From Deltaproteobacteria bacterium GWC2_55_46 (GTDB lineage Bacteria; Desulfobacterota; GWC2-55-46), in assembly GCA_001595385.3 (NCBI GenBank), contig LVEI03000001.1:124001-188000 (forward strand): DNA of 64,000 bases, written 5' to 3'. Positions 1 through 64,000 of this stretch are shown here, piece by piece (the first letter of the stretch is position 1; each line of letters opens with the position of its first letter). Below the pieces are notes generated by a model. That model saw only the letters and a list, made by a program, of their open reading frames with translations. It was not told the DNA's origin and made no database searches. The translations under genes and the position numbers were made by a program.

Positions 1-24
1 AAGATAGTCCCGTAAGGAGGGCTT

Positions 25-231
25 ATGTCAGAATGCGGCCATAACCACGACAGCCACGGCCATGAAGAAGAGCTTAAGGAGGTAACGGTCACCCTCGAGG
101 AGGAGCAGATAGAGGCGCTCGAGGAGATGGCAGCCGAATACAGGGAGAAGCTCGGGCAGGCCTGGGACCTAAGCGCCATGCTGAGGGTCGCCGTGGGCCA
201 TTTCCTTACCAAGATGGGGAAGATGACTTAG
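25..231 (+). CDS. Small His-rich, ribbon-helix-helix-like protein
   Basis: This 68-residue protein is not a family I can name. The first 15 residues are rich in His plus one Cys (MSECGHNHDSHGHEE), which could bind a metal. The rest begins with a short strand (KEVTVTLEEEQ) and continues as two predicted helices. That pattern resembles small ribbon-helix-helix DNA-binding proteins but has a longer inter-helix segment than usual. A good Shine-Dalgarno, AAGGAGG, lies just before the ATG. The stop codon falls inside the first copy of an 11-bp direct repeat that bounds the hairpin array downstream. Upstream context is cut by the window edge. The coding call is fairly secure; the DNA-binding and metal-binding ideas are inference. 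Confidence 0.7.
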   Translation: MSECGHNHDSHGHEEELKEVTVTLEEEQIEALEEMAAEYREKLGQAWDLSAMLRVAVGHFLTKMGKMT

Positions 232-394
232 AAGGCTGTTGAAAAACAGCCTGGTAAAGCAATCCATGGATGGATTGCCAAATTGCGAGACTTGAAAAAT
301 CGAGCAATTTGTAAGATTTGGACTGATTCATTCAGGCCAAATCTTAGTTGAAAAAGTCCTGGATGGACTTTTTCAACATCCTGTTAGAAGGCTG
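228..394. repeat. Array of five consecutive hairpins bounded by 11-bp direct repeats
   Basis: Most of the 329-bp gap before sppA is filled by back-to-back inverted repeats. They are 233-252 (8-bp stem, GAAA loop), 259-278 (8-bp stem), 280-310 (7-bp stem), 313-345 (9-bp stem with an inner CTGA/TCAG stem) and 347-377 (13-bp perfect stem GTTGAAAAAGTCC). The direct repeat TTAGAAGGCTG occurs at 228-238 and 384-394, enclosing the array. No open frame of note lies inside it. The last stem resembles sequences near 23778 and 29159, so this may be a composite of a dispersed REP- or MITE-like element. The remainder, 395-560, shows no clear feature. Confidence 0.8.
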
Positions 395-560
395 CCAAAG
401 AAGTCCAATCCGGGGCGTACAAGTCACGTACGCCCCGTAAAACTTCCGCATAGTACGTCCCGCCACGCTTGACCAAACGAGAGCCGTTGATATACTTTAC
501 AGGTGCGGCTTCCTTATTCACCCATATCCTTATAGATAGCCAAAAAAAGCAGGGGTTGAT

Positions 561-1529
561 ATGAAGATGAAAGCGTTCTTTGTATCCTTTCTTTTGCTAT
601 TCCTTTCCGGCTGCGTCTTCATAACCATACCAGGGGTAGAGCCTCCAGCCGAGAAGACAATAGGCGGCAAGGGGGGGAATAAGGTCCTTTTACTGGACGT
701 CTCCGGCATATTGAAGGACGATGACTCTGGCGGGCTACTCGGGGTCAAGTCGAGGCCGAACCTTACCGCGAGGATAAGGGAGGAGCTCGACCTGGCCGCC
801 TCGGATGGGTCGGTACGGGCGGTAGTGCTCAGAATAAACACACCAGGCGGGTCGGTCACGACGAGCGACATACTTGCCCATGAGATAGAGAGGTTCAAAA
901 AGAGGAAGAAGGTCCCGGTAGTGGCCGAGCTAATGGACATGGCAACCTCAGGAGGCTACTATATAGCATCATCAGCCGATATAATAATCGCGGAGCCGAC
1001 TACCGTTACCGGGAGCATAGGCGTCGTCGCCTTCAGCGTGAACGCGAGCGGGCTCCTTGAGAAGATCGGCATCACCAACCAGACCATCAAGTCTGGGGCC
1101 TTGAAGGACATGGGCTCTCCGCTTCGCCCGATGACTGAAGAGGATAGAAAGGTGCTCCAGTCTGTCATAGACGGCATGTACGAGAGGTTTCTCGATAAGG
1201 TCATGGAAGGCAGGCCGGGGAGCTTCACCAGGGATGAGCTCAGGGCGGCCGCTGACGGGCGCATCTATACCGCGCGGCAGGCGCTTGATCTCAGGCTCAT
1301 AGATTCCATCGGCTACCTCGACGACGCGATAGAGGCGGCGAAGAAGGCGGCCGGGATCAAAGAGGCCCGGATAATCACTTACGCGCATCCGAGGGCGTAT
1401 AAGAACAATATCTACTCGGCCCTCGCCCCTTCCATAGGGCCGTCGTTGCCTGAAACGCTCGTTATAAACCTCGACGTCGGAAGGCTCGCCGATAGCGGGA
1501 TGCATTTCATGTACATGTGGCTTCCCTGA
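561..1529 (+). CDS. sppA: Signal peptide peptidase SppA-type S49 protease (lipoprotein)
   Basis: Membrane-bound serine protease of family S49, which cleaves residual signal peptides or other envelope peptides. The 322-residue length fits the short, single-domain SppA class. The N-terminus is a lipoprotein signal with lipobox LSGC (Cys18), so it is probably lipid-anchored on the periplasmic side. The nucleophile is Ser130 in MATSGGYYIA and the general-base lysine is Lys182 in SGALKDMGSP. Their 52-residue spacing equals that of the Ser/Lys dyad in Bacillus SppA. A weak purine-rich site (AGGGG) precedes the ATG. It stands alone between the hairpin array and the YfhO gene. Confidence 0.92.
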   Translation: MKMKAFFVSFLLLFLSGCVFITIPGVEPPAEKTIGGKGGNKVLLLDVSGILKDDDSGGLLGVKSRPNLTARIREELDLAASDGSVRAVVLRINTPGGSVTTSDILAHEIERFKKRKKVPVVAELMDMATSGGYYIASSADIIIAEPTTVTGSIGVVAFSVNASGLLEKIGITNQTIKSGALKDMGSPLRPMTEEDRKVLQSVIDGMYERFLDKVMEGRPGSFTRDELRAAADGRIYTARQALDLRLIDSIGYLDDAIEAAKKAAGIKEARIITYAHPRAYKNNIYSALAPSIGPSLPETLVINLDVGRLADSGMHFMYMWLP

Positions 1530-1618
1530 AAGGGCTGTATCCGATGTGACTTGAGTTGTGGCATCCGTGCCGCATTTATGTTAAGCTCACGTGCATAAAA
1601 AGCCTTTAAGGGAGCAGC

Positions 1619-4411
1619 GTGATACAGTCCGGACCGCGGGGCAGACGCCACATTAAAGCTGTTGCCGCATACGCCCTTCTTATAATCCTTTTCTATTCCC
1701 CCGTGATATTCGGCGTGAAAAGCCTATTGCCGTCCCTGTACCAGCCGCACGGCGTTGTTGAGGGAGGCACTTACAAGGAGATGAAACGCACCCCCGTAAA
1801 CTCGTTCAACATAGACATAGCCACACCGGCCTATTACGAGTTCCCGATAAACAAGCTCACGGGCGACCTTTATAAACGTGGCGAGCTGCCGCTCTGGAAC
1901 CCCTATCAGGGCGCTGGCACGCCTCTTGCCGCGCAGTTCTCCACAAGGGTATTCTTTCCGTACCAGATACTCGAGGACATAAGCCCCGTGTGGACGTGGG
2001 ACTTTTATCTGCTCGGCAGGCTCCTCTTCTCGGCCTTCTTTACCTATCTTTTCCTTGACCTCCTGGGACTTACTTTCATGGCCGCGCTTGCCGGAGGCGC
2101 CTTCTACATGCTCCAGGGCACCTTCGTATGGTTTATCAACCTTGAACAGTTGATGAACGTCGCCATGATGGCCCCTGTGGTGATGTGGTCTACAGAGCTG
2201 CTCGCCAGGGCACGGCGCGGCTTTAAGATAGCGCTCCCGGCCATCGCGGCCTTCGGCCTCTCGATAGGCTTCATGTTACTCGCCGGACAGCCTGAAGTCG
2301 CTCTCTATGTCTCTTTACTCTCTTTCCTCTATTATATCGTGAGGGCAGGGAACGCGTGGAGGGATAGATGCTTCACAGGCTTTATCGCGAAGTACGCCTT
2401 CTCGTATCTGGTCGGGCTTTTCATAGCCATGCCTTTGATACTCCCGTTCCTCGAGCTGGTCAAATCCGGCTTTCACATCCACCCGATAGGCGGCGAGATG
2501 GGGATACAGATACTCCAGCACTGGGAATCGGTATTCGTCTACCTGACGCCGACGCTGGCGGAGTTCCCCACAGACCCGGAGATGATAAACGGGGTAGGGC
2601 TTCTCGTAAAGCTCAAGGACTCTTACTTCAGGTTCCTCCCTATAAACGGGGTGTGGGACATACTCGGCGGATATACCGGCATAGTCCTCATTTTCATCAT
2701 CCTCTCAGGCGTCCTCTATGCGGCTTCAAGGCCCTCTTTCAGGAACAGGTCGCCACTCTATTTCTTCGCGGCCTTCGGCTTCGCCATAATACTCAAGAAC
2801 ATGGGGCTGCCGCCGTTCCGCTGGATAGGCTATATACCCGTATTCGACCAGGTTTGGACCCTAAGGTGGGCGGCCCCGGCGTGGGCATTTTCTTTCGCGG
2901 CGGCTGGCGCTATAGCGATTGAACTGCTCTGCTCCAGGAAGGATGAGGCTCAAGAAGGCCTTGATGGGGCCAGCTTTGGGCGGCTCGGCAGGTATTTCAT
3001 GAGGCGGCCGCACATGGCTCCGACCGTAGCCTTTCTTTCGATCCTGTCATTCTATTTTGTTTTATCCTTTCTGCCTGTAATAAGGATGACCGTTGATAAA
3101 GGCTTTTATTTCAATACAGCCATGCTGCCGTTTGTCTTCCCTTCGATGTTCTTGGGGTCTGTCCTCACGATCTTTCTCCTTTGCGTAGCGTTCCTGATGG
3201 CATCCATGAACATGATGGGCAAGGCCAGGGCCTTATCGGGGCTTTTTGCCCTGGTCGTGCTCGACCTCTGGTGGGCTGTGCCAAGGGGCTATGACGAACG
3301 GTTCCTCTTCTACAAGCTCATACCTTTTACTATCGGTTTTGTGGCGGTCGTCTTCTATTACTGGGAGATGAAAAAGGAGGCTGCCGTAGCCGTGGCCGTC
3401 TTCCTGGCAGCCTCTTTTGGCCTCGACGCGTTCTCTCCCAAGGGGTTTCCGCAAAGGGAAGACCCGTTCAAAGAGGCCCCTTATGTAGAGTTCCTTCGGG
3501 ATAACCTCGGAGAACACAGGGTCGCCGGCGGGTACGGGCTCCTTTTTCCCAACTTCTCAAGCGCCCTTGGCATAAAAGACATAAGGTACGTAAATTCCAT
3601 CCTTCCAGGCACATACCAGTGGTACAGGAAGAACTACCTCCACGTGGATACTATAGAAGAGGGGCCTTCTTCAGGGCTCTGGTTCACCGGACGCCCGGAG
3701 AGGTGCAGGGCCAGGCCTTCAGAGGGCGGCGAAGACAAGGTTTACGACTTCTGGTTGCGCCCTGTGGAAGAGGACGTGATGAAGCGCCTGCGGAACTACT
3801 CCCTTCTGGGCCTTAAGTACCTTGTCCTGCCATGGGACCCCGGCTACGGGATACACGAGAGCGTATTTTCATTTGAGCCATATGACATGAGCTCTATACC
3901 TCTGGTCTATCAAAAGGAGGCGAGGGTATACGAGGTCCCCGACGTCCTTCCGAGGGCTTACGTAGCATTCGATTACGAGCTTGCGGACTCCTTCGAGAAG
4001 GCCCAGGAGATTGCCACGGGCGACGGCTTTGACCTCCATGGAAAGGCTGTACTTGAAGAAGAGCCTGGGATAGGCCTGGGGGCTAAAGGCAGATATACAG
4101 CGGTAATAAAGGATTACAAGGCAAATAGCTTGACAGTCGAGGTGACTACAGACGCCGACGGCCTCCTCGTTTTGACCGACCTCCATTATCCTGGCTGGCA
4201 GGCGTATGTGAACGGGAAGAAGGAGAAGGTCCTGAGGGTCAACGGATTGGTAAGGGGCGTTCCGGTAAGAGAAGGCGGCAGCGAGGTGGTATTTAAATAT
4301 AGGCCCGCAAGCTTCATGGCTGGCACAGCGGCCTTTGCCGCTGCCTTCGGCTTCTGCGTATTCGCCCTTGTTACAGGCCGGAAGAGAAAAACGGATAATA
4401 CGTCGAAGTAA
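1619..4411 (+). CDS. YfhO-family polytopic membrane protein
   Basis: Large (930 residue) inner-membrane protein with about a dozen hydrophobic segments in its first 600 residues. A C-terminal soluble region contains the YfhO hallmark LHYPGWQAYVNGK near residue 865, and one more membrane span follows. The fold resembles GT-C type glycosyltransferases, and YfhO in Gram-positives is linked to glycosylation of teichoic acids; the substrate here is unknown. Translation starts at GTG 1619, with AAGGGAGC about six bases upstream. The gene ends in a strong bidirectional terminator shared with the convergent protease gene. Confidence 0.85.
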   Translation: MIQSGPRGRRHIKAVAAYALLIILFYSPVIFGVKSLLPSLYQPHGVVEGGTYKEMKRTPVNSFNIDIATPAYYEFPINKLTGDLYKRGELPLWNPYQGAGTPLAAQFSTRVFFPYQILEDISPVWTWDFYLLGRLLFSAFFTYLFLDLLGLTFMAALAGGAFYMLQGTFVWFINLEQLMNVAMMAPVVMWSTELLARARRGFKIALPAIAAFGLSIGFMLLAGQPEVALYVSLLSFLYYIVRAGNAWRDRCFTGFIAKYAFSYLVGLFIAMPLILPFLELVKSGFHIHPIGGEMGIQILQHWESVFVYLTPTLAEFPTDPEMINGVGLLVKLKDSYFRFLPINGVWDILGGYTGIVLIFIILSGVLYAASRPSFRNRSPLYFFAAFGFAIILKNMGLPPFRWIGYIPVFDQVWTLRWAAPAWAFSFAAAGAIAIELLCSRKDEAQEGLDGASFGRLGRYFMRRPHMAPTVAFLSILSFYFVLSFLPVIRMTVDKGFYFNTAMLPFVFPSMFLGSVLTIFLLCVAFLMASMNMMGKARALSGLFALVVLDLWWAVPRGYDERFLFYKLIPFTIGFVAVVFYYWEMKKEAAVAVAVFLAASFGLDAFSPKGFPQREDPFKEAPYVEFLRDNLGEHRVAGGYGLLFPNFSSALGIKDIRYVNSILPGTYQWYRKNYLHVDTIEEGPSSGLWFTGRPERCRARPSEGGEDKVYDFWLRPVEEDVMKRLRNYSLLGLKYLVLPWDPGYGIHESVFSFEPYDMSSIPLVYQKEARVYEVPDVLPRAYVAFDYELADSFEKAQEIATGDGFDLHGKAVLEEEPGIGLGAKGRYTAVIKDYKANSLTVEVTTDADGLLVLTDLHYPGWQAYVNGKKEKVLRVNGLVRGVPVREGGSEVVFKYRPASFMAGTAAFAAAFGFCVFALVTGRKRKTDNTSK

Positions 4412-4423
4412 AATTCATCTGTT

Positions 4424-4466
4424 AAAAGAAAGAGGCCGGCAGGATTTGCCGGCCTCTTTCTTTTTT
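4424..4466. terminator. Bidirectional intrinsic terminator
   Basis: A long GC-rich stem (AAAAGAAAGAGGCCGGC pairing with GCCGGCCTCTTTCTTTT, 7-base loop) carries an A-run on one side and a T-run on the other. It lies between the convergent YfhO and M16 genes and can end transcription from both. Confidence 0.9.
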
Positions 4467-4479
4467 TCATGCCTGCTCT

Positions 4480-7128
4480 CTATTTTTCAGCAGCTACCCC
4501 GTTAGGGCCCACGACCGAGATCACATAGGCGTTCAGATCAAGGTATTTTTTGGCGACCCTCAATACGTCATCGGCCGTTACGGCCTCGATCTTTTGTGGG
4601 AATTCCTTATAGAAGCCGTACCCAAGGCCGTAGAGCTCGTTATTGGCCATGTCAGCGGCCTGGCTTGAGACCTCCTGGAGGCCTATCTCATAGCCGCCTA
4701 TGATAGACCTCTTTGCCCTGTTCAGCTCTTCTGCGGCAACCGGTTCGGTGCTTATCCTCTTCAATTCTTCCAGAATGCCATTTAATGCCTCTTCCTTTTT
4801 GTCAGGGGCTGAGGCTATGTAGGCACCTATGAGGCCGCGGTCAACGCCCTCCTTGGAGAAGGCGCTTACTGTGTAGGCCAGAGACTTCTTGTCCCGAAGC
4901 TCTATGAAGAGCCTGCCGCCCTGTCCGGAGAGGACTTCCGTCATGACCCTTAAAGGATAGCTGTCCTCATTACCTATCCTCGTGCCGAGGAAGGCTATGC
5001 CCATATGGGTCTGCTCCTTCTCCTTTACGGCACCTGTCTTTTCAATTGCCGTCTTGGGCGCCTCCTCAGGGGGAAGGGTCAAAGGGGCGCCATCTTTTTT
5101 TATGCCGCCCAGCATGGCCTTCGCCTTCTCGTAAGCCTTCCCGGTCTCTATGTCGCCGACGATCGTCAGCACCATGCGCTCAGGGGCGAAGAAGTCCTGG
5201 TGGTGTTTTAAGAGGTCCTCTCTCGTAAGGGAATTTATCGACTCCTTCGTGCCGATCGCCGGCATGCCGTATGGGTGCCTCTCATAGAGCTTCCTGTAAA
5301 GGAGCTTGAATGTGTAAGAGGGCAGGTTGTCTTCCTGCCGCTGTATCGCGGCGAGGGTGTCTGTCCGGAGCTTGGCTATTTCGCTCTCCGGGAAGGTCGG
5401 GTTTGCCAGCACGTCAGAGAGCATGGCTATCCCCCTGTCGAAGAAGGTCGAGAGGAACTTTCCTGATACGCCTGTAGAGTTCCATCCGGAGAAGCCGCTT
5501 ACGCCCCCGGCTATCTCTTCCATCTCCCTTGAAAGCTCTTCACGCGTCCTCTTGACCGTCCCTCTTGTGAGCATGCTCGCGGTAAAGCCGCCTATGCCGT
5601 TCTTGCCGGCATCTTCAAACCTGAGCCCGCCTGGGAAGGCCGCATAGAAGGCGACCGTCGGGTTGGCGTGTACCTCCTTGATGATGAGCGTTATGCCGTT
5701 ATCGAACTTGAATTTTGTCGTCCGCTCGGCCTTTTGCGCCTCAGCCGACTCGGCCTTCTTCTCCGCCGAGGCCCTGACAGCGGCCGATACCAGCTCTCGC
5801 GTAACGGCGCCTTCACTCGCTTTCGGAAGAAGTACAGAGACCGTCAGGTTATTGGGACGGAAGTATCTCTCGACCATCCTTTTTACGTCCTCGGCTGTAA
5901 CCTTCCTTATGCCCTCGATGTACTTCTTCTCGTAATCGAAGTCCCCGAGGTTCGCCTCGAAGTAGCCGAGCTTCCCGGCCAGCCCGTCCATGGTCTCCCT
6001 CGAATAGACGAAGTCGCTTTCGAGGTTGAACTTGGCCCTGTGAAGCTCCTGGTAGTCAGGCCCCTCAAGCCCGAGCCTTGCCACCACGTCAAGCGACCCG
6101 GTTATGGCCTTTTCGACGTTGCCTGGCGAGAGCACCGCCGTTATGAAAAAGATGCCGGGGTTCTTAAGCGACATGGCATAGCCGGAGATGCTGTCGACGA
6201 GTTCGTCCTCAAGCTTGAGTTTCTTGTAGAGCCTTGAGGTCTCGCCGCCTGAAAGTATCATCTGGAGGACGTCTATGGCGTAAGTGTCCTCGTCCCTGGC
6301 TGAAGGTATGTGAAAGCCCATGCCAAGCTGGGCGTCCTGGACCTGCATGGCGAACTGAGCGCTCTTGAGCTCTTTCTGCCGCGGCTCCGCGGGCCTCGTA
6401 CGTTCAGGCAAGGGCTTTTTCCTGAACGACTTGAACGACTCTTTTACGGCCTTGAGGGCGTCATCGTGGTCCACGTCCCCGACTATCACCAGCACCATGT
6501 TGTTGGGGACATACCATGTTTTGAAGAAGCCGATCATATCTTTGCGCGTGAAGCCCTTTACCGTGTCAACGTACCCGATGACGGGCCTTCCGTATGGGTG
6601 GACCTGGTACGAGTTCCTGAGGACTGATTTGAAGAGCTTCCTCCCCGGGTTGTCCTCGTTCATCCTTATCTCTTCGAGGACGACCTCAAGCTCTTTCTTT
6701 AATTCTTGAGGGTCGAGGGATGAATGCTGCACGGCGTCGCTTATGACGTCAAGCCCTGTTGAGAAGTAGCGGCTCGGCACGGTCAGGTGGAAGACAGTGT
6801 TGTCGAATGTCGTGTAGGCGTTGATATCACCGCCGACCGACTCTATCATGCTCGCTATCTGGCCGACCTGTTTGGTCTCTGTCCCCTTGAAGAGCATGTG
6901 CTCGAATACGTGCGAGATGCCGGCCAGTTTTTCTGGCTCATCCGCCCCACCAACCTTGACCCACATCTGGACCGATACGACCGGGGCCGAACGTTCTTCT
7001 TCAATTATCACCGTGAGCCCGTTGTCGAGCGTCGTCTTGTATACCTTGGCAGGCTCTGCAAAGGCGGCTCCGGCGAAGAGCAGGCATATGAACGATATTA
7101 CGGCTACCGTTATTCTGTTGCGGACCAT
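4480..7128 (-). CDS. Exported two-unit M16 zinc peptidase (pitrilysin/PqqL family)
   Basis: Secreted metalloprotease of 882 residues built of two tandem M16 units. Residues 1-24 form a signal peptide ending AGAAFA. The first unit carries the inverted zinc motif HVFEH (His73, Glu76, His77) and the distal glutamate in the EEIRMNEDNP segment near residue 152, so it should be catalytic. The second unit starts near residue 470; at the equivalent position it reads GGFTASMLTRG and lacks HxxEH, as usual for the non-catalytic half. An upstream in-frame ATG at 7200 exists, but the start at 7128 is preferred: AAGGAGG lies just before it and the signal peptide follows directly. Likely periplasmic peptide degradation. 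Confidence 0.93.
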   Translation of the reverse strand: MVRNRITVAVISFICLLFAGAAFAEPAKVYKTTLDNGLTVIIEEERSAPVVSVQMWVKVGGADEPEKLAGISHVFEHMLFKGTETKQVGQIASMIESVGGDINAYTTFDNTVFHLTVPSRYFSTGLDVISDAVQHSSLDPQELKKELEVVLEEIRMNEDNPGRKLFKSVLRNSYQVHPYGRPVIGYVDTVKGFTRKDMIGFFKTWYVPNNMVLVIVGDVDHDDALKAVKESFKSFRKKPLPERTRPAEPRQKELKSAQFAMQVQDAQLGMGFHIPSARDEDTYAIDVLQMILSGGETSRLYKKLKLEDELVDSISGYAMSLKNPGIFFITAVLSPGNVEKAITGSLDVVARLGLEGPDYQELHRAKFNLESDFVYSRETMDGLAGKLGYFEANLGDFDYEKKYIEGIRKVTAEDVKRMVERYFRPNNLTVSVLLPKASEGAVTRELVSAAVRASAEKKAESAEAQKAERTTKFKFDNGITLIIKEVHANPTVAFYAAFPGGLRFEDAGKNGIGGFTASMLTRGTVKRTREELSREMEEIAGGVSGFSGWNSTGVSGKFLSTFFDRGIAMLSDVLANPTFPESEIAKLRTDTLAAIQRQEDNLPSYTFKLLYRKLYERHPYGMPAIGTKESINSLTREDLLKHHQDFFAPERMVLTIVGDIETGKAYEKAKAMLGGIKKDGAPLTLPPEEAPKTAIEKTGAVKEKEQTHMGIAFLGTRIGNEDSYPLRVMTEVLSGQGGRLFIELRDKKSLAYTVSAFSKEGVDRGLIGAYIASAPDKKEEALNGILEELKRISTEPVAAEELNRAKRSIIGGYEIGLQEVSSQAADMANNELYGLGYGFYKEFPQKIEAVTADDVLRVAKKYLDLNAYVISVVGPNGVAAEK

Positions 7129-7237
7129 CAAATGCCTCCTTGGAAAGGTTCTGACCAAAGGGAAAGCATAAAACAAAATAGCCGTTTTTGCAACCGGCAA
7201 ATGGTAAAAAGCTTTAAAAGTCGAATAGTTCCCTTGC

Positions 7238-7266
7238 TTGACACCCCTTAAAATAACCGATAGCCT
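7238..7266 (+). promoter_or_regulatory. Candidate sigma-70 promoter for pncA
   Basis: A consensus -35 box TTGACA (7238-7243) is followed after 17 bases by a weak -10, TAGCCT (7261-7266). If used, transcription would begin at or next to the ATG at 7273, giving a leaderless mRNA or use of the in-frame ATG at 7288. There is no Shine-Dalgarno before either ATG, which agrees with a leaderless transcript. Confidence 0.4.
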
Positions 7267-7272
7267 TTATGT

Positions 7273-7932
7273 ATGGATAACATCAAGATGGCAGGGAAAA
7301 GGGCGCTTCTCATAGCTGATTTGCAAAACGACTTCTGTCCTTCAGGTGCGCTTGCTGTATCTGAAGGCGATAAGATAGTGCCTGTGGTAAACGAGTATAT
7401 CTCGCTTTTTCGCTCGGCTGGCCTTCCCGTATACCTCACACGCGACTGGCATCCGCCGGTTACGGTACACTTCAAGAAATATGGCGGGGTCTGGCCGCCT
7501 CATTGCGTTCAGGGCACAAAGGGAGCGGAGTTTCACCCGGACCTTGACGTTACCGGGTACAATGCCATCATAACAAAGGGCGACAATCCGGATGAGGACA
7601 GCTATTCCGCCTTTTCCGGCCATGATGACAGTGGAAGACGGCTCCTAGACGCGCTCAGGCGCGAAAATGTCACTGAGCTATATGTCGGAGGGCTTGCTAC
7701 AGATTATTGCGTGAAGCAGAGCGCCCTTGACGGACTGGAAGAAGGGTTTAAGGTAACGGTTCTTCTTGATGCTGTAAAGGGTGTGGACCTTACGCCGGGC
7801 GACTCTGCCAGGGCTATAGATGAGGTAAAGAGAAAGGGTGGCAAAACGGCGACCATAGACACTATAGAGTTGCCGGAAAAAGAATCAGCCGGTGAGGAGA
7901 GCTCTGCAAGGAGAAAAAAGAAGGCTGGATAA
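7273..7932 (+). CDS. pncA: Nicotinamidase (isochorismatase family)
   Basis: Hydrolyses nicotinamide to nicotinate and ammonia in NAD salvage. The 219-residue sequence shows the full active site: Asp16 (ADLQNDF), Lys102 (ITKGDNPDEDSYSAF) and nucleophile Cys146 (GGLATDYCVK). The metal ligands are Asp58 and His60 (TRDWHP) and His77 (WPPHCVQGT). The last 25 residues are a charged, Lys/Arg/Glu-rich tail not needed for the fold. The gene stands alone, divergent from the M16 peptidase, and ends in a strong hairpin terminator. No Shine-Dalgarno is visible; the ATG at 7288 is an alternative start that keeps all active-site residues. Confidence 0.93.
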   Translation: MDNIKMAGKRALLIADLQNDFCPSGALAVSEGDKIVPVVNEYISLFRSAGLPVYLTRDWHPPVTVHFKKYGGVWPPHCVQGTKGAEFHPDLDVTGYNAIITKGDNPDEDSYSAFSGHDDSGRRLLDALRRENVTELYVGGLATDYCVKQSALDGLEEGFKVTVLLDAVKGVDLTPGDSARAIDEVKRKGGKTATIDTIELPEKESAGEESSARRKKKAG

Positions 7933-7960
7933 GCCGCCTGATGGATCGTCAGATGCGTAA

Positions 7961-7993
7961 CTATCCCCCTCGAAAGAGGGGGATAGTTTTTTT
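7961..7993. terminator. Intrinsic terminator after pncA
   Basis: An 11-bp perfect stem (CTATCCCCCTC / GAGGGGGATAG) with a GAAA loop is followed by seven T. It lies between convergent genes, and its T-run overlaps the stop codon of the GerW-like gene. Confidence 0.92.
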
Positions 7994-8378
7994 ATCGATG
8001 GCCGTGAGCGGCGTGGTGCCTGCGAGAGTACGCCCATCCGGTAAAGAAGCCGGCCGCTAAAAACCAGAGGAGCCTTCTTTTGAAGCCTATCGGTATGTAT
8101 CTGGTCTTTCTATCGGTCACCTCTATCACTCCAACTGGTCTTACCATGACACCGCCCCCTCCGCCTTCTTCAACCCCGGCCTTCTTGTGTCCTTTTTCGC
8201 CGCTTTTTTCTGTCCCGTTGCCGCCCCCGAAACCGTAAGCTATCTTCGCTACCGGTATTATCGTCTTCCTTGATGTCCTCACGGGGTCTCCATAGGCTGT
8301 CTTTGCCGTAGCGCTCGACTTTATCGTCCCGGAGATATCCTTCAAAAGGTCCTTGGTGCGCGCAAGCTTGAATAGCAT
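7992..8378 (-). CDS. GerW/YtfJ-family protein
   Basis: A 128-residue protein matching the GerW (YtfJ) family by its conserved pattern: KTIIPVAKIAYGFGGG, then a Gly/Glu/Lys-rich variable loop, then GVMVRPVGVIEVTDRKTRY. In Bacillus this family is needed for spore germination, but relatives occur widely in non-spore-formers with no known role. The C-terminus has one short hydrophobic stretch (LLWFLAAGFFTGWAY) and ends in a His-rich tail. AAAGGAGG precedes the ATG. It follows aspA on the same strand after about 100 bp, in a run that also contains a GerMN protein. Confidence 0.85.
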   Translation of the reverse strand: MLFKLARTKDLLKDISGTIKSSATAKTAYGDPVRTSRKTIIPVAKIAYGFGGGNGTEKSGEKGHKKAGVEEGGGGGVMVRPVGVIEVTDRKTRYIPIGFKRRLLWFLAAGFFTGWAYSRRHHAAHGHR

Positions 8379-8477
8379 GGCCTTCCTCCTTTCCTTGCGA
8401 GAGTGCGGATTGGGTCCTGTTTAAAGTATGCCAGAAAAGGGGAGGAAAGAAGAATGGGACACTAAAACACCGGCGCG

Positions 8478-9917
8478 TTAACGCCCGGGTCTTCGCTGTT
8501 TTTTAAATTTTTTAAGGTCAAGAGGTCTGGTTATCTGAGCAGGGTCGAGAAGTCTATTCCATTCGGCCTCTGTCAAAATACCCCTGCCTGTGACTATCTC
8601 CTTGATGGTCTTGCCTGTGCGGAGCGATTCCTTCGCGACCTCGGCGGCCTTCTCGTAGCCTATGAAGCTATTCAATACGGTAGCGAGCCCCTCTGAGCTC
8701 TCGAAGTTCCGTTCGCACCTTGTCGCGTCTGCCCTTATCCCTGTTACGCATCTGTCGGTAAAGGCAGTGACCGCGTTCGTGAGTATCTCTATCGAATGGA
8801 GGAGATTATAGTTTATTACCGGGAGCATGACGTTAAGCTCAAGCTGCCCCGCCTGCGCGGCAAGGGCTACGGTGGCGTCGGCCCCGATCACCTGAAAAGA
8901 GACCATGTCAAGCATCTCTGCCATAACCGGGTTCACCTTGCCCGGCATTATGGATGAGCCGGGCTGGACAGGAGGAAGGGATATCTCGGCCAAACCGGTC
9001 ATTGGGCCTGAAGATAGCAGGCGTATGTCATTGGCTATCCTTATCAGGTCGAGGGCTGCGTCCCTCAACGCCCCTGAAAAGGATGAGAAGTCTGTAGAGC
9101 TGTTTAAAGCCTCGAAAGGGTCTTCGGGGCGTCTGAGGTCTTTTATGCCGCTCGCTTTTTTAAGGGCCTCAAGGGCCTTTTCCCGATAAAGAGGGTGCGT
9201 GTTGATGCCGGTCCCAATGGCGGTAGAGCCGAGGCTGGTCCTCTTTAGCCCTTCGCTTGCCCTCTTTATCCGGTCTGTTGAGCTACCTACAGCCGCGGCC
9301 CATGAGCCGAACTCCTGCCCCAGCGTCATCGGAACGGCGTCCTGCAGGTGCGTCCGCCCTGATTTTATTACGCTTGAGAACTCCCTGGACTTTGCCTTGA
9401 GCGCTGAGGCAAGCCCTTTCAAGGCCGAAATCAGCCCAACCGATGATGAGAGGGCGGCTATCCGCAGGGCGGTCGGCATGGTGTCGTTGGTCGACTGGCT
9501 CATGTTCACGTGGTCGTTGGGGTGGACGACGCTGTAGCTGCCCTTGCGCCCGCCAAGAAGCTCTATAGCCCTGTTGGCTATGACCTCGTTGGCGTTCATG
9601 TTATGAGAGGTGCCGGCACCGGCCTGGAAGACGTCGACGATGAACTGGTCGTGGAGAGAGCCGTCGATTATCTCGCTAGCGGCCCTTGCTATCGCGCTGC
9701 CCCGTTTTTTGTCGAGTAGGCCGAGGCTTGCATTGGCGTTGCAGGCCGCGAGCTTAACCATGGCGGTCGCTTTTATAAAGGCGGGCTTTGCGGTAAGAGC
9801 GCTTACCCGGAAGTTTTCAAAGGCGCGGAGCGTCTGAATGCCGTAGTAGGCGGCGGCAGGGACTTCTTTTTCGCCAAGGGAGTCCCTCTCAAGCCTGAAG
9901 CCTTTGTGAACGGGCAT
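8478..9917 (-). CDS. aspA: Aspartate ammonia-lyase (aspartase/fumarase superfamily)
   Basis: Catalyses reversible deamination of L-aspartate to fumarate and ammonia in the cytosol. At 479 residues it has the usual superfamily length. The start (LERDSLGEKEVPAAAYYGIQ) is typical of aspartase rather than fumarase C. The superfamily signature GSSIMPGKVNPVMAEML, which holds the catalytic serine loop, is intact. The three-helix core sequences (TGLAEISLPPVQPGSSI, QSTNDTMPTA) are also present. It sits 19 bp downstream of the GerMN gene and probably shares the murI transcript. A fumarase role cannot be fully excluded by eye. Confidence 0.88.
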   Translation of the reverse strand: MPVHKGFRLERDSLGEKEVPAAAYYGIQTLRAFENFRVSALTAKPAFIKATAMVKLAACNANASLGLLDKKRGSAIARAASEIIDGSLHDQFIVDVFQAGAGTSHNMNANEVIANRAIELLGGRKGSYSVVHPNDHVNMSQSTNDTMPTALRIAALSSSVGLISALKGLASALKAKSREFSSVIKSGRTHLQDAVPMTLGQEFGSWAAAVGSSTDRIKRASEGLKRTSLGSTAIGTGINTHPLYREKALEALKKASGIKDLRRPEDPFEALNSSTDFSSFSGALRDAALDLIRIANDIRLLSSGPMTGLAEISLPPVQPGSSIMPGKVNPVMAEMLDMVSFQVIGADATVALAAQAGQLELNVMLPVINYNLLHSIEILTNAVTAFTDRCVTGIRADATRCERNFESSEGLATVLNSFIGYEKAAEVAKESLRTGKTIKEIVTGRGILTEAEWNRLLDPAQITRPLDLKKFKKQRRPGR

Positions 9918-9936
9918 CTCGAATTCCCCCCTGATC

Positions 9937-10476
9937 TTAGCTCTTGATTATCTTCTTGTCAGGCGCCAACGGCTGGGTAACATCTATATGGCCGGCGATG
10001 GTATCCCTTTTCTGCCCCTCTACAAGGACCTGGACGTCCTTTATCTCCGGGAAGTTGAGCGACAGTGTGTTGACTATCGAGTAGATGGTGAGTATCTCGG
10101 CGGAAGAGCCGCCGGGGTGGTTCTGTATGACTTCCTTGCTTAAGTCTACCGTCGCGGTCTGTCCTTCCACCGTGACCGATAAAAGCCTGGTGCCGTCTGG
10201 CAACGTATTGCCGAGCGAGGTGTTCTCAGGCCCTTCCAATAGCTCCTCTATCGCGGCCCTGGCCTCAACTGAAAGAGCCCCTTTATCTATGCTCCTCTTT
10301 TCAGGCTTGAGGTAAAGCCCTTCGTTGTCGCTGAAATAGATGGCTACGATCTTTGTCTCTTTGGGAGTGGGCCTTCCGGCAAGCCAGACGAGTATTATTA
10401 TCCCGATGATGACTGTAGCGGCGGCTATGGCTAATATCGTCCATATCCCTTTTTTGCTTTTTTTCCTTTTAGCCAT
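9937..10476 (-). CDS. Membrane-anchored GerMN-domain protein
   Basis: A 179-residue protein with a basic N-terminus, one membrane segment (about residues 12-31) and a periplasmic GerMN domain. Typical GerMN features are AIEELLEGPEN, GTRLLSVTVEGQTATVDLSK and AEILTIYSIVNTLS. GerM in Bacillus acts in sporulation and germination. In Gram-negatives the domain is of unknown, possibly peptidoglycan-related, function. Only three bases separate it from the murI stop, so the two are almost certainly co-transcribed. The link to glutamate racemase fits a cell-wall role. Confidence 0.87.
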   Translation of the reverse strand: MAKRKKSKKGIWTILAIAAATVIIGIIILVWLAGRPTPKETKIVAIYFSDNEGLYLKPEKRSIDKGALSVEARAAIEELLEGPENTSLGNTLPDGTRLLSVTVEGQTATVDLSKEVIQNHPGGSSAEILTIYSIVNTLSLNFPEIKDVQVLVEGQKRDTIAGHIDVTQPLAPDKKIIKS

Positions 10477-10479
10477 TCT

Positions 10480-11286
10480 TCAGCTTTCGGTAAGAACAGC
10501 AAGCTCCGCTTCGTCGAGCTTGTCGCCGAAAAACCTCCTTCCGACTGTCATGAAACGCTCCGGAGAGTCTGTTACGAAAAATTTGTGTGAAGCTGAGCCT
10601 TTGCCGCCGTTCAGGAGCCCGGCGGCCTCAAGGGTCTTTTTTACCTCGGCGGCGGCCGAAGCGGCCGAGTCGATGAGGGTAACGGATGAGCCCATGACAG
10701 AGGCGATAGTCCTCTTGAGGAGCGGGTAATGGGTGCACCCGAGGACAAGGGTGTCAATGCCGGACTCCTTGAGCCCGGCAAGGTAACGGCCCGCGACCAT
10801 CAATGTCACCTCGTCGTCAGCCCAGCCCTCTTCAACGAGCGGCACGAAAAGGGGGCAGGCCTTTACAAAGGTAGAAACCCCCGGGCTTGCCGCCTTTATC
10901 GCCGTGCAATAGGCGCTGCTCTTTATAGTCCCTTCAGTGCCTATTACGCCGATCCTCCCGGCGCGTGTGGCGGCAACAGCCGCGGCAGCCCCAGGCTCGA
11001 TGACGCCGATAACGGGTATTTGAAGCTCGCGCGCCAGCCTGGGCACGGCAAAGGCCGATGCCGTATTGCAGGCGGCAACGAGCATCTTTATGCCGCGCTT
11101 CATGAGGAAGGCGGCTATCTCGAACGAGTAGCGTTCTATGGTCTCGGCAGACTTGCTGCCGTATGGGACCCTCGCCGTGTCCCCGAGATATATAGTGCTT
11201 TCGGCAGGCAGGAGCCCCGTTATCTCTTTAAGGACTGTGAGCCCGCCGATCCCGGAGTCAAATACCCCTATTGGTTTGTTGTTCAT
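10480..11286 (-). CDS. murI: Glutamate racemase
   Basis: Makes D-glutamate for peptidoglycan from L-glutamate without cofactor. The 268-residue sequence has the substrate motif FDSGIGGLTV and both catalytic cysteines: Cys73 in VAACNTASA and Cys184 in LGCTHYPLL with His186. It heads a minus-strand run with the GerMN gene, aspA and the GerW gene. It is divergent from polX across a 154-bp gap. Confidence 0.96.
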   Translation of the reverse strand: MNNKPIGVFDSGIGGLTVLKEITGLLPAESTIYLGDTARVPYGSKSAETIERYSFEIAAFLMKRGIKMLVAACNTASAFAVPRLARELQIPVIGVIEPGAAAAVAATRAGRIGVIGTEGTIKSSAYCTAIKAASPGVSTFVKACPLFVPLVEEGWADDEVTLMVAGRYLAGLKESGIDTLVLGCTHYPLLKRTIASVMGSSVTLIDSAASAAAEVKKTLEAAGLLNGGKGSASHKFFVTDSPERFMTVGRRFFGDKLDEAELAVLTES

Positions 11287-11440
11287 CTACGCCTGCGACC
11301 TTCCTATCGTCATGTTAAGTTTAGGTAAAGCGCGCCCCTCTGTCAATTCCTATTTGGGCTCTTTGGACGTTCCACTAAAAAACGTTGTATATTATATAAT
11401 ATGCGGTGACATTTTAAAAGAAAGCGGGGAGGGGGCTTTT

Positions 11441-13183
11441 TTGGAGAATAGCGAGATAGCGAAGGTCTTCTACGAGATAGCGGACCTCCTTGATATAAAG
11501 GGCGCCGACCTCTTCAGGATACGCTCGTACAGGAACGCAGGGTTGGCCGTAGAAGGGCTTCCGGAGGGGCTTAAGACCTTATTCGCCGAAAATGGCGAGG
11601 AAGGGCTAAAGGGCATCCCCGGCATAGGCGAGAGCACGCGCTCAAAGATAATCGAGCTTCTTGTCACCGGCAAGTGCAAGCACCATCAGGAGCTTCTCGT
11701 CGAGCTGCCCCCAGGGATGCTCGACATGATAAAGGTATCAGGGGTAGGGCCGAAGAAGGCGGCGTTACTTTATAAAGAGCTTGGGATAAAGACGATCGAG
11801 GAGCTTCAGAAGGCGGCTGAAGGAGAGCGGATACGGGACCTGCCCGGCTTTGGCAAGGTCTCTGAGGGGAAGATACTCAAGGGCATAAAGGACCTTAAGG
11901 CGCGCTCCGCGAAGTTCAAACTCTCTACCGTAGTGCCCTACGCCGAGACCTTTACGCGATATATGAAGGAGCTGACGGGGATAATCGACATAGCTCCTTC
12001 AGGGAGCTTCCGGAGATGGAAGGAGACCGTAGGCGACCTCGACATACTCACCACCTGCAAAGACCCAAAGGCGGTAATGGACCATTTCGTCAAGCACCCG
12101 GAGGTGAGGGAGGTGCTTTCAAAGGGCGATACGAAGTCGACAGTTGTGCTTGCCTCAGGGTTGCAGGTCGATATCAGGGTGCTTGACAAGAGGTCTTTTG
12201 GGGCGGCCCTGCAGTATTTTACCGGCTCAAAGGCCCATAACGTCGCCTTAAGGGACAGGGCCAAGAGGATGGGGCTTAAGATCAGCGAGTACGGGGTCTT
12301 TAAGGAAAGGGGAGAGGTCTGGGTAGCTGGTAAGGACGAGGAGGAGGTCTATAAGGCTGTAGGGCTCCCCTGGATACCGCCGGAGCTGCGTGAGAACAGG
12401 GGAGAGATAGAGGCGGCGGAGCATGGGTGGATGCCTATGCAGCTTAAGTCAACGGACATAAAAGGCGACCTCCACGTCCATACGAAGGAGAGCGACGGCA
12501 AATACACGCTTGAAGAGATGGCGGAAGCGGCCATGAAGATGGGCTACGAGTACATGGCTGTAACAGACCATTCAAAGGCGGTAGGCATAGCGAGGGGCCT
12601 TGACGAGGCGCGCCTGAACGCGCAGATAAGGGCGGTAGATGAGTTCAACGACAGGCTTAAAAGGCAGAGGAAGAAGTTCATGGTATTGAAGGGGACCGAG
12701 GTAGATATAAGGGCCGACGGGACGCTCGACCACCCGGAAAGCGTTTTAAAGAAGCTCGACTGCGTGGTAGCCTCCGTCCATTCGAGCTTTGGCATGGGCC
12801 TTGATGAGATGACGGCGAGGGTCATAAAGGCTATACGCACCGGCCTTGTCAATATACTCGGCCACCCGACCGGCAGGCTCATAGGCGAGAGAGAGCCATA
12901 TCAGCTGGACATGGAAAAGGTCATGGACGAGGCTAAAAAACATGATGTCTCGCTTGAGCTTAACGCTTACCCGGACAGGCTTGACCTGAACGACGTCCAC
13001 TGCCTTCTCGCGAAGCAGAAAGGGGTGATGGTCGCGATATCTACCGACGCGCACTCGATACACCACCTCGACAATATCAATTACGGCGTCCATACCGCGC
13101 GCAGAGGCTGGCTTGAGAAGAAGGACGTATTGAACACGAAGAGCTTGAAGGAGCTTTTGAAGGTGCTGAAGAGGGAAGGATAG
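11441..13183 (+). CDS. polX: Family X DNA polymerase with PHP domain (PolX)
   Basis: Repair polymerase of 580 residues, likely acting in base excision repair and gap filling. In order it has an N-terminal helix-hairpin-helix 8-kDa region (IADLLDIKGADLFRIRSY), a second HhH (VSGVGPKKAALLYKELG), and the Pol X nucleotidyltransferase palm with GSFRRWKETVGDLDIL and a further metal Asp in QVDIRV. A C-terminal PHP phosphoesterase domain (GDLHVHTKESDGKYTL, VTDHS, ISTDAHS) can supply 3'-5' exonuclease or phosphatase activity. I place the start at TTG 11441, after AAGCGGGGAGGGGG, because family members begin just there. The in-frame upstream sequence runs into murI and is not conserved-looking. A possible promoter lies at 11363-11393 (TTGGAC, 19 bp, TATATT). 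Confidence 0.93.
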   Translation: MENSEIAKVFYEIADLLDIKGADLFRIRSYRNAGLAVEGLPEGLKTLFAENGEEGLKGIPGIGESTRSKIIELLVTGKCKHHQELLVELPPGMLDMIKVSGVGPKKAALLYKELGIKTIEELQKAAEGERIRDLPGFGKVSEGKILKGIKDLKARSAKFKLSTVVPYAETFTRYMKELTGIIDIAPSGSFRRWKETVGDLDILTTCKDPKAVMDHFVKHPEVREVLSKGDTKSTVVLASGLQVDIRVLDKRSFGAALQYFTGSKAHNVALRDRAKRMGLKISEYGVFKERGEVWVAGKDEEEVYKAVGLPWIPPELRENRGEIEAAEHGWMPMQLKSTDIKGDLHVHTKESDGKYTLEEMAEAAMKMGYEYMAVTDHSKAVGIARGLDEARLNAQIRAVDEFNDRLKRQRKKFMVLKGTEVDIRADGTLDHPESVLKKLDCVVASVHSSFGMGLDEMTARVIKAIRTGLVNILGHPTGRLIGEREPYQLDMEKVMDEAKKHDVSLELNAYPDRLDLNDVHCLLAKQKGVMVAISTDAHSIHHLDNINYGVHTARRGWLEKKDVLNTKSLKELLKVLKREG

Positions 13184-13246
13184 GGATAGTCAAAGGCTTT
13201 TGCGCGTTATGACCACTCTTTGTTTAAATACAATTTTCAGGAATAA

Positions 13247-13280
13247 AAAACCGGGCCGGTCTTTTGACCGGCCCGGTTTT
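13247..13280. terminator. Bidirectional intrinsic terminator
   Basis: A perfect 15-bp stem (AAAACCGGGCCGGTC / GACCGGCCCGGTTTT) with a TTTT loop lies between convergent polX and the CorC-type gene. The A and T flanks allow function in both directions. Confidence 0.93.
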
Positions 13281-13301
13281 ACTGACTCAACGCCTGACTT
13301 G

Positions 13302-14630
13302 TCAGGCCTTTGCCTTCCTCTGGCCTGCCTCAAGCGGTTCGACCTTGACCTTCATTATCCTGTTCTGCTCTACATCCACGATGGTGAGCCTCATGTCCCT
13401 GTGTACTACGAACTCGCCGCCCCTCGGTATGCGCTGGAGCTTGGCGAGCATGAACCCGGCAAGGGTGTTGTACTCTTCGGCCTCTTCCTCTATCTCGATG
13501 CCGAGGTTGGAGAGGTCGCCGAGTGAGGCCGATGCGTCGATTATCATGGTGCCGTCCCTCAAGCGCTCTACGGGGCCGCCGGCCCCTACGTCGTACTCGT
13601 CCTCTATCTCTCCGACTATCTCTTCGAGGATGTCCTCAATGGTCACGAGGCCGTCGAGGTCGCCGTGTTCGTCGACGACTACCGCCATGTGGAGCTTGCG
13701 TCTTTGAAGCTCGCGGAGGAGCTTGCTTATCATTATGGAGTTGGGGACGAAGTATGGCGTCCTCAGGATGCTTTTGATCTCTATGGCGCGCCCCTTCTCA
13801 AGGGCGCTGAAGACGTCCTTGTTGAAGAGTATTCCGACTATCCTGTCGGTGCTGTCCCGGAAGACAGGGTACCTTGAGAAGCCCGCCTCCGAGATGAACT
13901 TCAACATCTCGTCATGTGGCGTATCTATCTCTATGGCGCTTATCTTGTGCTTGGGGACCATTACCTCTTTGACGGTCTTGTCCGCGAACTCGAATATCCC
14001 GTGAAGGAGCTGGGCCTCTGTCTCCTCGAATATGCCGGTGGCGCGCCCTTCCCTGATGAAGTATTTTATCTCCTCCTCGGAGATGAATACCTGCTTGGCC
14101 GTGTCCTTGATGCCGAGGACCTTCATCACGGCAGAAGTGGACCTGGTAAGGAATTTGACGAAGATATCGGTAAGGGTGGATATGTAGTTCACCGGCCTTG
14201 CCGAGAAGCAGGCTATCCTTTCGGCGTACCTCAAGGCCAGGTGCTTTGGCACAAGCTCGCCTATTACAAGGCTTACATATGAGATGATCGCTACGATCGC
14301 GCCGAGGGCGAGGAGGTCCGCCAACTGTTCCGGGATATACGGGATCGAGTGCAGGAGGGGCTTTATATGCTCTGACGCAATGACGCCGCCAAGGACAGAG
14401 GCGCAGGTGCTTACTACAGTCACGCCGACCTGGACGGTTGCGAGGAACCTGTCCGGGTTTTCCTTCATCTGGCTCACGATGGAGGCCGAAAGGTTGCCGT
14501 CCTTCGCGAGTTTTTCGATTATGCTCCTTTTTGCCGATATTATGGCGATCTCGGCGCTTGAGAAGAAACCGTTGATAATGATGAGTATGAGTATTATTAA
14601 AGCCTCGAACACAAGGCCTTCTGCCGACAC
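13302..14630 (-). CDS. CNNM/CorC (HlyC/CorC) family membrane transporter
   Basis: A 442-residue protein in three parts: an N-terminal CNNM (DUF21) membrane domain with about four hydrophobic segments up to residue 190, a CBS pair (VKEVMVPKHKISAIEI ... VVVDEHGDLDGLVTIEDILEEIVGEI), and a C-terminal CorC_HlyC domain (ASASLGDLSNLGIEIEEEAEEYNTLAG). Family members are linked to magnesium or cobalt efflux and resistance; the old hemolysin name is not supported. Start is GTG 14630 after AGGGGGT. It is separated from enolase by about 155 bp containing a GTTGAAAAAGC-type sequence. Confidence 0.9.
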   Translation of the reverse strand: MSAEGLVFEALIILILIIINGFFSSAEIAIISAKRSIIEKLAKDGNLSASIVSQMKENPDRFLATVQVGVTVVSTCASVLGGVIASEHIKPLLHSIPYIPEQLADLLALGAIVAIISYVSLVIGELVPKHLALRYAERIACFSARPVNYISTLTDIFVKFLTRSTSAVMKVLGIKDTAKQVFISEEEIKYFIREGRATGIFEETEAQLLHGIFEFADKTVKEVMVPKHKISAIEIDTPHDEMLKFISEAGFSRYPVFRDSTDRIVGILFNKDVFSALEKGRAIEIKSILRTPYFVPNSIMISKLLRELQRRKLHMAVVVDEHGDLDGLVTIEDILEEIVGEIEDEYDVGAGGPVERLRDGTMIIDASASLGDLSNLGIEIEEEAEEYNTLAGFMLAKLQRIPRGGEFVVHRDMRLTIVDVEQNRIMKVKVEPLEAGQRKAKA

Positions 14631-14785
14631 AAAACCCCCTGATTAGTTGTTGAAAAAGCTTTTCCAGCAGACTTTAGTATTGCCTGTCTGCGCTTATTTT
14701 ATGAATATTTGATTATATCACAACGGGACTTCAAGGCGCAAAAATAAGGGGCTTGGGGACAAGACCAAGGCCCCTTCAGGGCGCC

Positions 14786-16099
<1,314 letters not shown>

Positions 16100-16102
16100 C
16101 TA

Positions 16103-16130
16103 ATTATACTTTTAGTTTGAAAAAAAGCAA
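16103..16130 (-). promoter_or_regulatory. Candidate sigma-70 promoter for eno
   Basis: Read on the minus strand, TTGCTT (16125-16130) and a consensus TATAAT (16103-16108) are separated by 16 bases, about 34 bases upstream of the enolase start. Confidence 0.65.
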
Positions 16131-16177
16131 GGTAAAATAGAACGAAGAATGGGCCTTACTCTCGTTTAACTATCTCC

Positions 16178-16206
16178 TTGCGCCACAGGCTTTGTAGGGA
16201 TAATAT
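16178..16206 (+). promoter_or_regulatory. Candidate sigma-70 promoter for the Na/Pi cotransporter
   Basis: TTGCGC (16178-16183) and TAATAT (16201-16206) are spaced by 17 bases, about 60 bases before the start codon and divergent from the eno promoter. Confidence 0.4.
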
Positions 16207-16268
16207 GTGTTTTGCGGTTTAGGTTTAAATTTTACTGAAATTCCCGGTTTGTTAAGGACTTCTTTACC

Positions 16269-17882
16269 ATGACGACCATTTCCATTTTGAGCCTTTTCGG
16301 CGGCATAGCGTTGATCCTTTTCGGGATGAGGCTTGCCGGAGAGGGTCTGCAGAGGGCGGCAGGCGCGAAGCTTCGCGGCTTTCTCCTTAAGGCTACGGAT
16401 AACCGCCTGAAGGGGGTAGGAGTTGGGGCGGCGATAACGGCCCTCCTGCAGAGTTCGAGCGCGACGACCGTCATGCTCGTCGGCTTTGTCGGCTCCGGCC
16501 TCATGACCCTGGGGCAGACCATGGGCGTCATCCTCGGGGCCGACATAGGGACCACCATAACCGTCCAGGTCATCGCCTTCAAGGTCTATGACTATGCCCT
16601 CGGCCTTGTCGCCCTCGGTGTTGCGGCTACCTACCTGGGCCGCGGCCGGTGGAAGGACTTCGGCCAGGCGATGCTCGGCTTCGGCTTCGTCTTTTTAGCC
16701 CTGAAGATACTGATAGACACCTTTGAGCCTGTATCCGTGAACCCCCTGATGAAGGAGTTTTTGCTGGGACTCAGCAAAGACCCCTTTGCCGGGATCATCA
16801 TCTCGGCCCTTCTTACAGCGCTTTTCCAGAGCAGCGCCGCGACCCTCGGCATAGCCCTCACGATGTCGCACTCCGGGCTGCTGAGCCTTGAAGCTGCCGT
16901 CCCCATCGTGCTCGGCGCGAATATCGGCACCACCGTAAGCGCTGTAATATCCACCATAGGGGCATCTGTAGAGGCCAAGAGGGTCGCCCTGGCGCATACC
17001 CTTTTCAAGGTGCTCGGCGTTATCATCGTCATACCGTTCCTCGGTTATTTCACTTCTCTTGTCGGTCTGTCTACTCCCGACGCTGCCAGGCAGGTCGCCA
17101 ACGCCCATACCTTTTTCAACATAGGCATAGCTGTCCTCTTCCTGCCGTTCACGGGCCCCTTTACGAGGCTTGTAGGCCTCCTTCTCCCTGAAGCAAAGGG
17201 GCCTGAGAAGTTCGGGCCCAAGTACCTCGACCCGATCGTCTTAAGCTCTCCTACACTGGCCCTCGTACAGGCATCGAGGGAATCGTTAAGGGCCGCGGAC
17301 ATAGTCCAGGAGATGCTCGACAGGTCTATAAAGGTCTTCGAGACTAATGACCTGGACCTCCTGGAGGAGGTCCAGGAGCGCGACGACGACGTGGACCTCT
17401 TAGACAGGGAGGTGAAGCTGTTCCTGACCAGGCTTTCAAGGGAGAGCCTTTCCGGGGAGCAGGCAAAGAGGGAGCTTGAGATAATGCTCTTCTCGGACAA
17501 TATCGAGAACATAGGCGACGTCATAGACAAGAACCTGATGGACCTCGCGCGCAAAAAAATAAAGGGCGGGCTCTCTTTTTCAGCCGAAGGCATGAAGGAG
17601 ATAATGGAGCTTCACAGGAAGGTCGTGGAGAACTTCGAGATGGGGGTAGCGGCCTTTGCCGGGAGCGACCTTGAATTGGCACGCAGGCTCGTTGCCCACA
17701 AGCAGAGGCTCTCAGAGCTTGAGCGCGACTTGAGGCAAAACCACATAAGCAGGCTTCACAAGGGCTTCAAAGAATCGATCGACACCAGCGCCATCCACCT
17801 GGACGTCCTCACGAACCTCAAGAGGATAAACTCCTATATAACAAACGTCGCCTACCCCATACTTGAGCGTGAGAAGGGCTGA
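16269..17882 (+). CDS. Na+/phosphate cotransporter (NptA/YjbB type) with PhoU-like tail
   Basis: A 537-residue inner-membrane protein. Two Na_Pi_cotrans repeats form the membrane part, shown by the duplicated motif pair LLQSSSATTVMLVGF / ADIGTTITV and LFQSSAATLGIAL / ANIGTTVSA. The C-terminal 200 residues are soluble, helical and PhoU-like (ADIVQEMLDRSIKVF ... EIMLFSDNIENIGDVID). Predicted to move phosphate with sodium. No pst or pho genes are nearby to tell import from export. Start ATG 16269 has TAAGGA upstream. Confidence 0.92.
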   Translation: MTTISILSLFGGIALILFGMRLAGEGLQRAAGAKLRGFLLKATDNRLKGVGVGAAITALLQSSSATTVMLVGFVGSGLMTLGQTMGVILGADIGTTITVQVIAFKVYDYALGLVALGVAATYLGRGRWKDFGQAMLGFGFVFLALKILIDTFEPVSVNPLMKEFLLGLSKDPFAGIIISALLTALFQSSAATLGIALTMSHSGLLSLEAAVPIVLGANIGTTVSAVISTIGASVEAKRVALAHTLFKVLGVIIVIPFLGYFTSLVGLSTPDAARQVANAHTFFNIGIAVLFLPFTGPFTRLVGLLLPEAKGPEKFGPKYLDPIVLSSPTLALVQASRESLRAADIVQEMLDRSIKVFETNDLDLLEEVQERDDDVDLLDREVKLFLTRLSRESLSGEQAKRELEIMLFSDNIENIGDVIDKNLMDLARKKIKGGLSFSAEGMKEIMELHRKVVENFEMGVAAFAGSDLELARRLVAHKQRLSELERDLRQNHISRLHKGFKESIDTSAIHLDVLTNLKRINSYITNVAYPILEREKG

Positions 17883-17892
17883 CCTGCCTTTG

Positions 17893-17920
17893 TTGCAATC
17901 CGCCTGGTTAAGGCTATAAT
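17893..17920 (+). promoter_or_regulatory. Candidate sigma-70 promoter for the LolA-like/DUF302 pair
   Basis: TTGCAA (17893-17898) and a perfect TATAAT (17915-17920) are separated by 16 bases. They begin just after the cotransporter stop and lie 38 bases before the next start codon. Confidence 0.6.
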
Positions 17921-17957
17921 CCAAAGAGAATCGTCCGTTCCCTTCCAGGGGGCAGAG

Positions 17958-18578
17958 ATGCTCTTCGGGTTGCTTGTCTACTCCATCCTTCTAACGGGGG
18001 CCGACCCCATAGAGAACGCCCTTGAGAGCTTCAGGCGACTCGACACCTACAGCGTTACCCTGAAGGCCACAACGGACAGGACGGAAATAATCCGTTATCA
18101 CTACAAAAAGCCGGGTTTTATCAGGATGGAATTCGAGGAGCCGCACAAAGGGGCCATCCTTGTCTACGACCCCCTCAAGAAAGAGGTCGTCCTCAGGCCT
18201 TTCGGTTTTTTAAAGTCGTTCAAGATGCGCCTTGACCCTGAGAGCCGGATCATAAAAAGCTCGCGCGGACATACCGTAGATGAGTCGGACATTGGCGCGC
18301 TGCTTGAGGCCGCTCAAAAGCTCAGGGGCCACGGCGGCATGGAAATCGCCGGTGATGAGATGCTTGGGCAGAGGCGCTCAATCGTAGTAGAGGTGACAGG
18401 AGAGGGTGGCTACGAGGTGGACGGCATAAACAGATACCGCCTCTGGCTGGGAGCCGATGATTATCTGCCGCTTAAGGCAGAGGCCTATGACAGGGATGGG
18501 GGCCTTGAGGAGCGCGTTGTGATGGAAGACTTGACTACCGGCCCGGAGTTCCCTTCGGGCTTCTTTTCATTGGATTAG
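17958..18578 (+). CDS. LolA-like / DUF1571-type envelope protein
   Basis: A 206-residue protein with a short hydrophobic N-terminus (probable signal, about 15 residues) and a beta-rich region of the LolA/LolB-like type. Segments suggesting this are HYKKPGFIRMEFEEPHKGAI, VLRPFGFLKSF and INRYRLWLGADDYLPLKAEAYD. Such proteins bind lipids or lipoproteins in the periplasm. It is not canonical LolA, and the substrate is unknown. GGGGGCAGAG precedes the ATG. The next gene follows after three bases. Confidence 0.7.
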   Translation: MLFGLLVYSILLTGADPIENALESFRRLDTYSVTLKATTDRTEIIRYHYKKPGFIRMEFEEPHKGAILVYDPLKKEVVLRPFGFLKSFKMRLDPESRIIKSSRGHTVDESDIGALLEAAQKLRGHGGMEIAGDEMLGQRRSIVVEVTGEGGYEVDGINRYRLWLGADDYLPLKAEAYDRDGGLEERVVMEDLTTGPEFPSGFFSLD

Positions 18579-18581
18579 CCC

Positions 18582-18974
18582 ATGAGCAGATATTCCATAT
18601 CAAAGAAACTGAATGAGGCGTTCGAGCCGGCGGTCGTGAAGGCGAGGGCGGCCCTTGAAAGCGGCGGCTTCTATGTCACAAGCGAGCTGGATATGTCCGG
18701 CGACTTGAGGCGAAGCCTTGAGAAGGACTTCAGGGGTTATCGGATATTATCCGCTAACAACGCGGAGCTGGCCTATAAGGCCCTGGTGGTAGAGACCGAG
18801 ATAGGCCTGCTGCTCCCTTGCCATGTGATAGTATACGAGAACGACGAAGGCGGCTCTACGGTAGCCTCGATAGACCCCTCGGTAGAGATGTCCATCATAG
18901 AGAACCCGGCCCTCGCCATAGTAGCGAAGGAGATGAGGGAGAGGCTGGAGAGGATCATAAGCGGTATCAGCTGA
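18582..18974 (+). CDS. DUF302 domain protein
   Basis: A 130-residue cytoplasmic-looking protein that fits DUF302. It has an N-terminal beta strand with GGFYVTSELDMSG, the central FRGYRILSANNAELAYKAL, and the family pattern GLLLPCHVIVYE ... VASIDPSVEMSIIEN. The role of DUF302 is not known. It begins three bases after the LolA-like gene, so both are probably translated from one mRNA. Confidence 0.85.
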   Translation: MSRYSISKKLNEAFEPAVVKARAALESGGFYVTSELDMSGDLRRSLEKDFRGYRILSANNAELAYKALVVETEIGLLLPCHVIVYENDEGGSTVASIDPSVEMSIIENPALAIVAKEMRERLERIISGIS

Positions 18975-19061
18975 GTCTGCCTTTAACAACCGTCCGTCTG
19001 AAGTTTGGTCTTTTCCCGCCTGTCCGCCTCCCGGTTACGCTATAATCTAATAGAGGACTTT

Positions 19062-20450
19062 ATGAGAAGATACGATGTGCTTGTGGTCGGCTCAGGCCCA
19101 GGCGGGCAGAAGGCCGCCCTTCAGGCGGCAAAGCTCGGCAAGAAGGTGGTCATAGTCGAGAAGAGCCCCTTTCTTGGAGGGGCCGGCATACACACGGGCA
19201 CCCTGCCGAGCAAAACGCTCCGTGAGACCGCGCTGGTCTTCGCAGGGTTCAAGCAGAGGGCTATATTCGGCCTTCAGCTCATATTGAACAGGGATATTAC
19301 GCTTAGCGAGCTGCTTCACCGCAAATCAGAGGTCATACGCCATCAGATGGAGGTGATCATAGACCAGTTCAGCCGGAACCGGGTGGAAATAGCCTACGGC
19401 GCGGCCTCTTTCCTGGATGAACACACGATGCTTTTGCAAAGCGGCGTGAATAACCCGGAAGAGTTCTACGCCGATTTCATTGTGCTCGCCCCCGGCTCAA
19501 GGCCCTCGCGCCCCGATGACGTGCCTTTCGATTCAGGCCATATATACGACAGCGACACCATACTCGAACTCGACAGGATCCCTTCCACCATGACCGTCGT
19601 GGGTGGAGGCGTCATCGGCTGCGAGTACGCCTGCATATTCGCGGCCCTCGGGGTTCAGGTGTGCCTGGTGGAGAAGAAGGCGAGGCTCCTTAACTTCGCA
19701 GACGAGGAGATCGTCACCAACCTCATGTACTGGATGAGGCACTCCGGGGTCACCATGAGGCTCAATGAGGAGGTCACGAATATTTCGGTTGACGCGGGCG
19801 GCAGGGTCTTGACGCGGCTTAAAAGCGGCAAGATAGCCGTATCTGAGAAGCTTCTTTATACCATGGGGCGCATGGGAAACTCGGATACCCTGGACCTCGG
19901 GGCCGTAGGCTTGAAGGCGGACGCAAGGGGGCTTGTCTCCGTGAATGACAACTTCCAGACCGCCATACCGCATGTCTACGCCATCGGCGACGTCATCGGC
20001 TTCCCGTCCCTTGCCTCGACCTCGATGGAGCAGGGCAGGCGCGCGGTATGCCACGCCTTCCAGAAGGAAGGCATCACATGCGAGCTTCCGGGGCTACTCC
20101 CTTACGGCATCTATACCATCCCGGAGATATCGATGGTGGGGGAGACGGAGGAGAGCCTTACGCTCAAGGGCATTCCTTATGAGGTCGGCTGCGCCTACTT
20201 CCACGAGGTGGCGCGCGGCCAGATAATAGGGGACATCCACGGCATGCTCAAGCTCATATTCGACAGAAATACGAGGCGCCTCCTGGGAGTCCATATAGTC
20301 GGCGAGAAGGCGAGCGAACTGATCCACATCGGGCAGGCTGTCATGAGCTACGGCGGGCCTGTCGATTATTTCAAGGATGCCGTCTTCAATTACCCGACCC
20401 TGTCAGATGCCTATAAAGACGCCGCCCTGAACGGCCTCAACAAGCTCTGA
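19062..20450 (+). CDS. sthA: Soluble (Si-specific) pyridine nucleotide transhydrogenase
   Basis: FAD enzyme that exchanges hydride between NADPH and NAD. The 462-residue length matches E. coli SthA (466). Domains are an N-terminal FAD site (VVGSGPGGQKAALQAAKLG), a central NAD(P) site (VVGGGVIGCEYACIFAALG), a second FAD motif (HVYAIGDVIG), and a C-terminal dimerization domain ending FNYPTLSDAYKDAALNGLNKL with minor variation from SthA. Where disulfide reductases carry CxxxxC, this protein reads GGAGIHTGTLPSKTLR, so there is no redox dithiol. E. coli SthA keeps one of the cysteines; here both are gone. Start chosen at ATG 19062 after AGAGGA; the upstream in-frame sequence is unrelated. Confidence 0.88.
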   Translation: MRRYDVLVVGSGPGGQKAALQAAKLGKKVVIVEKSPFLGGAGIHTGTLPSKTLRETALVFAGFKQRAIFGLQLILNRDITLSELLHRKSEVIRHQMEVIIDQFSRNRVEIAYGAASFLDEHTMLLQSGVNNPEEFYADFIVLAPGSRPSRPDDVPFDSGHIYDSDTILELDRIPSTMTVVGGGVIGCEYACIFAALGVQVCLVEKKARLLNFADEEIVTNLMYWMRHSGVTMRLNEEVTNISVDAGGRVLTRLKSGKIAVSEKLLYTMGRMGNSDTLDLGAVGLKADARGLVSVNDNFQTAIPHVYAIGDVIGFPSLASTSMEQGRRAVCHAFQKEGITCELPGLLPYGIYTIPEISMVGETEESLTLKGIPYEVGCAYFHEVARGQIIGDIHGMLKLIFDRNTRRLLGVHIVGEKASELIHIGQAVMSYGGPVDYFKDAVFNYPTLSDAYKDAALNGLNKL

Positions 20451-20462
20451 GGCGCGGCTGCC

Positions 20463-20491
20463 TTGACATATACAGCCCTGCAGACAATACT
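20463..20491 (+). promoter_or_regulatory. Candidate sigma-70 promoter for the hydrolase gene
   Basis: A perfect TTGACA (20463-20468) is followed after 17 bases by AATACT (20486-20491). Alternatively TACTTA (20488-20493) lies at 19 bases. It sits about 40 bases before the start codon. Confidence 0.45.
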
Positions 20492-20532
20492 TAGGTAAAA
20501 GTACAGGACCTCCAAAACTTGCGGGGTTCAGG

Positions 20533-21192
20533 ATGAGGCTTGTGAATACCGCGGAAACACTTGTCTATATACCTTCAGGCAAGGTAAGGCTCGAAGGTGC
20601 GCTCGCTATTCCCCAGGGAGCGCAAGGGATAGCGCTATTCGCGCATGGCAGCGGGAGTTCCCGCCACAGCCCGAGGAACAACTTCGTGGCGCAGGTGCTC
20701 CGCAAGGCTGGCCTTGGGACCCTTTTGATGGACCTCCTCACCAGGGACGAGGACATGGACTACGAGACGAGGTTCGATATAGGGCTCCTCTCTGAAAGGC
20801 TTGACGCGGCAACCTCATGGCTTGCCGATGAGGACTCGACAAAGGGCTTGAGAATAGGCTACTTTGGCGCCTCTACCGGCGCGGCCGCCGCCCTTAAGTC
20901 GGCTGCTTCCGCGGGAGAGCTTATAGGGGCGGTAGTGTCAAGGGGAGGGCGTCCGGACCTCGCTATGGGGGCTCTTGCCGGGGTTAAATCGCCGACGCTT
21001 CTAATAATTGGCGGCAAGGACGACCTTGTGATAGACCTTAACAGGCTGGCTTACGAGAAGTTAAAGGTGGACAAGGAGATGGTCATAGTCCCTGGGGCGA
21101 CGCACCTGTTCGAGGAGCCCGGGGCGCTTGAAGAGGTCGCCAACCTCGCCGCGAGGTGGTTCCAGAAATACCTCAAGCCCCAGCGTAAGTGA
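20533..21192 (+). CDS. Alpha/beta hydrolase, dienelactone-hydrolase-like
   Basis: A 219-residue single-domain hydrolase without a signal peptide. The oxyanion-loop motif LFAHGSGSSRHSPRNN, nucleophile elbow GYFGASTGAAAAL (Ser), acid segment IGGKDDLVIDL and the final His in VPGATHLFEEP form a plausible triad. This short form is often annotated as dienelactone hydrolase family, but the true substrate is unknown. It stands alone between sthA and the convergent msrP. Confidence 0.8.
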   Translation: MRLVNTAETLVYIPSGKVRLEGALAIPQGAQGIALFAHGSGSSRHSPRNNFVAQVLRKAGLGTLLMDLLTRDEDMDYETRFDIGLLSERLDAATSWLADEDSTKGLRIGYFGASTGAAAALKSAASAGELIGAVVSRGGRPDLAMGALAGVKSPTLLIIGGKDDLVIDLNRLAYEKLKVDKEMVIVPGATHLFEEPGALEEVANLAARWFQKYLKPQRK

Positions 21193-21212
21193 TCCAGGAC
21201 TCAAGATCACCT

Positions 21213-22193
21213 TCAGTATAGACCCTTCACAAAATCCCCGTATCCGTTATAGATGATCGTAGGCCGCCTTTCGTTGGTGCCGATTATCTCTTCTGTCTCC
21301 TGCGACCACCTCGGGTGAGGGACATTCGGGTTTACGTTGGCGGGGAAGTCATACTCATGCGGGATGGCGGTATTCCAGAAGGTAGCCGGCCTTGTCGCGG
21401 TGAACTCTATCCTCACGATCGACTTTATGCTCTTGTAGCCGTACTTCCATGGCACTATGAGACGGATGGGCGCGCCGTGCTGCCTTGGAAGCTCGTGCCC
21501 GTAGATGCCTGTTACGAGCATGGCAAGCTCGTTTGTGGCCTCCTCCATCGTAAGCCCCTCTTCATAGGGCCATGGCTGCCAGAACTTTACCCGCTGCCCC
21601 GAAGCCCACTCGGGCCTCATGAAGGTTTGCATCTTTACGTACTTGGCCGTTGAGAGCGGGTTCATTCTTTTGATGAAATCCTTCATCGGAAAGCCGGTCC
21701 ATGGCACAGCCATCGCCCATGCCTCTACACAGCGGAGCCTGTAAAGCCTCTCCTCAAGCGTCATCATTCGCACTATCTCGTCAACGTCATAGACCCTGGG
21801 CTTTTCTACAAGCCCCGCTACCTCGACGGTCCATGGCCTTACCTCCATCCTGTCCACGTGCTTCCAGACGCTCTTGCCTGATGAGAACTCATAGAAGTTA
21901 TTGTACCGGCCAGCGATAAGCTCCTCCGTAAGCGGCCTGTCGAGTATGTATTTTTTATTCCTTAGCGCGGGATAGAGGTTCGATGTTGGCGTGGACGGTA
22001 CCTTTATGACCCCTTCTTTTTCCTTATCCTCGAAGATGCCGAATATGCTGGAGCCGAAGCCGGATAGAAAAAAGCCTCCGGCAGCCGTATAGTTCCCCAT
22101 CTCCCTCAAGAACCGTCTTCTACCCATGTATACGCTTTCTGGGGTCGCTTGAGCCTCTGGTATCTCCCATGGTCTTTTCTTTTTGATGAACAT
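21213..22193 (-). CDS. msrP: Methionine sulfoxide reductase catalytic subunit MsrP (YedY)
   Basis: Periplasmic molybdopterin enzyme that reduces methionine sulfoxide in proteins. The 326-residue sequence has a twin-arginine signal (GRRRFLREMG near residue 24, then a hydrophobic stretch), so it is exported folded. The molybdenum ligand is Cys155 in YRLRCVEAWAMAVPWTGF. The family motifs RQHGAPIRLIVPWKYGYK and AMLVTGIYGHELP are intact. The usual haem membrane partner MsrQ is not adjacent, nor anywhere in this window, so the electron donor is either encoded elsewhere or different. Confidence 0.93.
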   Translation of the reverse strand: MFIKKKRPWEIPEAQATPESVYMGRRRFLREMGNYTAAGGFFLSGFGSSIFGIFEDKEKEGVIKVPSTPTSNLYPALRNKKYILDRPLTEELIAGRYNNFYEFSSGKSVWKHVDRMEVRPWTVEVAGLVEKPRVYDVDEIVRMMTLEERLYRLRCVEAWAMAVPWTGFPMKDFIKRMNPLSTAKYVKMQTFMRPEWASGQRVKFWQPWPYEEGLTMEEATNELAMLVTGIYGHELPRQHGAPIRLIVPWKYGYKSIKSIVRIEFTATRPATFWNTAIPHEYDFPANVNPNVPHPRWSQETEEIIGTNERRPTIIYNGYGDFVKGLY

Positions 22194-22273
22194 ATTCAGA
22201 TTATACCCCTGTTTTTAAGGCAAGTTGCGGGATGGCGTTTTTCCAAGTACACTCGTAAAAAAAAGGAAAAACC

Positions 22274-23428
22274 ATGACATCACGCCTGCTATTCCTGGTC
22301 ATTTCAGCGCTCTTCTTTTTTTCCGGCCTTGCCCGGGCCCAGGATCTTAATGATGTAACGCTCGTTGTGCCGGAGAAATACAGGCAGGGGGTCTTTGGCG
22401 ATAAGCTGGCGCTGAAGGCGATGCCGGGGCTCAAGGTATCGGTCTTCTACGCAGGCTCTCCCGGGGCGAGGTTTATGGCCGCTGACAAGAGCGGCACAAT
22501 ATACTTGAGCGTGCCGGAGGATGGTGTTGTCCTCGCGCTGCCGGACAGGGACGGCGACGGGGCGGCTGACGAGCCGGTAACCTTCGCGCGGGGCCTTAAA
22601 AGGCCTCACGGCCTCGTATTCAAGGACAGGGCGCTGATCGTAGCAGAGACAGGGAGGCTCGTTGAATTAAAGGATGAAAACGGCGACCTTAAGGCCGATT
22701 CAACAAGGGTAATAAGCCGGGACCTCCCTTCAGGCGGTGGCCACTGGACAAAGTCGATAGATATAGGGCCGGATAACGCCATCTACGTCTCAACCGGCTC
22801 AAGCTGCAACGCCTGTATTGAAAAGGACAGGAGGAGGGCAGCTGTAGTAAGGTTCAAGGATTCTGGGAAGGCCGAAATATTCGCCTCAGGGCTGAGGAAC
22901 AGCGTTGGGATCGAGTTCCATCCCAAAACAGGCGAGCTATGGGGCGTCGACAACGGCAGGGACGGACTTGGCGACGACATACCGCCTGAAGAGCTTAACA
23001 GGATTGAATTGGGCGGAGACTACGGCTGGCCTTTCTGTTACGGAAAAAAGCAGCCTGACACTGATTTTGGCAGTGCTGAGCGTTGCAAGGATACAGTGCC
23101 TCCGGCTGTCGAGATGCAGGCGCACTCAGCCCCGTTAGGGGTGGCCTTCGGTTATAGCCTCAAGTTCCCCGAGAGGCTCCGTAACGTCCTTTACATAGCC
23201 TTCCACGGATCATGGAACAGGAGCGTGCCGACCGGCTATAAGGTCATTGCGATACCCTTTGGCGATGGCAAACCGTCAGGGAAACCATTTGATGTCATCA
23301 CAGGATGGCTCTCAGGCGGCGAGGCCTGGGGCAGGCCGGTCGACGCGCTCGTAGGCAGGGACGGAGCGCTTTACATTTCCGATGATAAGGCTGGGGCGGT
23401 ATACAGGGTGACTTATGGCGGGGATTAA
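22274..23428 (+). CDS. Exported PQQ-dependent-type sugar dehydrogenase (beta-propeller)
   Basis: A 384-residue protein with a clear signal peptide (cleavage after GLARA) and a six-bladed-propeller GDH/sorbosone dehydrogenase domain. Marker segments are GLKRPHGLVFKDRALIVAET, SIDIGPDNAIYVSTGSSCNA, IFASGLRNSVGIEFHPKTG, HSAPLGVAFGY and FHGSWNRSVPTGYKV. The family oxidises sugars in the periplasm with PQQ, but many members lack proven activity and no pqq genes are visible here. AAGGAA lies before the ATG. The stop overlaps a TAATG at the start of a frame that enters the 12-bp tandem repeat. Confidence 0.83.
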   Translation: MTSRLLFLVISALFFFSGLARAQDLNDVTLVVPEKYRQGVFGDKLALKAMPGLKVSVFYAGSPGARFMAADKSGTIYLSVPEDGVVLALPDRDGDGAADEPVTFARGLKRPHGLVFKDRALIVAETGRLVELKDENGDLKADSTRVISRDLPSGGGHWTKSIDIGPDNAIYVSTGSSCNACIEKDRRRAAVVRFKDSGKAEIFASGLRNSVGIEFHPKTGELWGVDNGRDGLGDDIPPEELNRIELGGDYGWPFCYGKKQPDTDFGSAERCKDTVPPAVEMQAHSAPLGVAFGYSLKFPERLRNVLYIAFHGSWNRSVPTGYKVIAIPFGDGKPSGKPFDVITGWLSGGEAWGRPVDALVGRDGALYISDDKAGAVYRVTYGGD

Positions 23429-23489
23429 TGTCTCGCAATGGGATTTTCAAGCTTACGTCCTACGCTACGCTGAAAGCGCGATATCAAAT

Positions 23490-23680
23490 GGAAGCGATGG
23501 TGGAAGCGATGGTGGAAGCGATGGTGGAAGCGATGGTGGAAGCGATGGTGGAAGCGATGGTGGAAGCGATGGTGGAAGCGATGGTGGAAGCGATGGTGGA
23601 AGCGATGGTGGAAGCGATGGTGGAAGCGATGGTGGAAGCGATGGTGGAAGCGATGGTGGAAGCGATGGTGGAAGCGATGG
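23490..23680. repeat. 12-bp tandem repeat (minisatellite), about 16 copies
   Basis: The unit GGAAGCGATGGT is repeated without visible variation 15 times, plus 11 of 12 bases of a sixteenth copy (191 bp). Because the unit is a multiple of three and contains no stop in any frame, all six frames stay open. Two of them give Met-initiated frames: 23415-23744 with (GGSD)n and 23428-23706 with (EAMV)n, the latter overlapping the preceding stop as TAATG. I see no good Shine-Dalgarno spacing or conserved domain, so translation is unproven. Perfect repeats of this kind are prone to copy-number change. Confidence 0.95.
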
Positions 23681-23692
23681 ATATTCCTGGTC

Positions 23693-23774
23693 CCCCTCTT
23701 TCCTAAAGAGGGGTCAGGGGAGATTATCTTTGAATGATTTATAATCCCCCTTAGTCCCCCTTTAGAAAAGGGGG
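23693..23774. repeat. Paired C-rich/G-rich hairpins (dispersed noncoding repeat type)
   Basis: Two perfect hairpins lie side by side: CCCCTCTTT / AAAGAGGGG at 23693-23713 and CCCCCTTT / AAAGGGGG at 23756-23774, joined by an AATCCCCCTTAGTCCCCCTTT-like sequence. Such CCCCC-TTT-GGGGG elements are common dispersed intergenic repeats in many bacteria. They may also help end transcription between the convergent genes here. Confidence 0.75.
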
Positions 23775-23777
23775 AGA

Positions 23778-23796
23778 TTTCAGCAGGCTGCTGAAA
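23778..23796. repeat. Inverted repeat of the GCTGCTGAAAAAG family
   Basis: A perfect 9-bp inverted repeat (TTTCAGCAG / CTGCTGAAA with one central base) runs on as AAGTCC. The same GCTGCTGAAAAA and GTTGAAAAAGTCC words recur at 233-377, 14646 and 29159-29235. It lies 64 bases downstream of the glgB stop on the glgB coding strand. Confidence 0.7.
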
Positions 23797-23859
23797 AAGT
23801 CCATCTGCTTCGCTGGCTTCAGAAGCTCGTAGTAGTGGCGTACCTGCTGTTTAAACCAT

Positions 23860-25800
23860 TTACTTGCTCCTCTTGAAGAACAATGCCGAAAGGGGCGGCA
23901 GCGCGATGTTAAGAGACCAGTGCCTCTTGTGAGATGGGACCTCTTCGGCGAAAACACCGCCGGCGTTACCTCTGCCGCTACCGCCGTAAACTTCAGCGTC
24001 GCTGTTTAACGCCTCCTGCCACCAGCCGCCTTCCGGGACGCCTATCCTGTAATCGGTCCTGTAGGCCGGGGTCAGGTTGCAGACGACGAGCATAGCGTCA
24101 TTCGGGTCATGCCCTTTTCTTATGAAGCTTATGACGCTGTTCTCCCAGTCGTGGAAGTCTATCCACTCGTACCCTTCCGGGGAGAAGTCCAGCTCATGCA
24201 GTGATGGCTCGTTCCTGTAAAGGTTGTTCAGGTCAGATACCCACCTCTGTACGCCTGCGTGGTAAGGGTACTGCAGGACGTGCCATTCGAGGCTGTCGTC
24301 ATGTGACCATTCCCTTACCTGCCCGAACTCCGATCCCATGAACAGGAGCTTCTTGCCGGGGTGGCCGAACATGTAGCCGTAGAGCGCCCGCAAATTGGCG
24401 TGCCTCTGCCATTCATCGCCAGGCATCTTCCCAATAAGCGAGCCCTTGCCGTGGACGACCTCGTCATGCGAAAGCGGCAGCATGAAGTTCTCCGTGAAGG
24501 CGTACCAGATGCTGAAGGTAAGCTGGTTATGGTAGTACTTCCTGTAGACAGGGTCCTTTGAGAAGTATTTGAGGGTGTCGTGCATCCAGCCCATATTCCA
24601 CTTCATGCCGAAGCCCAATCCGCCGAGCCATGTGGGCTTTGATACCATCGGCCATGCGGTCGATTCCTCGGCGAAGGTCTGCACGTCAGGGAACTCATGG
24701 TAGATGGCCTCGTTGAGCCTCTTCAAGAAGCCTATGGCCTCGATGTTCTCCCTGCCGCCGAACTCGTTGGGGAGCCATTCCCCTTCTTTCCTCGAGTAGT
24801 CGAGATAGAGCATCGAGGCTACGGCGTCGACCCTTATGCCGTCAATGTGGTACTTGTCCAGCCAGAATATGGCGGAGCTTATGAGGAAGGACCTTATCTC
24901 GTTCCGCCCGTAGTTGAATATGTAGCTCCCCCAGTCAGGGTGATAGCCCTTCCTCGCGTCAGAGTGCTCGAACAGGTGTGTCCCATCGAAGTACGATAGC
25001 CCATACTCGTCGCCGGGGAAGTGGGATGGCACCCAGTCCAGGATTACTCCGATGCCGTTCTGGTGGAGGTGGTCTACGAGGTACATGAAATCCTGCGGGG
25101 TGCCGAACCTGCCGGTGGGCGCGAAGTAGCCGAGGGTCTGGTAGCCCCAGGAGCCGTAGAACGGGTGCTCCATAATAGGCAGGAGTTCGACGTGCGTAAA
25201 GCCCATCTCCTTTACGTAGCTCGCCAGATACGGGGCGATCTCGCGGTAGCCTAGAGACCTGTCCCCTTCCTCAGGCACCTTCCTCCATGAGCCGAGGTGC
25301 ACCTCGTAGATCGAGACGGCCTTGTCAAGAGAGTTGTGCTCGCGCCTCGTCCTCATCCATTCCTGGTCGTTCCACTGGTAGCTCAAGTCCCACACGACAG
25401 AGGCGGTCTTGGGCGGGCATTCCCAATGGTAGGCGAAGGGATCGCCTTTCTGGACGCGGTAGCCGTTGTATCGGGATTTGATGTAGTACTTATAAAGGGT
25501 AGAGTGGCCGAGCCCGGGTATGAAGCCCTCCCAGACCCCGGACCAGTCGTCGCGGACCTTTAACTGGTGCGTCTCGGTATTCCAGCCGTTAAAGTCCCCT
25601 AAGACAGAGACGCCTTCGGCATTTGGCGCCCAGACCGCGAAGTGTACCCCCTTGACCCCGTTTATCTCTGTCAGGTGGGCGCCAAGCTTGTTGTAGAGCC
25701 TATAGTGGTTACCTTCCTTAAGGAAGTATATGTCGTGGTCCGTAATGTGGCTTCCGTCGTGCACGACCAGGTTTGCGGAAGGCGAAATGACACCGTTCAT
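23860..25800 (-). CDS. glgB: 1,4-alpha-glucan branching enzyme
   Basis: Forms alpha-1,6 branches in glycogen. The 646-residue protein has an N-terminal CBM48 module ([20 protein letters not shown]) and a GH13 barrel with the four conserved regions, including DWVPSHFP, the nucleophile Asp in [13 protein letters not shown], the acid Glu in TFAEESTAW, and [14 protein letters not shown]-terminal beta domain closes the protein. It is shorter than E. coli GlgB because the extra N-terminal module is missing. No other glycogen genes are in the window. An extended -10 (TGCTATATT, minus strand near 25838-25843) lies upstream. Confidence 0.96.
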
Positions 25801-25916
25801 CGAATGGACCTACCCCCAATAGCTTTTTTGTGAGATAAATATAGCACATTTCACTCGATTGTGTGGACCCAATAGCGTTCGTGTTCCTGTTTTCGTCCTT
25901 TACGCGCCAAATTCTG

Positions 25917-25945
25917 TTGAATTTTCAGGCAGGTTTTATTATATT
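25917..25945 (+). promoter_or_regulatory. Candidate sigma-70 promoter for the surE operon
   Basis: TTGAAT (25917-25922) and TATATT (25940-25945) are separated by 17 bases, about 25 bases before the surE ATG, in an AT-rich stretch. Confidence 0.55.
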
Positions 25946-25969
25946 CACATATTGTCAGTACTTTCGAAG

Positions 25970-26722
25970 ATGACAGAGAATAATAAGAAACTGATACTCG
26001 TCTCAAACGACGACGGCATAAGGTCTGAGGGGATACTCAAGCTCGCTACGGCTCTGAGGAGAGTCGGTATTGTGTACGTCGTCGCGCCCGACAGGGAAAA
26101 GAGCGCGACGAGCCATTCCCTTACGCTCCACAGGCCGCTCAGGGTAGAGGAGGCCGGGCCCAGGATGTACGCCGTTGACGGGACCCCGACCGACTGCGTG
26201 ACGCTTGCCGTGAACGGCATCTTGCCCGGGAGGCCTGACCTTGTCGTCTCGGGCATAAACAAGGGCGGCAACATGGGAGAGGACGTATCGTATTCAGGCA
26301 CCGTATCCGCCGCCATGGAGGGCACGCTCCTCGGGGTGCCTTCCATCGCCGTATCCCTGGCGGCAAAGGCGGATTTCAACTTTGCCCCGGCGGCCTCATT
26401 CGCGGCTCGCCTGTCGCGGTTCATACTCAAGCGCGGCATGCCCAAGGACACCCTCCTTAACGTAAACATCCCGGCGCACGCGCCCAAAGGCTACAGGATA
26501 ACGACGCAGGGCAAGAGGTTCTTCAGCGACGCCGTCGTAGAGAAGGTCGACCCGCGCGGCAAAAAATACTACTGGATAGGCGGCGACCTGGAAAGGTGGG
26601 AAGGCGGAGCCGACGCGGACTTCAGGGCGGTGCAGGACGGCTATATCTCCATTACCCCCATACACCTGGATATGACAAATTACAGCTCTCTTTCCGAGCT
26701 AAGGAGCTGGAAGATAAGATGA
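25970..26722 (+). CDS. surE: 5'/3'-nucleotidase SurE
   Basis: Metal-dependent nucleotidase acting on nucleoside monophosphates, associated with stationary-phase survival. The 250-residue protein begins [13 protein letters not shown], which holds the acidic metal site. It continues with [17 protein letters not shown], the PTDCV segment and [21 protein letters not shown] chose ATG 25970 because family members start within a few residues of the DDG motif; the upstream in-frame extension is not conserved-looking. Its last codons overlap the pcm start (ATGA). Confidence 0.96.
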
Positions 26723-27417
26723 GGCAGTTCACTCCTCCGGCGGCGATAAGGGTCAAAAGGGACATATACGAGCGCTCAAGGCAGCACATGCTCGACACCC
26801 AGCTTATCCCTCGCGGCATAACGAGGGCCGAGGTGCTCCATGCGATGCTCAGCGTGCCTAGGCACATCTTCGTCGACGGCGCGCTCCATTCCCAGGCCTA
26901 TACCGATTACCCTTTGCCCATAGGCGAGAAACAGACGATATCCCAGCCCTACATGGTCGCCTTCATGGCCGAGTCCCTCGGCCTCACCGGCAGGGAGAGG
27001 GTGCTTGAGATCGGCACAGGCTCAGGGTACCAGGCTGCCGTCCTCTCGATGCTGGCGGAGAAGGTCTACTCCGTAGAGAGGATATCCAAGATAGCGGACA
27101 AGGCCCGCAAAACGCTCGACAGCCTCCTTTGCCGCAACGTCATCATACGCGTGGCCGACGGGACGCTCGGGTGGCCTGACGAGGCCCCGTTTGACGCCAT
27201 AATTGTGGCGGCCGGCTCTCCTCAGGTGCCGCCCGCTTTGATCGAGCAGATGAGGCCTGGCGGAAGGCTTGTTATACCCGTGGGCGAGGAAGAGTCTCAG
27301 AAGCTCCTGAGGATCACTAAAACGGCGCACGGGGCCTCTACAGAGGTTCTTGGCGGCTGCAAGTTCGTAAAGCTCATAGGTAAAGATGGCTGGGGCAACG
27401 ATAAGCCCCGCCCCTGA
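26719..27417 (+). CDS. pcm: Protein-L-isoaspartate O-methyltransferase
   Basis: Repairs isoaspartyl damage in ageing proteins using S-adenosylmethionine. The 232-residue sequence has [11 protein letters not shown] near the N-terminus, the substrate loop [15 protein letters not shown] and the SAM motif [26 protein letters not shown] follows near the C-terminus. The ATG lies inside the surE stop (ATGA), so translation is coupled. The surE-pcm pair is a well-known stress gene arrangement. Confidence 0.96.
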
Positions 27418-27422
27418 CCACG

Positions 27423-28112
27423 GTGCCGATCCTGATGCCGATATCCCGCGTCATAACCTTCCTGGCCGCGTTTCTTTTTATCGCCTTTCTCATCTACGGC
27501 TGCGCCCCCGGTGTCTATCATAAAGTAAACAAGGGTGAGACCTTCTGGAGGATCTGCAAGACATACGGAGCGGATATGCAGGAGGTCGCCGAGCTTAACG
27601 ACATTAAAGACCCGACCGCGATCAAGGCCGGGAGCAAGTTCTTCATCCCCGGCGCATCCAGGTTGAGGAAGGTAAAGCCATTTGTCCCGCCTTCGCCGGG
27701 GGCAAAAGACGAGGAGGCGGAAGGCGCCATCGTCGTCGAAAGCGGCAGGTTCGACTGGCCGCTCAAAGGCGAGATGATATCCCCTTACGGACTGAGAAAT
27801 GGGGTAAAGCACGGCGGCATAGACATAAAGGCAAAGGAGGGAACGCCTGTCCTTGCGGCGGATTCGGGCGAGGCCATCTATGTGGAATCGGGGATGAGGG
27901 GCTACGGGAAGATAATCATACTTAAACATAAGGACGACTTTTTCACCGTCTATGCTCACAACAGCGAAAACCTTGTAAAGCATGGTGAAAAGGTCGAAAG
28001 GGGCGCCAGGATAGCCGCAGTTGGACGCTCCGGCAACGCCACAACGGCGCACCTGCACTTCGAGGTACGCCAGGGCAAGGCCGTCAGGAACCCGCTTTTT
28101 TTCTTGCCATAG
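27423..28112 (+). CDS. nlpD: NlpD-like lipoprotein: LysM plus M23 (LytM) peptidase domain
   Basis: A 229-residue envelope protein. Its N-terminal hydrophobic signal ends at a lipobox (LIYGC). One LysM domain follows (about 35-80; VNKGETFWRICKTYGADM, KFFIPG) and then an M23 domain (about 105-225) with HGGIDI, VYAHN and HLHFEV. Unlike E. coli NlpD, the zinc ligands HxxxD and HxH are all present, so it may be a true endopeptidase rather than only an amidase activator. Start is GTG 27423, or ATG 27435. It lies five bases after pcm, the place nlpD holds in E. coli. Confidence 0.9.
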   Translation: MPILMPISRVITFLAAFLFIAFLIYGCAPGVYHKVNKGETFWRICKTYGADMQEVAELNDIKDPTAIKAGSKFFIPGASRLRKVKPFVPPSPGAKDEEAEGAIVVESGRFDWPLKGEMISPYGLRNGVKHGGIDIKAKEGTPVLAADSGEAIYVESGMRGYGKIIILKHKDDFFTVYAHNSENLVKHGEKVERGARIAAVGRSGNATTAHLHFEVRQGKAVRNPLFFLP

Positions 28113-28204
28113 CCGAGAAAATATTGTAAATAAAATAGAAACCGGATACCCAGCCCGAATAGCTTCTTTGTCCCGGACTAAAAGAAAGGGAAGGTGGAAG
28201 CCGT

Positions 28205-29119
28205 ATGGAAAAGCACGAAAGAGCTTCAAAGGGCACTTTCATCAGGAGGCAGGTCCGAGGTGAAGAGAGCGAGGTCCGTGAAGGCTTTTCAACCGATTCT
28301 GTAAAGTCCTACTTCAATTCCATCAAGAGATTCCACCTGCTCACGTCCAGAGAAGAAAAACTCCTCGCGAAAAAAATATCAAAAGGCGATCAGGAAGCCA
28401 GGCGGCGCATGATAGAGGCCAACCTCCGGCTGGTGGTCAATATCGCCAAAAAATACATGAACAGGGGCTTTCCCCTGCCTGACCTCATAGAAGAGGGCAA
28501 TATCGGCCTCATAAAATCTGTCGAGCGGTTCAGGGCCTCCAAGGGCTGCAAGTTCTCGACCTACGCGACCTACTGGATAAAGCAGTCGATAGAGAGGGCG
28601 ATAGCGAACCAGGGGAACGTGGTGAGGCTTCCTATACACGTGACCGCCGATATCTCGAAGCTCAGCCGTGCCACGAGGGAGCTTATGATGGCTCTCAGCA
28701 GGGAGCCGGATTTCAGCGAGCTTGCCGAAAGGACCGGCTTCTCCGGCAGGTACGTAAAGAAGCTCGACCTGATAAGCAAGAAAAGCTACTCCCTCGAGGC
28801 CGTCCTCCCGGACGGGAGCGACCAGTCGCTCCTTGATAAGATCGAGGATCCCACTTATCCGCCCCAGATCGACATACTGGACATGAACAGGAAGGCCGAG
28901 CGTGTAAGGGCCTGGCTCAGCCAGCTTGACGAGAGCGAGCAGAGGATAATAAGGCTCAGGTTCGGCATCGGCACCGGCTACCCTGAGACCCTCGAGTCGA
29001 TAGGCAATGTCTTCGGCGTGACGAGGGAGAGGGTGCGCCAGATAGAGGTGAAGGCCATGGACAAGCTCAAGAGGCTTGTGAAGGAGAGGGACAAGATAGC
29101 TTCTCTTGATGCCGTTTGA
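28205..29119 (+). CDS. rpoS: RpoS-like group 2 sigma-70 factor
   Basis: A 304-residue sigma factor. It has region 1.2 (DSVKSYFNSIKRFHLLTSRE), region 2 (ANLRLVVNIAKKYMNRG, DLIEEGNIGLIKSVERF, FSTYATYWIKQSIERA), region 3, and region 4 with a C-terminal helix-turn-helix (TLESIGNVFGVTRERVRQIE). It lacks the long region 1.1 of housekeeping RpoD. Its place after surE-pcm-nlpD is the RpoS position of gammaproteobacteria, which supports a stationary-phase or general-stress role. AAGGTGGAAG lies upstream of the ATG. Relatives in this group are sometimes just named RpoD/SigA family. Confidence 0.88.
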   Translation: MEKHERASKGTFIRRQVRGEESEVREGFSTDSVKSYFNSIKRFHLLTSREEKLLAKKISKGDQEARRRMIEANLRLVVNIAKKYMNRGFPLPDLIEEGNIGLIKSVERFRASKGCKFSTYATYWIKQSIERAIANQGNVVRLPIHVTADISKLSRATRELMMALSREPDFSELAERTGFSGRYVKKLDLISKKSYSLEAVLPDGSDQSLLDKIEDPTYPPQIDILDMNRKAERVRAWLSQLDESEQRIIRLRFGIGTGYPETLESIGNVFGVTRERVRQIEVKAMDKLKRLVKERDKIASLDAV

Positions 29120-29158
29120 ACTTCTGTGGTATCATGAAAAAGTTTCCTCCTGACAGGT

Positions 29159-29235
29159 GGTTGCTGAAAAACTCAAAATTAGGTTCAGGCTTCAAATGAG
29201 GTCACGACGCCGCAGGTCGGCCTTTTTCAGCAGCC
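29159..29235. repeat. Inverted repeat of the GCTGAAAAA family between rpoS and apt
   Basis: The arms GGTTGCTGAAAAA (29159-29171) and TTTTTCAGCAGCC (29223-29235) pair nearly perfectly around a 51-base centre. They are related to the inverted repeat at 23778 and to the hairpin array at 233-377. It could fold as a terminator-like stem after rpoS, or be the end pair of a small mobile remnant. Confidence 0.65.
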
Positions 29236-29261
29236 TGCTAAAACTTTTCAAGGAGTAAAGG

Positions 29262-29780
29262 ATGATTGAGCAGCTTAAGACTTCTATCAGGGATGTGCCG
29301 GACTTTCCAAAGAAGGGGATACTCTTCAAGGACATCACTACTCTGTGCAAGGAGCCCGCGCTCTTCCAGCGCATGGTAGACCTCATGGGGCACAGGTACA
29401 TCGGAAAGGGCATAGACCTGGTGGTCGGCATAGAGGCCAGGGGCTTTGTGGTGGGCGCTGCCCTTGCCTACAAGATCGGGGCCGGGGTAGTGCTCGTGAG
29501 GAAGCCGGGAAAACTTCCGCACAAGACACACAAGGCGAGCTATTCTCTCGAGTACGGGAAAGACAGCCTCGAGATACACCAGGACGCCATCACCCCCGGG
29601 CAGAACGTGGTCATAGCCGACGACCTCCTCGCCACAGGCGGGACGGCAGGGGCTGTGGCGAGCCTGGTAAGGCAGATGGGTGGCAATATAGTCGAGTGCG
29701 CCTTCATAGTCGAGCTCGATGAGCTTAACGGCAGAGAGAAGCTTAAGCCGCATCCGGTCTATTCGCTTATAAAGTATTGA
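29262..29780 (+). CDS. apt: Adenine phosphoribosyltransferase
   Basis: Salvages adenine to AMP with PRPP. The 172-residue protein has the usual length, the N-terminal [14 protein letters not shown], the segment [18 protein letters not shown] and the PRPP-binding loop [23 protein letters not shown] precedes the ATG. Confidence 0.96.
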
Positions 29781-29861
29781 ACGGAGCCAAGGTCATCCTG
29801 AGCGAAACGGATCGCCTGAGAGTTTTGGAGAGAGTTCTGTTTTTCAGAAGTATCTATAACC

Positions 29862-29893
29862 GGGCAAGGGCTCATGCCGCCTTGCCCTTTTTT
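29862..29893 (+). terminator. Intrinsic terminator abutting the permease start codon
   Basis: The stem GGGCAAGG / CCTTGCCC with a 10-base loop is followed by six T. The permease ATG begins only two bases after the T-run, so this structure either ends the apt transcript or sits in the permease leader as an attenuator. Confidence 0.75.
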
Positions 29894-29895
29894 CT

Positions 29896-31143
29896 ATGCC
29901 TCCAATCGACCCTGTCCCCCCGATAGTCCTCATCGCGGTCTTTGCGCTTATCGCCATCCGGCAGGTGGGCACCTTCAGGCTGGCCATCTGGCAGATAATG
30001 CTTGCCGGGGCTCTTGCCGTGCTCGCGCTCGGCTCCATAAGCCCAGGCAAGGCGCTCGCCTCAATAGACCTCGACGTGATGATATTCCTCTTCGGTATGT
30101 TTGTGGTAGGGGAGGCGATGGTCGAGAGCAGGTACCTGCATAACGTTGCCCACAGCGTCTTTAGCAGGGCGAGGAGCACCGACGCCCTGGTCCTTTACAT
30201 ACTCTTTATCATGGGCTTCTTCTCCGCCTTCATCATGAACGACACGGTTGCGATAATCGGCACGCCGCTTGTGCTATTCTACGCTAAAAGGCATAATATT
30301 TCGCCTAAACTATTGCTTCTAAGCCTTTGTTTTGCCACTACATTAGGAAGTGTTGCAAGCCCCATAGGAAACCCGCAGAACCTCCTTATCGCACTTCACG
30401 GCAAGATGTCGAATCCCTTTGTGTCATTTTTTACCTACCTTGCCATCCCGACATTTTTAAATATCCTTATCGCATTCGCCATGCTCAGGTTTTTCTTCAG
30501 GGGCCACTTCCACAATATGCGCCTTGAGGGCGCAAGGGAAGATATACGTGACAGGGGGCTTGCCGATCTCTGCAGGGTATCGCTACTGTTGATCTTTGTG
30601 ATGATAACCGCCAAGGTCGTCTCCGTATTCAACGGCCTTGAGTGGGATTTTAGCCTCACATACATAGCGATAGCCGCCGCCACGCCGATCTTGCTCATTA
30701 GCCCCCGGCGTTTTGAGATAGCGAGGAAGATTGACTGGCATACCCTTGTATTTTTCGCGTCGATGTTCGTCCTGATGGCGAGCGTCTGGGACTCCGGCAT
30801 CATCCAGCGACTTATGCCTGGCTGGTCGGGCGCCGGCTACGCTCCGGTAATGGTCTTGAGCGTCCTTTTAAGCCAGCTCATCTCGAACGTGCCGTTTGTG
30901 GCCCTTTACCTGCCGGTACTCGACCTTGCCGGGGCGGGGGCGCGCGAGCTCATGGCGCTGGCAGCCGGCAGCACTATCGCCGGGAACCTCCTGATACTCG
31001 GGGCGGCGAGCAATATCATAATTATTCAGAACTCGGAGAAAAAGGGAGAGACTATCTCGTTCCTTGATTTCGCAAGGGTCGGTATCCCGCTTACTGTCTT
31101 CAATACGGCGGTCTACTGGGCTTACTTCGAACTGTTTTTATAA
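29896..31143 (+). CDS. SLC13 / ArsB-NhaD superfamily ion permease
   Basis: A 415-residue inner-membrane protein with about ten hydrophobic segments. It has the two typical half-motifs of the ion transporter superfamily: FIMNDTVAIIGTPLVL with VASPIGNPQNLLIAL in the first half, and LLSQLISNVPFVALYLP with GAASNIIIIQNSEKKG in the second. Members carry arsenite, dicarboxylates, sulfate or sodium/proton; the substrate cannot be told from sequence alone. No Shine-Dalgarno can fit between the terminator hairpin and the ATG. Residues from about 125 are encoded by a somewhat more AT-rich stretch. Confidence 0.82.
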   Translation: MPPIDPVPPIVLIAVFALIAIRQVGTFRLAIWQIMLAGALAVLALGSISPGKALASIDLDVMIFLFGMFVVGEAMVESRYLHNVAHSVFSRARSTDALVLYILFIMGFFSAFIMNDTVAIIGTPLVLFYAKRHNISPKLLLLSLCFATTLGSVASPIGNPQNLLIALHGKMSNPFVSFFTYLAIPTFLNILIAFAMLRFFFRGHFHNMRLEGAREDIRDRGLADLCRVSLLLIFVMITAKVVSVFNGLEWDFSLTYIAIAAATPILLISPRRFEIARKIDWHTLVFFASMFVLMASVWDSGIIQRLMPGWSGAGYAPVMVLSVLLSQLISNVPFVALYLPVLDLAGAGARELMALAAGSTIAGNLLILGAASNIIIIQNSEKKGETISFLDFARVGIPLTVFNTAVYWAYFELFL

Positions 31144-31164
31144 AAAACCAATAAAATCATCGCA

Positions 31165-32328
31165 CTATAGAACTTCCATGATAACACACTTAAGGTATTC
31201 GGTCTCCGGCACCGCAAGTGACACGGGGTGGTCCTTTGCCTGTGAGCGTGTCTCGATTATCCTGGCCTGTCTACCCGCGCCCCTTGCCGCCGTCCTGAGC
31301 ATCTCGAAGAACATCATCCTGTCCACATGATATGAGCATGAAGATGTCGCGAAAAGGCCTCCGTGCCTGAGTAGCCCCATGCAGGCGGCATTGAGCTCTG
31401 TATAGGCCTTGAACGCCTCCGCTATGCGGGCCTTTGATTTGACGAAGGCCGGAGGGTCGAGGGCTATGCAGTCGTATTTTCTGCCTGCCCGCACCTCCTC
31501 TTTTAAAAGCTCAAAGACATCAGCCTTTACGAAATCGCAACTCCCTGAAAGGCCGTTCAGCTCGGCATTCCTCTTGCCCTGGCCTATGGCGTATTCTGAG
31601 GAATCTACCGTTTTCATCTTGACGCCCTTTTTCGCGAGGGCGAGGCTCCATGCTCCTGTATAGGAAAAGAGGTCAAGCCCTGTGCCGCCTTCGCAGAGCG
31701 CGGCAAAGGCCTTTCTGTTCTCTGCCTGGTCGAGGAAAAAGCCCGTCTTCTGCCCTGTCATGGGGTCTACTTCCATCCTCACTCCGTCCTCTTCCACGAT
31801 GGGCAACGGGTCTATCACGCCCTTTATTATCTTCTTTTCAAGCGGAAGGCCTTCGAGAGTCCGGATGGAGCTGTCGTTTCTTACTACGATCGAAGCCGGG
31901 GCGTAGACCTCTTCGAGCGCCTTTATCACCTTATCCGACTGGGCCTCCATGCCGAGAGTGAGAAACTGTACGGAGAGGCAGCCGCCGAGCTTATCGACTA
32001 TAAGGCCGGGCAGGAGGTCGCTTTCGCTGTAGACGGCCCTGAACGAGCCGCGCCCTCCGATGGTCTTTTTCCTGTAGGCAAGTGCCTCCTCGATCCTCCT
32101 TTTGAAGAAGGTTTCGTCTATCTCCTCCCTCTTCCTCGTAAGTATCCTTACCGATATGAGGGAGTGCGGGTTTACATAGCCGATTCCAAGAAAATTGCCT
32201 TTTTTATCGGTAAGCTCCACGAGCGAGCCGGGGGCGAACTTTTTGGGGCTTGTCGCCAGCTCGTTAGAAAAGACCCAGAGATGGCCCGCGAGTATCCTCG
32301 ATATCCTGTTTACGACAGCCTTATCCAT
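31165..32328 (-). CDS. RlmI-like class I SAM-dependent rRNA methyltransferase
   Basis: A 387-residue protein with an N-terminal PUA domain (RILAGHLWVFSNELA ... GNFLGIGYVNPHSLISVR), a central linker region, and a C-terminal Rossmann methyltransferase (GLDLFSYTGAWSLALAKKG, CIALDPPAFVKSKARI). The fold matches E. coli RlmI, which makes m5C in 23S rRNA. In RlmI the DPPxF motif marks the active site and it is intact here. Its own promoter lies upstream. Confidence 0.88.
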   Translation of the reverse strand: MDKAVVNRISRILAGHLWVFSNELATSPKKFAPGSLVELTDKKGNFLGIGYVNPHSLISVRILTRKREEIDETFFKRRIEEALAYRKKTIGGRGSFRAVYSESDLLPGLIVDKLGGCLSVQFLTLGMEAQSDKVIKALEEVYAPASIVVRNDSSIRTLEGLPLEKKIIKGVIDPLPIVEEDGVRMEVDPMTGQKTGFFLDQAENRKAFAALCEGGTGLDLFSYTGAWSLALAKKGVKMKTVDSSEYAIGQGKRNAELNGLSGSCDFVKADVFELLKEEVRAGRKYDCIALDPPAFVKSKARIAEAFKAYTELNAACMGLLRHGGLFATSSCSYHVDRMMFFEMLRTAARGAGRQARIIETRSQAKDHPVSLAVPETEYLKCVIMEVL

Positions 32329-32353
32329 TAAGATAACCCCCTTTGAGGCCGAT

Positions 32354-32381
32354 ATTATAATCGAGTGCGGACGTTAATCAA
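32354..32381 (-). promoter_or_regulatory. Candidate sigma-70 promoter for the RlmI-like gene
   Basis: On the minus strand TTGATT (32376-32381) and TATAAT (32354-32359) are spaced by 16 bases, about 25 bases before the start codon. Confidence 0.65.
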
Positions 32382-32500
32382 AGGCATTTCATGTTGCGTG
32401 CCGGGTTGCATTTTTCTTCAATATGGGAAAAACTTGTGTATGGCCCTGAAAAAGAGAATAGTCCCTTTTTCGCGGCCCCAAAAGAATAGAGGTGGCCAAA

Positions 32501-35215
32501 ATGGCTGTCGAGAAGAGGTTTGAAGGAGGCGAGCCTGAAAGCATTGAGGTGATCCTCCGGACAGGACAGAGCTTGAAGCTCCGCCCCATACGCCCTGAGG
32601 ACAAGCAGAAGCTCAAGGAATTCTTCTACAGGCTCAGCCCGCGGACGAGATACCTGAGGTTCCAGTACGCCAAGGAGCATATAACCGACGAGGAGCTTAA
32701 ATACTTCACGGAGCTCACTCCTCCAGAGCGCTACGCCTATGTGGCGGCCATAGGGGAGGGCGAAAGGGAACGGATAGTGGCTGTGGCCAGGTGGGATACC
32801 CTTCCTGATAAAAAGACCGCCGAAGTCGCTTTTACGGTGCAGGACAATATACAGCTCCACGGCATAGGCACGCTCCTGCTTGAAGAGCTTGCCAAGGCCG
32901 CCCTGTCATACAACATAACTATCTTCAGGGCGCAGGTGCTCGCCGAGAACATCCACATGCTCGAGGTCTTCGACGAGAGCGGCTTCAGGTTCAAGAAGAC
33001 CTTCTCGGAGGGGGTCCACCATTACTTCATAGACCTGAAGGACCAGGAAGAGTATTCGAAGAGGCAGGCGTACAGGGAACACGTCGCGAGGAGCGAGGGC
33101 GTAAGAAGGCTTTTGAACCCAAGGCGCGTAGCCGTAATAGGCGCCTCCAGGAGCCCTGAGAGCGTAGGCGGCGCCCTTTTCAGGAACATGCTGAGGGACG
33201 GCTTCAAGGGTGTCGTCTTCCCTGTGAACCCGAAGACCGATTCCATCGCTGGCGTGCTCTCATATCCTACCGTACTGGACGTGCCGGTCGATATAGACCT
33301 CGCGGTAATAGTGGTCCCCGCCGAGCAGGTCTTGAGCGTCGTAGACCAATGCGCCGAGAAGGGGATCGGCACGCTCGTCGTCATATCCGCCGGCTTCGGC
33401 GAATCCGGTGTAGAGGGCAAGGAACGGGAACGGATGCTCCGCGAGAAGATACTCTCTTACGGCATGCGGGTCGTCGGGCCAAACTGTCTCGGGGTCTTGA
33501 ACAACAGCCCTGAGGTGAGGCTTAACGCCACGTTCTCTCCTGTCATCGCTCCTGCCGGGAACCTGAGCATCGGCTCGCAGAGCGGGGCTTTGGGCCTCGC
33601 CCTCCTCGACCACGCCAAGAGCATAGACCTCGGTATTTCCTCGTTCGTAAGCTTCGGCAACAGGATAGACATAGCAACAGACGACCTCATGGAGTACTGG
33701 GAGGACGATTTAAATACCGGCGTCATAGTCCTCTATCAGGAGTCATTCGGCAGCCCCAGGAAGTTCGGCAGGATAGCGAAGAGGATATCGCACAAAAAGC
33801 CTATTATAGCCGTCAAGGCCGGACGGTCTCTGGTAGGGGCGAGGGCGGCCACATCCCATACAGGGGCGCTTGCCGCCTCGGACGTCGCCGTTGACGCGCT
33901 CTTCAGGCAGGCCGGGGTCATAAGGGTAACGACCATAAAGGAGATGTTCAACGCCGCGCAGGTGCTCACGCATCAGCCTCTTCCCAAGGGGCCGAGGGTG
34001 GGGATACTCACCAACGCGGGAGGCCCGGGTGTGCTCGCTGCTGACGCCTGCGAGGGGCTGGGCCTTAAGGTAACTCCCCTGACGGACGAGACCCAGGCGA
34101 GGCTCCGCGCCTTTCTCCCGAAGGCCGCGGCAGTTACGAACCCGGTCGACATGATAGCTACCGCTCCGCCTGAGTCTTTCAAGCTCTCCCTTGAAGTGAT
34201 GCTCGATGACCCGGAGATAGATTCGGTCATCGTGATCTACATACCGCCACTCGTGACCAGGCCAGAAGACGTAGCCGGCGCATTGAGCGAAGCACTTGCC
34301 GGTTATAAGGGAGACAAGCCCGTCGTGACCTGCTTTATGATGTCCCAGGCCATGATGGAGGGCATAAGAAAGGAGACAGGGCTCCGTCCGTTCATCTTCC
34401 CTGAGGACGCCGTTCAGGCCCTGTCGCTGGCGTACAATTATTCGCAGTACAAGTACAGGGCAGAGGGGGCGCCTGTAAAGTTCCCCGGCCTTGACACCGA
34501 CGCGATAAGAAGGAGCGTCTTCGAAGATGGCGCCAGGAGGGGCTGGATGATGCCTGAGGCCGCGCTCGCCTTACTCAGCCGTTACGGTATAAACTCGGTA
34601 GTGACGAGGGTAGCGATGAACGCCGATGAGGCCGCGAAGGTAGCGGGAGAGACAGGCTTTCCGGTGGTCATGAAGGTCCGCTCTCAAAGGATAGTGCACA
34701 AGACCGACGTGGGCGGCATAGCGGTAGGCTTGAGGAACGCCGAAGAGGTAAGAAAGGCCTTCAACGACATAAAGCTCAAGATAGAGGAGGCGGGGCTTTT
34801 AAGCGAGATGCAGGGGGTGGTGGTCCAGCCGATGGTCAAAGGAGGGCAGGAGATGATAGTGGGCATGTCAGTAGACCCTCTTTTCGGCCCGCTCATAATG
34901 GCCGGGCTCGGTGGCGTGGAGGTAGAGCTATTGAAAGACGTCTCCTTCGCGATCCACCCGCTTAACGACGTGGAGCCGGAGAGGATGCTCACCCAGCTCA
35001 AGAGCTTCCCTCTTCTCACAGGGTACAGGGGCAGGCCGCCCAGGGATATTGACGCCTTGAAGGAAACTGTCCTGAGGTTCTCCGCCCTGATAGAGGACTT
35101 CCCGGAGCTTGAGACGATAGAGATAAACCCGCTTATGGTGCTTGGGGTGGGGCATGGCTGCGTTGCGGTGGACGCGAGGGTCTATCTGAGGGGCCCGGAA
35201 TCCCCTGTGCTGTAA
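32501..35215 (+). CDS. GNAT acetyltransferase fused to NDP-forming acyl-CoA synthetase
   Basis: A 904-residue fusion. Residues 25-175 form a GNAT domain (acetyl-CoA loop QLHGIGT near 118). Residues 200-320 are a CoA-binding Rossmann domain (VAVIGASRSPESVGG), and 325-500 are a succinyl-CoA-ligase-like part with phosphohistidine motif SHTGAL (His453). Residues 660-890 form an ATP-grasp domain (VVMKVRSQRIVHKTDVGG). Related Pat proteins acetylate and inactivate acetyl-CoA synthetase, with GNAT at the C-terminus; here GNAT comes first. The retained His suggests the synthetase half could be active. I chose ATG 32501 (AGAGGT seven bases upstream) over the GTG at 32492. Confidence 0.9.
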   Translation: MAVEKRFEGGEPESIEVILRTGQSLKLRPIRPEDKQKLKEFFYRLSPRTRYLRFQYAKEHITDEELKYFTELTPPERYAYVAAIGEGERERIVAVARWDTLPDKKTAEVAFTVQDNIQLHGIGTLLLEELAKAALSYNITIFRAQVLAENIHMLEVFDESGFRFKKTFSEGVHHYFIDLKDQEEYSKRQAYREHVARSEGVRRLLNPRRVAVIGASRSPESVGGALFRNMLRDGFKGVVFPVNPKTDSIAGVLSYPTVLDVPVDIDLAVIVVPAEQVLSVVDQCAEKGIGTLVVISAGFGESGVEGKERERMLREKILSYGMRVVGPNCLGVLNNSPEVRLNATFSPVIAPAGNLSIGSQSGALGLALLDHAKSIDLGISSFVSFGNRIDIATDDLMEYWEDDLNTGVIVLYQESFGSPRKFGRIAKRISHKKPIIAVKAGRSLVGARAATSHTGALAASDVAVDALFRQAGVIRVTTIKEMFNAAQVLTHQPLPKGPRVGILTNAGGPGVLAADACEGLGLKVTPLTDETQARLRAFLPKAAAVTNPVDMIATAPPESFKLSLEVMLDDPEIDSVIVIYIPPLVTRPEDVAGALSEALAGYKGDKPVVTCFMMSQAMMEGIRKETGLRPFIFPEDAVQALSLAYNYSQYKYRAEGAPVKFPGLDTDAIRRSVFEDGARRGWMMPEAALALLSRYGINSVVTRVAMNADEAAKVAGETGFPVVMKVRSQRIVHKTDVGGIAVGLRNAEEVRKAFNDIKLKIEEAGLLSEMQGVVVQPMVKGGQEMIVGMSVDPLFGPLIMAGLGGVEVELLKDVSFAIHPLNDVEPERMLTQLKSFPLLTGYRGRPPRDIDALKETVLRFSALIEDFPELETIEINPLMVLGVGHGCVAVDARVYLRGPESPVL

Positions 35216-35661
35216 TGCTGCACTCTATCGTCAAATACCTCTCGCTGACCTTCTCCGCCGGGGTCTTCGGTGCGCTCGTAAATACCTTCTCGCTCTGGGC
35301 CGCTGGCCACTTCGGGCTACTTTCATATATGGGCGTTGGTATAGATCATGAGCTGCCTCGTACAGCTATTTATACCCGGATAGTCTGGGGCGGCCTATGG
35401 GGGTTTCTCTTCCTCGTTCCTTTCGCGTGGAGGTCTTACGCTCTTCGTGGTGTCATACTGAGCATAGGACCTACATTAGTCCAGCTCTTCTCTATCTTTC
35501 CGATGCATGGGGCCGGGATCATGGGCCTTTCTTACGGTATGCTCACCCCTGTTGCCGTCTTTGTCCTTAACGCCATATGGGGCATGAGCGCCGGGATATG
35601 GCTCCTCGCGTCAGAGGACCAGCATGAGAGGCCGTGGTTCAGAAAATATTACATTGAATGA
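35215..35661 (+). CDS. Four-helix integral membrane protein of unknown function
   Basis: A 148-residue protein with about four hydrophobic segments (near residues 8-30, 55-72, 80-96, 105-132) and short charged ends; I do not recognise the family. Its ATG overlaps the stop of the preceding GNAT/acyl-CoA-synthetase gene (TAATG), so it is translationally coupled and may work with it or share only its regulation. No signal peptide or catalytic motif is evident. Confidence 0.75.
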   Translation: MLHSIVKYLSLTFSAGVFGALVNTFSLWAAGHFGLLSYMGVGIDHELPRTAIYTRIVWGGLWGFLFLVPFAWRSYALRGVILSIGPTLVQLFSIFPMHGAGIMGLSYGMLTPVAVFVLNAIWGMSAGIWLLASEDQHERPWFRKYYIE

Positions 35662-35733
35662 GCCTGCCTTGACTGAAAAGGTCTTTCGGAGTAGACTTTC
35701 TCTACGCTTTTTTGTCAGCGAAGGCAGGTATCC

Positions 35734-36615
35734 TTGAAGGAAAAAAACACCCACATCATAAAAAACAGGGCGCCGTTCCTAAAAAAGCTCGTTATAGCAA
35801 CGGTCGCCGCAGCCATCGGCCTCGTTCTTTTCTCGCTTACCTTATTTCACCTTGTTCCGGCGCGCATATATGAGAAGGTCCTGGTAGAGGAGTTTCTCGA
35901 AAAGACCGGGCTTCTTCTTGAGAGCGATTCTTTTGACACGGCCTTCCCGTTAGGCTTCAAGCTCGATGGGCTCAGGGTCGCCAACCGTGGCGGCAATGTG
36001 ATGCGCCTTGACAGGCTCCGTGCCGACTTTAATCCACTGGGGATATTAACGGGTCTAAAGGTAGACGTGAGGGGAGAGGCGGGGAAAGGCGTCATAGAGG
36101 GTTCGATAATATCCGGGCTTAATAGCTCGTCTATCGATATCGAGGCGAGGGGGATGGGATTTTCTTACCTTGATGCCTTGGCGCGCGCAGGCCTTGTATT
36201 GGACGGTACCTTCGACAGCTCGGTCTCTATCGCCGTGAGAGGCGGATGCCCGAACGGGTTTGCAAGGCTTGAAGGAACGGAGCTGCGTGGCGCGGAGTTA
36301 CGTTTCAGGGGCATGCCGCTTCCTTTTGACGGAATAGACGAGGCGGGCTTTTCAGCTGATCTCAAGGACTGTAGTATCCGCCTTAATGGCCTATGGATAG
36401 ACGGGGCTCAGATCTCCATGAGACTTCTCGGGGATATAAGGATATCAAGGCCGCTTTCAGAGAGCCCGGTCGATATGACGATTGAGATAGTCCCGCACGG
36501 CGACCTTCTGGAAAAACAATACATGCTGTCGCCCATAGCGAACTACAGGAAGTCGGCCAATTTCTACTCCATCCCGTTAAAGGGCACCCTTGGCGGCCTT
36601 TCTTCAGGCCTTTGA
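35734..36615 (+). CDS. gspN: GspN-like type II secretion protein
   Basis: A 293-residue bitopic protein with one N-terminal membrane segment (about residues 18-42). A periplasmic beta-rich region follows with the AsmA/GspN-like pattern GFKLDGLRVANRGGNVMRLDRL and FNPLGILTGLKVDVRGEAG. GspN is an accessory of type II secretion, best known in deltaproteobacteria and relatives. No other gsp gene is in the window, so it is an orphan here. Start is TTG 35734 with AAGGCAGG upstream. It converges on the TPR lipoprotein with only two bases between the stop codons. Confidence 0.75.
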   Translation: MKEKNTHIIKNRAPFLKKLVIATVAAAIGLVLFSLTLFHLVPARIYEKVLVEEFLEKTGLLLESDSFDTAFPLGFKLDGLRVANRGGNVMRLDRLRADFNPLGILTGLKVDVRGEAGKGVIEGSIISGLNSSSIDIEARGMGFSYLDALARAGLVLDGTFDSSVSIAVRGGCPNGFARLEGTELRGAELRFRGMPLPFDGIDEAGFSADLKDCSIRLNGLWIDGAQISMRLLGDIRISRPLSESPVDMTIEIVPHGDLLEKQYMLSPIANYRKSANFYSIPLKGTLGGLSSGL

Positions 36616-36617
36616 TA

Positions 36618-38918
36618 TCATGGCCTCTTCGAGATATCCTTCAATACGCTCTTTGCTTCTTCAGAGCCACGGAAATCCCCGGAGAGCCTGAGCGCCGCTG
36701 AAAGCTCTTCCCTAGCCAGCGCCGTCTCCCCCTTTTTGTAATAGGCCATGCCCAGATGATAGCGTATGACCGGGTTATCCGGCAGCTTCTCGGCGCTCTC
36801 TTTAAGGAGTGAGGCGGCCTTAAGGTAGGCCTGTTTTTTGTAATATATCCAGCCGAGCGTATCCGATATCAACGGGTCGTCCGGGGCGGCCTCTTTTGCC
36901 CTTTCAGCGAGCGGCAGCGCTTCTCCGAGCCTGCCGTTCTCAGAGTATATGAACGCGAGGTTGTTCGCTGCCGGGGCGAACCTTGGGTTGATACCGAGGA
37001 CCCGCTCGTAATATTGCGCCGCTTCACGAGCGTTACCGTATGACTCATATAATATCGCGAGTAGCATGTTGGCTGGAAGCGAATCTGGCCTGGTATTTAT
37101 CGCCTCTTTGAAAACGCGTACCGATTCTTCTGCCGATCCCTTTCTCGCCAGGAGCTTTCCAAGCTCAAGGTATGGCTCCACAAGATCGGCCTTTATCTCT
37201 ATGGCCTTTTTAAATGAGGCCTCAGCCTCGTCCATCTCTCCCGTGGCAAGGCGCACCCTGCCGAGGAGTTGATATACCCAGGGGCTCTCTGGTGTTTTTT
37301 TAAGGTGCTCTGTCACTTTTGCGATAGCGCGCGCTTTCTCCCCCCTGCGCAGATAGATGGCGGCGATCCTTGAAAGAGAGCGCACGTCAGCTGGTTCGAG
37401 CGCGAGGGCCTTCTCGAAGGAATTCAGCGCGGAAGGCTCTTGTTTCTGAAGGAGATAGGCGATCCCGAGCCCGTAATACCCCCGCGGGTCGTCAGGCGCT
37501 ATATCGACCGCTGCCCTGAAGAGCCCGGCTGCCTTTGATGGTTTTCTCCATGATATATAGATATTGCCTGTCGCGAGGGTTGCCGCGAGGTTGCCGGGGT
37601 TTCGCCCGAGGACCGATTCAAGCTCGTCAGCGGCCAACTTGAGGTCTCCGCCCTCCATGTAAACCGTTGCCAGGGCGAGACGGGCCGCGTCAAGGCCGGG
37701 GTTGAGCCGCGCGGCAGCGCTGAATTCAGCCTTTGCCTGCTCGTTGTTATTTTTGCCCCTGTAAATAAGACCGAGGGCATAATGGGACATGGCGAATGCA
37801 GGCTCCTCCTTTATCGACGCCTGAAGCTCCGAGAGGCCCTCTGAGGTCTTGCCCTGCATCGCCCTTAACCTGCCCTTCAGATAATGGCCGTAGTAACCAT
37901 GCGGCTCCTTCTCAATGACCTTGTCTATGAAAGCGGCCGCTTCTGCCGGCTTGTTGACGTTCAGGAGAAGCTCCGAGTATCTTTTTAGGATTACGAGGTC
38001 GCCTTTGTTCTTTTCAACGGCCGTCCTGTAGACCCTCTCGGCTTCAGATACCTTCCTCAACGCCAGGTAATATTCGCTCAGCATTATGTAGCCATGAGCC
38101 TTGCCCGGCTCATGGTCGATTATCATCTTGAGAGTCGCTTCGGCCTCGGCCTGCCTGTTCATGGATACATAATAGCGCGCGAGCGCCGCGAGTATCTTCC
38201 CCGGCTCCTTAAGCTCCATGGAGGCGCCTTTCAGCTCTCTTTCCGCCTCCTGATATCTTTTCTGCCGCATATACAGCTCGGAGAGGGCTATGCGGGGCGC
38301 GGCTTCCGACATGTCGGCTTCAATAGCCTCCTTAAAGCTCGCCTCAGCCAGCCTGAGGTCGCCTTTCGCCATGTATATCCCCGCTGCGGCCATATGGGGC
38401 CTGGCTCCGGGCGGCTTCGCGGCAAGGAGCTTGTCCATTACGGCGAGCGCCTTGTCGAACTCCTTTTTCCCGGCGAATGCCGACGCCATCACTACCATCG
38501 CCTCTGTGGCCGAGCCGTCTTCCTTGTAGACGCCCTCTGCCATCCTTGAAGCGTCGTCGTAGTTTTTGATAGCGAGGTAAAGCCTTGCGAGTTTAAGTTT
38601 TGCCTCCGTGTGCGCAGGCTCAAGCGCTATTGTCCTGCTTAATTCCCTGAACGCCTCCTTCATGTTCGAAGGGCGGGCAAGCCCAAGGTAGCAAAGGGCG
38701 AGCCTGTAGTGAGCCTCTGCGCTGTTTGGAAGCACCTGGACAGCCGCCCTGTACTCCTTCGAGGCCTCGTCGAACTGTGAGAACTCGAGGAATTCAGCGC
38801 CGTTGTTCATGTGCTTCTGGAAGACCTTCTCAGGGCTCGAGTCGCATCCGGCCTGGAAGAGCAGCAACGCGAAAAAGATGGCAGCACGGCATCTGTTGTA
38901 TGTCCTTGACTTTGTCAT
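36618..38918 (-). CDS. Large TPR-repeat lipoprotein (PrsT-like)
   Basis: A 766-residue lipoprotein with signal and lipobox FQAGC, followed by some 20 tetratricopeptide repeats running to the end. Repeats show the A-x-Y-x-x-A-L-x-x-x-P spacing, for example AHYRLALCYLGLARP and GYYGLGIAYLLQKQEPSALN. It resembles the TPR lipoproteins (PrsT type) found with PEP-CTERM/exosortase systems, and the Prs regulators and exosortase lie upstream on the same strand. It probably scaffolds envelope or polysaccharide complexes. Family assignment beyond TPR rests on context. Confidence 0.8.
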   Translation of the reverse strand: MTKSRTYNRCRAAIFFALLLFQAGCDSSPEKVFQKHMNNGAEFLEFSQFDEASKEYRAAVQVLPNSAEAHYRLALCYLGLARPSNMKEAFRELSRTIALEPAHTEAKLKLARLYLAIKNYDDASRMAEGVYKEDGSATEAMVVMASAFAGKKEFDKALAVMDKLLAAKPPGARPHMAAAGIYMAKGDLRLAEASFKEAIEADMSEAAPRIALSELYMRQKRYQEAERELKGASMELKEPGKILAALARYYVSMNRQAEAEATLKMIIDHEPGKAHGYIMLSEYYLALRKVSEAERVYRTAVEKNKGDLVILKRYSELLLNVNKPAEAAAFIDKVIEKEPHGYYGHYLKGRLRAMQGKTSEGLSELQASIKEEPAFAMSHYALGLIYRGKNNNEQAKAEFSAAARLNPGLDAARLALATVYMEGGDLKLAADELESVLGRNPGNLAATLATGNIYISWRKPSKAAGLFRAAVDIAPDDPRGYYGLGIAYLLQKQEPSALNSFEKALALEPADVRSLSRIAAIYLRRGEKARAIAKVTEHLKKTPESPWVYQLLGRVRLATGEMDEAEASFKKAIEIKADLVEPYLELGKLLARKGSAEESVRVFKEAINTRPDSLPANMLLAILYESYGNAREAAQYYERVLGINPRFAPAANNLAFIYSENGRLGEALPLAERAKEAAPDDPLISDTLGWIYYKKQAYLKAASLLKESAEKLPDNPVIRYHLGMAYYKKGETALAREELSAALRLSGDFRGSEEAKSVLKDISKRP

Positions 38919-38945
38919 AGCCCGCCTGTTGTAAATATCTTTTTT

Positions 38946-40751
38946 TTAGCTTAAGCCGCTCAGTATCTTCAACCGCCACTTGGCCTCCGGGGCCTCGGTA
39001 AACTCGTCATTCTGGTCAAGTGCCATCTCAAAGGCCGCCATGGCGTTCTCCGGCATGTCGAGCTTCAGGTATACCAGCCCCATGCGGTAATAGACGACCG
39101 GGTTCGCCCTCCCTGTCTTTTCTACCGCCTGATAGGTATCGAGCGCCTCCCGGTACATCCCCATCCTGTAATATATCCACCCGAGCGTATCCTTCGTCTC
39201 GACGTCCTCAGGGGCCAGCGCCGACCCCGTTCTCGCGAACTCAAGTGCGCCGTCAAGGTCGCCCATGGCGTCAGCCATGAGAGATGCTATCTTGCGGTAA
39301 GCTGAGACCGTGCCCGGCGACACCGCGATGACCGTCATGTATTCCGCTACCGCCTTGTCGACTTCTCCTGTCTTTCCATAAAATTCGGCAAGCCTGCCCC
39401 TTACGCGGACCGAGTCAGGGGCCTTTTGAGAGGCCAGTTTATAGAGCTCAACAGCGTTTGAACCGTCATCCCTCGCCTCAAGTATCTCGCCAAGGCCGAT
39501 ATATGCCGATACCATCTCCGGGCGCTCTTGTAGCGCCCGTTGGTATTCCGTTTCCGCACCATCGGTGTCTCCAAGCTTCTGAAGCGCCCTGGCGCGCATT
39601 ATCTTAAGAAGCGGGTCCGCGGACCCCTCCGGGATCAGTTCGGCTGTTTGCCTGAAAAGTCCGGCCCTGTTGTATATAAGCGCGAGGCTAAACCTTGCGG
39701 AGCAGTCGCCGCACCCTTTTAATATCTCATCGGCCGGATACGGCTGAAACTCCGGGAAGGCGTCTGAAGCCATGGCCAGCTCCTCATGAGCCTTGTCATA
39801 TTCCTTCTGGGATAAGTAGACGCTGCCGAGGACCATGCGCGCTACAGGGTCAAGAGGGTCTTCTTTCAATGCCTTCCTGGCCATATCAGCCGCCGCGTCG
39901 AGTTTTCCTTCAAGATGGAGGACGACAGAGGCGTTAAGGTACCCTTCCTTGAGGCGAGGGGAGGAGGTGATGAGAGTACGGAAGTTATTGAGCGCTCCCT
40001 TGTAATCCTTTTGCATCATGTCTATGACGCCCATGAAATACGAGGTCAGAAAGAAATCGGGGTTCGTGCTGCCGAGTATCCTGAAGTTGGCCTCGGCTTG
40101 ATCGAGCTTGCCTGTGAGCAGGTGCGCGGTCCCAAGGACTAGGTACGCTCCTGTTGCGTCCGGGTCGGTCTTGATCGCCTCGTTGGCGTACTCCACGGCC
40201 TTCTCGAAATCTGTCTCCGCGAGGTATATCCTGCTGAGGTTCAGGTAGTCAGGGTCGGTTGGAACCAGTTTCTCAAGATATTCTTTGGCGTTCTGAAGCA
40301 AGCCCTGTCCGAGATAGATGGAGGCCACGTGCTTCAATACGCCCGGGTCTTCTTTTATCTTGAGCGCTTCCTTGAAATAGACGAGCGCCTTGTGAAATCT
40401 TCTTTTCGTTATGTAGTACCTGCCCATGGCCCCGTATATCTCGACGCCGAACCCGGGCTCGGCGTAGTTTGCGAGGATGGCCTGTTCCACCGCCTTCTTC
40501 TCTTCATTCAAGCCGAGGTATGCTATGGCGAGCATGAAACGCGCGGTCAGGTCCGCGGGGTCCCTCTCAAGGACCCCTTTTTCAAGCTCGACGACCTTTC
40601 GGAATTCGCCCAGTTTCAGTTGTTCTATCGCCTCATTGTGCGCAGGCCCGTTCAGCATCGGCCCCGGTGTCTCAGGTATGGCAAGGGCGCTTCCTGCGGT
40701 TGCCGCCTCAAAAAGGATCAGAAAAAAAAGCGCTTTAACGAGCCTTCTCAT
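38946..40751 (-). CDS. Exported TPR-repeat protein
   Basis: A 601-residue protein with an N-terminal signal peptide (cleavage near GSALA) and about 15 tetratricopeptide repeats, for example GAMGRYYITKRRFHKALVYF and TKDTLGWIYYRMGMYREALD. A Cys pair (KGCGDCSARF) interrupts the repeats near residue 355. It lies just upstream of the TPR lipoprotein (28-bp gap), and the two probably form an operon. A periplasmic adaptor role is likely; the partners are unknown. Confidence 0.82.
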   Translation of the reverse strand: MRRLVKALFFLILFEAATAGSALAIPETPGPMLNGPAHNEAIEQLKLGEFRKVVELEKGVLERDPADLTARFMLAIAYLGLNEEKKAVEQAILANYAEPGFGVEIYGAMGRYYITKRRFHKALVYFKEALKIKEDPGVLKHVASIYLGQGLLQNAKEYLEKLVPTDPDYLNLSRIYLAETDFEKAVEYANEAIKTDPDATGAYLVLGTAHLLTGKLDQAEANFRILGSTNPDFFLTSYFMGVIDMMQKDYKGALNNFRTLITSSPRLKEGYLNASVVLHLEGKLDAAADMARKALKEDPLDPVARMVLGSVYLSQKEYDKAHEELAMASDAFPEFQPYPADEILKGCGDCSARFSLALIYNRAGLFRQTAELIPEGSADPLLKIMRARALQKLGDTDGAETEYQRALQERPEMVSAYIGLGEILEARDDGSNAVELYKLASQKAPDSVRVRGRLAEFYGKTGEVDKAVAEYMTVIAVSPGTVSAYRKIASLMADAMGDLDGALEFARTGSALAPEDVETKDTLGWIYYRMGMYREALDTYQAVEKTGRANPVVYYRMGLVYLKLDMPENAMAAFEMALDQNDEFTEAPEAKWRLKILSGLS

Positions 40752-40854
40752 GATAGGCCTCTCTGTTCGCAGGTTGAAGCAAAGTATACACCGTAAATAC
40801 AGCTTCTGAGGAAAACACGATTTTTTTATAAGGCAAGCCGCCTGAATGACGGCT

Positions 40855-42201
40855 TCATGCGGGGCTGAGATTATATTTCGTGATGAGCTTTGAGAGGTAC
40901 TGGCGGCTTATGCCAAGCTCTGCGGCTGCCCTTGCGACATTCCATTTGCTCCGCGACAGCGCTTCCTGTACCATCCTTCTTTTAAAGAGGTCCCTGGCCT
41001 CGGCCAGCCCCATGCTGTTTTTCTTTGGCGCGTCAAAAGCGATGGCTGGTATCCCCAGGTCGGCGCCGCTTATTTCGGACTTGTTGAAGAAGATGACGGC
41101 CCGCCTGACCCTGTTCTCAAGTTCCCTGACATTCCCATGCCACCGGTACGACTTGAGATACCCTACGCACTCTTTGTCAAATCCGCGTACAGGCTTGTTG
41201 AACTCCCTTGAGTGTTTTTTTAGGAAGTACAGGGCCAGCAGGTAGACGTCATCGCCCCTGTCCTTGAGCGGGGGCACTTCAAGCGTTATGACCCCGATCC
41301 TGTGGAGGAGCTCTTCGCTGAACTCGCCGCTCCGGGCCATTGCGCGTAAATCCATAGCCGTAGAGGATATGACCCTTACGTCGATGCTTGTACGCCCGTT
41401 TGAATCGGGTCTTTCGATCGCGTGCTCGCGAAGGACCCTCAAAAGACGTCCCTGAAGGGACAGGCTCAAGGCGCCGACCTCTTTCATATAGATAGTCCCG
41501 CCGTCCGCCTGCTCGAACCTGCATTTCCTGCCGTGCCTCCCGTCGCCATTCAAGCCGAAGAGCTCGTTTTCAAGCTCCTTATGAGGGGTGCCGGCGCAGT
41601 CGACGGATATAAACTGCATGGCATGCCTTATGCCAAGCCTGTGCATGGCCCTTGCGGCTGTCTCTTTGCCGGAGCCATGTTCCCCGGCGATCAGCGCGGG
41701 TATGTTCACCTCCGCCGCCTTCCGAATGGTCCGGAATACCTCCTGCATCGGCGCGCTTACACCGATCATCTCATTTGGCCAGCCTGCCCCGGAAGAGGCG
41801 CTGAGGTGTTCGGCCTGCTGCCTGTATGAGAGCCATCCCCGCTTGAGCGTGACCCTTACTTCGTCGATAGATACCGGTTTTGTGAAATAATCGAAAGCGC
41901 CGAGATCGAGCGCCCTGAAGGCCTCCTGCCTCTCGTCTAGCCCTGTTATTATGACCGCCTTGAACAGGGGGTTAATGGAGAGTATCTCCCTTATGGCAGT
42001 CATGCCCTCCGAAGGCTCCAGCGGGGCTGGAGGCAGGCCGAGGTCTATCACGCCGAGCTGGGTCTCCTGCTCGCGCGCGACGCGCAAGGCCGCACCCCTG
42101 GTCTCTGCCTCAAGCACTTCGTAGTCCCTGCAGAAGGCCCATCGCATCTGCCCCCTTACGGTCTCGTCGTCATCGAGGACCAGCAGTCTCGGCTTTGTCA
42201 T
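40855..42201 (-). CDS. Degenerate PrsR-type sigma-54 response regulator
   Basis: A 448-residue paralog of the PrsR at 43532. The receiver domain looks functional (Asp53, Lys108). The AAA+ domain (about 145-370) keeps Walker A GEHGSGKE at 173-180, but the GAFTGA loop is replaced by LNGDGRHG (217-224). The Walker B aspartate is replaced by Lys240 (GGTIYMKEVG). The Fis-type helix-turn-helix at the C-terminus (NVARAAAELGISRQYLSKLI) is good. It therefore probably binds DNA but cannot hydrolyse ATP normally or open sigma-54 promoters. The frame is intact over its full length, so it is not a pseudogene. It follows the UDP-sugar dehydrogenase by 11 bp. Confidence 0.88.
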   Translation of the reverse strand: MTKPRLLVLDDDETVRGQMRWAFCRDYEVLEAETRGAALRVAREQETQLGVIDLGLPPAPLEPSEGMTAIREILSINPLFKAVIITGLDERQEAFRALDLGAFDYFTKPVSIDEVRVTLKRGWLSYRQQAEHLSASSGAGWPNEMIGVSAPMQEVFRTIRKAAEVNIPALIAGEHGSGKETAARAMHRLGIRHAMQFISVDCAGTPHKELENELFGLNGDGRHGRKCRFEQADGGTIYMKEVGALSLSLQGRLLRVLREHAIERPDSNGRTSIDVRVISSTAMDLRAMARSGEFSEELLHRIGVITLEVPPLKDRGDDVYLLALYFLKKHSREFNKPVRGFDKECVGYLKSYRWHGNVRELENRVRRAVIFFNKSEISGADLGIPAIAFDAPKKNSMGLAEARDLFKRRMVQEALSRSKWNVARAAAELGISRQYLSKLITKYNLSPA

Positions 42202-42212
42202 GTCATCTCGCT

Positions 42213-43529
42213 TCAGGCCTTCACCACGTTCCGGCTCTTTATGCCGGACGTGGCGTTCCTCGTGTCGACCACGAGCTTGCTGTTCGCGACGATCCAGCGG
42301 TAATCATAGGCCGAGTGGTCTGTGGCGATGAGGACACAATCATATTTTTTCAGGTTCTTGAGCGACAGGGGCACCGAGCGCATCCTGAAGTCGGCTTTGT
42401 GGTTGACCGCTATCGATACGTACGGGTCGTTGTAGGAGACGTTGGCGCCCTTATCCTTCAGTATCCTTATGATCTCGAGGGAGGGGGACTCTCTCAAGTC
42501 GTCAACGTTTTTCTTGTAGGCTACCCCGAGGATGAGTATGCTCGCGCCCTTCAGGCTCCTGCCCTTGGCGTTGAGCGCTTCCATTACCTTGGTCACCACG
42601 TAGTAGGGCATGTTGGTGTTTATCTCACCGGCCAGCTCTATGAACCTCGTGGAGAAGTCGTATTCCCTTGCCTTCCACGTAAGGTAGAAAGGGTCGATGG
42701 GTATGCAGTGGCCGCCAAGGCCGGGGCCTGGGTAGAACGCGTGGAACCCGAAAGGCTTTGTGTTGGAGGCCTCTATGACCTCCCAGATATCTATGTCCAT
42801 CCGGTCGCAGAGCATCTTGAGCTCGTTGACGAGCGCTATGTTGACCGACCTGTAGATATTTTCGAGGAGCTTGGACATCTCCGCGACCCTGGTGGAAGAG
42901 ACCGCCACTACCTCGTGTATTATCTGCGAGTAGAGGGCGGAGCCTAAATTAGAGCACCTCTCTGTGACGCCACCTACGATCTTCGGTGTGTTTCTTGTCG
43001 TAAAGTCAACACGTCCCGGGTCCTCGCGCTCTGGCGAGAAGACAAGAAAAAAGTCCCTTCCGACCTTGAAGCCATTCCTTCCGAATATCGGTAGCAGGAC
43101 CTCTTCCGTAGTCCCTGGGTAGGTGGTAGATTCAAGGGATATTATCTGCCCCTTCCTCAGATGCCTGGCAATGTCCGTAGCTGAGTTATAAACGTATGTC
43201 AGGTCTGGCTCACGTTTATCTGAAAGCGGCGTTGGCACGCAGATTATGACCGCGTCGGCCTTGGCGAGGAGCGCGGTGTCAGTAGTAGCTATAAGAGAGC
43301 CAGAGTCGATGAAACCGCCGATCTTCTCCCCTGATATATGCTTTATGTATGAACTCCCGGCGTTAATGGCATCTACCTTGCCCTTGTCCACGTCGAACCC
43401 CGTCACCTTGAAGCCTTCCTCGCAGAACCTGAGGACTATAGGAAGCCCTACATAGCCCAGACCTACTACCCCTATCCTTGCTTCCTTGCTGACTATCGTC
43501 TTAAGGACTCTGTTGTAGTTCACAGGCAC
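42213..43529 (-). CDS. Nucleotide-sugar dehydrogenase (UDP-GlcNAc 6-dehydrogenase, WbpA/VipA type)
   Basis: NAD-dependent four-electron oxidation of a UDP-hexose to the uronic acid, for surface polysaccharide. The 438 residues contain the N-terminal NAD site (IGVVGLGYVGLPIVLRF), the central dimer helix region, the catalytic segment GPGLGGHCIPIDPFYLTW with Cys, and the C-terminal UDP-binding domain (ILGVAYKKNVDDLRESPS). The sequence is closer to WbpA/VipA than to UDP-glucose dehydrogenase. It sits between two PrsR-type regulator genes with gaps of 2 and 11 bp, in the glycan/exosortase region. Confidence 0.9.
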   Translation of the reverse strand: MPVNYNRVLKTIVSKEARIGVVGLGYVGLPIVLRFCEEGFKVTGFDVDKGKVDAINAGSSYIKHISGEKIGGFIDSGSLIATTDTALLAKADAVIICVPTPLSDKREPDLTYVYNSATDIARHLRKGQIISLESTTYPGTTEEVLLPIFGRNGFKVGRDFFLVFSPEREDPGRVDFTTRNTPKIVGGVTERCSNLGSALYSQIIHEVVAVSSTRVAEMSKLLENIYRSVNIALVNELKMLCDRMDIDIWEVIEASNTKPFGFHAFYPGPGLGGHCIPIDPFYLTWKAREYDFSTRFIELAGEINTNMPYYVVTKVMEALNAKGRSLKGASILILGVAYKKNVDDLRESPSLEIIRILKDKGANVSYNDPYVSIAVNHKADFRMRSVPLSLKNLKKYDCVLIATDHSAYDYRWIVANSKLVVDTRNATSGIKSRNVVKA

Positions 43530-43531
43530 CT

Positions 43532-44896
43532 TTACCCCTTTCTGACCGATTCGAGCATATTGTGCTTTTTTATCAGGTGATGTACCGTAGGCCTGCTGAG
43601 CCCAAGCTCCTCAGAAGCCTTGCTGATATTGCCGTTGTGCTTCGTTATGGCCATCAGAACGAACTTTACCTCGAGGTCTTCCTTTGCCTTCTTGAGGTCC
43701 AGCTGTTGCGGCGCCTCCTCCATGGTGCTGAAGCCGAGGTCCGCCGGCCTTACCACATGACCATCAGAGAATGTGATGGCCCTCCTTATCCTGTTTTCGA
43801 GCTCTCTTACGTTGCCGGGCCATCCGTAGGAGCTTATGACCTCTACGGCCTCGGGGCTGAGTGTTTTGGGCCTGCTCCTCTCAGGCAAGTACTTCTGGAG
43901 GAACGCCTTGGCGAACATGACGATATCCTCCCCGCGTTCCCTTAAAGGGGGCAGCTCTATGGGAACAACCGCCAGCCTGTAGAAGAGGTCCTCCCTGAAA
44001 CTGCCGTCCGCTATCATCTTTTTAAGGGGTTTGTTCGTCGCCGCTATGACCCTTACGTCGATGTTGATAGAGTCCCTGCCTCCAACGCGCTCTATCCTGT
44101 GGTCCTGGAGGAACCTGAGTACCTTTACCTGGAGCTGGACCGGCAGCTCCGCTATCTCATCGAGCATGAGCGTGCCGCCCTGGGCCAGCTCTATCCTGCC
44201 GTTCCTCTGTATGTGCGCTCCCGTGAAGGCCCCCTTTTCGTGCCCGAAGAGCTCGCTTTCCAGGAGTGTTTCCGGTATCGCCCCGCAGTTTATGGGTATG
44301 AAAGAGCGCTGTCTTCTCAAGCTGTACGAGTGGATGGCCTTTGCGACAAGCTCCTTACCAGTGCCGCTTTCCCCGGTGATGAGCACCGGGACGTCGGAGG
44401 CCGCAACCTTCCTTATAGTGGAGAAGACCTCCAGCATCCTGGGGCTCATGCCGAGCACTTCCTCAAAGCCCTGGTTGCCGCATACCTTGTGAAGCCTCGT
44501 GTGCTCAGACTCGAGCGAATGCATGTAGACGGCCCTCTTTAGAATTATCTTGAGCTCGTCAATATCGACAGGCTTTACGAGAAAGTCATGGGCCCCGTGC
44601 GAGACGGCCTTTATGGCTGAACCGCGTTCGCTGGTCCCGGTGATGACCACGGCCTTGACCAGCGGGTCATGCTGCAGGATGCGCCCCAGGAGCCTGAACC
44701 CGACGCTAAAGTCCGATGGGGTAGGCGGAAGGCCCAGATCGAGCGTCACCAGCGGGGGCTGTTCATCCCTGAGAGCGCGCATGGCGCTCTCGGCGTCCCG
44801 GGCTGTCGTTACCGTAAACTCATCGGACAGCGCCCATTGCATCTGCCCTCTTACCGCCTCGTCATCGTCTATTATCAGAAGTTTTTGTTTTTCCAT
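43532..44896 (-). CDS. prsR: PrsR sigma-54-dependent response regulator
   Basis: Transcription activator of the PEP-CTERM/exosortase type. The 454 residues comprise a receiver domain (Asp53, Lys108), an AAA+ domain with Walker A GESGTGKE (175-182), sigma-54 contact loop GAFTGA (222-227) and Walker B GTLMLDE (241-247), and a Fis-type helix-turn-helix (NISKASEELGLSRPTVHHLI). The receiver with its LDLGLPPTP segment is typical of PrsR. It is preceded by the PrsK-like kinase after five bases, the usual kinase/regulator pairing, and is expected to drive sigma-54 promoters of exosortase-linked genes. Confidence 0.92.
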   Translation of the reverse strand: MEKQKLLIIDDDEAVRGQMQWALSDEFTVTTARDAESAMRALRDEQPPLVTLDLGLPPTPSDFSVGFRLLGRILQHDPLVKAVVITGTSERGSAIKAVSHGAHDFLVKPVDIDELKIILKRAVYMHSLESEHTRLHKVCGNQGFEEVLGMSPRMLEVFSTIRKVAASDVPVLITGESGTGKELVAKAIHSYSLRRQRSFIPINCGAIPETLLESELFGHEKGAFTGAHIQRNGRIELAQGGTLMLDEIAELPVQLQVKVLRFLQDHRIERVGGRDSINIDVRVIAATNKPLKKMIADGSFREDLFYRLAVVPIELPPLRERGEDIVMFAKAFLQKYLPERSRPKTLSPEAVEVISSYGWPGNVRELENRIRRAITFSDGHVVRPADLGFSTMEEAPQQLDLKKAKEDLEVKFVLMAITKHNGNISKASEELGLSRPTVHHLIKKHNMLESVRKG

Positions 44897-44901
44897 TATT
44901 G

Positions 44902-46206
44902 TCAGCTCGCCCGCGAGGCGGTGTAACGCCTGTTTACGTTAGGGAACTTTAGCGTGAACCTTGTACCAGACCCTTCCTCGGTCTCTACCTCGATAAGTCC
45001 TTCGTGTGCCTCCATTATGGTCTTGCATTGATAGAGGCCCACCCCGAACCCGTTGCTCTTGGTCGTCATGAAAGGCCTGAAAAGGCCCTTTTCAAGGAGC
45101 GCCTGCGGGATACCGGTGCCGGTATCCGAGATCCTTACACAGATGAAATCATCGCCTGGCTCGAAAACGGCCCGTATCTCACCATGCGAAGCTGCATCAT
45201 GCGCGTTCATGAGGATGTTAAAGAAGACGGTCTCCACCGCTTCGGCGTCTATGCTGCACAAAGGCAGCGGGCCGTCCGATTTTATCAGGACGCGGGAGGC
45301 CGCAACGGATGAGAGCCTCTTGACCGCCCTGTCAAATGCCGTCAGGAGATCGTTTTTGGCTGGACATATCTTCATGGAGCCCGCCCCAGCCGCCATCTTT
45401 TCTACAAGTGCCTTCATCTTTGCAACCGTTAAGTCGATCGCCTTTATGGCCTCTCTCTGGAACTCTGGGCTCGTGATATTGGACCTCGCGTTGTGGCTTA
45501 AAAGGGAGAGCGAATTGGTGAAGTTCTTGAGATCATGCATTATGAAAGAGGACATGCGGTTGAACGAGTCGGTCTCCCTGATGTCAAGGAGGGCCTCGCT
45601 CAGCCTTATGTTCTTTATTTGCACCGCCGCCTGTGTGGCTACGGCCCTTAGAAGGTCCATGTCGGCGCTTGCGTAAGTCCTGCCATCAGCTGAGGGCCCC
45701 AGGATGACAAACCCGACGAGTTCCCTGTTCGCGATGAGCGGCGCGCAGATACAAGAGCGTGCTGAATTGAAAAGCGGCCCGAGACCTGTTTCATCAGATG
45801 ACCGGTCTTCTGATCCGGTGATCTCAAAAGGGGCGGCGGCAGAGAGCATATGCTCGATGAGGCGTCGCGACTCAGGGACGCGCCTGAACCGATAGTCTAT
45901 CCTGGATGATGTCGAGATGTAGCACCTTGATGCCTGGTCATGGAGCCAGACGTTTACCGCCGTGGCCCTGAGCGTTGAGCCTATCATCGCCGAGAGCACC
46001 GACTTCACTTCGCCGGTCTCCATGCGTGAGCTTATTTTTTCCGTGGCCTCCAGCCATTTTTTCTTGTAATCGTGCCTGCTGGCGTTGAGCCAGCCCCTTT
46101 TTTCCAGGGCTTTCCGCAAAGCCCCGGAAGAAAGCATTCTATGAGCAACGGCCGTCACAAACAGCGTGGTCGTGATAGCTGTAATAAGTTTGAGCGCCTC
46201 TTCCAT
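44902..46206 (-). CDS. prsK: Short PrsK-like sensor histidine kinase
   Basis: A 434-residue kinase with one N-terminal membrane segment (about residues 5-24), a GAF domain (about 65-205), a phospho-acceptor helix FIMHDLKNFTNSLSLL (His224) and a HATPase domain (NAHDAASHGE, RISDTGTGIPQALLEKGLF, GFGVGLYQCK). The HDLKN box and following residues are characteristic of PrsK. Full PrsK proteins are much longer, with many N-terminal membrane spans; here that part is absent, so any sensing would be cytoplasmic through GAF. It directly precedes prsR and is divergent from the Fn3/PKD protein gene. Confidence 0.87.
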   Translation of the reverse strand: MEEALKLITAITTTLFVTAVAHRMLSSGALRKALEKRGWLNASRHDYKKKWLEATEKISSRMETGEVKSVLSAMIGSTLRATAVNVWLHDQASRCYISTSSRIDYRFRRVPESRRLIEHMLSAAAPFEITGSEDRSSDETGLGPLFNSARSCICAPLIANRELVGFVILGPSADGRTYASADMDLLRAVATQAAVQIKNIRLSEALLDIRETDSFNRMSSFIMHDLKNFTNSLSLLSHNARSNITSPEFQREAIKAIDLTVAKMKALVEKMAAGAGSMKICPAKNDLLTAFDRAVKRLSSVAASRVLIKSDGPLPLCSIDAEAVETVFFNILMNAHDAASHGEIRAVFEPGDDFICVRISDTGTGIPQALLEKGLFRPFMTTKSNGFGVGLYQCKTIMEAHEGLIEVETEEGSGTRFTLKFPNVNRRYTASRAS

Positions 46207-46211
46207 TTTTA

Positions 46212-46243
46212 GGTCACCCCGTGTACCCCGTGACGAAGGTCAC
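46212..46243. promoter_or_regulatory. Inverted repeat GTGAC-N4-GTCAC with extra half-site
   Basis: GTGAC (46230-46234) and GTCAC (46239-46243) form a symmetric site, and a further GGTCAC lies at 46212-46217. It sits in the divergent gap between prsK and the Fn3/PKD gene, a likely place for an operator. A possible -10 (TAAAAT, 46266-46271) for the plus-strand transcript follows. The binding protein is unknown. Confidence 0.4.
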
Positions 46244-46291
46244 ATACCAAGGCATCTCTCTTTTGTAAAATGACCCCGAAAACTCAGCTTT

Positions 46292-46413
46292 ATGGAACCA
46301 TCCTTTGCTCATGGCTAACCACCGGAAACCGTGGGGCGCAGAGCAACGGGACTAAAGAAGTTGGCGATACCTTCCCCGCTCATATAGCTCACACTCGAAA
46401 AACCAGCTTCCAT
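46292..46413 (+). ncRNA. Candidate GEMM-I-like cyclic-di-GMP riboswitch
   Basis: The leader contains the ordered core of the GEMM-I aptamer as I know it from Vc2. ATGGCTAACC (46311-46320) is followed by a hairpin with a GAAA-containing loop (46319-46334), then GGGGCGCAGAGC (46333-46344; consensus GCGCAAAGC) and CGGGACTAA (46347-46355, tetraloop-receptor-like). The last helix pairs GAGC/GCTC (46341/46387), CGGG/CCCG (46347/46375) and GAAG/CTTC (46357/46371), ending at ATAGC. The base equivalent to G20 of Vc2 is G, which favours c-di-GMP over cGAMP. The outer stem is weak (ATGGAA / TTCCAT, 46292/46408). An intrinsic terminator follows as a possible expression platform. Confidence 0.58.
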
Positions 46414-46423
46414 GTCCGCCGTG

Positions 46424-46459
46424 CCGCCAAAGGACGCCATCCTTGAGGCGGTTTTTTTT
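46424..46459 (+). terminator. Leader terminator before the Fn3/PKD gene (possible riboswitch platform)
   Basis: The stem CCGCC (46424-46428) plus AAGGA (46430-46434) pairs with TCCTT (46440-46444) plus GGCGG (46447-46451) and is followed by eight T. It ends 24 bases before the ATG, while GGAGGAGGAAG comes after it. The terminator must therefore be read through, or be disrupted, for the gene to be expressed. Confidence 0.82.
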
Positions 46460-46483
46460 CGAGAAAAACGGAGGAGGAAGCAA

Positions 46484-48310
46484 ATGCCAAAATTTTTAAA
46501 GCTCCTGGTGCTGTCAGCCGCCCTGGCCATCGGGGCAGTTGTTGCTGCGCCTGTAGCGGCCCTGGCGGGAGAGGCCAACCTTACCTGGTCGGCCCCCGGC
46601 ACAAATACAGATGGCTCGACGCTTGTGAACCTGGCCGGGTACAAGGTCCATTACGGCACACAGTCAGGGGCCTATTCAACGACGGTAGACGTCGGCAACG
46701 TGACTTCCTACAATGTCGCAAGCCTTTCAAACGGCTCCTATTATTTCGCCGTAACAGCCTACAACACAAACGGCAAGGAGAGCGCCTACTCCAATGAGGG
46801 CTCGAAAGCAATAGCCAATGACGTCACGGCCCCGGTGATATCCGGCGTATACTCTGGCTCGATAACCGCCGATACAGCGGTTATCAACTGGATGACGGAT
46901 GAGGCGTCAACCAGCCAGGTCGAATACGGCCTGACAGCTTCTTACGGGTACTCGACAACGCTGGATACGGCCGCACGCACTACCCACAGCCAGACCATAA
47001 ACGGCCTTGCCGCTGATACGACCTATAACTTCAGGGTAAGGAGCGTTGACTCGACCGGCAACGCGGCCATATCCGGGAATTACACCTTTAAGACGGAACC
47101 TCCGGCTGATACGGCCCCCCCTGTCATTTCAAACGTCCAGGTAACCGATATAACTTCCACGTCGGCTGTGGTCAGCTGGACAACCGACGAGCTTGCCACC
47201 TCACAGGTCGAATTCGGAACGAGCGGCTCGTATTCCGCCTCTACCCCTATTAAGACCGCTCTCACGACAGTCCACTCGGTCCTTGTGGACGGCCTCCAGA
47301 GCTTCACCACATATGACTTCAGGGCCGTCTCATCAGACGCCGTTGGCAACAACGCCACCTCTGAGGGCATGACCTTCGTAACATCCAACCAGGCGCCTGC
47401 CATCAACAACCTGAGCGCTTCAGCGCTCTCAGGCATAGCACCGCTCCAGGTGGACTTCACGGCTGAAGCCGTTGACCAGGACGGCTCGATTGTGAGCTAT
47501 GAGTGGGATTTCGACGGCGACGGCGTCTATGAGTACAACTCCGGGGCGCTCTCTTCAGCCTCCTATACCTACCAGAACGTCGGCACTTATCCGGTAAAGG
47601 TGAGGGCGACAGACAACGGCGGCGCTGTAGCGGTCTCGGAGCCTTTGAGCATCTCTGTAGAGTCGGCGGTCAACAAACCCCCGGTCGTGGTATCGATACT
47701 CGGGACAGTGGTCCAGAACGGCTCCACAGTTTCGATAACCTTTGACGTACAGGCATCCGACCCCAACGGCGTCATCGTCCAGTTCGCATGGGACTTTGAC
47801 GGCAACGGCACGGTGGACGCTGTAACAAGCACTGCGCCAGCCCTTTATACGTACAGTTCGTCGGGCACATACAGCCCGGTGGTCACCGTGACCGACGACC
47901 AGGGCGGTATAGCATCTGCCGCCACGACAGTGACAGTACCTGAAGCGGCTACTGTCTCCGGCGCGTCCATATCGTCGCCTGGCAGCAGCTCTGGCGGCGG
48001 CGGTGGCTGTTTTATCGCCACGGCGGCCTACGGCAGCTATCTGGAGCCTGAGGTCATGGCGCTGAGGGATTTCAGGGACAGCGTCCTCATGCAGAACCCG
48101 CTCGGAAGGTCCTTTGTGAAGGCTTATTACAGGGTCTCTCCGCCTGTTGCCGACTTCATAGCAAGGCACGAAACACTCCGGGCAGCTACGAGGATCGCGC
48201 TTACGCCTATAGTCTACAGCGTCAAGTACTCAGGGCCGGCTGCGTCATTCGCCTTCCTGGCGATAGGTTTCGCGGCAATCGCCCGTATGAACAGAAAGCG
48301 GACGCGTTAA
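46484..48310 (+). CDS. Secreted Fn3/PKD surface protein with CFI-box C-terminal tail
   Basis: A 608-residue exported protein with a signal peptide (cleavage near AALAG). Three fibronectin-III-like domains follow (about 30-125, 128-225, 228-322; the second and third share [12 protein letters not shown] / [12 protein letters not shown]), then two PKD domains (about 325-412 and 415-495; [18 protein letters not shown]). A Ser/Gly linker leads to the CFI box [14 protein letters not shown] (Cys509) with the conserved block after it. The end is a short hydrophobic segment and RKRTR. This tail layout is that of a sorting signal. ATG 46484 follows GGAGGAGGAAG. It is the only plus-strand gene in a long minus-strand region and lies beside the exosortase. 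Confidence 0.92.
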
Positions 48311-48322
48311 ACAAGCCGCTCG

Positions 48323-48361
48323 AAGGCCGCAAGGGCTATCCGGCCCTTGCGGCCTTTCTTT
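48323..48361. terminator. Bidirectional intrinsic terminator
   Basis: A 13-bp stem (AAGGCCGCAAGGG / CCCTTGCGGCCTT) with an 8-base loop and a T-rich end lies between the convergent Fn3/PKD and exosortase genes. The exosortase stop codon lies in its loop. Confidence 0.85.
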
Positions 48362-49253
48362 TTGCGGATATTCCTTCCAATCCGGTAAACACCCAGAGCA
48401 CCACCCCTGAGATAATGAGGGCGAGCATGAAAAATATTATGCCGCCCCTCGTATGAAGGGAGCCGTAGAAGACCCGTTCGTCAAAATGGTACCCGGCGAG
48501 CGTAAGCGCCGTTATGCGTATCCCGTTTTTAAGGATAGCTATGGGGAGCAGTATTGCTATGAAAGACAGGCGCCCATGCCACGTTGAGAGAAACATCTTC
48601 GCCGCTATCACCCCGGCTATGAAGAGCGCGAGGCTTGAACGTATTCCGCTGCACTCTTTTGCTACCTCGATAGTGATGCCAGGGAGATGGAAGAACATCC
48701 CGTCCCGCTGGACCGGCGACCCTGACAGATTGAACAGGAACCATGCGACGTCAGCAGACCTCTCTTGCAGAAAAACTATCAGCGGGTCAAGCATCTGTTC
48801 CGGCACTGGAACGATAAATAAAAGGAAGAGCAGGGGAAATACGGAAGCCCGTGACGCTTTTTTCCCATAGAACGCCATAAAGCCTCCAGCCCAGAACAGT
48901 ATGGCGGAGAAGACAGTTGCCGCGAGATGGACATTGACGTCAGGTTTCCAGGCGAAGCCTAAGGCAAGACAGGCCGCGTATGCTGAAAAAATGAGAGGGA
49001 GCCCGATCTTGAAACAGTAAGAGGCATTCGATGATATTTCCAGCCTTTTGAGGTAGAAGAAGTACGCGCTCATAAGGGGTATCAGCGGGATATGCGAATA
49101 GAGCTCGCTTTCGAGGGAACGGTTATAGAGTTCCAGGAGCGTCTTTGAATATAACGCCCCCGCAGCCATGGTGAAAAGTATAAAGAGGGCTATTCTCTTC
49201 CTCGCATTCACGCGGGCATCCTCAAGTCTGTTTTTAAACCCGTTCATTTCCAT
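48336..49253 (-). CDS. Exosortase (EpsH family) without EpsI domain
   Basis: Integral membrane cysteine transpeptidase-like enzyme that processes proteins bearing C-terminal PEP-type sorting tails. The 305-residue protein has about eight membrane segments and the conserved triad Cys201 (VAKECSGIRSS), Arg246 (LKNGIRI) and His267 (GSLHTRGG). No C-terminal EpsI (DUF3485) domain is fused, and none is seen nearby, unlike typical XrtA. I start it at ATG 49253, two bases after the stop of the upstream glycosyltransferase; a longer frame would overlap that gene. It is the last gene of the glycan cluster and converges on the Fn3/PKD gene, the nearest candidate substrate. Subtype not determined. Confidence 0.9.
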   Translation of the reverse strand: MEMNGFKNRLEDARVNARKRIALFILFTMAAGALYSKTLLELYNRSLESELYSHIPLIPLMSAYFFYLKRLEISSNASYCFKIGLPLIFSAYAACLALGFAWKPDVNVHLAATVFSAILFWAGGFMAFYGKKASRASVFPLLFLLFIVPVPEQMLDPLIVFLQERSADVAWFLFNLSGSPVQRDGMFFHLPGITIEVAKECSGIRSSLALFIAGVIAAKMFLSTWHGRLSFIAILLPIAILKNGIRITALTLAGYHFDERVFYGSLHTRGGIIFFMLALIISGVVLWVFTGLEGISAKRKAARAG

Positions 49254-49255
49254 GC

Positions 49256-50161
49256 TCAAACCGTGTTCTTCTGCGCTTTTGGCTGATGCATCAGCTGCTT
49301 GAGGTTGTTTTTTAACCTGCCTGCCCTGGCCCGCCACTGTCTCGTTATCCATCTGCCGATCTGCGCCATGCAGAGGCTTTTTTCATATAACGGGAGACCG
49401 GTTCTGCTTATCGCCATGAACTGCTCTAAGACGAGCTTGCTCCTGTTGAACTTATATACGCTCTTCCTGGAGGAATCCCACCAGACGGCGATCTCTTTTT
49501 TCGGCAGCCTTCGGGAGTTGCGCTCATGGTCTCTCCTGAAGAATAGATGCTCCGGCACCTCGTGGAACCTTCCTCTAAGGCATATCTCCAGCAGGAGCAC
49601 GTAGTCGGCCCCGAAATATTTGCCAAGGAGCCTGGTCTCCCTCAACACAGATGAGCGTACGAGCCCGAACGCGGCATTGGCGAGATTTACTTTTGTCAGG
49701 AAATGCCTGGCCCTGTCGTGCGGCAAGTCATAAGGCATGTGGAGCCTGTCCTCATAATCCCTTATCTTAGCGCCTTTATCGTCTATCAGGATGGTCTTCG
49801 GATAGGAGAGCGCGGTCTGCGGGTCCCGGTCGAGCGCATCTACGCATTTTTCGAGGAACGTCGGCGCGCAGACATCGTCATAGGCGGCCCATTTGAAGTA
49901 CTCGGACGTGGCCAGTGTGAATACGCGGTTGAAGTTCTCGGCGGCTCCGAGGTTCCGCTCGTTCCTGTAAAGCCTTATCCTTTCGTCTTTGCTGGCGTAC
50001 TCAAGGCAGATATCATGCGTGGAGTCGGTAGACGCGTTGTCAGAGATGATGAGCTCGAAATCCCCGAAGCTCTGCGCAAGGATCGAATCGAGCGAGTACC
50101 TGAGATATCTTTCCGCGTTGTAGACCGGCAGACCTATGCTGACCCTCGGTTTTTTATTCAT
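49256..50161 (-). CDS. Family 2 glycosyltransferase
   Basis: A 301-residue cytoplasmic GT-A enzyme. It has the classic N-terminus SIGLPVYNAERYLRYSLDSI, the nucleotide-sugar segment LIISDNASTDSTHDIC, the NLGAAENFN segment and the metal-site region KWAAYDDVC. A basic C-terminal region follows. Start set at ATG 50161 because AAAGGG lies at a suitable distance; TTG 50167 is too close. The sugar and acceptor are unknown. Gaps of 2 and 12 bp to neighbours place it in the exosortase/glycan operon. Confidence 0.88.
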   Translation of the reverse strand: MNKKPRVSIGLPVYNAERYLRYSLDSILAQSFGDFELIISDNASTDSTHDICLEYASKDERIRLYRNERNLGAAENFNRVFTLATSEYFKWAAYDDVCAPTFLEKCVDALDRDPQTALSYPKTILIDDKGAKIRDYEDRLHMPYDLPHDRARHFLTKVNLANAAFGLVRSSVLRETRLLGKYFGADYVLLLEICLRGRFHEVPEHLFFRRDHERNSRRLPKKEIAVWWDSSRKSVYKFNRSKLVLEQFMAISRTGLPLYEKSLCMAQIGRWITRQWRARAGRLKNNLKQLMHQPKAQKNTV

Positions 50162-50173
50162 ATCCAATCCCTT

Positions 50174-51352
50174 TTAAGCTGTTAGTATCCTGCTCGTAAG
50201 CCCCATTCCACGCACAGTCTTCCAAACCTCGCTTAGATAGATCGGGTTCATGAGTATGATGACTTGAGGTCGGTAGTCGATGAGGAATTCAGGACTTACG
50301 ATCTCCTGCCCCGTTCCGGGGACAAACTTGCCATGTTTATGCGGATTGATGTCTATCGCGTATTTTATGAGGCCCGCCGTCTCAAACGCGTTCAGGAAAG
50401 TGGCTCCCTTTGACCCGCTTCCCCAAATTACGGCGACCTCGTTCTTTTCGCCAATTCTTTCAAGCTCGCCTTTCCAGGCTGTTCTCTTCCTGGCGTGTTT
50501 TCTTGAGAACGCATCGATGTCCTTTTTGAGCTCCCGTGCGCCGTGGACGGCTCTTTCTGAATGCTTACGGCAGTGTGCAGGCGCGCCCTCAACGCAGAGG
50601 AACTGCCCATCGAATGATTCCTCGACGCATAGCGCGTTGAATCCGGTCTCATGGAAAAGGTTTCTGAGCGAGACGGGGCTGAAGTATGAGCAGTGCTCGT
50701 ATATTATGTCCCAGATGGAGAGTTCCCTTAAGGTATGAAGGATATTGGGGACCTCGAAAAAGACGGCTGTCTCCATCCTGTCGCCAATCGCGGCCCTGAG
50801 GTTGTCCATGAACTCTATAGGCGAGGTGATGTGCTCGAGGACATGGCGGCTGAGGATCATGTCCCCGGCGTACTCCGAGTACCTTTCCGAGTAGAAGTCC
50901 TGGATGAAAGTGATCTTGCGATCGCTTTTCTCTTGCCTCTCTTTCACGTAACTCGAGTCAAAACCTACCCCGCTTCTAACTCCCAGTTCGCTCAGGAGCA
51001 TCAGAAAGTCCCCTTTGCCGCAGCCTATCTCTATGACATCCTTGCCGAACAGGCCGTGTTTTTCGACGAGTTTCGCGGCAAGCTGCCTCGCGTAATCCTG
51101 GAAGCTCGGCGAGAAGTGGAGCGAGTTTTCGTATTCCTCCGTGTATCCCATCACCCCAGGGTCGAAGGCTACGTTGTAGATATGGCCGCAGCATTCGCAG
51201 AACCCCAGTCTGATATCGCCGCGCCTTGTGCTCAAGGCGCTTTGGCGCGTCTGGCACAGGACATTGCAGTGGACAGGCTCCGCGTATATCTCGAAGAAGA
51301 CATTGACGTCTCCGGAAGAGCAGACAGGGCATATTTTCAGGTTATTTTTCAT
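50174..51352 (-). CDS. C-methyltransferase-type SAM enzyme, paralog 1
   Basis: A 392-residue protein of the three-part sugar C-methyltransferase type. It has an N-terminal zinc site (CPVCSSG and CECCGHIYN), a SAM domain (VIEIGCGKGDFLMLLSELG, LSRHVLEHI) and a C-terminal Rossmann-like domain (VIWGSGSKGATFLNAF). It is clearly related to the next gene, with the same order of motifs and the same ending INPHKHGKFVPGTGQEIVSP versus INPLRKGSFMAGTGHEIISP. Likely modifies a nucleotide-activated sugar. No good Shine-Dalgarno precedes the ATG, which lies six bases after the preceding gene's stop. Confidence 0.82.
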   Translation of the reverse strand: MKNNLKICPVCSSGDVNVFFEIYAEPVHCNVLCQTRQSALSTRRGDIRLGFCECCGHIYNVAFDPGVMGYTEEYENSLHFSPSFQDYARQLAAKLVEKHGLFGKDVIEIGCGKGDFLMLLSELGVRSGVGFDSSYVKERQEKSDRKITFIQDFYSERYSEYAGDMILSRHVLEHITSPIEFMDNLRAAIGDRMETAVFFEVPNILHTLRELSIWDIIYEHCSYFSPVSLRNLFHETGFNALCVEESFDGQFLCVEGAPAHCRKHSERAVHGARELKKDIDAFSRKHARKRTAWKGELERIGEKNEVAVIWGSGSKGATFLNAFETAGLIKYAIDINPHKHGKFVPGTGQEIVSPEFLIDYRPQVIILMNPIYLSEVWKTVRGMGLTSRILTA

Positions 51353-51358
51353 TGCGCA

Positions 51359-52567
51359 TTATACGGTCAGCAATTCAGCATGGACGCCCATGCCTGTAAG
51401 CTCTTTTTTGACCTCGTCCCTGTAGACCGGGTTCATGAGTATCACCGCGTCAGGCTGGTAATCGGCTGCTAATTGAGGCGAGATGATCTCATGGCCGGTA
51501 CCGGCCATGAATGAGCCCTTCCTCAAGGGGTTGATGTCGACCACGTATCTTATCTCGTCGGTTATGCCAAGTGTTGTAAGGAACGCGACACCCTTCGAGC
51601 CGGAGCCCCACAGCAGGGTCCTGTAGCCGGTTTTGTTGAATTCGCGGAGCTTATGTCTCCAGAGAGATTGCTTCTGCTGAACGTTTTCGCTGAAATACCT
51701 GACAGCATTTTTGATATCTTCGGGTGCTTCCTCCTGAGTGTGCGTGGCCGTGATGATTTGATCAGTCGGCCTTGCCTCAAGCAAAAGATACTGGCTGCCG
51801 TAGGCGTGCCTTATGCCGAGGACCTCGAAGCCGTGCATTTTGAAGAGCCTTGCAAGGGACCCCGGGGTGAAGTAGGAGCAGTGCTCATAATATACGTCCC
51901 AGAAGGCGAGCTCACGGAGGATCCTGGTTACGTCAGGGACCTGGAAGAAGACGGTGGTCTGCCTGTCGCCGAGGGCCTTTCTCAAGGTAGAGATAAAAGC
52001 GCCTGTCGGCCCGATGTGCTCAAGCGTCATCTTGCAGACGACGAAATCGGCTTCGCAGGAGGAGTATTTATCCGAGTAGAAGTTCTTAACGAATGTAAGC
52101 CCGCCGCCTTCCTTTACGCGGCCGTCGTAGACCGGGTCGAAACCGGTGCCTGTAGAGCCGCCCATCTCGCAAAGGAGCGCGAGGAATTCCCCTTTACCGC
52201 AGCCTATCTCGAGTATGTGCTTGCCCCTCAAGTCATATCTTTCTATCAGGTCGGCGGCTAGCTCACGAGCGAACCTGTTGTAAGTGCCGGAGAAGGCCTG
52301 CGTCTCCTCGCACTTCTCGGAATAATCCTGGAGGGAAGGGTCGTATGACCTGTTCCAGATAAAGCCGCAGCGCCCGCAAAACCCCAGCCTTATGTCGCCT
52401 TTTGGATAATCCATGGCCGATTCTGTCGTTGGGAGCAGCAGCACCGTGTGGACAGGGGCGTCTTTGAATGTGTAGAACTCATCAACCGCCTCGTTGCCGC
52501 ACCCGGGGCAGCCTCTCGCTGCACTCTCATCTATTGCTCTTTCCATTGCTATGCGGAGTGTCTTCAT
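51359..52567 (-). CDS. C-methyltransferase-type SAM enzyme, paralog 2
   Basis: A 402-residue paralog of the neighbouring gene. It has a zinc site (CPGCGNE and FCGRCGFIWN), SAM motif ILEIGCGKGEFLALLCEMG, VCKMTLEHIG and C-terminal LLWGSGSKGVAFLTT. ATG 52567 is chosen because AAGGAG sits just before it and it lies right after the upstream stop; the longer open frame runs into the preceding gene. Together with its two relatives it suggests stepwise methylation or assembly of an unusual surface sugar. Confidence 0.83.
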   Translation of the reverse strand: MKTLRIAMERAIDESAARGCPGCGNEAVDEFYTFKDAPVHTVLLLPTTESAMDYPKGDIRLGFCGRCGFIWNRSYDPSLQDYSEKCEETQAFSGTYNRFARELAADLIERYDLRGKHILEIGCGKGEFLALLCEMGGSTGTGFDPVYDGRVKEGGGLTFVKNFYSDKYSSCEADFVVCKMTLEHIGPTGAFISTLRKALGDRQTTVFFQVPDVTRILRELAFWDVYYEHCSYFTPGSLARLFKMHGFEVLGIRHAYGSQYLLLEARPTDQIITATHTQEEAPEDIKNAVRYFSENVQQKQSLWRHKLREFNKTGYRTLLWGSGSKGVAFLTTLGITDEIRYVVDINPLRKGSFMAGTGHEIISPQLAADYQPDAVILMNPVYRDEVKKELTGMGVHAELLTV

Positions 52568-52578
52568 CCACGCTCCTT

Positions 52579-53808
52579 TCAGGCGATCTTCCATTCTGGG
52601 ATCGGCACAATGAATTTTCCGCCCCTGGCCCTGTACTCGTCCTGTTGCCTTATTATTTCCTCGGCGAAGTTCCATGCCAGTATGAGCACGAAATCAGGCA
52701 TCTGCTGCAGGAGCCTTTCAGTGCCGAAGATAGGGATATGCTTGCCAGGCATGTAAAGCCCATGCTTATGGGTGTTCCTGTCCACGACGAAATCGACCGT
52801 GTCCTTGCCTATGCCGATGTAGTTTATAAGGGTAGAGCCTTTGGCGGCCGCGCCGTACGCGGCGATATTCCTGCCCTGCTCCTTGAGGGCCTTAAGCATG
52901 TAGCGGAGCCCTTCCCTGATGTTCTTCACCTTTATCGCGAACTCGTTGTAGTAGGCAAAATCATCAACGCCATTGGCGCGTTCCTCTTCAAGTATCGTCT
53001 TGACGGTTACGTCCGGCTGATCCTTAAGCCCTATGTAGAGCCTGAGGGACCCTCCGTGTATCGGAAGCCGTTTTACTCCGTTAAGAAAAAGCCCGTGCTG
53101 CCTCAAGAGCCTGTCTACCGAGGTGGCGGAGAAATAACAGAGGTGCTCATGGTAGATGGTGTCGAATTCGCAATTGTCGATCAGGTCCCTGACGTAAGGC
53201 ACCTCTATTACGGCAACGCCGTCCTCCTTGAGGAGTATCCTCAGGCCGTTCAGGAAGCCGCTTGAGTCAGAGACGTGCGCAAGCACGTTGTTGGCTATTA
53301 TGACATCCGCCCGTTTTCCCGCCGAGCGGAGCTGCCTTGCCAGCGCGTAATTGAAGAAGCCGCATAGCGTTGGCACACCTCCGCTCTCGGCAGCCTCAGC
53401 AGGCCCCCTGGCAGGGTCGATACCGAGGCAGGGTATGTTCTTTTCAACGAAGTTCTTGAGGAGGTATCCGTCATTCGACGCTATCTCCACGGCGAAGCTC
53501 TTCTCATTCAGGTGGCGTGTCTCGATGAGGTCCATCACGTTTTCCCTCGAATGCCTCAGGAGCTCGTCGGAGAAGGATGAGTAATAGGGATAACGCCTGC
53601 AGAAAAGGACTTCTGGCGGCACTGTCTCGATTATCTGCAGGAGCGCGCAGTTTGTGCAGAAGGCGACCTCAAGGGGGTAGAGCGGCTCTGATCCGTTGAT
53701 CTCTTCGCCTGAAAGCAGGGCGTCAGCCAGCGGCGTCTCCCCCAGGTCAAGCACCGTCTCAAGGCTCGTGCTCCCGCAGGACCTGCACTTGAATTCCTTG
53801 TTTTTCAT
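52579..53808 (-). CDS. C-methyltransferase-type SAM enzyme, third member
   Basis: A 409-residue protein with an N-terminal zinc-binding motif ([21 protein letters not shown], shown by its Cys pairs with CTNCALLQ), a SAM domain with the weaker motif [17 protein letters not shown], and the C-terminal domain [19 protein letters not shown]. This is the more usual form of the sugar C-methyltransferase family (NovU/TylCIII-like). GGAGGAAA precedes ATG 53808. It lies 20 bp after the cytidylyltransferase gene, so a CDP-linked sugar may be its substrate. Confidence 0.87.
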
Positions 53809-53828
53809 CTTGCTTTCCTCCGCTTGAT

Positions 53829-54596
53829 TCACCATTTTTTCCACGGCGCGTTGCCGCTCTCCCACAGCTTCTCGAGAAGCTTCCTGTCTCTGAGCGTATC
53901 CATGCACTGCCAGAATGATGAATGAGTATAGGCCATGAGCTGGCCGTCCCTGGCAAGCCCTTCCAGCGGCTCTTTTTCGAACTGGGTATCGTCCCCGGCG
54001 ATGTAGTCGAAGACCTCAGGCTCGAGGACGAAAAAAGCGCCGTTTATCCACCCTTCAGAGGTCTGAGGCTTCTCGGAGAACTCGGTTACCATGTTGCCGT
54101 CGATCTCCAAATGTCCGAACCGGGCAGGGGGCCTCACAGCCGAGAGCGTCGCTATCTTCCCGTGGGAACGGTGAAACGCAATGAGCTCGTTCAGGTCGAT
54201 GTCGGATACCCCGTCCCCCCAGGTCAGCATGAAGGTCCCGTTGCCGACCCACGGTTTGAGCATTTTTATCCTGCCGCCGGTCATCGTGTTCTGCCCTGTG
54301 TCGATCAGGTCTATCGTCCAGTCAGGGAGGTTGCCGTCCTTGATTATGACCTCCCCGGTCCCTGTCTTTACCGTCATGTTGCTATTAAGGGCGCAGTAGT
54401 CCTTGAGCCACCTCTTTATGTACTCGCCCTTGTACCCGAGGGCTATGGCGAATTCCTTGAAGCCGAAGACCGTGTAATACATCATGATGTGCCAGAGTAT
54501 GGGGTGGTTGCCGACCTCGACCATCGGCTTCGGCTTTATCTCGGTCTCCTCAGCGAGCCTTGACCCCACGCCGCCGGCCAATATGGCTACTTTCAT
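53829..54596 (-). CDS. rfbF: Glucose-1-phosphate cytidylyltransferase
   Basis: Makes CDP-glucose from CTP and glucose-1-phosphate, the entry step to CDP-dideoxy and branched sugars. The 255-residue length matches RfbF (257). The start [20 protein letters not shown], then [18 protein letters not shown] and [18 protein letters not shown], are diagnostic. GGAGG lies eight bases before ATG 54596. CDP-glucose 4,6-dehydratase, which usually follows, is not in the window. Confidence 0.94.
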
Positions 54597-54616
54597 CTTT
54601 CCATCCTCCATTGGAT

Positions 54617-55720
54617 TCAACACTTCTCTTTTGGTATCCACTCCGGCGCGAACGTAGTTCCGAGCTGGACAAAGCTGGTCGGCAGGTTCCAGTTGGCGCA
54701 TGAGCTGTGATAGCAGTTGGCGCATCCTCTCGGCATGAGCTCCTCGTCGTTTACCGTGGCCCTCATCTGCTGCATCTCCTGAGAGTTCCATGCCTCTACT
54801 GGAGATGAGTATTCTCTTATGTCAAAGAGCTTGTCAGCAGAGGACTGGCACGGCCTCACGAAGCCGTCGCTTCCGATATAAAGGTCCCTCCAGGGGAAGG
54901 GGCAGGGCTTGTGCTTCAGGTTTCCCGCGTCTCCCTCGCCCTGTATTTCAGGGACCTTGAGATTTATATTTTTCTTGCTGGCGATCTCGCCAGCCGCGTT
55001 AAAATACTTCCTTATCATCTCCTGCTTGTTGAGTATTGATTCTCCCGCAAGTTCCTCGTTGAATATCGTCAGGTAGACGACCTTGACCTCCGGGATGCCT
55101 ATTTCGCTGGCGAGCTCCACGAGCCTTGGAAGCTCGTGGATATTCCTGTTCATAGCGGTGAAACAAAAGTTGATGTACGGATAGTCAAGGCCGCGCCTTT
55201 TCTTTTCGGCCACAAGGTTTTTGACGGCTTCTACCTGGCGTACGAAGCTCCCGCCCTTTCTTATATAGTCGTTGGTCTCAGGGCTCGCCCCGTCAAGAGA
55301 AACGGCCATCAGGTCGAGATGGTGCTCGAATATGAGGTCCATTATCTTCGGCAGGGTGCTGCCGTTGGTGACAAAATATTTCCTGAGCTTCGGAAAGCCG
55401 TTCAGGTACCTGAGCACTTCGCCGAGCTTTGGGTGCATCGTCCCTTCTCCCCAGCCGTGGAGAGTAACCTCTTCTGTTTTGGTATAGAAGGGCTCGCAGT
55501 CCATTACCATCTTGACCGGAAGGTCGTTGGTCTTGAAGTCCGTTGCCTCCCTGCCGCACATGATGCACTGAAAATTGCACTTGTTCGTGAGCTCAAAGAC
55601 GATGCGCCTCGGGCTTGACTGGATGATCGTCTTGCCTTCGTGGTATTCCTTGAGGTTGAGATCGCTGTTTGCCTGCTGTTCGCCGGTCAACGGTGTTTTG
55701 AAAAGGCGTTCTGTTTTCAT
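54617..55720 (-). CDS. Radical SAM protein with SPASM-like domain
   Basis: A 367-residue iron-sulfur enzyme. The radical SAM cluster motif is Cys48-x3-Cys52-x2-Cys55 (NKCNFQCIMCGRE). A C-terminal cysteine set (CPFPWRDLYIGSDGFVRPC, then RGCANCYHSSC) is typical of a SPASM auxiliary-cluster domain. Inside a glycan gene cluster such proteins may modify sugars or small molecules. No peptide substrate gene is apparent. GAGGAT precedes the ATG; the next gene follows after 20 bases. Confidence 0.87.
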   Translation of the reverse strand: MKTERLFKTPLTGEQQANSDLNLKEYHEGKTIIQSSPRRIVFELTNKCNFQCIMCGREATDFKTNDLPVKMVMDCEPFYTKTEEVTLHGWGEGTMHPKLGEVLRYLNGFPKLRKYFVTNGSTLPKIMDLIFEHHLDLMAVSLDGASPETNDYIRKGGSFVRQVEAVKNLVAEKKRRGLDYPYINFCFTAMNRNIHELPRLVELASEIGIPEVKVVYLTIFNEELAGESILNKQEMIRKYFNAAGEIASKKNINLKVPEIQGEGDAGNLKHKPCPFPWRDLYIGSDGFVRPCQSSADKLFDIREYSSPVEAWNSQEMQQMRATVNDEELMPRGCANCYHSSCANWNLPTSFVQLGTTFAPEWIPKEKC

Positions 55721-55753
55721 TTGATCCTCGTTTAGGTGATTGAGGCGTTGTTG

Positions 55754-57001
55754 TCAGGGTTCGATCGTCTTTGCCTGCTTCATGCAGTATCTTCGCGTTA
55801 CTATCCTTTTAGCCGTTCCAAGGACGGAGCGCGCCTTGTCCTTTACCGGCAGTTTCATCCAGTTCTTGAAAAGTGAGAAACCCTTTAGCCTTGGGGCCGG
55901 TACCCAAAGGAGCTTCATCGCCATGAGGCGGCCCCATATCGACATCCTTTTCCGGAGCAGGTTGCCCTGTGACTTTACAATGACGCCGGGGTCTATCCTC
56001 CTTAGCTTCAGGTATCCGGCCTCCATTGCTGAGGCTATTATTTTTCTCCCCAGCCCGGTCCTCGCTATCACGAGGGAAAGGCCCGGCTCTTCTGCCGCAG
56101 GCTCTCTGTGCCAGGGGTCGCCGCAGGATATGTCAGAGAACTCCCCTGTGCCGTCCGGGCAGAGATAGCACCGCATAGGCCTGTACTTCTGCAGAAAGCC
56201 CCAGGCCTCTTTGTACGTTAGCCTGGACTCATTTCCGTCCTGACGCACCGCCTGCCACATGCCGGGCCATCCCATGCCCCTGTATCTCAGGCTCTTGAGC
56301 TCTGCCGTCCGGATATTGAATCTTTCGAGGAGGTCTATGGTCCCGAGGGTCGATGGGGTACCGGCGCAGAATATTGATATCGCAAGCCCGGTTTTGGCAT
56401 TAAGCGCAGGGTTTCGCTCCTGGGCCTTACGTAGCGCCGCCACGTCGCATGGCTTTCCTATGAACACTCCAGGGGAGGGTGCTTCCTCTATCGAGCGCAG
56501 TCCTTCGCAAGGGGATGAGGGCGAGTACCTCGACCCTGTCCTCGAAAGGAGATCCTCGCGCGCCCGGCTGAAATACGTCCTGTTCTTCCATGGGTTCCTT
56601 TCATCCACGGCGCCATGCAGAACGCCGCTCATGCCTGATTTTTCGACGCAAAAGAGGGCGAGGGCGGTGGCGGCCCCGCCCGATGAGCCTCTGTAGCGAA
56701 TCTCAGGGTCGGCGGCGTGCCCCTCCCAGACCTCCAGTACCGGTCCCCAGCCTTTTCCCAGTTCCTTTATCGCCTCTTGATGCCACTTGCCGTGAGAGGA
56801 ATCGGCTCCAGGGCAGACCTCCACGCATTCTCCGCAATTGCTGCAACCGGTATCTATCCGCGGCCTTATGCCGTCGTGGACGATATCGACAAGTTTTACT
56901 TTGCCTTCTTTGCAGGCGTATGCGCAGGCGCCGCATCCAAGGCAGAGCCGCCAGGAGGCTATATCCTCTACGTTTCTGAATCGCATTTTTGAAGTCGGCA
57001 C
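55754..57001 (-). CDS. FrhB-family (coenzyme F420 hydrogenase beta-type) iron-sulfur protein
   Basis: A 415-residue flavo-iron-sulfur protein. The N-terminus has two 4Fe-4S motifs (CLGCGACAYACKEG and CSNCGECVEVCPGA). FrhB_N/FrhB_C-like regions follow (YRGSSGGAATALALF, FIGKPCDVAALRKAQ, SLRYRGMGWPGMW, CYLCPDGTGEFSDISCGD). Such FrhB homologs are frequent in exopolysaccharide clusters beside pyruvyltransferases, as here, and are not evidence for F420. The start is GTG 57001 or the ATG at 56986; neither has a strong ribosome site. Confidence 0.86.
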   Translation of the reverse strand: MPTSKMRFRNVEDIASWRLCLGCGACAYACKEGKVKLVDIVHDGIRPRIDTGCSNCGECVEVCPGADSSHGKWHQEAIKELGKGWGPVLEVWEGHAADPEIRYRGSSGGAATALALFCVEKSGMSGVLHGAVDERNPWKNRTYFSRAREDLLSRTGSRYSPSSPCEGLRSIEEAPSPGVFIGKPCDVAALRKAQERNPALNAKTGLAISIFCAGTPSTLGTIDLLERFNIRTAELKSLRYRGMGWPGMWQAVRQDGNESRLTYKEAWGFLQKYRPMRCYLCPDGTGEFSDISCGDPWHREPAAEEPGLSLVIARTGLGRKIIASAMEAGYLKLRRIDPGVIVKSQGNLLRKRMSIWGRLMAMKLLWVPAPRLKGFSLFKNWMKLPVKDKARSVLGTAKRIVTRRYCMKQAKTIEP

Positions 57002-57040
57002 GTGGGGCCTATGTTTGCTTTGATAGACGAGTTGATACGG

Positions 57041-57877
57041 TCATGCCTTGGGAAAGTACTTGAGCCCGAGCACTTTGAAGAGTTTTCTTTTGAGCCTTGC
57101 TCTCAAGCCGATGAAGTCATAAGGGTCGATGGAATATTCCTGGAGCTTCTGCGCGCTGCTCCGGAGCCTCCTTGTCCAATCCTCTTTTGTGCTTACGCCG
57201 TACTGAGAGGCTGAAAGGGGCATGGCCCTTCTAAGGTCTTCGTCTGTCTTTATGCCGGTGTGCTCTGCCCTGGGGTCGTCCATGTGCTCCTGGTACAGGA
57301 CGGGATAGTACCAGCCTATGATGTAGCCCTTTGCAGCGGCCCTCATGCACCATGTGGTAAAGGTCTCCCTGGGCTTAATCAAGCCGATGTCGTCGATGAC
57401 CTTGCGCTTCATGAGATAGCCGGAGCCTTCAAGCCAGCAGTTCCGAAGGAGCATATGCGGCCCGAAGGCCTGGATTTTTTTAGCGGCTATCGTTACGTTA
57501 AAGTCCTCGGGAGGGAACCTCCAGCAGCCGATAAGGCCCGCTTCCTGGATATCGCTGTGTGCCTTTTGAAGCTTCTCGACCCATCTCGCCGGCATGAGGC
57601 AGTCGTCGTCGACCTTGCTAAGGAGATCCGCGTCAGACGAGTTTTCCCAGAACCAGTTGGTAGGGCCTCGCAGCCTGTCGTTGGTCCTGTTGTAGATTAT
57701 CTTCTCTATCGCATGATGTTCCTCGAAGCCTTTGAGCACGGCCAGGGTCTCATCCGTTGAGGCGTTGTCCCAGACGACTATTTTCCCGTTTGAAGGCATC
57801 GTCTCGCAAAGCCTGCCGAGAGAGAGCTTCGTGTAAGCTGGCCTGTTGTGCGTTATCATCAGCACTTTTATCTTCAT
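57041..57877 (-). CDS. Family 2 glycosyltransferase
   Basis: A 278-residue GT-A type enzyme starting VLMITHNRPAYTKLSLGRL, with IVVWDNASTDETLAVL and the acidic metal motif LLSKVDDDCLMPARW. The ATG overlaps the stop of the flippase gene (ATGA), so I start it at 57877; the longer open frame is inside the flippase gene. Substrate unknown. Confidence 0.87.
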   Translation of the reverse strand: MKIKVLMITHNRPAYTKLSLGRLCETMPSNGKIVVWDNASTDETLAVLKGFEEHHAIEKIIYNRTNDRLRGPTNWFWENSSDADLLSKVDDDCLMPARWVEKLQKAHSDIQEAGLIGCWRFPPEDFNVTIAAKKIQAFGPHMLLRNCWLEGSGYLMKRKVIDDIGLIKPRETFTTWCMRAAAKGYIIGWYYPVLYQEHMDDPRAEHTGIKTDEDLRRAMPLSASQYGVSTKEDWTRRLRSSAQKLQEYSIDPYDFIGLRARLKRKLFKVLGLKYFPKA

Positions 57878-59331
57878 ATCCTTCCCTTCACAAGCTTGAA
57901 CGCTTCGCTTATCTCCGGTACCTTCAGCACCTTTACAGCGATGAGCAGGTAGCTTGCAGCCCCTAAGGCGATAAGCACGGCAAGGGCTGATTCCATCTGA
58001 AGGTGGAAAGAGCTTGCGTTCAATACCCTGAAGCCCTGGAGGACCAGGACCATTACGGCGGAGCACGCGGCAGAAGGGGCAAGGGCCTTCATGAACTCAA
58101 ACGCCCCGACGCCAATAAGCCTGTTCGCGAAGTACTGTCCTATGATGAATACGGGCACCGAGACTATTATATAGGCGAAGATAAGCCCAAATAGACCCCA
58201 GCGTATGCCGACCAGGAAGGCCATTATCACGAGGGCCGAGGTGAATAGCCCGACTTTAAGGGTCAAGTCAGGCCTCCCCTGCGAATTGTAGATTATCCCG
58301 CCGGTGGTGCCTATCGACTGGAGAGCCCCAACGACGCACAGGAGCTTCAAGGGGAGGACCGCCTGTGCCCACTGCGCGCCGTAGACTGAAAGTATGAACT
58401 CTTCGGATACCATGAAAAGGCCTGTCATCATCGGGAAGGTTATAAGTGATATCGTCCTTACCACTTTGAGGTACACAGCCCTGGTCCTGGCCATGTCGTC
58501 CTGAATGCTCGAGAAGACAGGATACAGGACTCTGCCAATGGACCACGATATCAGCTGCAACGGCTTGAGCATCAGGTTGTAGGCGACAGAGTAGAAGCCG
58601 AGCGTCTGCGTTCCAAGGTACTTGCCTATTATGAGGTTATCCAGATTCCTCGCGAAGTAGTTAAGGAAGTTGAAGGCCAGCAGGTTTGAGCTGAACCCGA
58701 AAAGGTCGTTGAAGCATTTTCTTACTATCCTGAACCTTGGACGCCATCGGACGATCTTCCAGATAAAAGGTGTAATGAGAGGCTGGGAGATTATCTTTCC
58801 AAGTACCATGCTCCATACACCGGCTCCTGAAAGGGCGAGTAAGACCGATATGGCCCCTGATAAGGCGTTGCCGGATAGTGTTACTATCGATAGTTTTTTA
58901 AACTCAAGTCTCTTTGCCAGGATGGTCGTGTGTATCGAGGTAAAAGGGCTTAATATGAAGCCAAGCGCTGATACATAGAGGATGCCCTTCAAGACCGGTT
59001 CATCGTAAAACGAGGCGACGAACGGAGCCGCCATGGCAAGCAGTAAGGCGATGCCCGCTCCTGCGATGAGACTCACGGAAAAAGAGGTAGAAAGGTAGTC
59101 GTCATCTATATTTTGCCTCTGGATTATGGCCGCCCCCATCCCGAGGTCCTGGAAGAGGGTGATTATGCCTGTAAAAACGGCTGATATCGCGACGATCCCG
59201 AAGTCCTCCGGCGCAAGGAGCCTCGCCAGTATAATCGTAACCGCGAAGGTCACGGCCTGAGAGGCGACATTGGAGGAGATCGACCAGAAGCTTCCGCTGA
59301 TTATCTTCTGTTTGAGCTCTGTCTTGTTCAC
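57874..59331 (-). CDS. Wzx-type oligosaccharide flippase (MOP superfamily)
   Basis: A 485-residue inner-membrane protein with about 12-14 hydrophobic segments. Its N-terminus is typical of the WzxC/polysaccharide exporter group (SGSFWSISSNVASQAVTFAV, ILARLLAPEDFGIVAISAVF). Predicted to flip lipid-linked glycan units to the periplasmic face. It starts at GTG 59331 overlapping the stop of the glycosyltransferase gene (GTGA), and its own stop overlaps the next ATG, so translation is coupled on both sides. Confidence 0.9.
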   Translation of the reverse strand: MNKTELKQKIISGSFWSISSNVASQAVTFAVTIILARLLAPEDFGIVAISAVFTGIITLFQDLGMGAAIIQRQNIDDDYLSTSFSVSLIAGAGIALLLAMAAPFVASFYDEPVLKGILYVSALGFILSPFTSIHTTILAKRLEFKKLSIVTLSGNALSGAISVLLALSGAGVWSMVLGKIISQPLITPFIWKIVRWRPRFRIVRKCFNDLFGFSSNLLAFNFLNYFARNLDNLIIGKYLGTQTLGFYSVAYNLMLKPLQLISWSIGRVLYPVFSSIQDDMARTRAVYLKVVRTISLITFPMMTGLFMVSEEFILSVYGAQWAQAVLPLKLLCVVGALQSIGTTGGIIYNSQGRPDLTLKVGLFTSALVIMAFLVGIRWGLFGLIFAYIIVSVPVFIIGQYFANRLIGVGAFEFMKALAPSAACSAVMVLVLQGFRVLNASSFHLQMESALAVLIALGAASYLLIAVKVLKVPEISEAFKLVKGRI

Positions 59332-60560
59332 CTGGACGCCGCTGCCGGGGAGAAGACCTCCCTGTAATAATCTTTAAGGGTCACGGCGATATTCTCCCAG
59401 CTGAAAAGTTCTTTTACACGCTCGCGTCCAGCCTCAAAGAGGCGCGCCCTGAGCGCCGGGTCCGTTACCATGCGCTCTATCGCCGCCGCGAGCTGTATTG
59501 GGTCGCCCGGTTCTACGAGGAGCCCGGATACGCCGTCCTCGACTATCTCAGGGACGCCTCCCACCCTGGTCGCTATGACAGGGAGGCCGCAGGCCATAGC
59601 CTCGGCCACAGGCATACCGAAGGTTTCATAGTACGACGCGTTGATGAATATGCTCGACTCGGAGTATTTAGCAAGCATCTCGGAGTGGCTCACATGACCT
59701 GAAAAAAAGACCCTCTGAGCCTGTTCGGGGGCTATCATCGCCAGTATCCTTTCCTTATAGCTCCCTGGGTAAAAGGCGCCGAGAGACTTGAGCAGTACGC
59801 TATCTGACAGGTCGATCAGGAACTCCTTCGGTGTTATCCTCTCCTGGCCGACCAGATGCAACTCGAGTCCAGGTAGCCTTGGCGCGAGCATATTGAATGC
59901 ATCTATCACGACGTGCAGGCCTTTTTCCGGTGTTATCCTGCCGACGCATATAAGTTTTGCTCCGCCGTCCTCTGCCATGACCTGGCTGAAACGGCCATAG
60001 TCAACCCCGTTGTGCAGCGTCTTGAATCTAGAGGAAAATTCAGGAAATGCCTGACTTGCCTTTTTTGTCAAGTAATCGCTGCAACAAACAACGAGGTCCG
60101 CGCGCTTGACCCTCTTTCCGATCTGTGTTCTGTCCAGCTGGGGGATCCATTCACTGTGAGTATGAAAAACGACTCTGGTATCAGGATTAAGCGCTTTTAT
60201 AACCGGCAGGAACTGCGTGAAGTTATTTATATGCACGATCTCGAAGCCCTCTTTTCTTATGTCGAGGGCGAGCTGAAGCATGAAAAAAGGATAGTAGATG
60301 GCTGAATTGAAAAAAGGCTTTTTAATGCTGTATAAAGGCGCGAGCTTCCCGGTGAACCTGCGCAGAGTCATATCCGGCCATACAGAAAGCCTCCGTACCT
60401 TTATGCCGGGAGGGAAATCGGGAGAGCCGCCCTTGCTCGTGTATACCGTAATATCGAATTCTGTAGAGAGCCTCTTTGCAAGTTCCAGGATTATGATGCT
60501 TATCGAACTCTTGAAATGCGCGTCAAGCGGGTTGGTAACAAAAGCGAGTTTTGGTCTCAT
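59328..60560 (-). CDS. Family 4 (GT-B) glycosyltransferase
   Basis: A 410-residue GT-B enzyme. The N-terminal domain begins LAFVTNPLDAHFKSS. The C-terminal nucleotide-sugar domain has LICVGRITPEKGLHVVIDAF, the E-x7-E type segment FINASYYETFGMPVAEAMAC and PVIATRVGGVPEIV. The sugar is unknown. Three bases separate it from the pyruvyltransferase gene upstream, and its stop overlaps the flippase start. Confidence 0.92.
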   Translation of the reverse strand: MRPKLAFVTNPLDAHFKSSISIIILELAKRLSTEFDITVYTSKGGSPDFPPGIKVRRLSVWPDMTLRRFTGKLAPLYSIKKPFFNSAIYYPFFMLQLALDIRKEGFEIVHINNFTQFLPVIKALNPDTRVVFHTHSEWIPQLDRTQIGKRVKRADLVVCCSDYLTKKASQAFPEFSSRFKTLHNGVDYGRFSQVMAEDGGAKLICVGRITPEKGLHVVIDAFNMLAPRLPGLELHLVGQERITPKEFLIDLSDSVLLKSLGAFYPGSYKERILAMIAPEQAQRVFFSGHVSHSEMLAKYSESSIFINASYYETFGMPVAEAMACGLPVIATRVGGVPEIVEDGVSGLLVEPGDPIQLAAAIERMVTDPALRARLFEAGRERVKELFSWENIAVTLKDYYREVFSPAAASR

Positions 60561-60563
60561 TAC

Positions 60564-61874
60564 TCACCCGCGACCGAGGCCCATGCTCTCGAACAGATTA
60601 AGGACGGTCTCCTTGACATATGGCATCTCCCCTTTCAGTTTTTTTGCGATCTCGGCTCTTTCCTCGAATGCCTTGTCTACGACCCTCAGGACGCCGTCGG
60701 AATCGAGTGTGCACGGGTCTGCCACATAGCCCTCTACTCCTATGGATTCCATTACCCCGATGAACTTTCTGCTGTACGCAATCGGGACGGCAGGCACGCC
60801 CTGTGAGAGCGCGGCTATGCAGGCGTGCATCCTTGAGCCTATGAAGAAACCGCATTTGCCGATCATGTGCTTTATCTCGCCCTGGTCGTACTCGCCGGAC
60901 AGTAGCGACAGCCTACCGCCGTAAGAGGCCTTAAGCTCTTCGTATACCGTTGCGCATGCCTCGGAATCGCTCTCCCTGTGACCGCCAAAGACGTGCGGGA
61001 TGAGTATGATATTTGCGCGTTTTTTCATGATGAGGAAGTCTATTATCTCGCCTATCAACCGCTTGTAGTCTACCTTGAGGCCGAACATGTTATTCATGCT
61101 GTAGCCGCCTATGTAAAGCAGCCCGCTGACGTTCAGCCCAACCGTGCATGTTGCCTGCTCCGCGCCGTCAAGTTCCGTCCCTTCGACTGATATGCGTTCC
61201 GGCTTTACCGGGTCCACGACAAAGCCCATATCAAAGCAGAAACGCACCTTTTCGCTATCCCCTCGTAAACCGATAAGCGCACGGACATCGGTCAATCCGT
61301 CCCGGTCCCTCGAATAGGCCGCGAATGAGTTTTGCAGTATGAACTTCGCCACGGCCTTTGTAACGCCCATCTTGAACGGCCCGAAGGTCTGGGGGAGCTG
61401 AACAAGGGGCTTTCCCATGAGGATGACGAGTATCTGCGGGAGGCAGACATAGAAGAAGCGTCCGAACCCGTAGATGTCGCTGAAGCTATCCCCGCCAGCG
61501 ATAGACGCCGCGACGTCAGCCGAATCAAGTTCCATCAAGGTGCTGTTGCCTGCTATCAGCTTCGCTCTAAGCCTCCTGAAAGGGATGACCCTCGCGGCAG
61601 CCGCAAGTACTATAAGGAGCGCGATATTGTTGGGCAGGAAGAGCTTTTTTGAGAATCGGATGTTGACCAGTTTTACAAGGATATCCCTGCCGTTGACTAC
61701 GAGGTTATAAAATTCGCCTCTTTTGGCGTAATCAAGGATGGCGATATCGGCATCAGGGCGCCACTGCTTGACGCATTTTATGGCCCCGGCTGCGAGCGCG
61801 CCTACGCCCATGTTCCTGGTATTGAAAGACGCACCCAGGAGAAATACCTTGGGCTGATCTGATGGTTTTCTCAT
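60564..61874 (-). CDS. Polysaccharide pyruvyl transferase family protein
   Basis: A 436-residue protein of the CsaB/WcaK type, which adds pyruvate ketals to surface glycans. Typical features are the N-terminal GASFNTRNMGVGALAAG, the central VQLPQTFGPFKMGVTKAVAK and SYAFDMGFVVDP-like region (CFDMGFVVDP), and the C-terminal FIGSRMHACIAALSQGVPAV. It sits between the asparagine synthase and the family 4 glycosyltransferase, and FrhB-type proteins such as the one at 55754 are common companions. Confidence 0.88.
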   Translation of the reverse strand: MRKPSDQPKVFLLGASFNTRNMGVGALAAGAIKCVKQWRPDADIAILDYAKRGEFYNLVVNGRDILVKLVNIRFSKKLFLPNNIALLIVLAAAARVIPFRRLRAKLIAGNSTLMELDSADVAASIAGGDSFSDIYGFGRFFYVCLPQILVILMGKPLVQLPQTFGPFKMGVTKAVAKFILQNSFAAYSRDRDGLTDVRALIGLRGDSEKVRFCFDMGFVVDPVKPERISVEGTELDGAEQATCTVGLNVSGLLYIGGYSMNNMFGLKVDYKRLIGEIIDFLIMKKRANIILIPHVFGGHRESDSEACATVYEELKASYGGRLSLLSGEYDQGEIKHMIGKCGFFIGSRMHACIAALSQGVPAVPIAYSRKFIGVMESIGVEGYVADPCTLDSDGVLRVVDKAFEERAEIAKKLKGEMPYVKETVLNLFESMGLGRG

Positions 61875-61940
61875 TAAATTGAAGGTGGTTTATGTTTTTT
61901 TCAGGTACTGAAGAGTTCTGATTTGGATGAGGTTGTTTTT

Positions 61941-63857
61941 TTATGTATAACTTGGCTTGCCGACTGGCGCCCTTGATATGAAGAGCCTGTGCCATATCTC
62001 GAAGTTTATCAACGGGAATATCATCCTGTTGTTGTCCTCCCTGCCGCTTAAGTGGGCTTCGACGATCTTCCTTACCACACCCTTGTCAAAAAGGCCGTGT
62101 GAGAGCGACCCGTCAGAGCAAAGGAGCTCTATCGTAAAATCCTTAAGTTCACCGCGTATCCAGCCTGATATGGGGGTAGGGAAGCCCTCTTTCTTACGAT
62201 AGATTATCTCTTTAGGAAGGAGCCTTTCGAGCGCCTTTTTGAGTATATATTTTGTCACCAGGCGTTTTACCTTGAGCCTGGCCGGCACCTGGAACGCCAG
62301 TTCCACAAATGTGTAATCAAGGAAAGGGACCCTGGCCTCTATGGAAGTCGCCATCCCCATCTTGTCCTTTTTCATGAGGAGGTCATCCGGGAGCCAAACG
62401 TTCGTATCCAGCGTAAGGATCTTGTCTATGTTGTCCATGCCCTGTATGTCAGGCAGAAAACGTTCGAATATGTCGGAGAAGGTGTTTTTTAACCCGCTAT
62501 GGTCATTAAGGAGGCCTTGCTTCATCTCCTCAGTGAATACCGTGTGCCAGGACATGTACCTGCCGCTGAAGTCCGGTATCGACATAGAGCGGTGGCCTTT
62601 TTTGAGGAGCGGAGCGCCGGGCAGCATATGTATCAGTCTTTTTAATATCGTATCCCTCATCAGCCCTGGCATCAGGAGGTAATACCCGGAGAGGACCTCG
62701 CCCCAGTGGCGGTTGTACCCGGCAAAGAGCTCATCCGAGCCTTCTCCTGTAAGGAGCACAGTCACCCCGTTCTCCTTTGCCAGCCTCGACACGAAATAAA
62801 GGGGTATGGAGGCGGGCTCGCCTATTGGCTCGTCCTGGTGCCAGATGGCCTTAGGCAGGAAGTCGAGGAACTTTTCGGCGGTGACTACGACCTCTCTGTA
62901 ATTACTCTCAAAGTGCCTGGCCGCTTTTCTCGAATACCTGAACTCTGAGACGCTGTCATCGCCTGATGCGCTGTACCCGACTGTGAAAGAGGGAACGGGC
63001 TTGCCTGCAAGCTCGGTCATGAGCCCAAGTATGGCGCTGGAATCGAGCCCTCCGCTAAGGAGCGCTCCGACCGGCACGTCGCTCTGCATCCGTTTTTTTA
63101 CAGACTCCTTCAACGCGGAGTAGATATGTCCGGCCAGGTCCTCCTCTTCGGCCTTGACCATGAACTTCGAGAGGGCCGTATCTTTCTTTAATCCCCAGTA
63201 CCTTTCGACGCGCGCCTGCCCATTCCGTACGGTCATCATATGTCCTGGCTGTAGCTTCTGTATTCCGTCGAACATCGTCCTCGGCCCAGGCACGTAATGG
63301 AGCGTGAGAAAGTTGGATAGCGCCTGCATATCCACGCCCCTCGGGACTTCAGGGTCTTCGAGCAGGGACTTTATCTCGGAGGCGAATGAGATGGCCCTGC
63401 TGTCGATATGGTAGTAAAGTGGCTTTATGCCGAGCCTGTCTCGCACGAGAGTCAGCTCTCTTTTTTTCGTGTCCCATACCGCTATCGCGAACATCCCGTT
63501 GAACCGCGAGGCAAACTCCGCACCGTATTCCTCGTACGCGTGTACGATGACCTCGGTATCCGAGGAAGACCTGAAGGAGTGTCCTGCCTTCCTCAGCTCA
63601 TCCCTAAGCTCGATATAGTTGTATATCTCGCCGTTAAAGACCACGGCCACGGTAGAGTCCTCGTTCATCATGGGCTGATGCCCCAGGGGCGAGAGGTCGA
63701 GTATGCTGAGCCTTCTATGCCCCAGTCCAAGCGGGCCGTCCAGAAAAGTGCCCCTGTCGTCAGGCCCCCTGTGCTCCATGATGTCTGTCATGGCGTCGAT
63801 TCTGCCCTGTGAGGCAGGTGCTCCGTTAAAGTTCAGTTTTCCGCAGATACCGCACAT
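61941..63857 (-). CDS. asnB: Glutamine-hydrolysing asparagine synthase
   Basis: A 638-residue two-domain enzyme. The N-terminal Ntn glutaminase has catalytic Cys2 (MCGICGKLNFNG), LGHRRLSILDLSPLGHQP and NGEIYN. The C-terminal synthetase domain has the PP-loop LLSGGLDSSAILGL and LTGEGSDELFAGYNRHW. AsnB homologs in glycan clusters often amidate sugar carboxylates, which would suit the uronic acid made by the UDP-sugar dehydrogenase; plain asparagine synthesis is also possible. The ATG lies three bases after the preceding gene's TAA. Confidence 0.92.
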   Translation of the reverse strand: MCGICGKLNFNGAPASQGRIDAMTDIMEHRGPDDRGTFLDGPLGLGHRRLSILDLSPLGHQPMMNEDSTVAVVFNGEIYNYIELRDELRKAGHSFRSSSDTEVIVHAYEEYGAEFASRFNGMFAIAVWDTKKRELTLVRDRLGIKPLYYHIDSRAISFASEIKSLLEDPEVPRGVDMQALSNFLTLHYVPGPRTMFDGIQKLQPGHMMTVRNGQARVERYWGLKKDTALSKFMVKAEEEDLAGHIYSALKESVKKRMQSDVPVGALLSGGLDSSAILGLMTELAGKPVPSFTVGYSASGDDSVSEFRYSRKAARHFESNYREVVVTAEKFLDFLPKAIWHQDEPIGEPASIPLYFVSRLAKENGVTVLLTGEGSDELFAGYNRHWGEVLSGYYLLMPGLMRDTILKRLIHMLPGAPLLKKGHRSMSIPDFSGRYMSWHTVFTEEMKQGLLNDHSGLKNTFSDIFERFLPDIQGMDNIDKILTLDTNVWLPDDLLMKKDKMGMATSIEARVPFLDYTFVELAFQVPARLKVKRLVTKYILKKALERLLPKEIIYRKKEGFPTPISGWIRGELKDFTIELLCSDGSLSHGLFDKGVVRKIVEAHLSGREDNNRMIFPLINFEIWHRLFISRAPVGKPSYT

Positions 63858-63860
63858 TTT

Positions 63861-64000
63861 TTATACCCTGTCCTTTATGAGAAAAAGTCTTTTTAACTGG
63901 TTTGACCTCAGGTATTTGATGAAGTCGGCGTCGTCGATCCTTTCTCCGCTTGTTAAGATCGCCTTTAAATACCCGTATAGCATGCCGATGCCGTCGAGAG
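63861..64000 (-). CDS. C-terminal fragment of a gene cut by the window edge
   Basis: The last 140 bases hold the 3' end of a minus-strand gene (stop TAA at 63861-63863). About 45 residues are visible, rich in Lys, Arg and Asp and ending NQLKRLFLIKDRV. There are no motifs to name it. Its tight spacing to asnB and its position suggest another glycan-assembly enzyme, but this is context only. Confidence 0.6.
   Translation of the reverse strand, partial: LDGIGMLYGYLKAILTSGERIDDADFIKYLRSNQLKRLFLIKDRV

Follow-up and report, generated by a model that had tools for sequence, protein, structure and literature searches.

The leader of the Fn3/PKD surface-protein gene in the window (the whole stretch of 64,000 nucleotides that was analysed) is a bona fide member of the c-di-GMP-I family RF01051. 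We infer with good confidence, from its pocket bases and its alternative folds, that it acts as a class-I c-di-GMP (GEMM-I) riboswitch and as a transcriptional ON switch. The element adds a member to an already known class; what makes it interesting is that one orthologous leader shows a natural A20/G20 switch. Class membership, anatomy, conservation, the mutual exclusion of P1 and the terminator and the identity of the pocket bases were computed directly.

In a relaxed Rfam scan of positions 46100–46600 (501 bases), RF01051 matched 46303–46431 on the forward strand with a score of 52.1 bits (E = 2.1e-9), which exceeds the gathering score of 35 bits and bears out the GEMM-I-like leader proposed in the preliminary description. 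A fuller search of the whole 2.79-Mb genome returned the family at the identical place (E = 2.7e-9) and found no second copy. The fast gathering-mode Rfam scan of all 64 kb of the window gave no RF01051 match, and a search with stricter filters across 97 genomes overlooked the genome's own copy, probably because of the insert in P3, which is 45 nt long in the window and up to about 50 nt in the family. Members built with such long P3 inserts can thus escape fast Rfam scans. A PADLOC run gave no match. The features of the leader and the gene, on the forward strand (+) and with Vc2 numbers according to our own mapping, which was checked against the clan's Rfam consensus, are as follows.

46230–46243, +: CRP/FNR-type palindrome GTGACGAAGGTCAC, then ATACC; its centre lies 32 nt upstream of the midpoint of the −10 element
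46266–46271, +: probable −10 element TAAAAT (alignment A1; TACAAT in most relatives)
46301–46307, +: P1 5′ strand, UCCUUUG, pairing with 46428–46434 (7 bp)
46301–46310, +: predicted anti-P1 helix, 5′ strand UCCUUUGCUC, with its partner at 46341–46351 (unconstrained folds and RNAalifold consensus)
46313, +: equivalent of Vc2 G20, a G (Rfam alignment and relatives)
46319–46334, +: P2, with the GAAA tetraloop at 46325–46328 and a C-C mismatch (46323/46330) in the window genome
46340, +: equivalent of A47 (RF01051 alignment)
46341–46351, +: predicted anti-P1 helix, 3′ strand GAGCAAcGGGA in J2/3–P3 (unconstrained folds and pairing in the family)
46342–46424, +: P3, pairing 46343–46353 with 46415–46423, an extended stem 46357–46364/46403–46410 and a long distal insert common to the family
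46424–46459, +: intrinsic terminator, stem 46424–46434/46440–46451 and T8 at 46452–46459 (−14.2 kcal/mol)
46427, +: equivalent of C92 (alignment of related leaders)
46428–46434, +: P1 3′ strand, CAAAGGA, which doubles as part of the terminator 5′ arm
46470–46486, +: Shine–Dalgarno sequence GGAGGAGG; ATG start codon at 46484
46484–48310, +: secreted protein of 608 residues with Fn3, PKD and CFI-box-CTERM matches (Pfam, NCBIfam), the signal peptide being judged from the sequence

The aptamer extends over 46300–46434, with its 3′ half at 46411–46434, and its P1, P2 and P3 helices around the junction are supported by the relatives. Canonical pairs fill 93.9% of the aptamer-structure cells in 14 leaders, and eight pairs are changed on both sides compared with 1.9 in shuffles, none of the 500 shuffles scoring as high; values were far lower when the structure was slid along the alignment as a control. 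P1, earlier regarded as weak, has its seven base pairs and two double compensatory changes among relatives. The preliminary description had listed an ordered set of elements, of which GGCTAACC (46313–46320), the GAAA loop, GCGCAGAGC (46336–46344) and CGGGACTAA (46347–46355) were placed correctly. The remaining element, ATAGC, was rejected as the aptamer 3′ half, as it lies (in ATATAGC, 46382–46388) within the variable, non-core P3 insert and is not conserved. The J2/3 segment reads GCAGAG in the window rather than GCAAAG, and GCAGAGC, once taken for an imperfect or divergent match, is no random drift, being the form usually found in this bacterial class. The GAAA tetraloop is accompanied by CUAAAG...CAUG, which aligns to the P3 receptor region of the model, and the two may form a tertiary contact. 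The ligand-contact bases are all present: the G at the G20 equivalent that had been pointed out before (46313), A47 (46340, A) and C92 (46427, C). Judged from sequence, these pocket bases predict c-di-GMP as the expected ligand.

The P3 insert also holds, at 46365–46402, a moderately conserved CTCACATTCGA-like stretch. A role of the insert in sequestering the Shine–Dalgarno sequence was considered and rejected, since its complementarity is overall not above that of dinucleotide shuffles (mean z −0.66; p = 0.22 for the window); such complementarity is present in some relatives and is strongest in G001, G027, G007 and G049.

The terminator, described previously as following the leader, is indeed present; it overlaps the aptamer and is not merely downstream of it. 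Its 5′ arm and the P1 3′ strand share 46428–46434, so that the two structures are mutually exclusive. The stem contains a 1 × 2 internal loop, and this loop and the absent −35 element explain why a simple promoter/terminator scan listed neither the terminator nor a sigma-70 pair. Equivalent terminator hairpins occur in relatives, whereas the T run has disappeared from the leader of G003, the closest relative, a loss which indicates that the expression platform is not fixed. RNAalifold without constraint returned the anti-P1 helix plus the terminator, and unconstrained folds of single leaders gave anti-P1 in most leaders. In the 14 leaders 97% of the anti-P1 cells are paired, and its core (GCUC with GAGC or GAGU) is retained in nearly all related leaders of the subtype within the class; its covariation is statistically weak, with one pair showing a double change. 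In G049, a U-to-C change at position 6 of P1 is matched by A-to-G changes in both alternative partners, a triple change that fits a three-strand exchange, seen in this one case only.

For the window leader up to the end of P1, the aptamer fold (−33.5 kcal/mol) and the anti-P1 fold (−34.7 kcal/mol) are about equal in energy. Once the terminator is made, anti-P1 plus terminator (−48.4 kcal/mol) is better by 7.9 kcal/mol than the alternative (−40.5 kcal/mol), a shift which implies that the ligand must act earlier, keeping the gene ON. In these folding models the energy pattern is the layout of a ligand-dependent antiterminator. In the absence of ligand, the P1 5′ strand would pair with J2/3–P3 as the anti-P1 helix, and the P1 3′ strand, left free, would build the terminator. 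c-di-GMP bound among G20, A47 and C92 would instead hold P1 and P3 and thereby block the terminator, and RNA polymerase would then reach the surface-protein gene. The pilM GEMM-I switch of Geobacter is turned ON through the same exclusion of aptamer and terminator (PMC9262584). Some members of GEMM-I, such as Cd1, are OFF switches (PMC9262584), and ligand binding could in the same way promote termination here. This arrangement is highly improbable, as the terminator requires the P1 3′ strand that is occupied in the bound aptamer, and we found no anti-terminator that could compete with that terminator when ligand is absent.

A CRP/FNR-type regulator probably controls initiation as well; we infer it from the site at 46230–46248 (GTGACGAAGGTCACATACC), located at about −41.5 on the assumption that transcription starts 7 nt after the −10 element. 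No good −35 element was found at this promoter. The half-site GTCACATACC is nearly invariant and nearly constant in spacing in 13 leaders of the family, and GTGAYNNNNGTCACATACC has a single exact copy in the genome. The only copy of the 46230–46248 site with one mismatch (G000:C1:2358383-2358401; L205, L289) lies ∼54 nt upstream of the −10 element of a gene encoding a Ser/GGDEF (Hypr-type) domain (L101). A similar palindrome is found at the corresponding place in G019 (L292) and is absent in G003, G007, G021, G023 and G026. On these sequence matches, the surface-protein gene and the L101 gene may possibly share a regulator.

In every one of the five other members of the genus (G001–G005) and in seven genomes from four other genera of the family (G007, G019, G021, G023, G026, G027 and G028), the orthologous gene has the leader in front of it, in line with the conservation that was to be expected of a functional leader in relatives with the same gene. 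The window copy is the sole copy in its genome and scores 131 bits with model R1, compared with 142–153 bits for its congeners; it carries two changes that are absent from them, namely the C-C mismatch in P2 and a U in J1/2 (GGCUAACC), the latter also present in L189 of G037. The CRP-like box is moreover kept in front of the orthologs L054 and L056, both of which lack a riboswitch. These features would suit a GEMM-I aptamer in decay that has ceased to respond to ligand, in which case the CRP/FNR-type site and a constitutive terminator would set transcription. We regard such decay as very unlikely, because the pocket bases, P1, P3, the tetraloop and the terminator are all intact and each of the six genus genomes keeps the leader despite divergence of the insert and the flanks.

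The downstream protein matches the CFI-box-CTERM model of NCBIfam with 110.9 bits at its C-terminus, and no NCBIfam model for a PEP-CTERM sorting signal matched at E 0.001, a search that short signals can escape. Its gene stands alone on its strand between the PrsK-like and exosortase genes. Among the leader-bearing orthologs examined, the PrsK-like kinase gene is found on one side in ten out of ten and the exosortase gene on the other side in eight out of ten. The proposed link to an exosortase is not supported in a strict sense, as the exosortase gene is on the opposite strand and the C-terminal match is to CFI-box-CTERM instead of PEP-CTERM; the exosortase/PrsK/PrsR-like neighbourhood is nevertheless conserved in most orthologs. 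A second PrsR-like response regulator is encoded near the PrsK/PrsR pair (40855–42201; 395 bits to TIGR02915, for which the cut-off is 502.6). The relatives that encode the full-length protein are mostly metagenome genomes, several of them from groundwater.

Position 20 separates the genus from its relatives. It is G in all six genus members and A in every related leader of the GCAGAG subtype from other genera (23 distinct ones), including those of the seven non-genus genomes with the ortholog. In the protein tree, which contains five of the six genus members, the G20 leaders form one clade (support 98/98) nested among A20 leaders. An A at this position is the base of the cGAMP-selective GEMM-Ib switches. 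The Hypr signature consists of a Ser at the specificity position of a GGDEF domain with an intact GGDEF motif (PMC6456294). Among the 12 GGDEF matches of the window's own genome, two are Ser/GGDEF (Hypr-type, GHxxGS) domains (L097 and L101), and one or two per genome also occur in the five relatives checked (L107, L125, L131, L140, L145, L153, L159 and L164 complete the set for the six genomes). These putative makers of cGAMP accompany G20 and A20 leaders alike. Of the two marks of GEMM-Ib, the host thus appears to possess a Hypr-type cyclase, and the leader has G rather than A at 46313.

The A20 of all leaders of the subtype outside the genus and the Hypr-type cyclases in every genome checked leave some room for a cGAMP switch of the GEMM-Ib type, or a switch with two ligands, in which the remaining pocket still prefers 3′,3′-cGAMP despite G20, and the base at position 20 is a selectivity factor and no hard filter (PMC9262584). 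This is unlikely nonetheless: G20 is common to all six genus members as one well supported clade and is therefore a fixed change, not noise. Furthermore, A20G by itself shifts the selectivity of the Geobacter Gmet_0970 GEMM-Ib switch from cGAMP to c-di-GMP (PMC6456294), and in Desulfobacca aptamers the G or A at the selectivity base tracks the ligand preference (PMC9481103). As the window leader has G20 within an otherwise A20 subtype, its preference for c-di-GMP may be incomplete.

On the sequences compared, the simplest history would be that A20 changed to G20 once, at the base of the genus; the deepest state may have been a different one, since a more distant ortholog carries a G20-type aptamer. 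The latter, in bacterium BMS3Bbin05 (L215, 2846–2926), is a different GEMM-I aptamer (G20; RF03167, 58.9 bits); it is accompanied by a terminator of its own and by a CRP-like palindrome, and lies before an ortholog of 47% identity. That the conserved surface-protein gene had an ancestral cGAMP-sensing leader, which this one change turned into a sensor of c-di-GMP with Hypr-type cyclases persisting on both sides, we put at slightly below an even chance.

With RF01051 the window leader shares the P1/P2/P3 architecture, the GAAA tetraloop, the G20/A47/C92 pocket and a score above gathering; it differs in its long P3 insert, its GCAGAG J2/3 and the conserved partner of anti-P1. The 3′,3′-cGAMP switches of Geobacter (GEMM-Ib; pilM, Gmet_0970 and GSU1761) are similar in that pilM is likewise a transcriptional ON switch with exclusive aptamer and terminator, the window's host has Ser/GGDEF cyclases and the orthologs of the sister genera have A20, whereas G20 is found in the window and throughout its genus. 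The c-di-GMP-I-GGC family (RF03167) belongs to the same clan, within which it matches several leaders of the genus best. Membership in it was rejected, since the position of A47 is a G in its model and an A in the window (46340), and the genus leaders reach 46.5–56.1 bits, below the gathering score of 59. In Desulfobacca acetoxidans, closely related c-di-GMP-I/c-AMP-GMP aptamers differ at the G/A base with a matching shift of preference (PMC9481103). There, several aptamers reside in one genome, whereas the present case is one orthologous leader across genera.

Most known specificity variants of riboswitches form separate classes or occur as multiple aptamers within a single genome. In the present family a single leader, with one gene and one neighbourhood, carries a clade-specific selectivity base, so that one can test directly how ligand specificity evolved and how it is linked to the cyclase repertoire. 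For the lineage, which is little studied, the leader predicts that a conserved Fn3/PKD surface protein encoded beside PrsK/PrsR-like and exosortase genes would be under cyclic-dinucleotide control.
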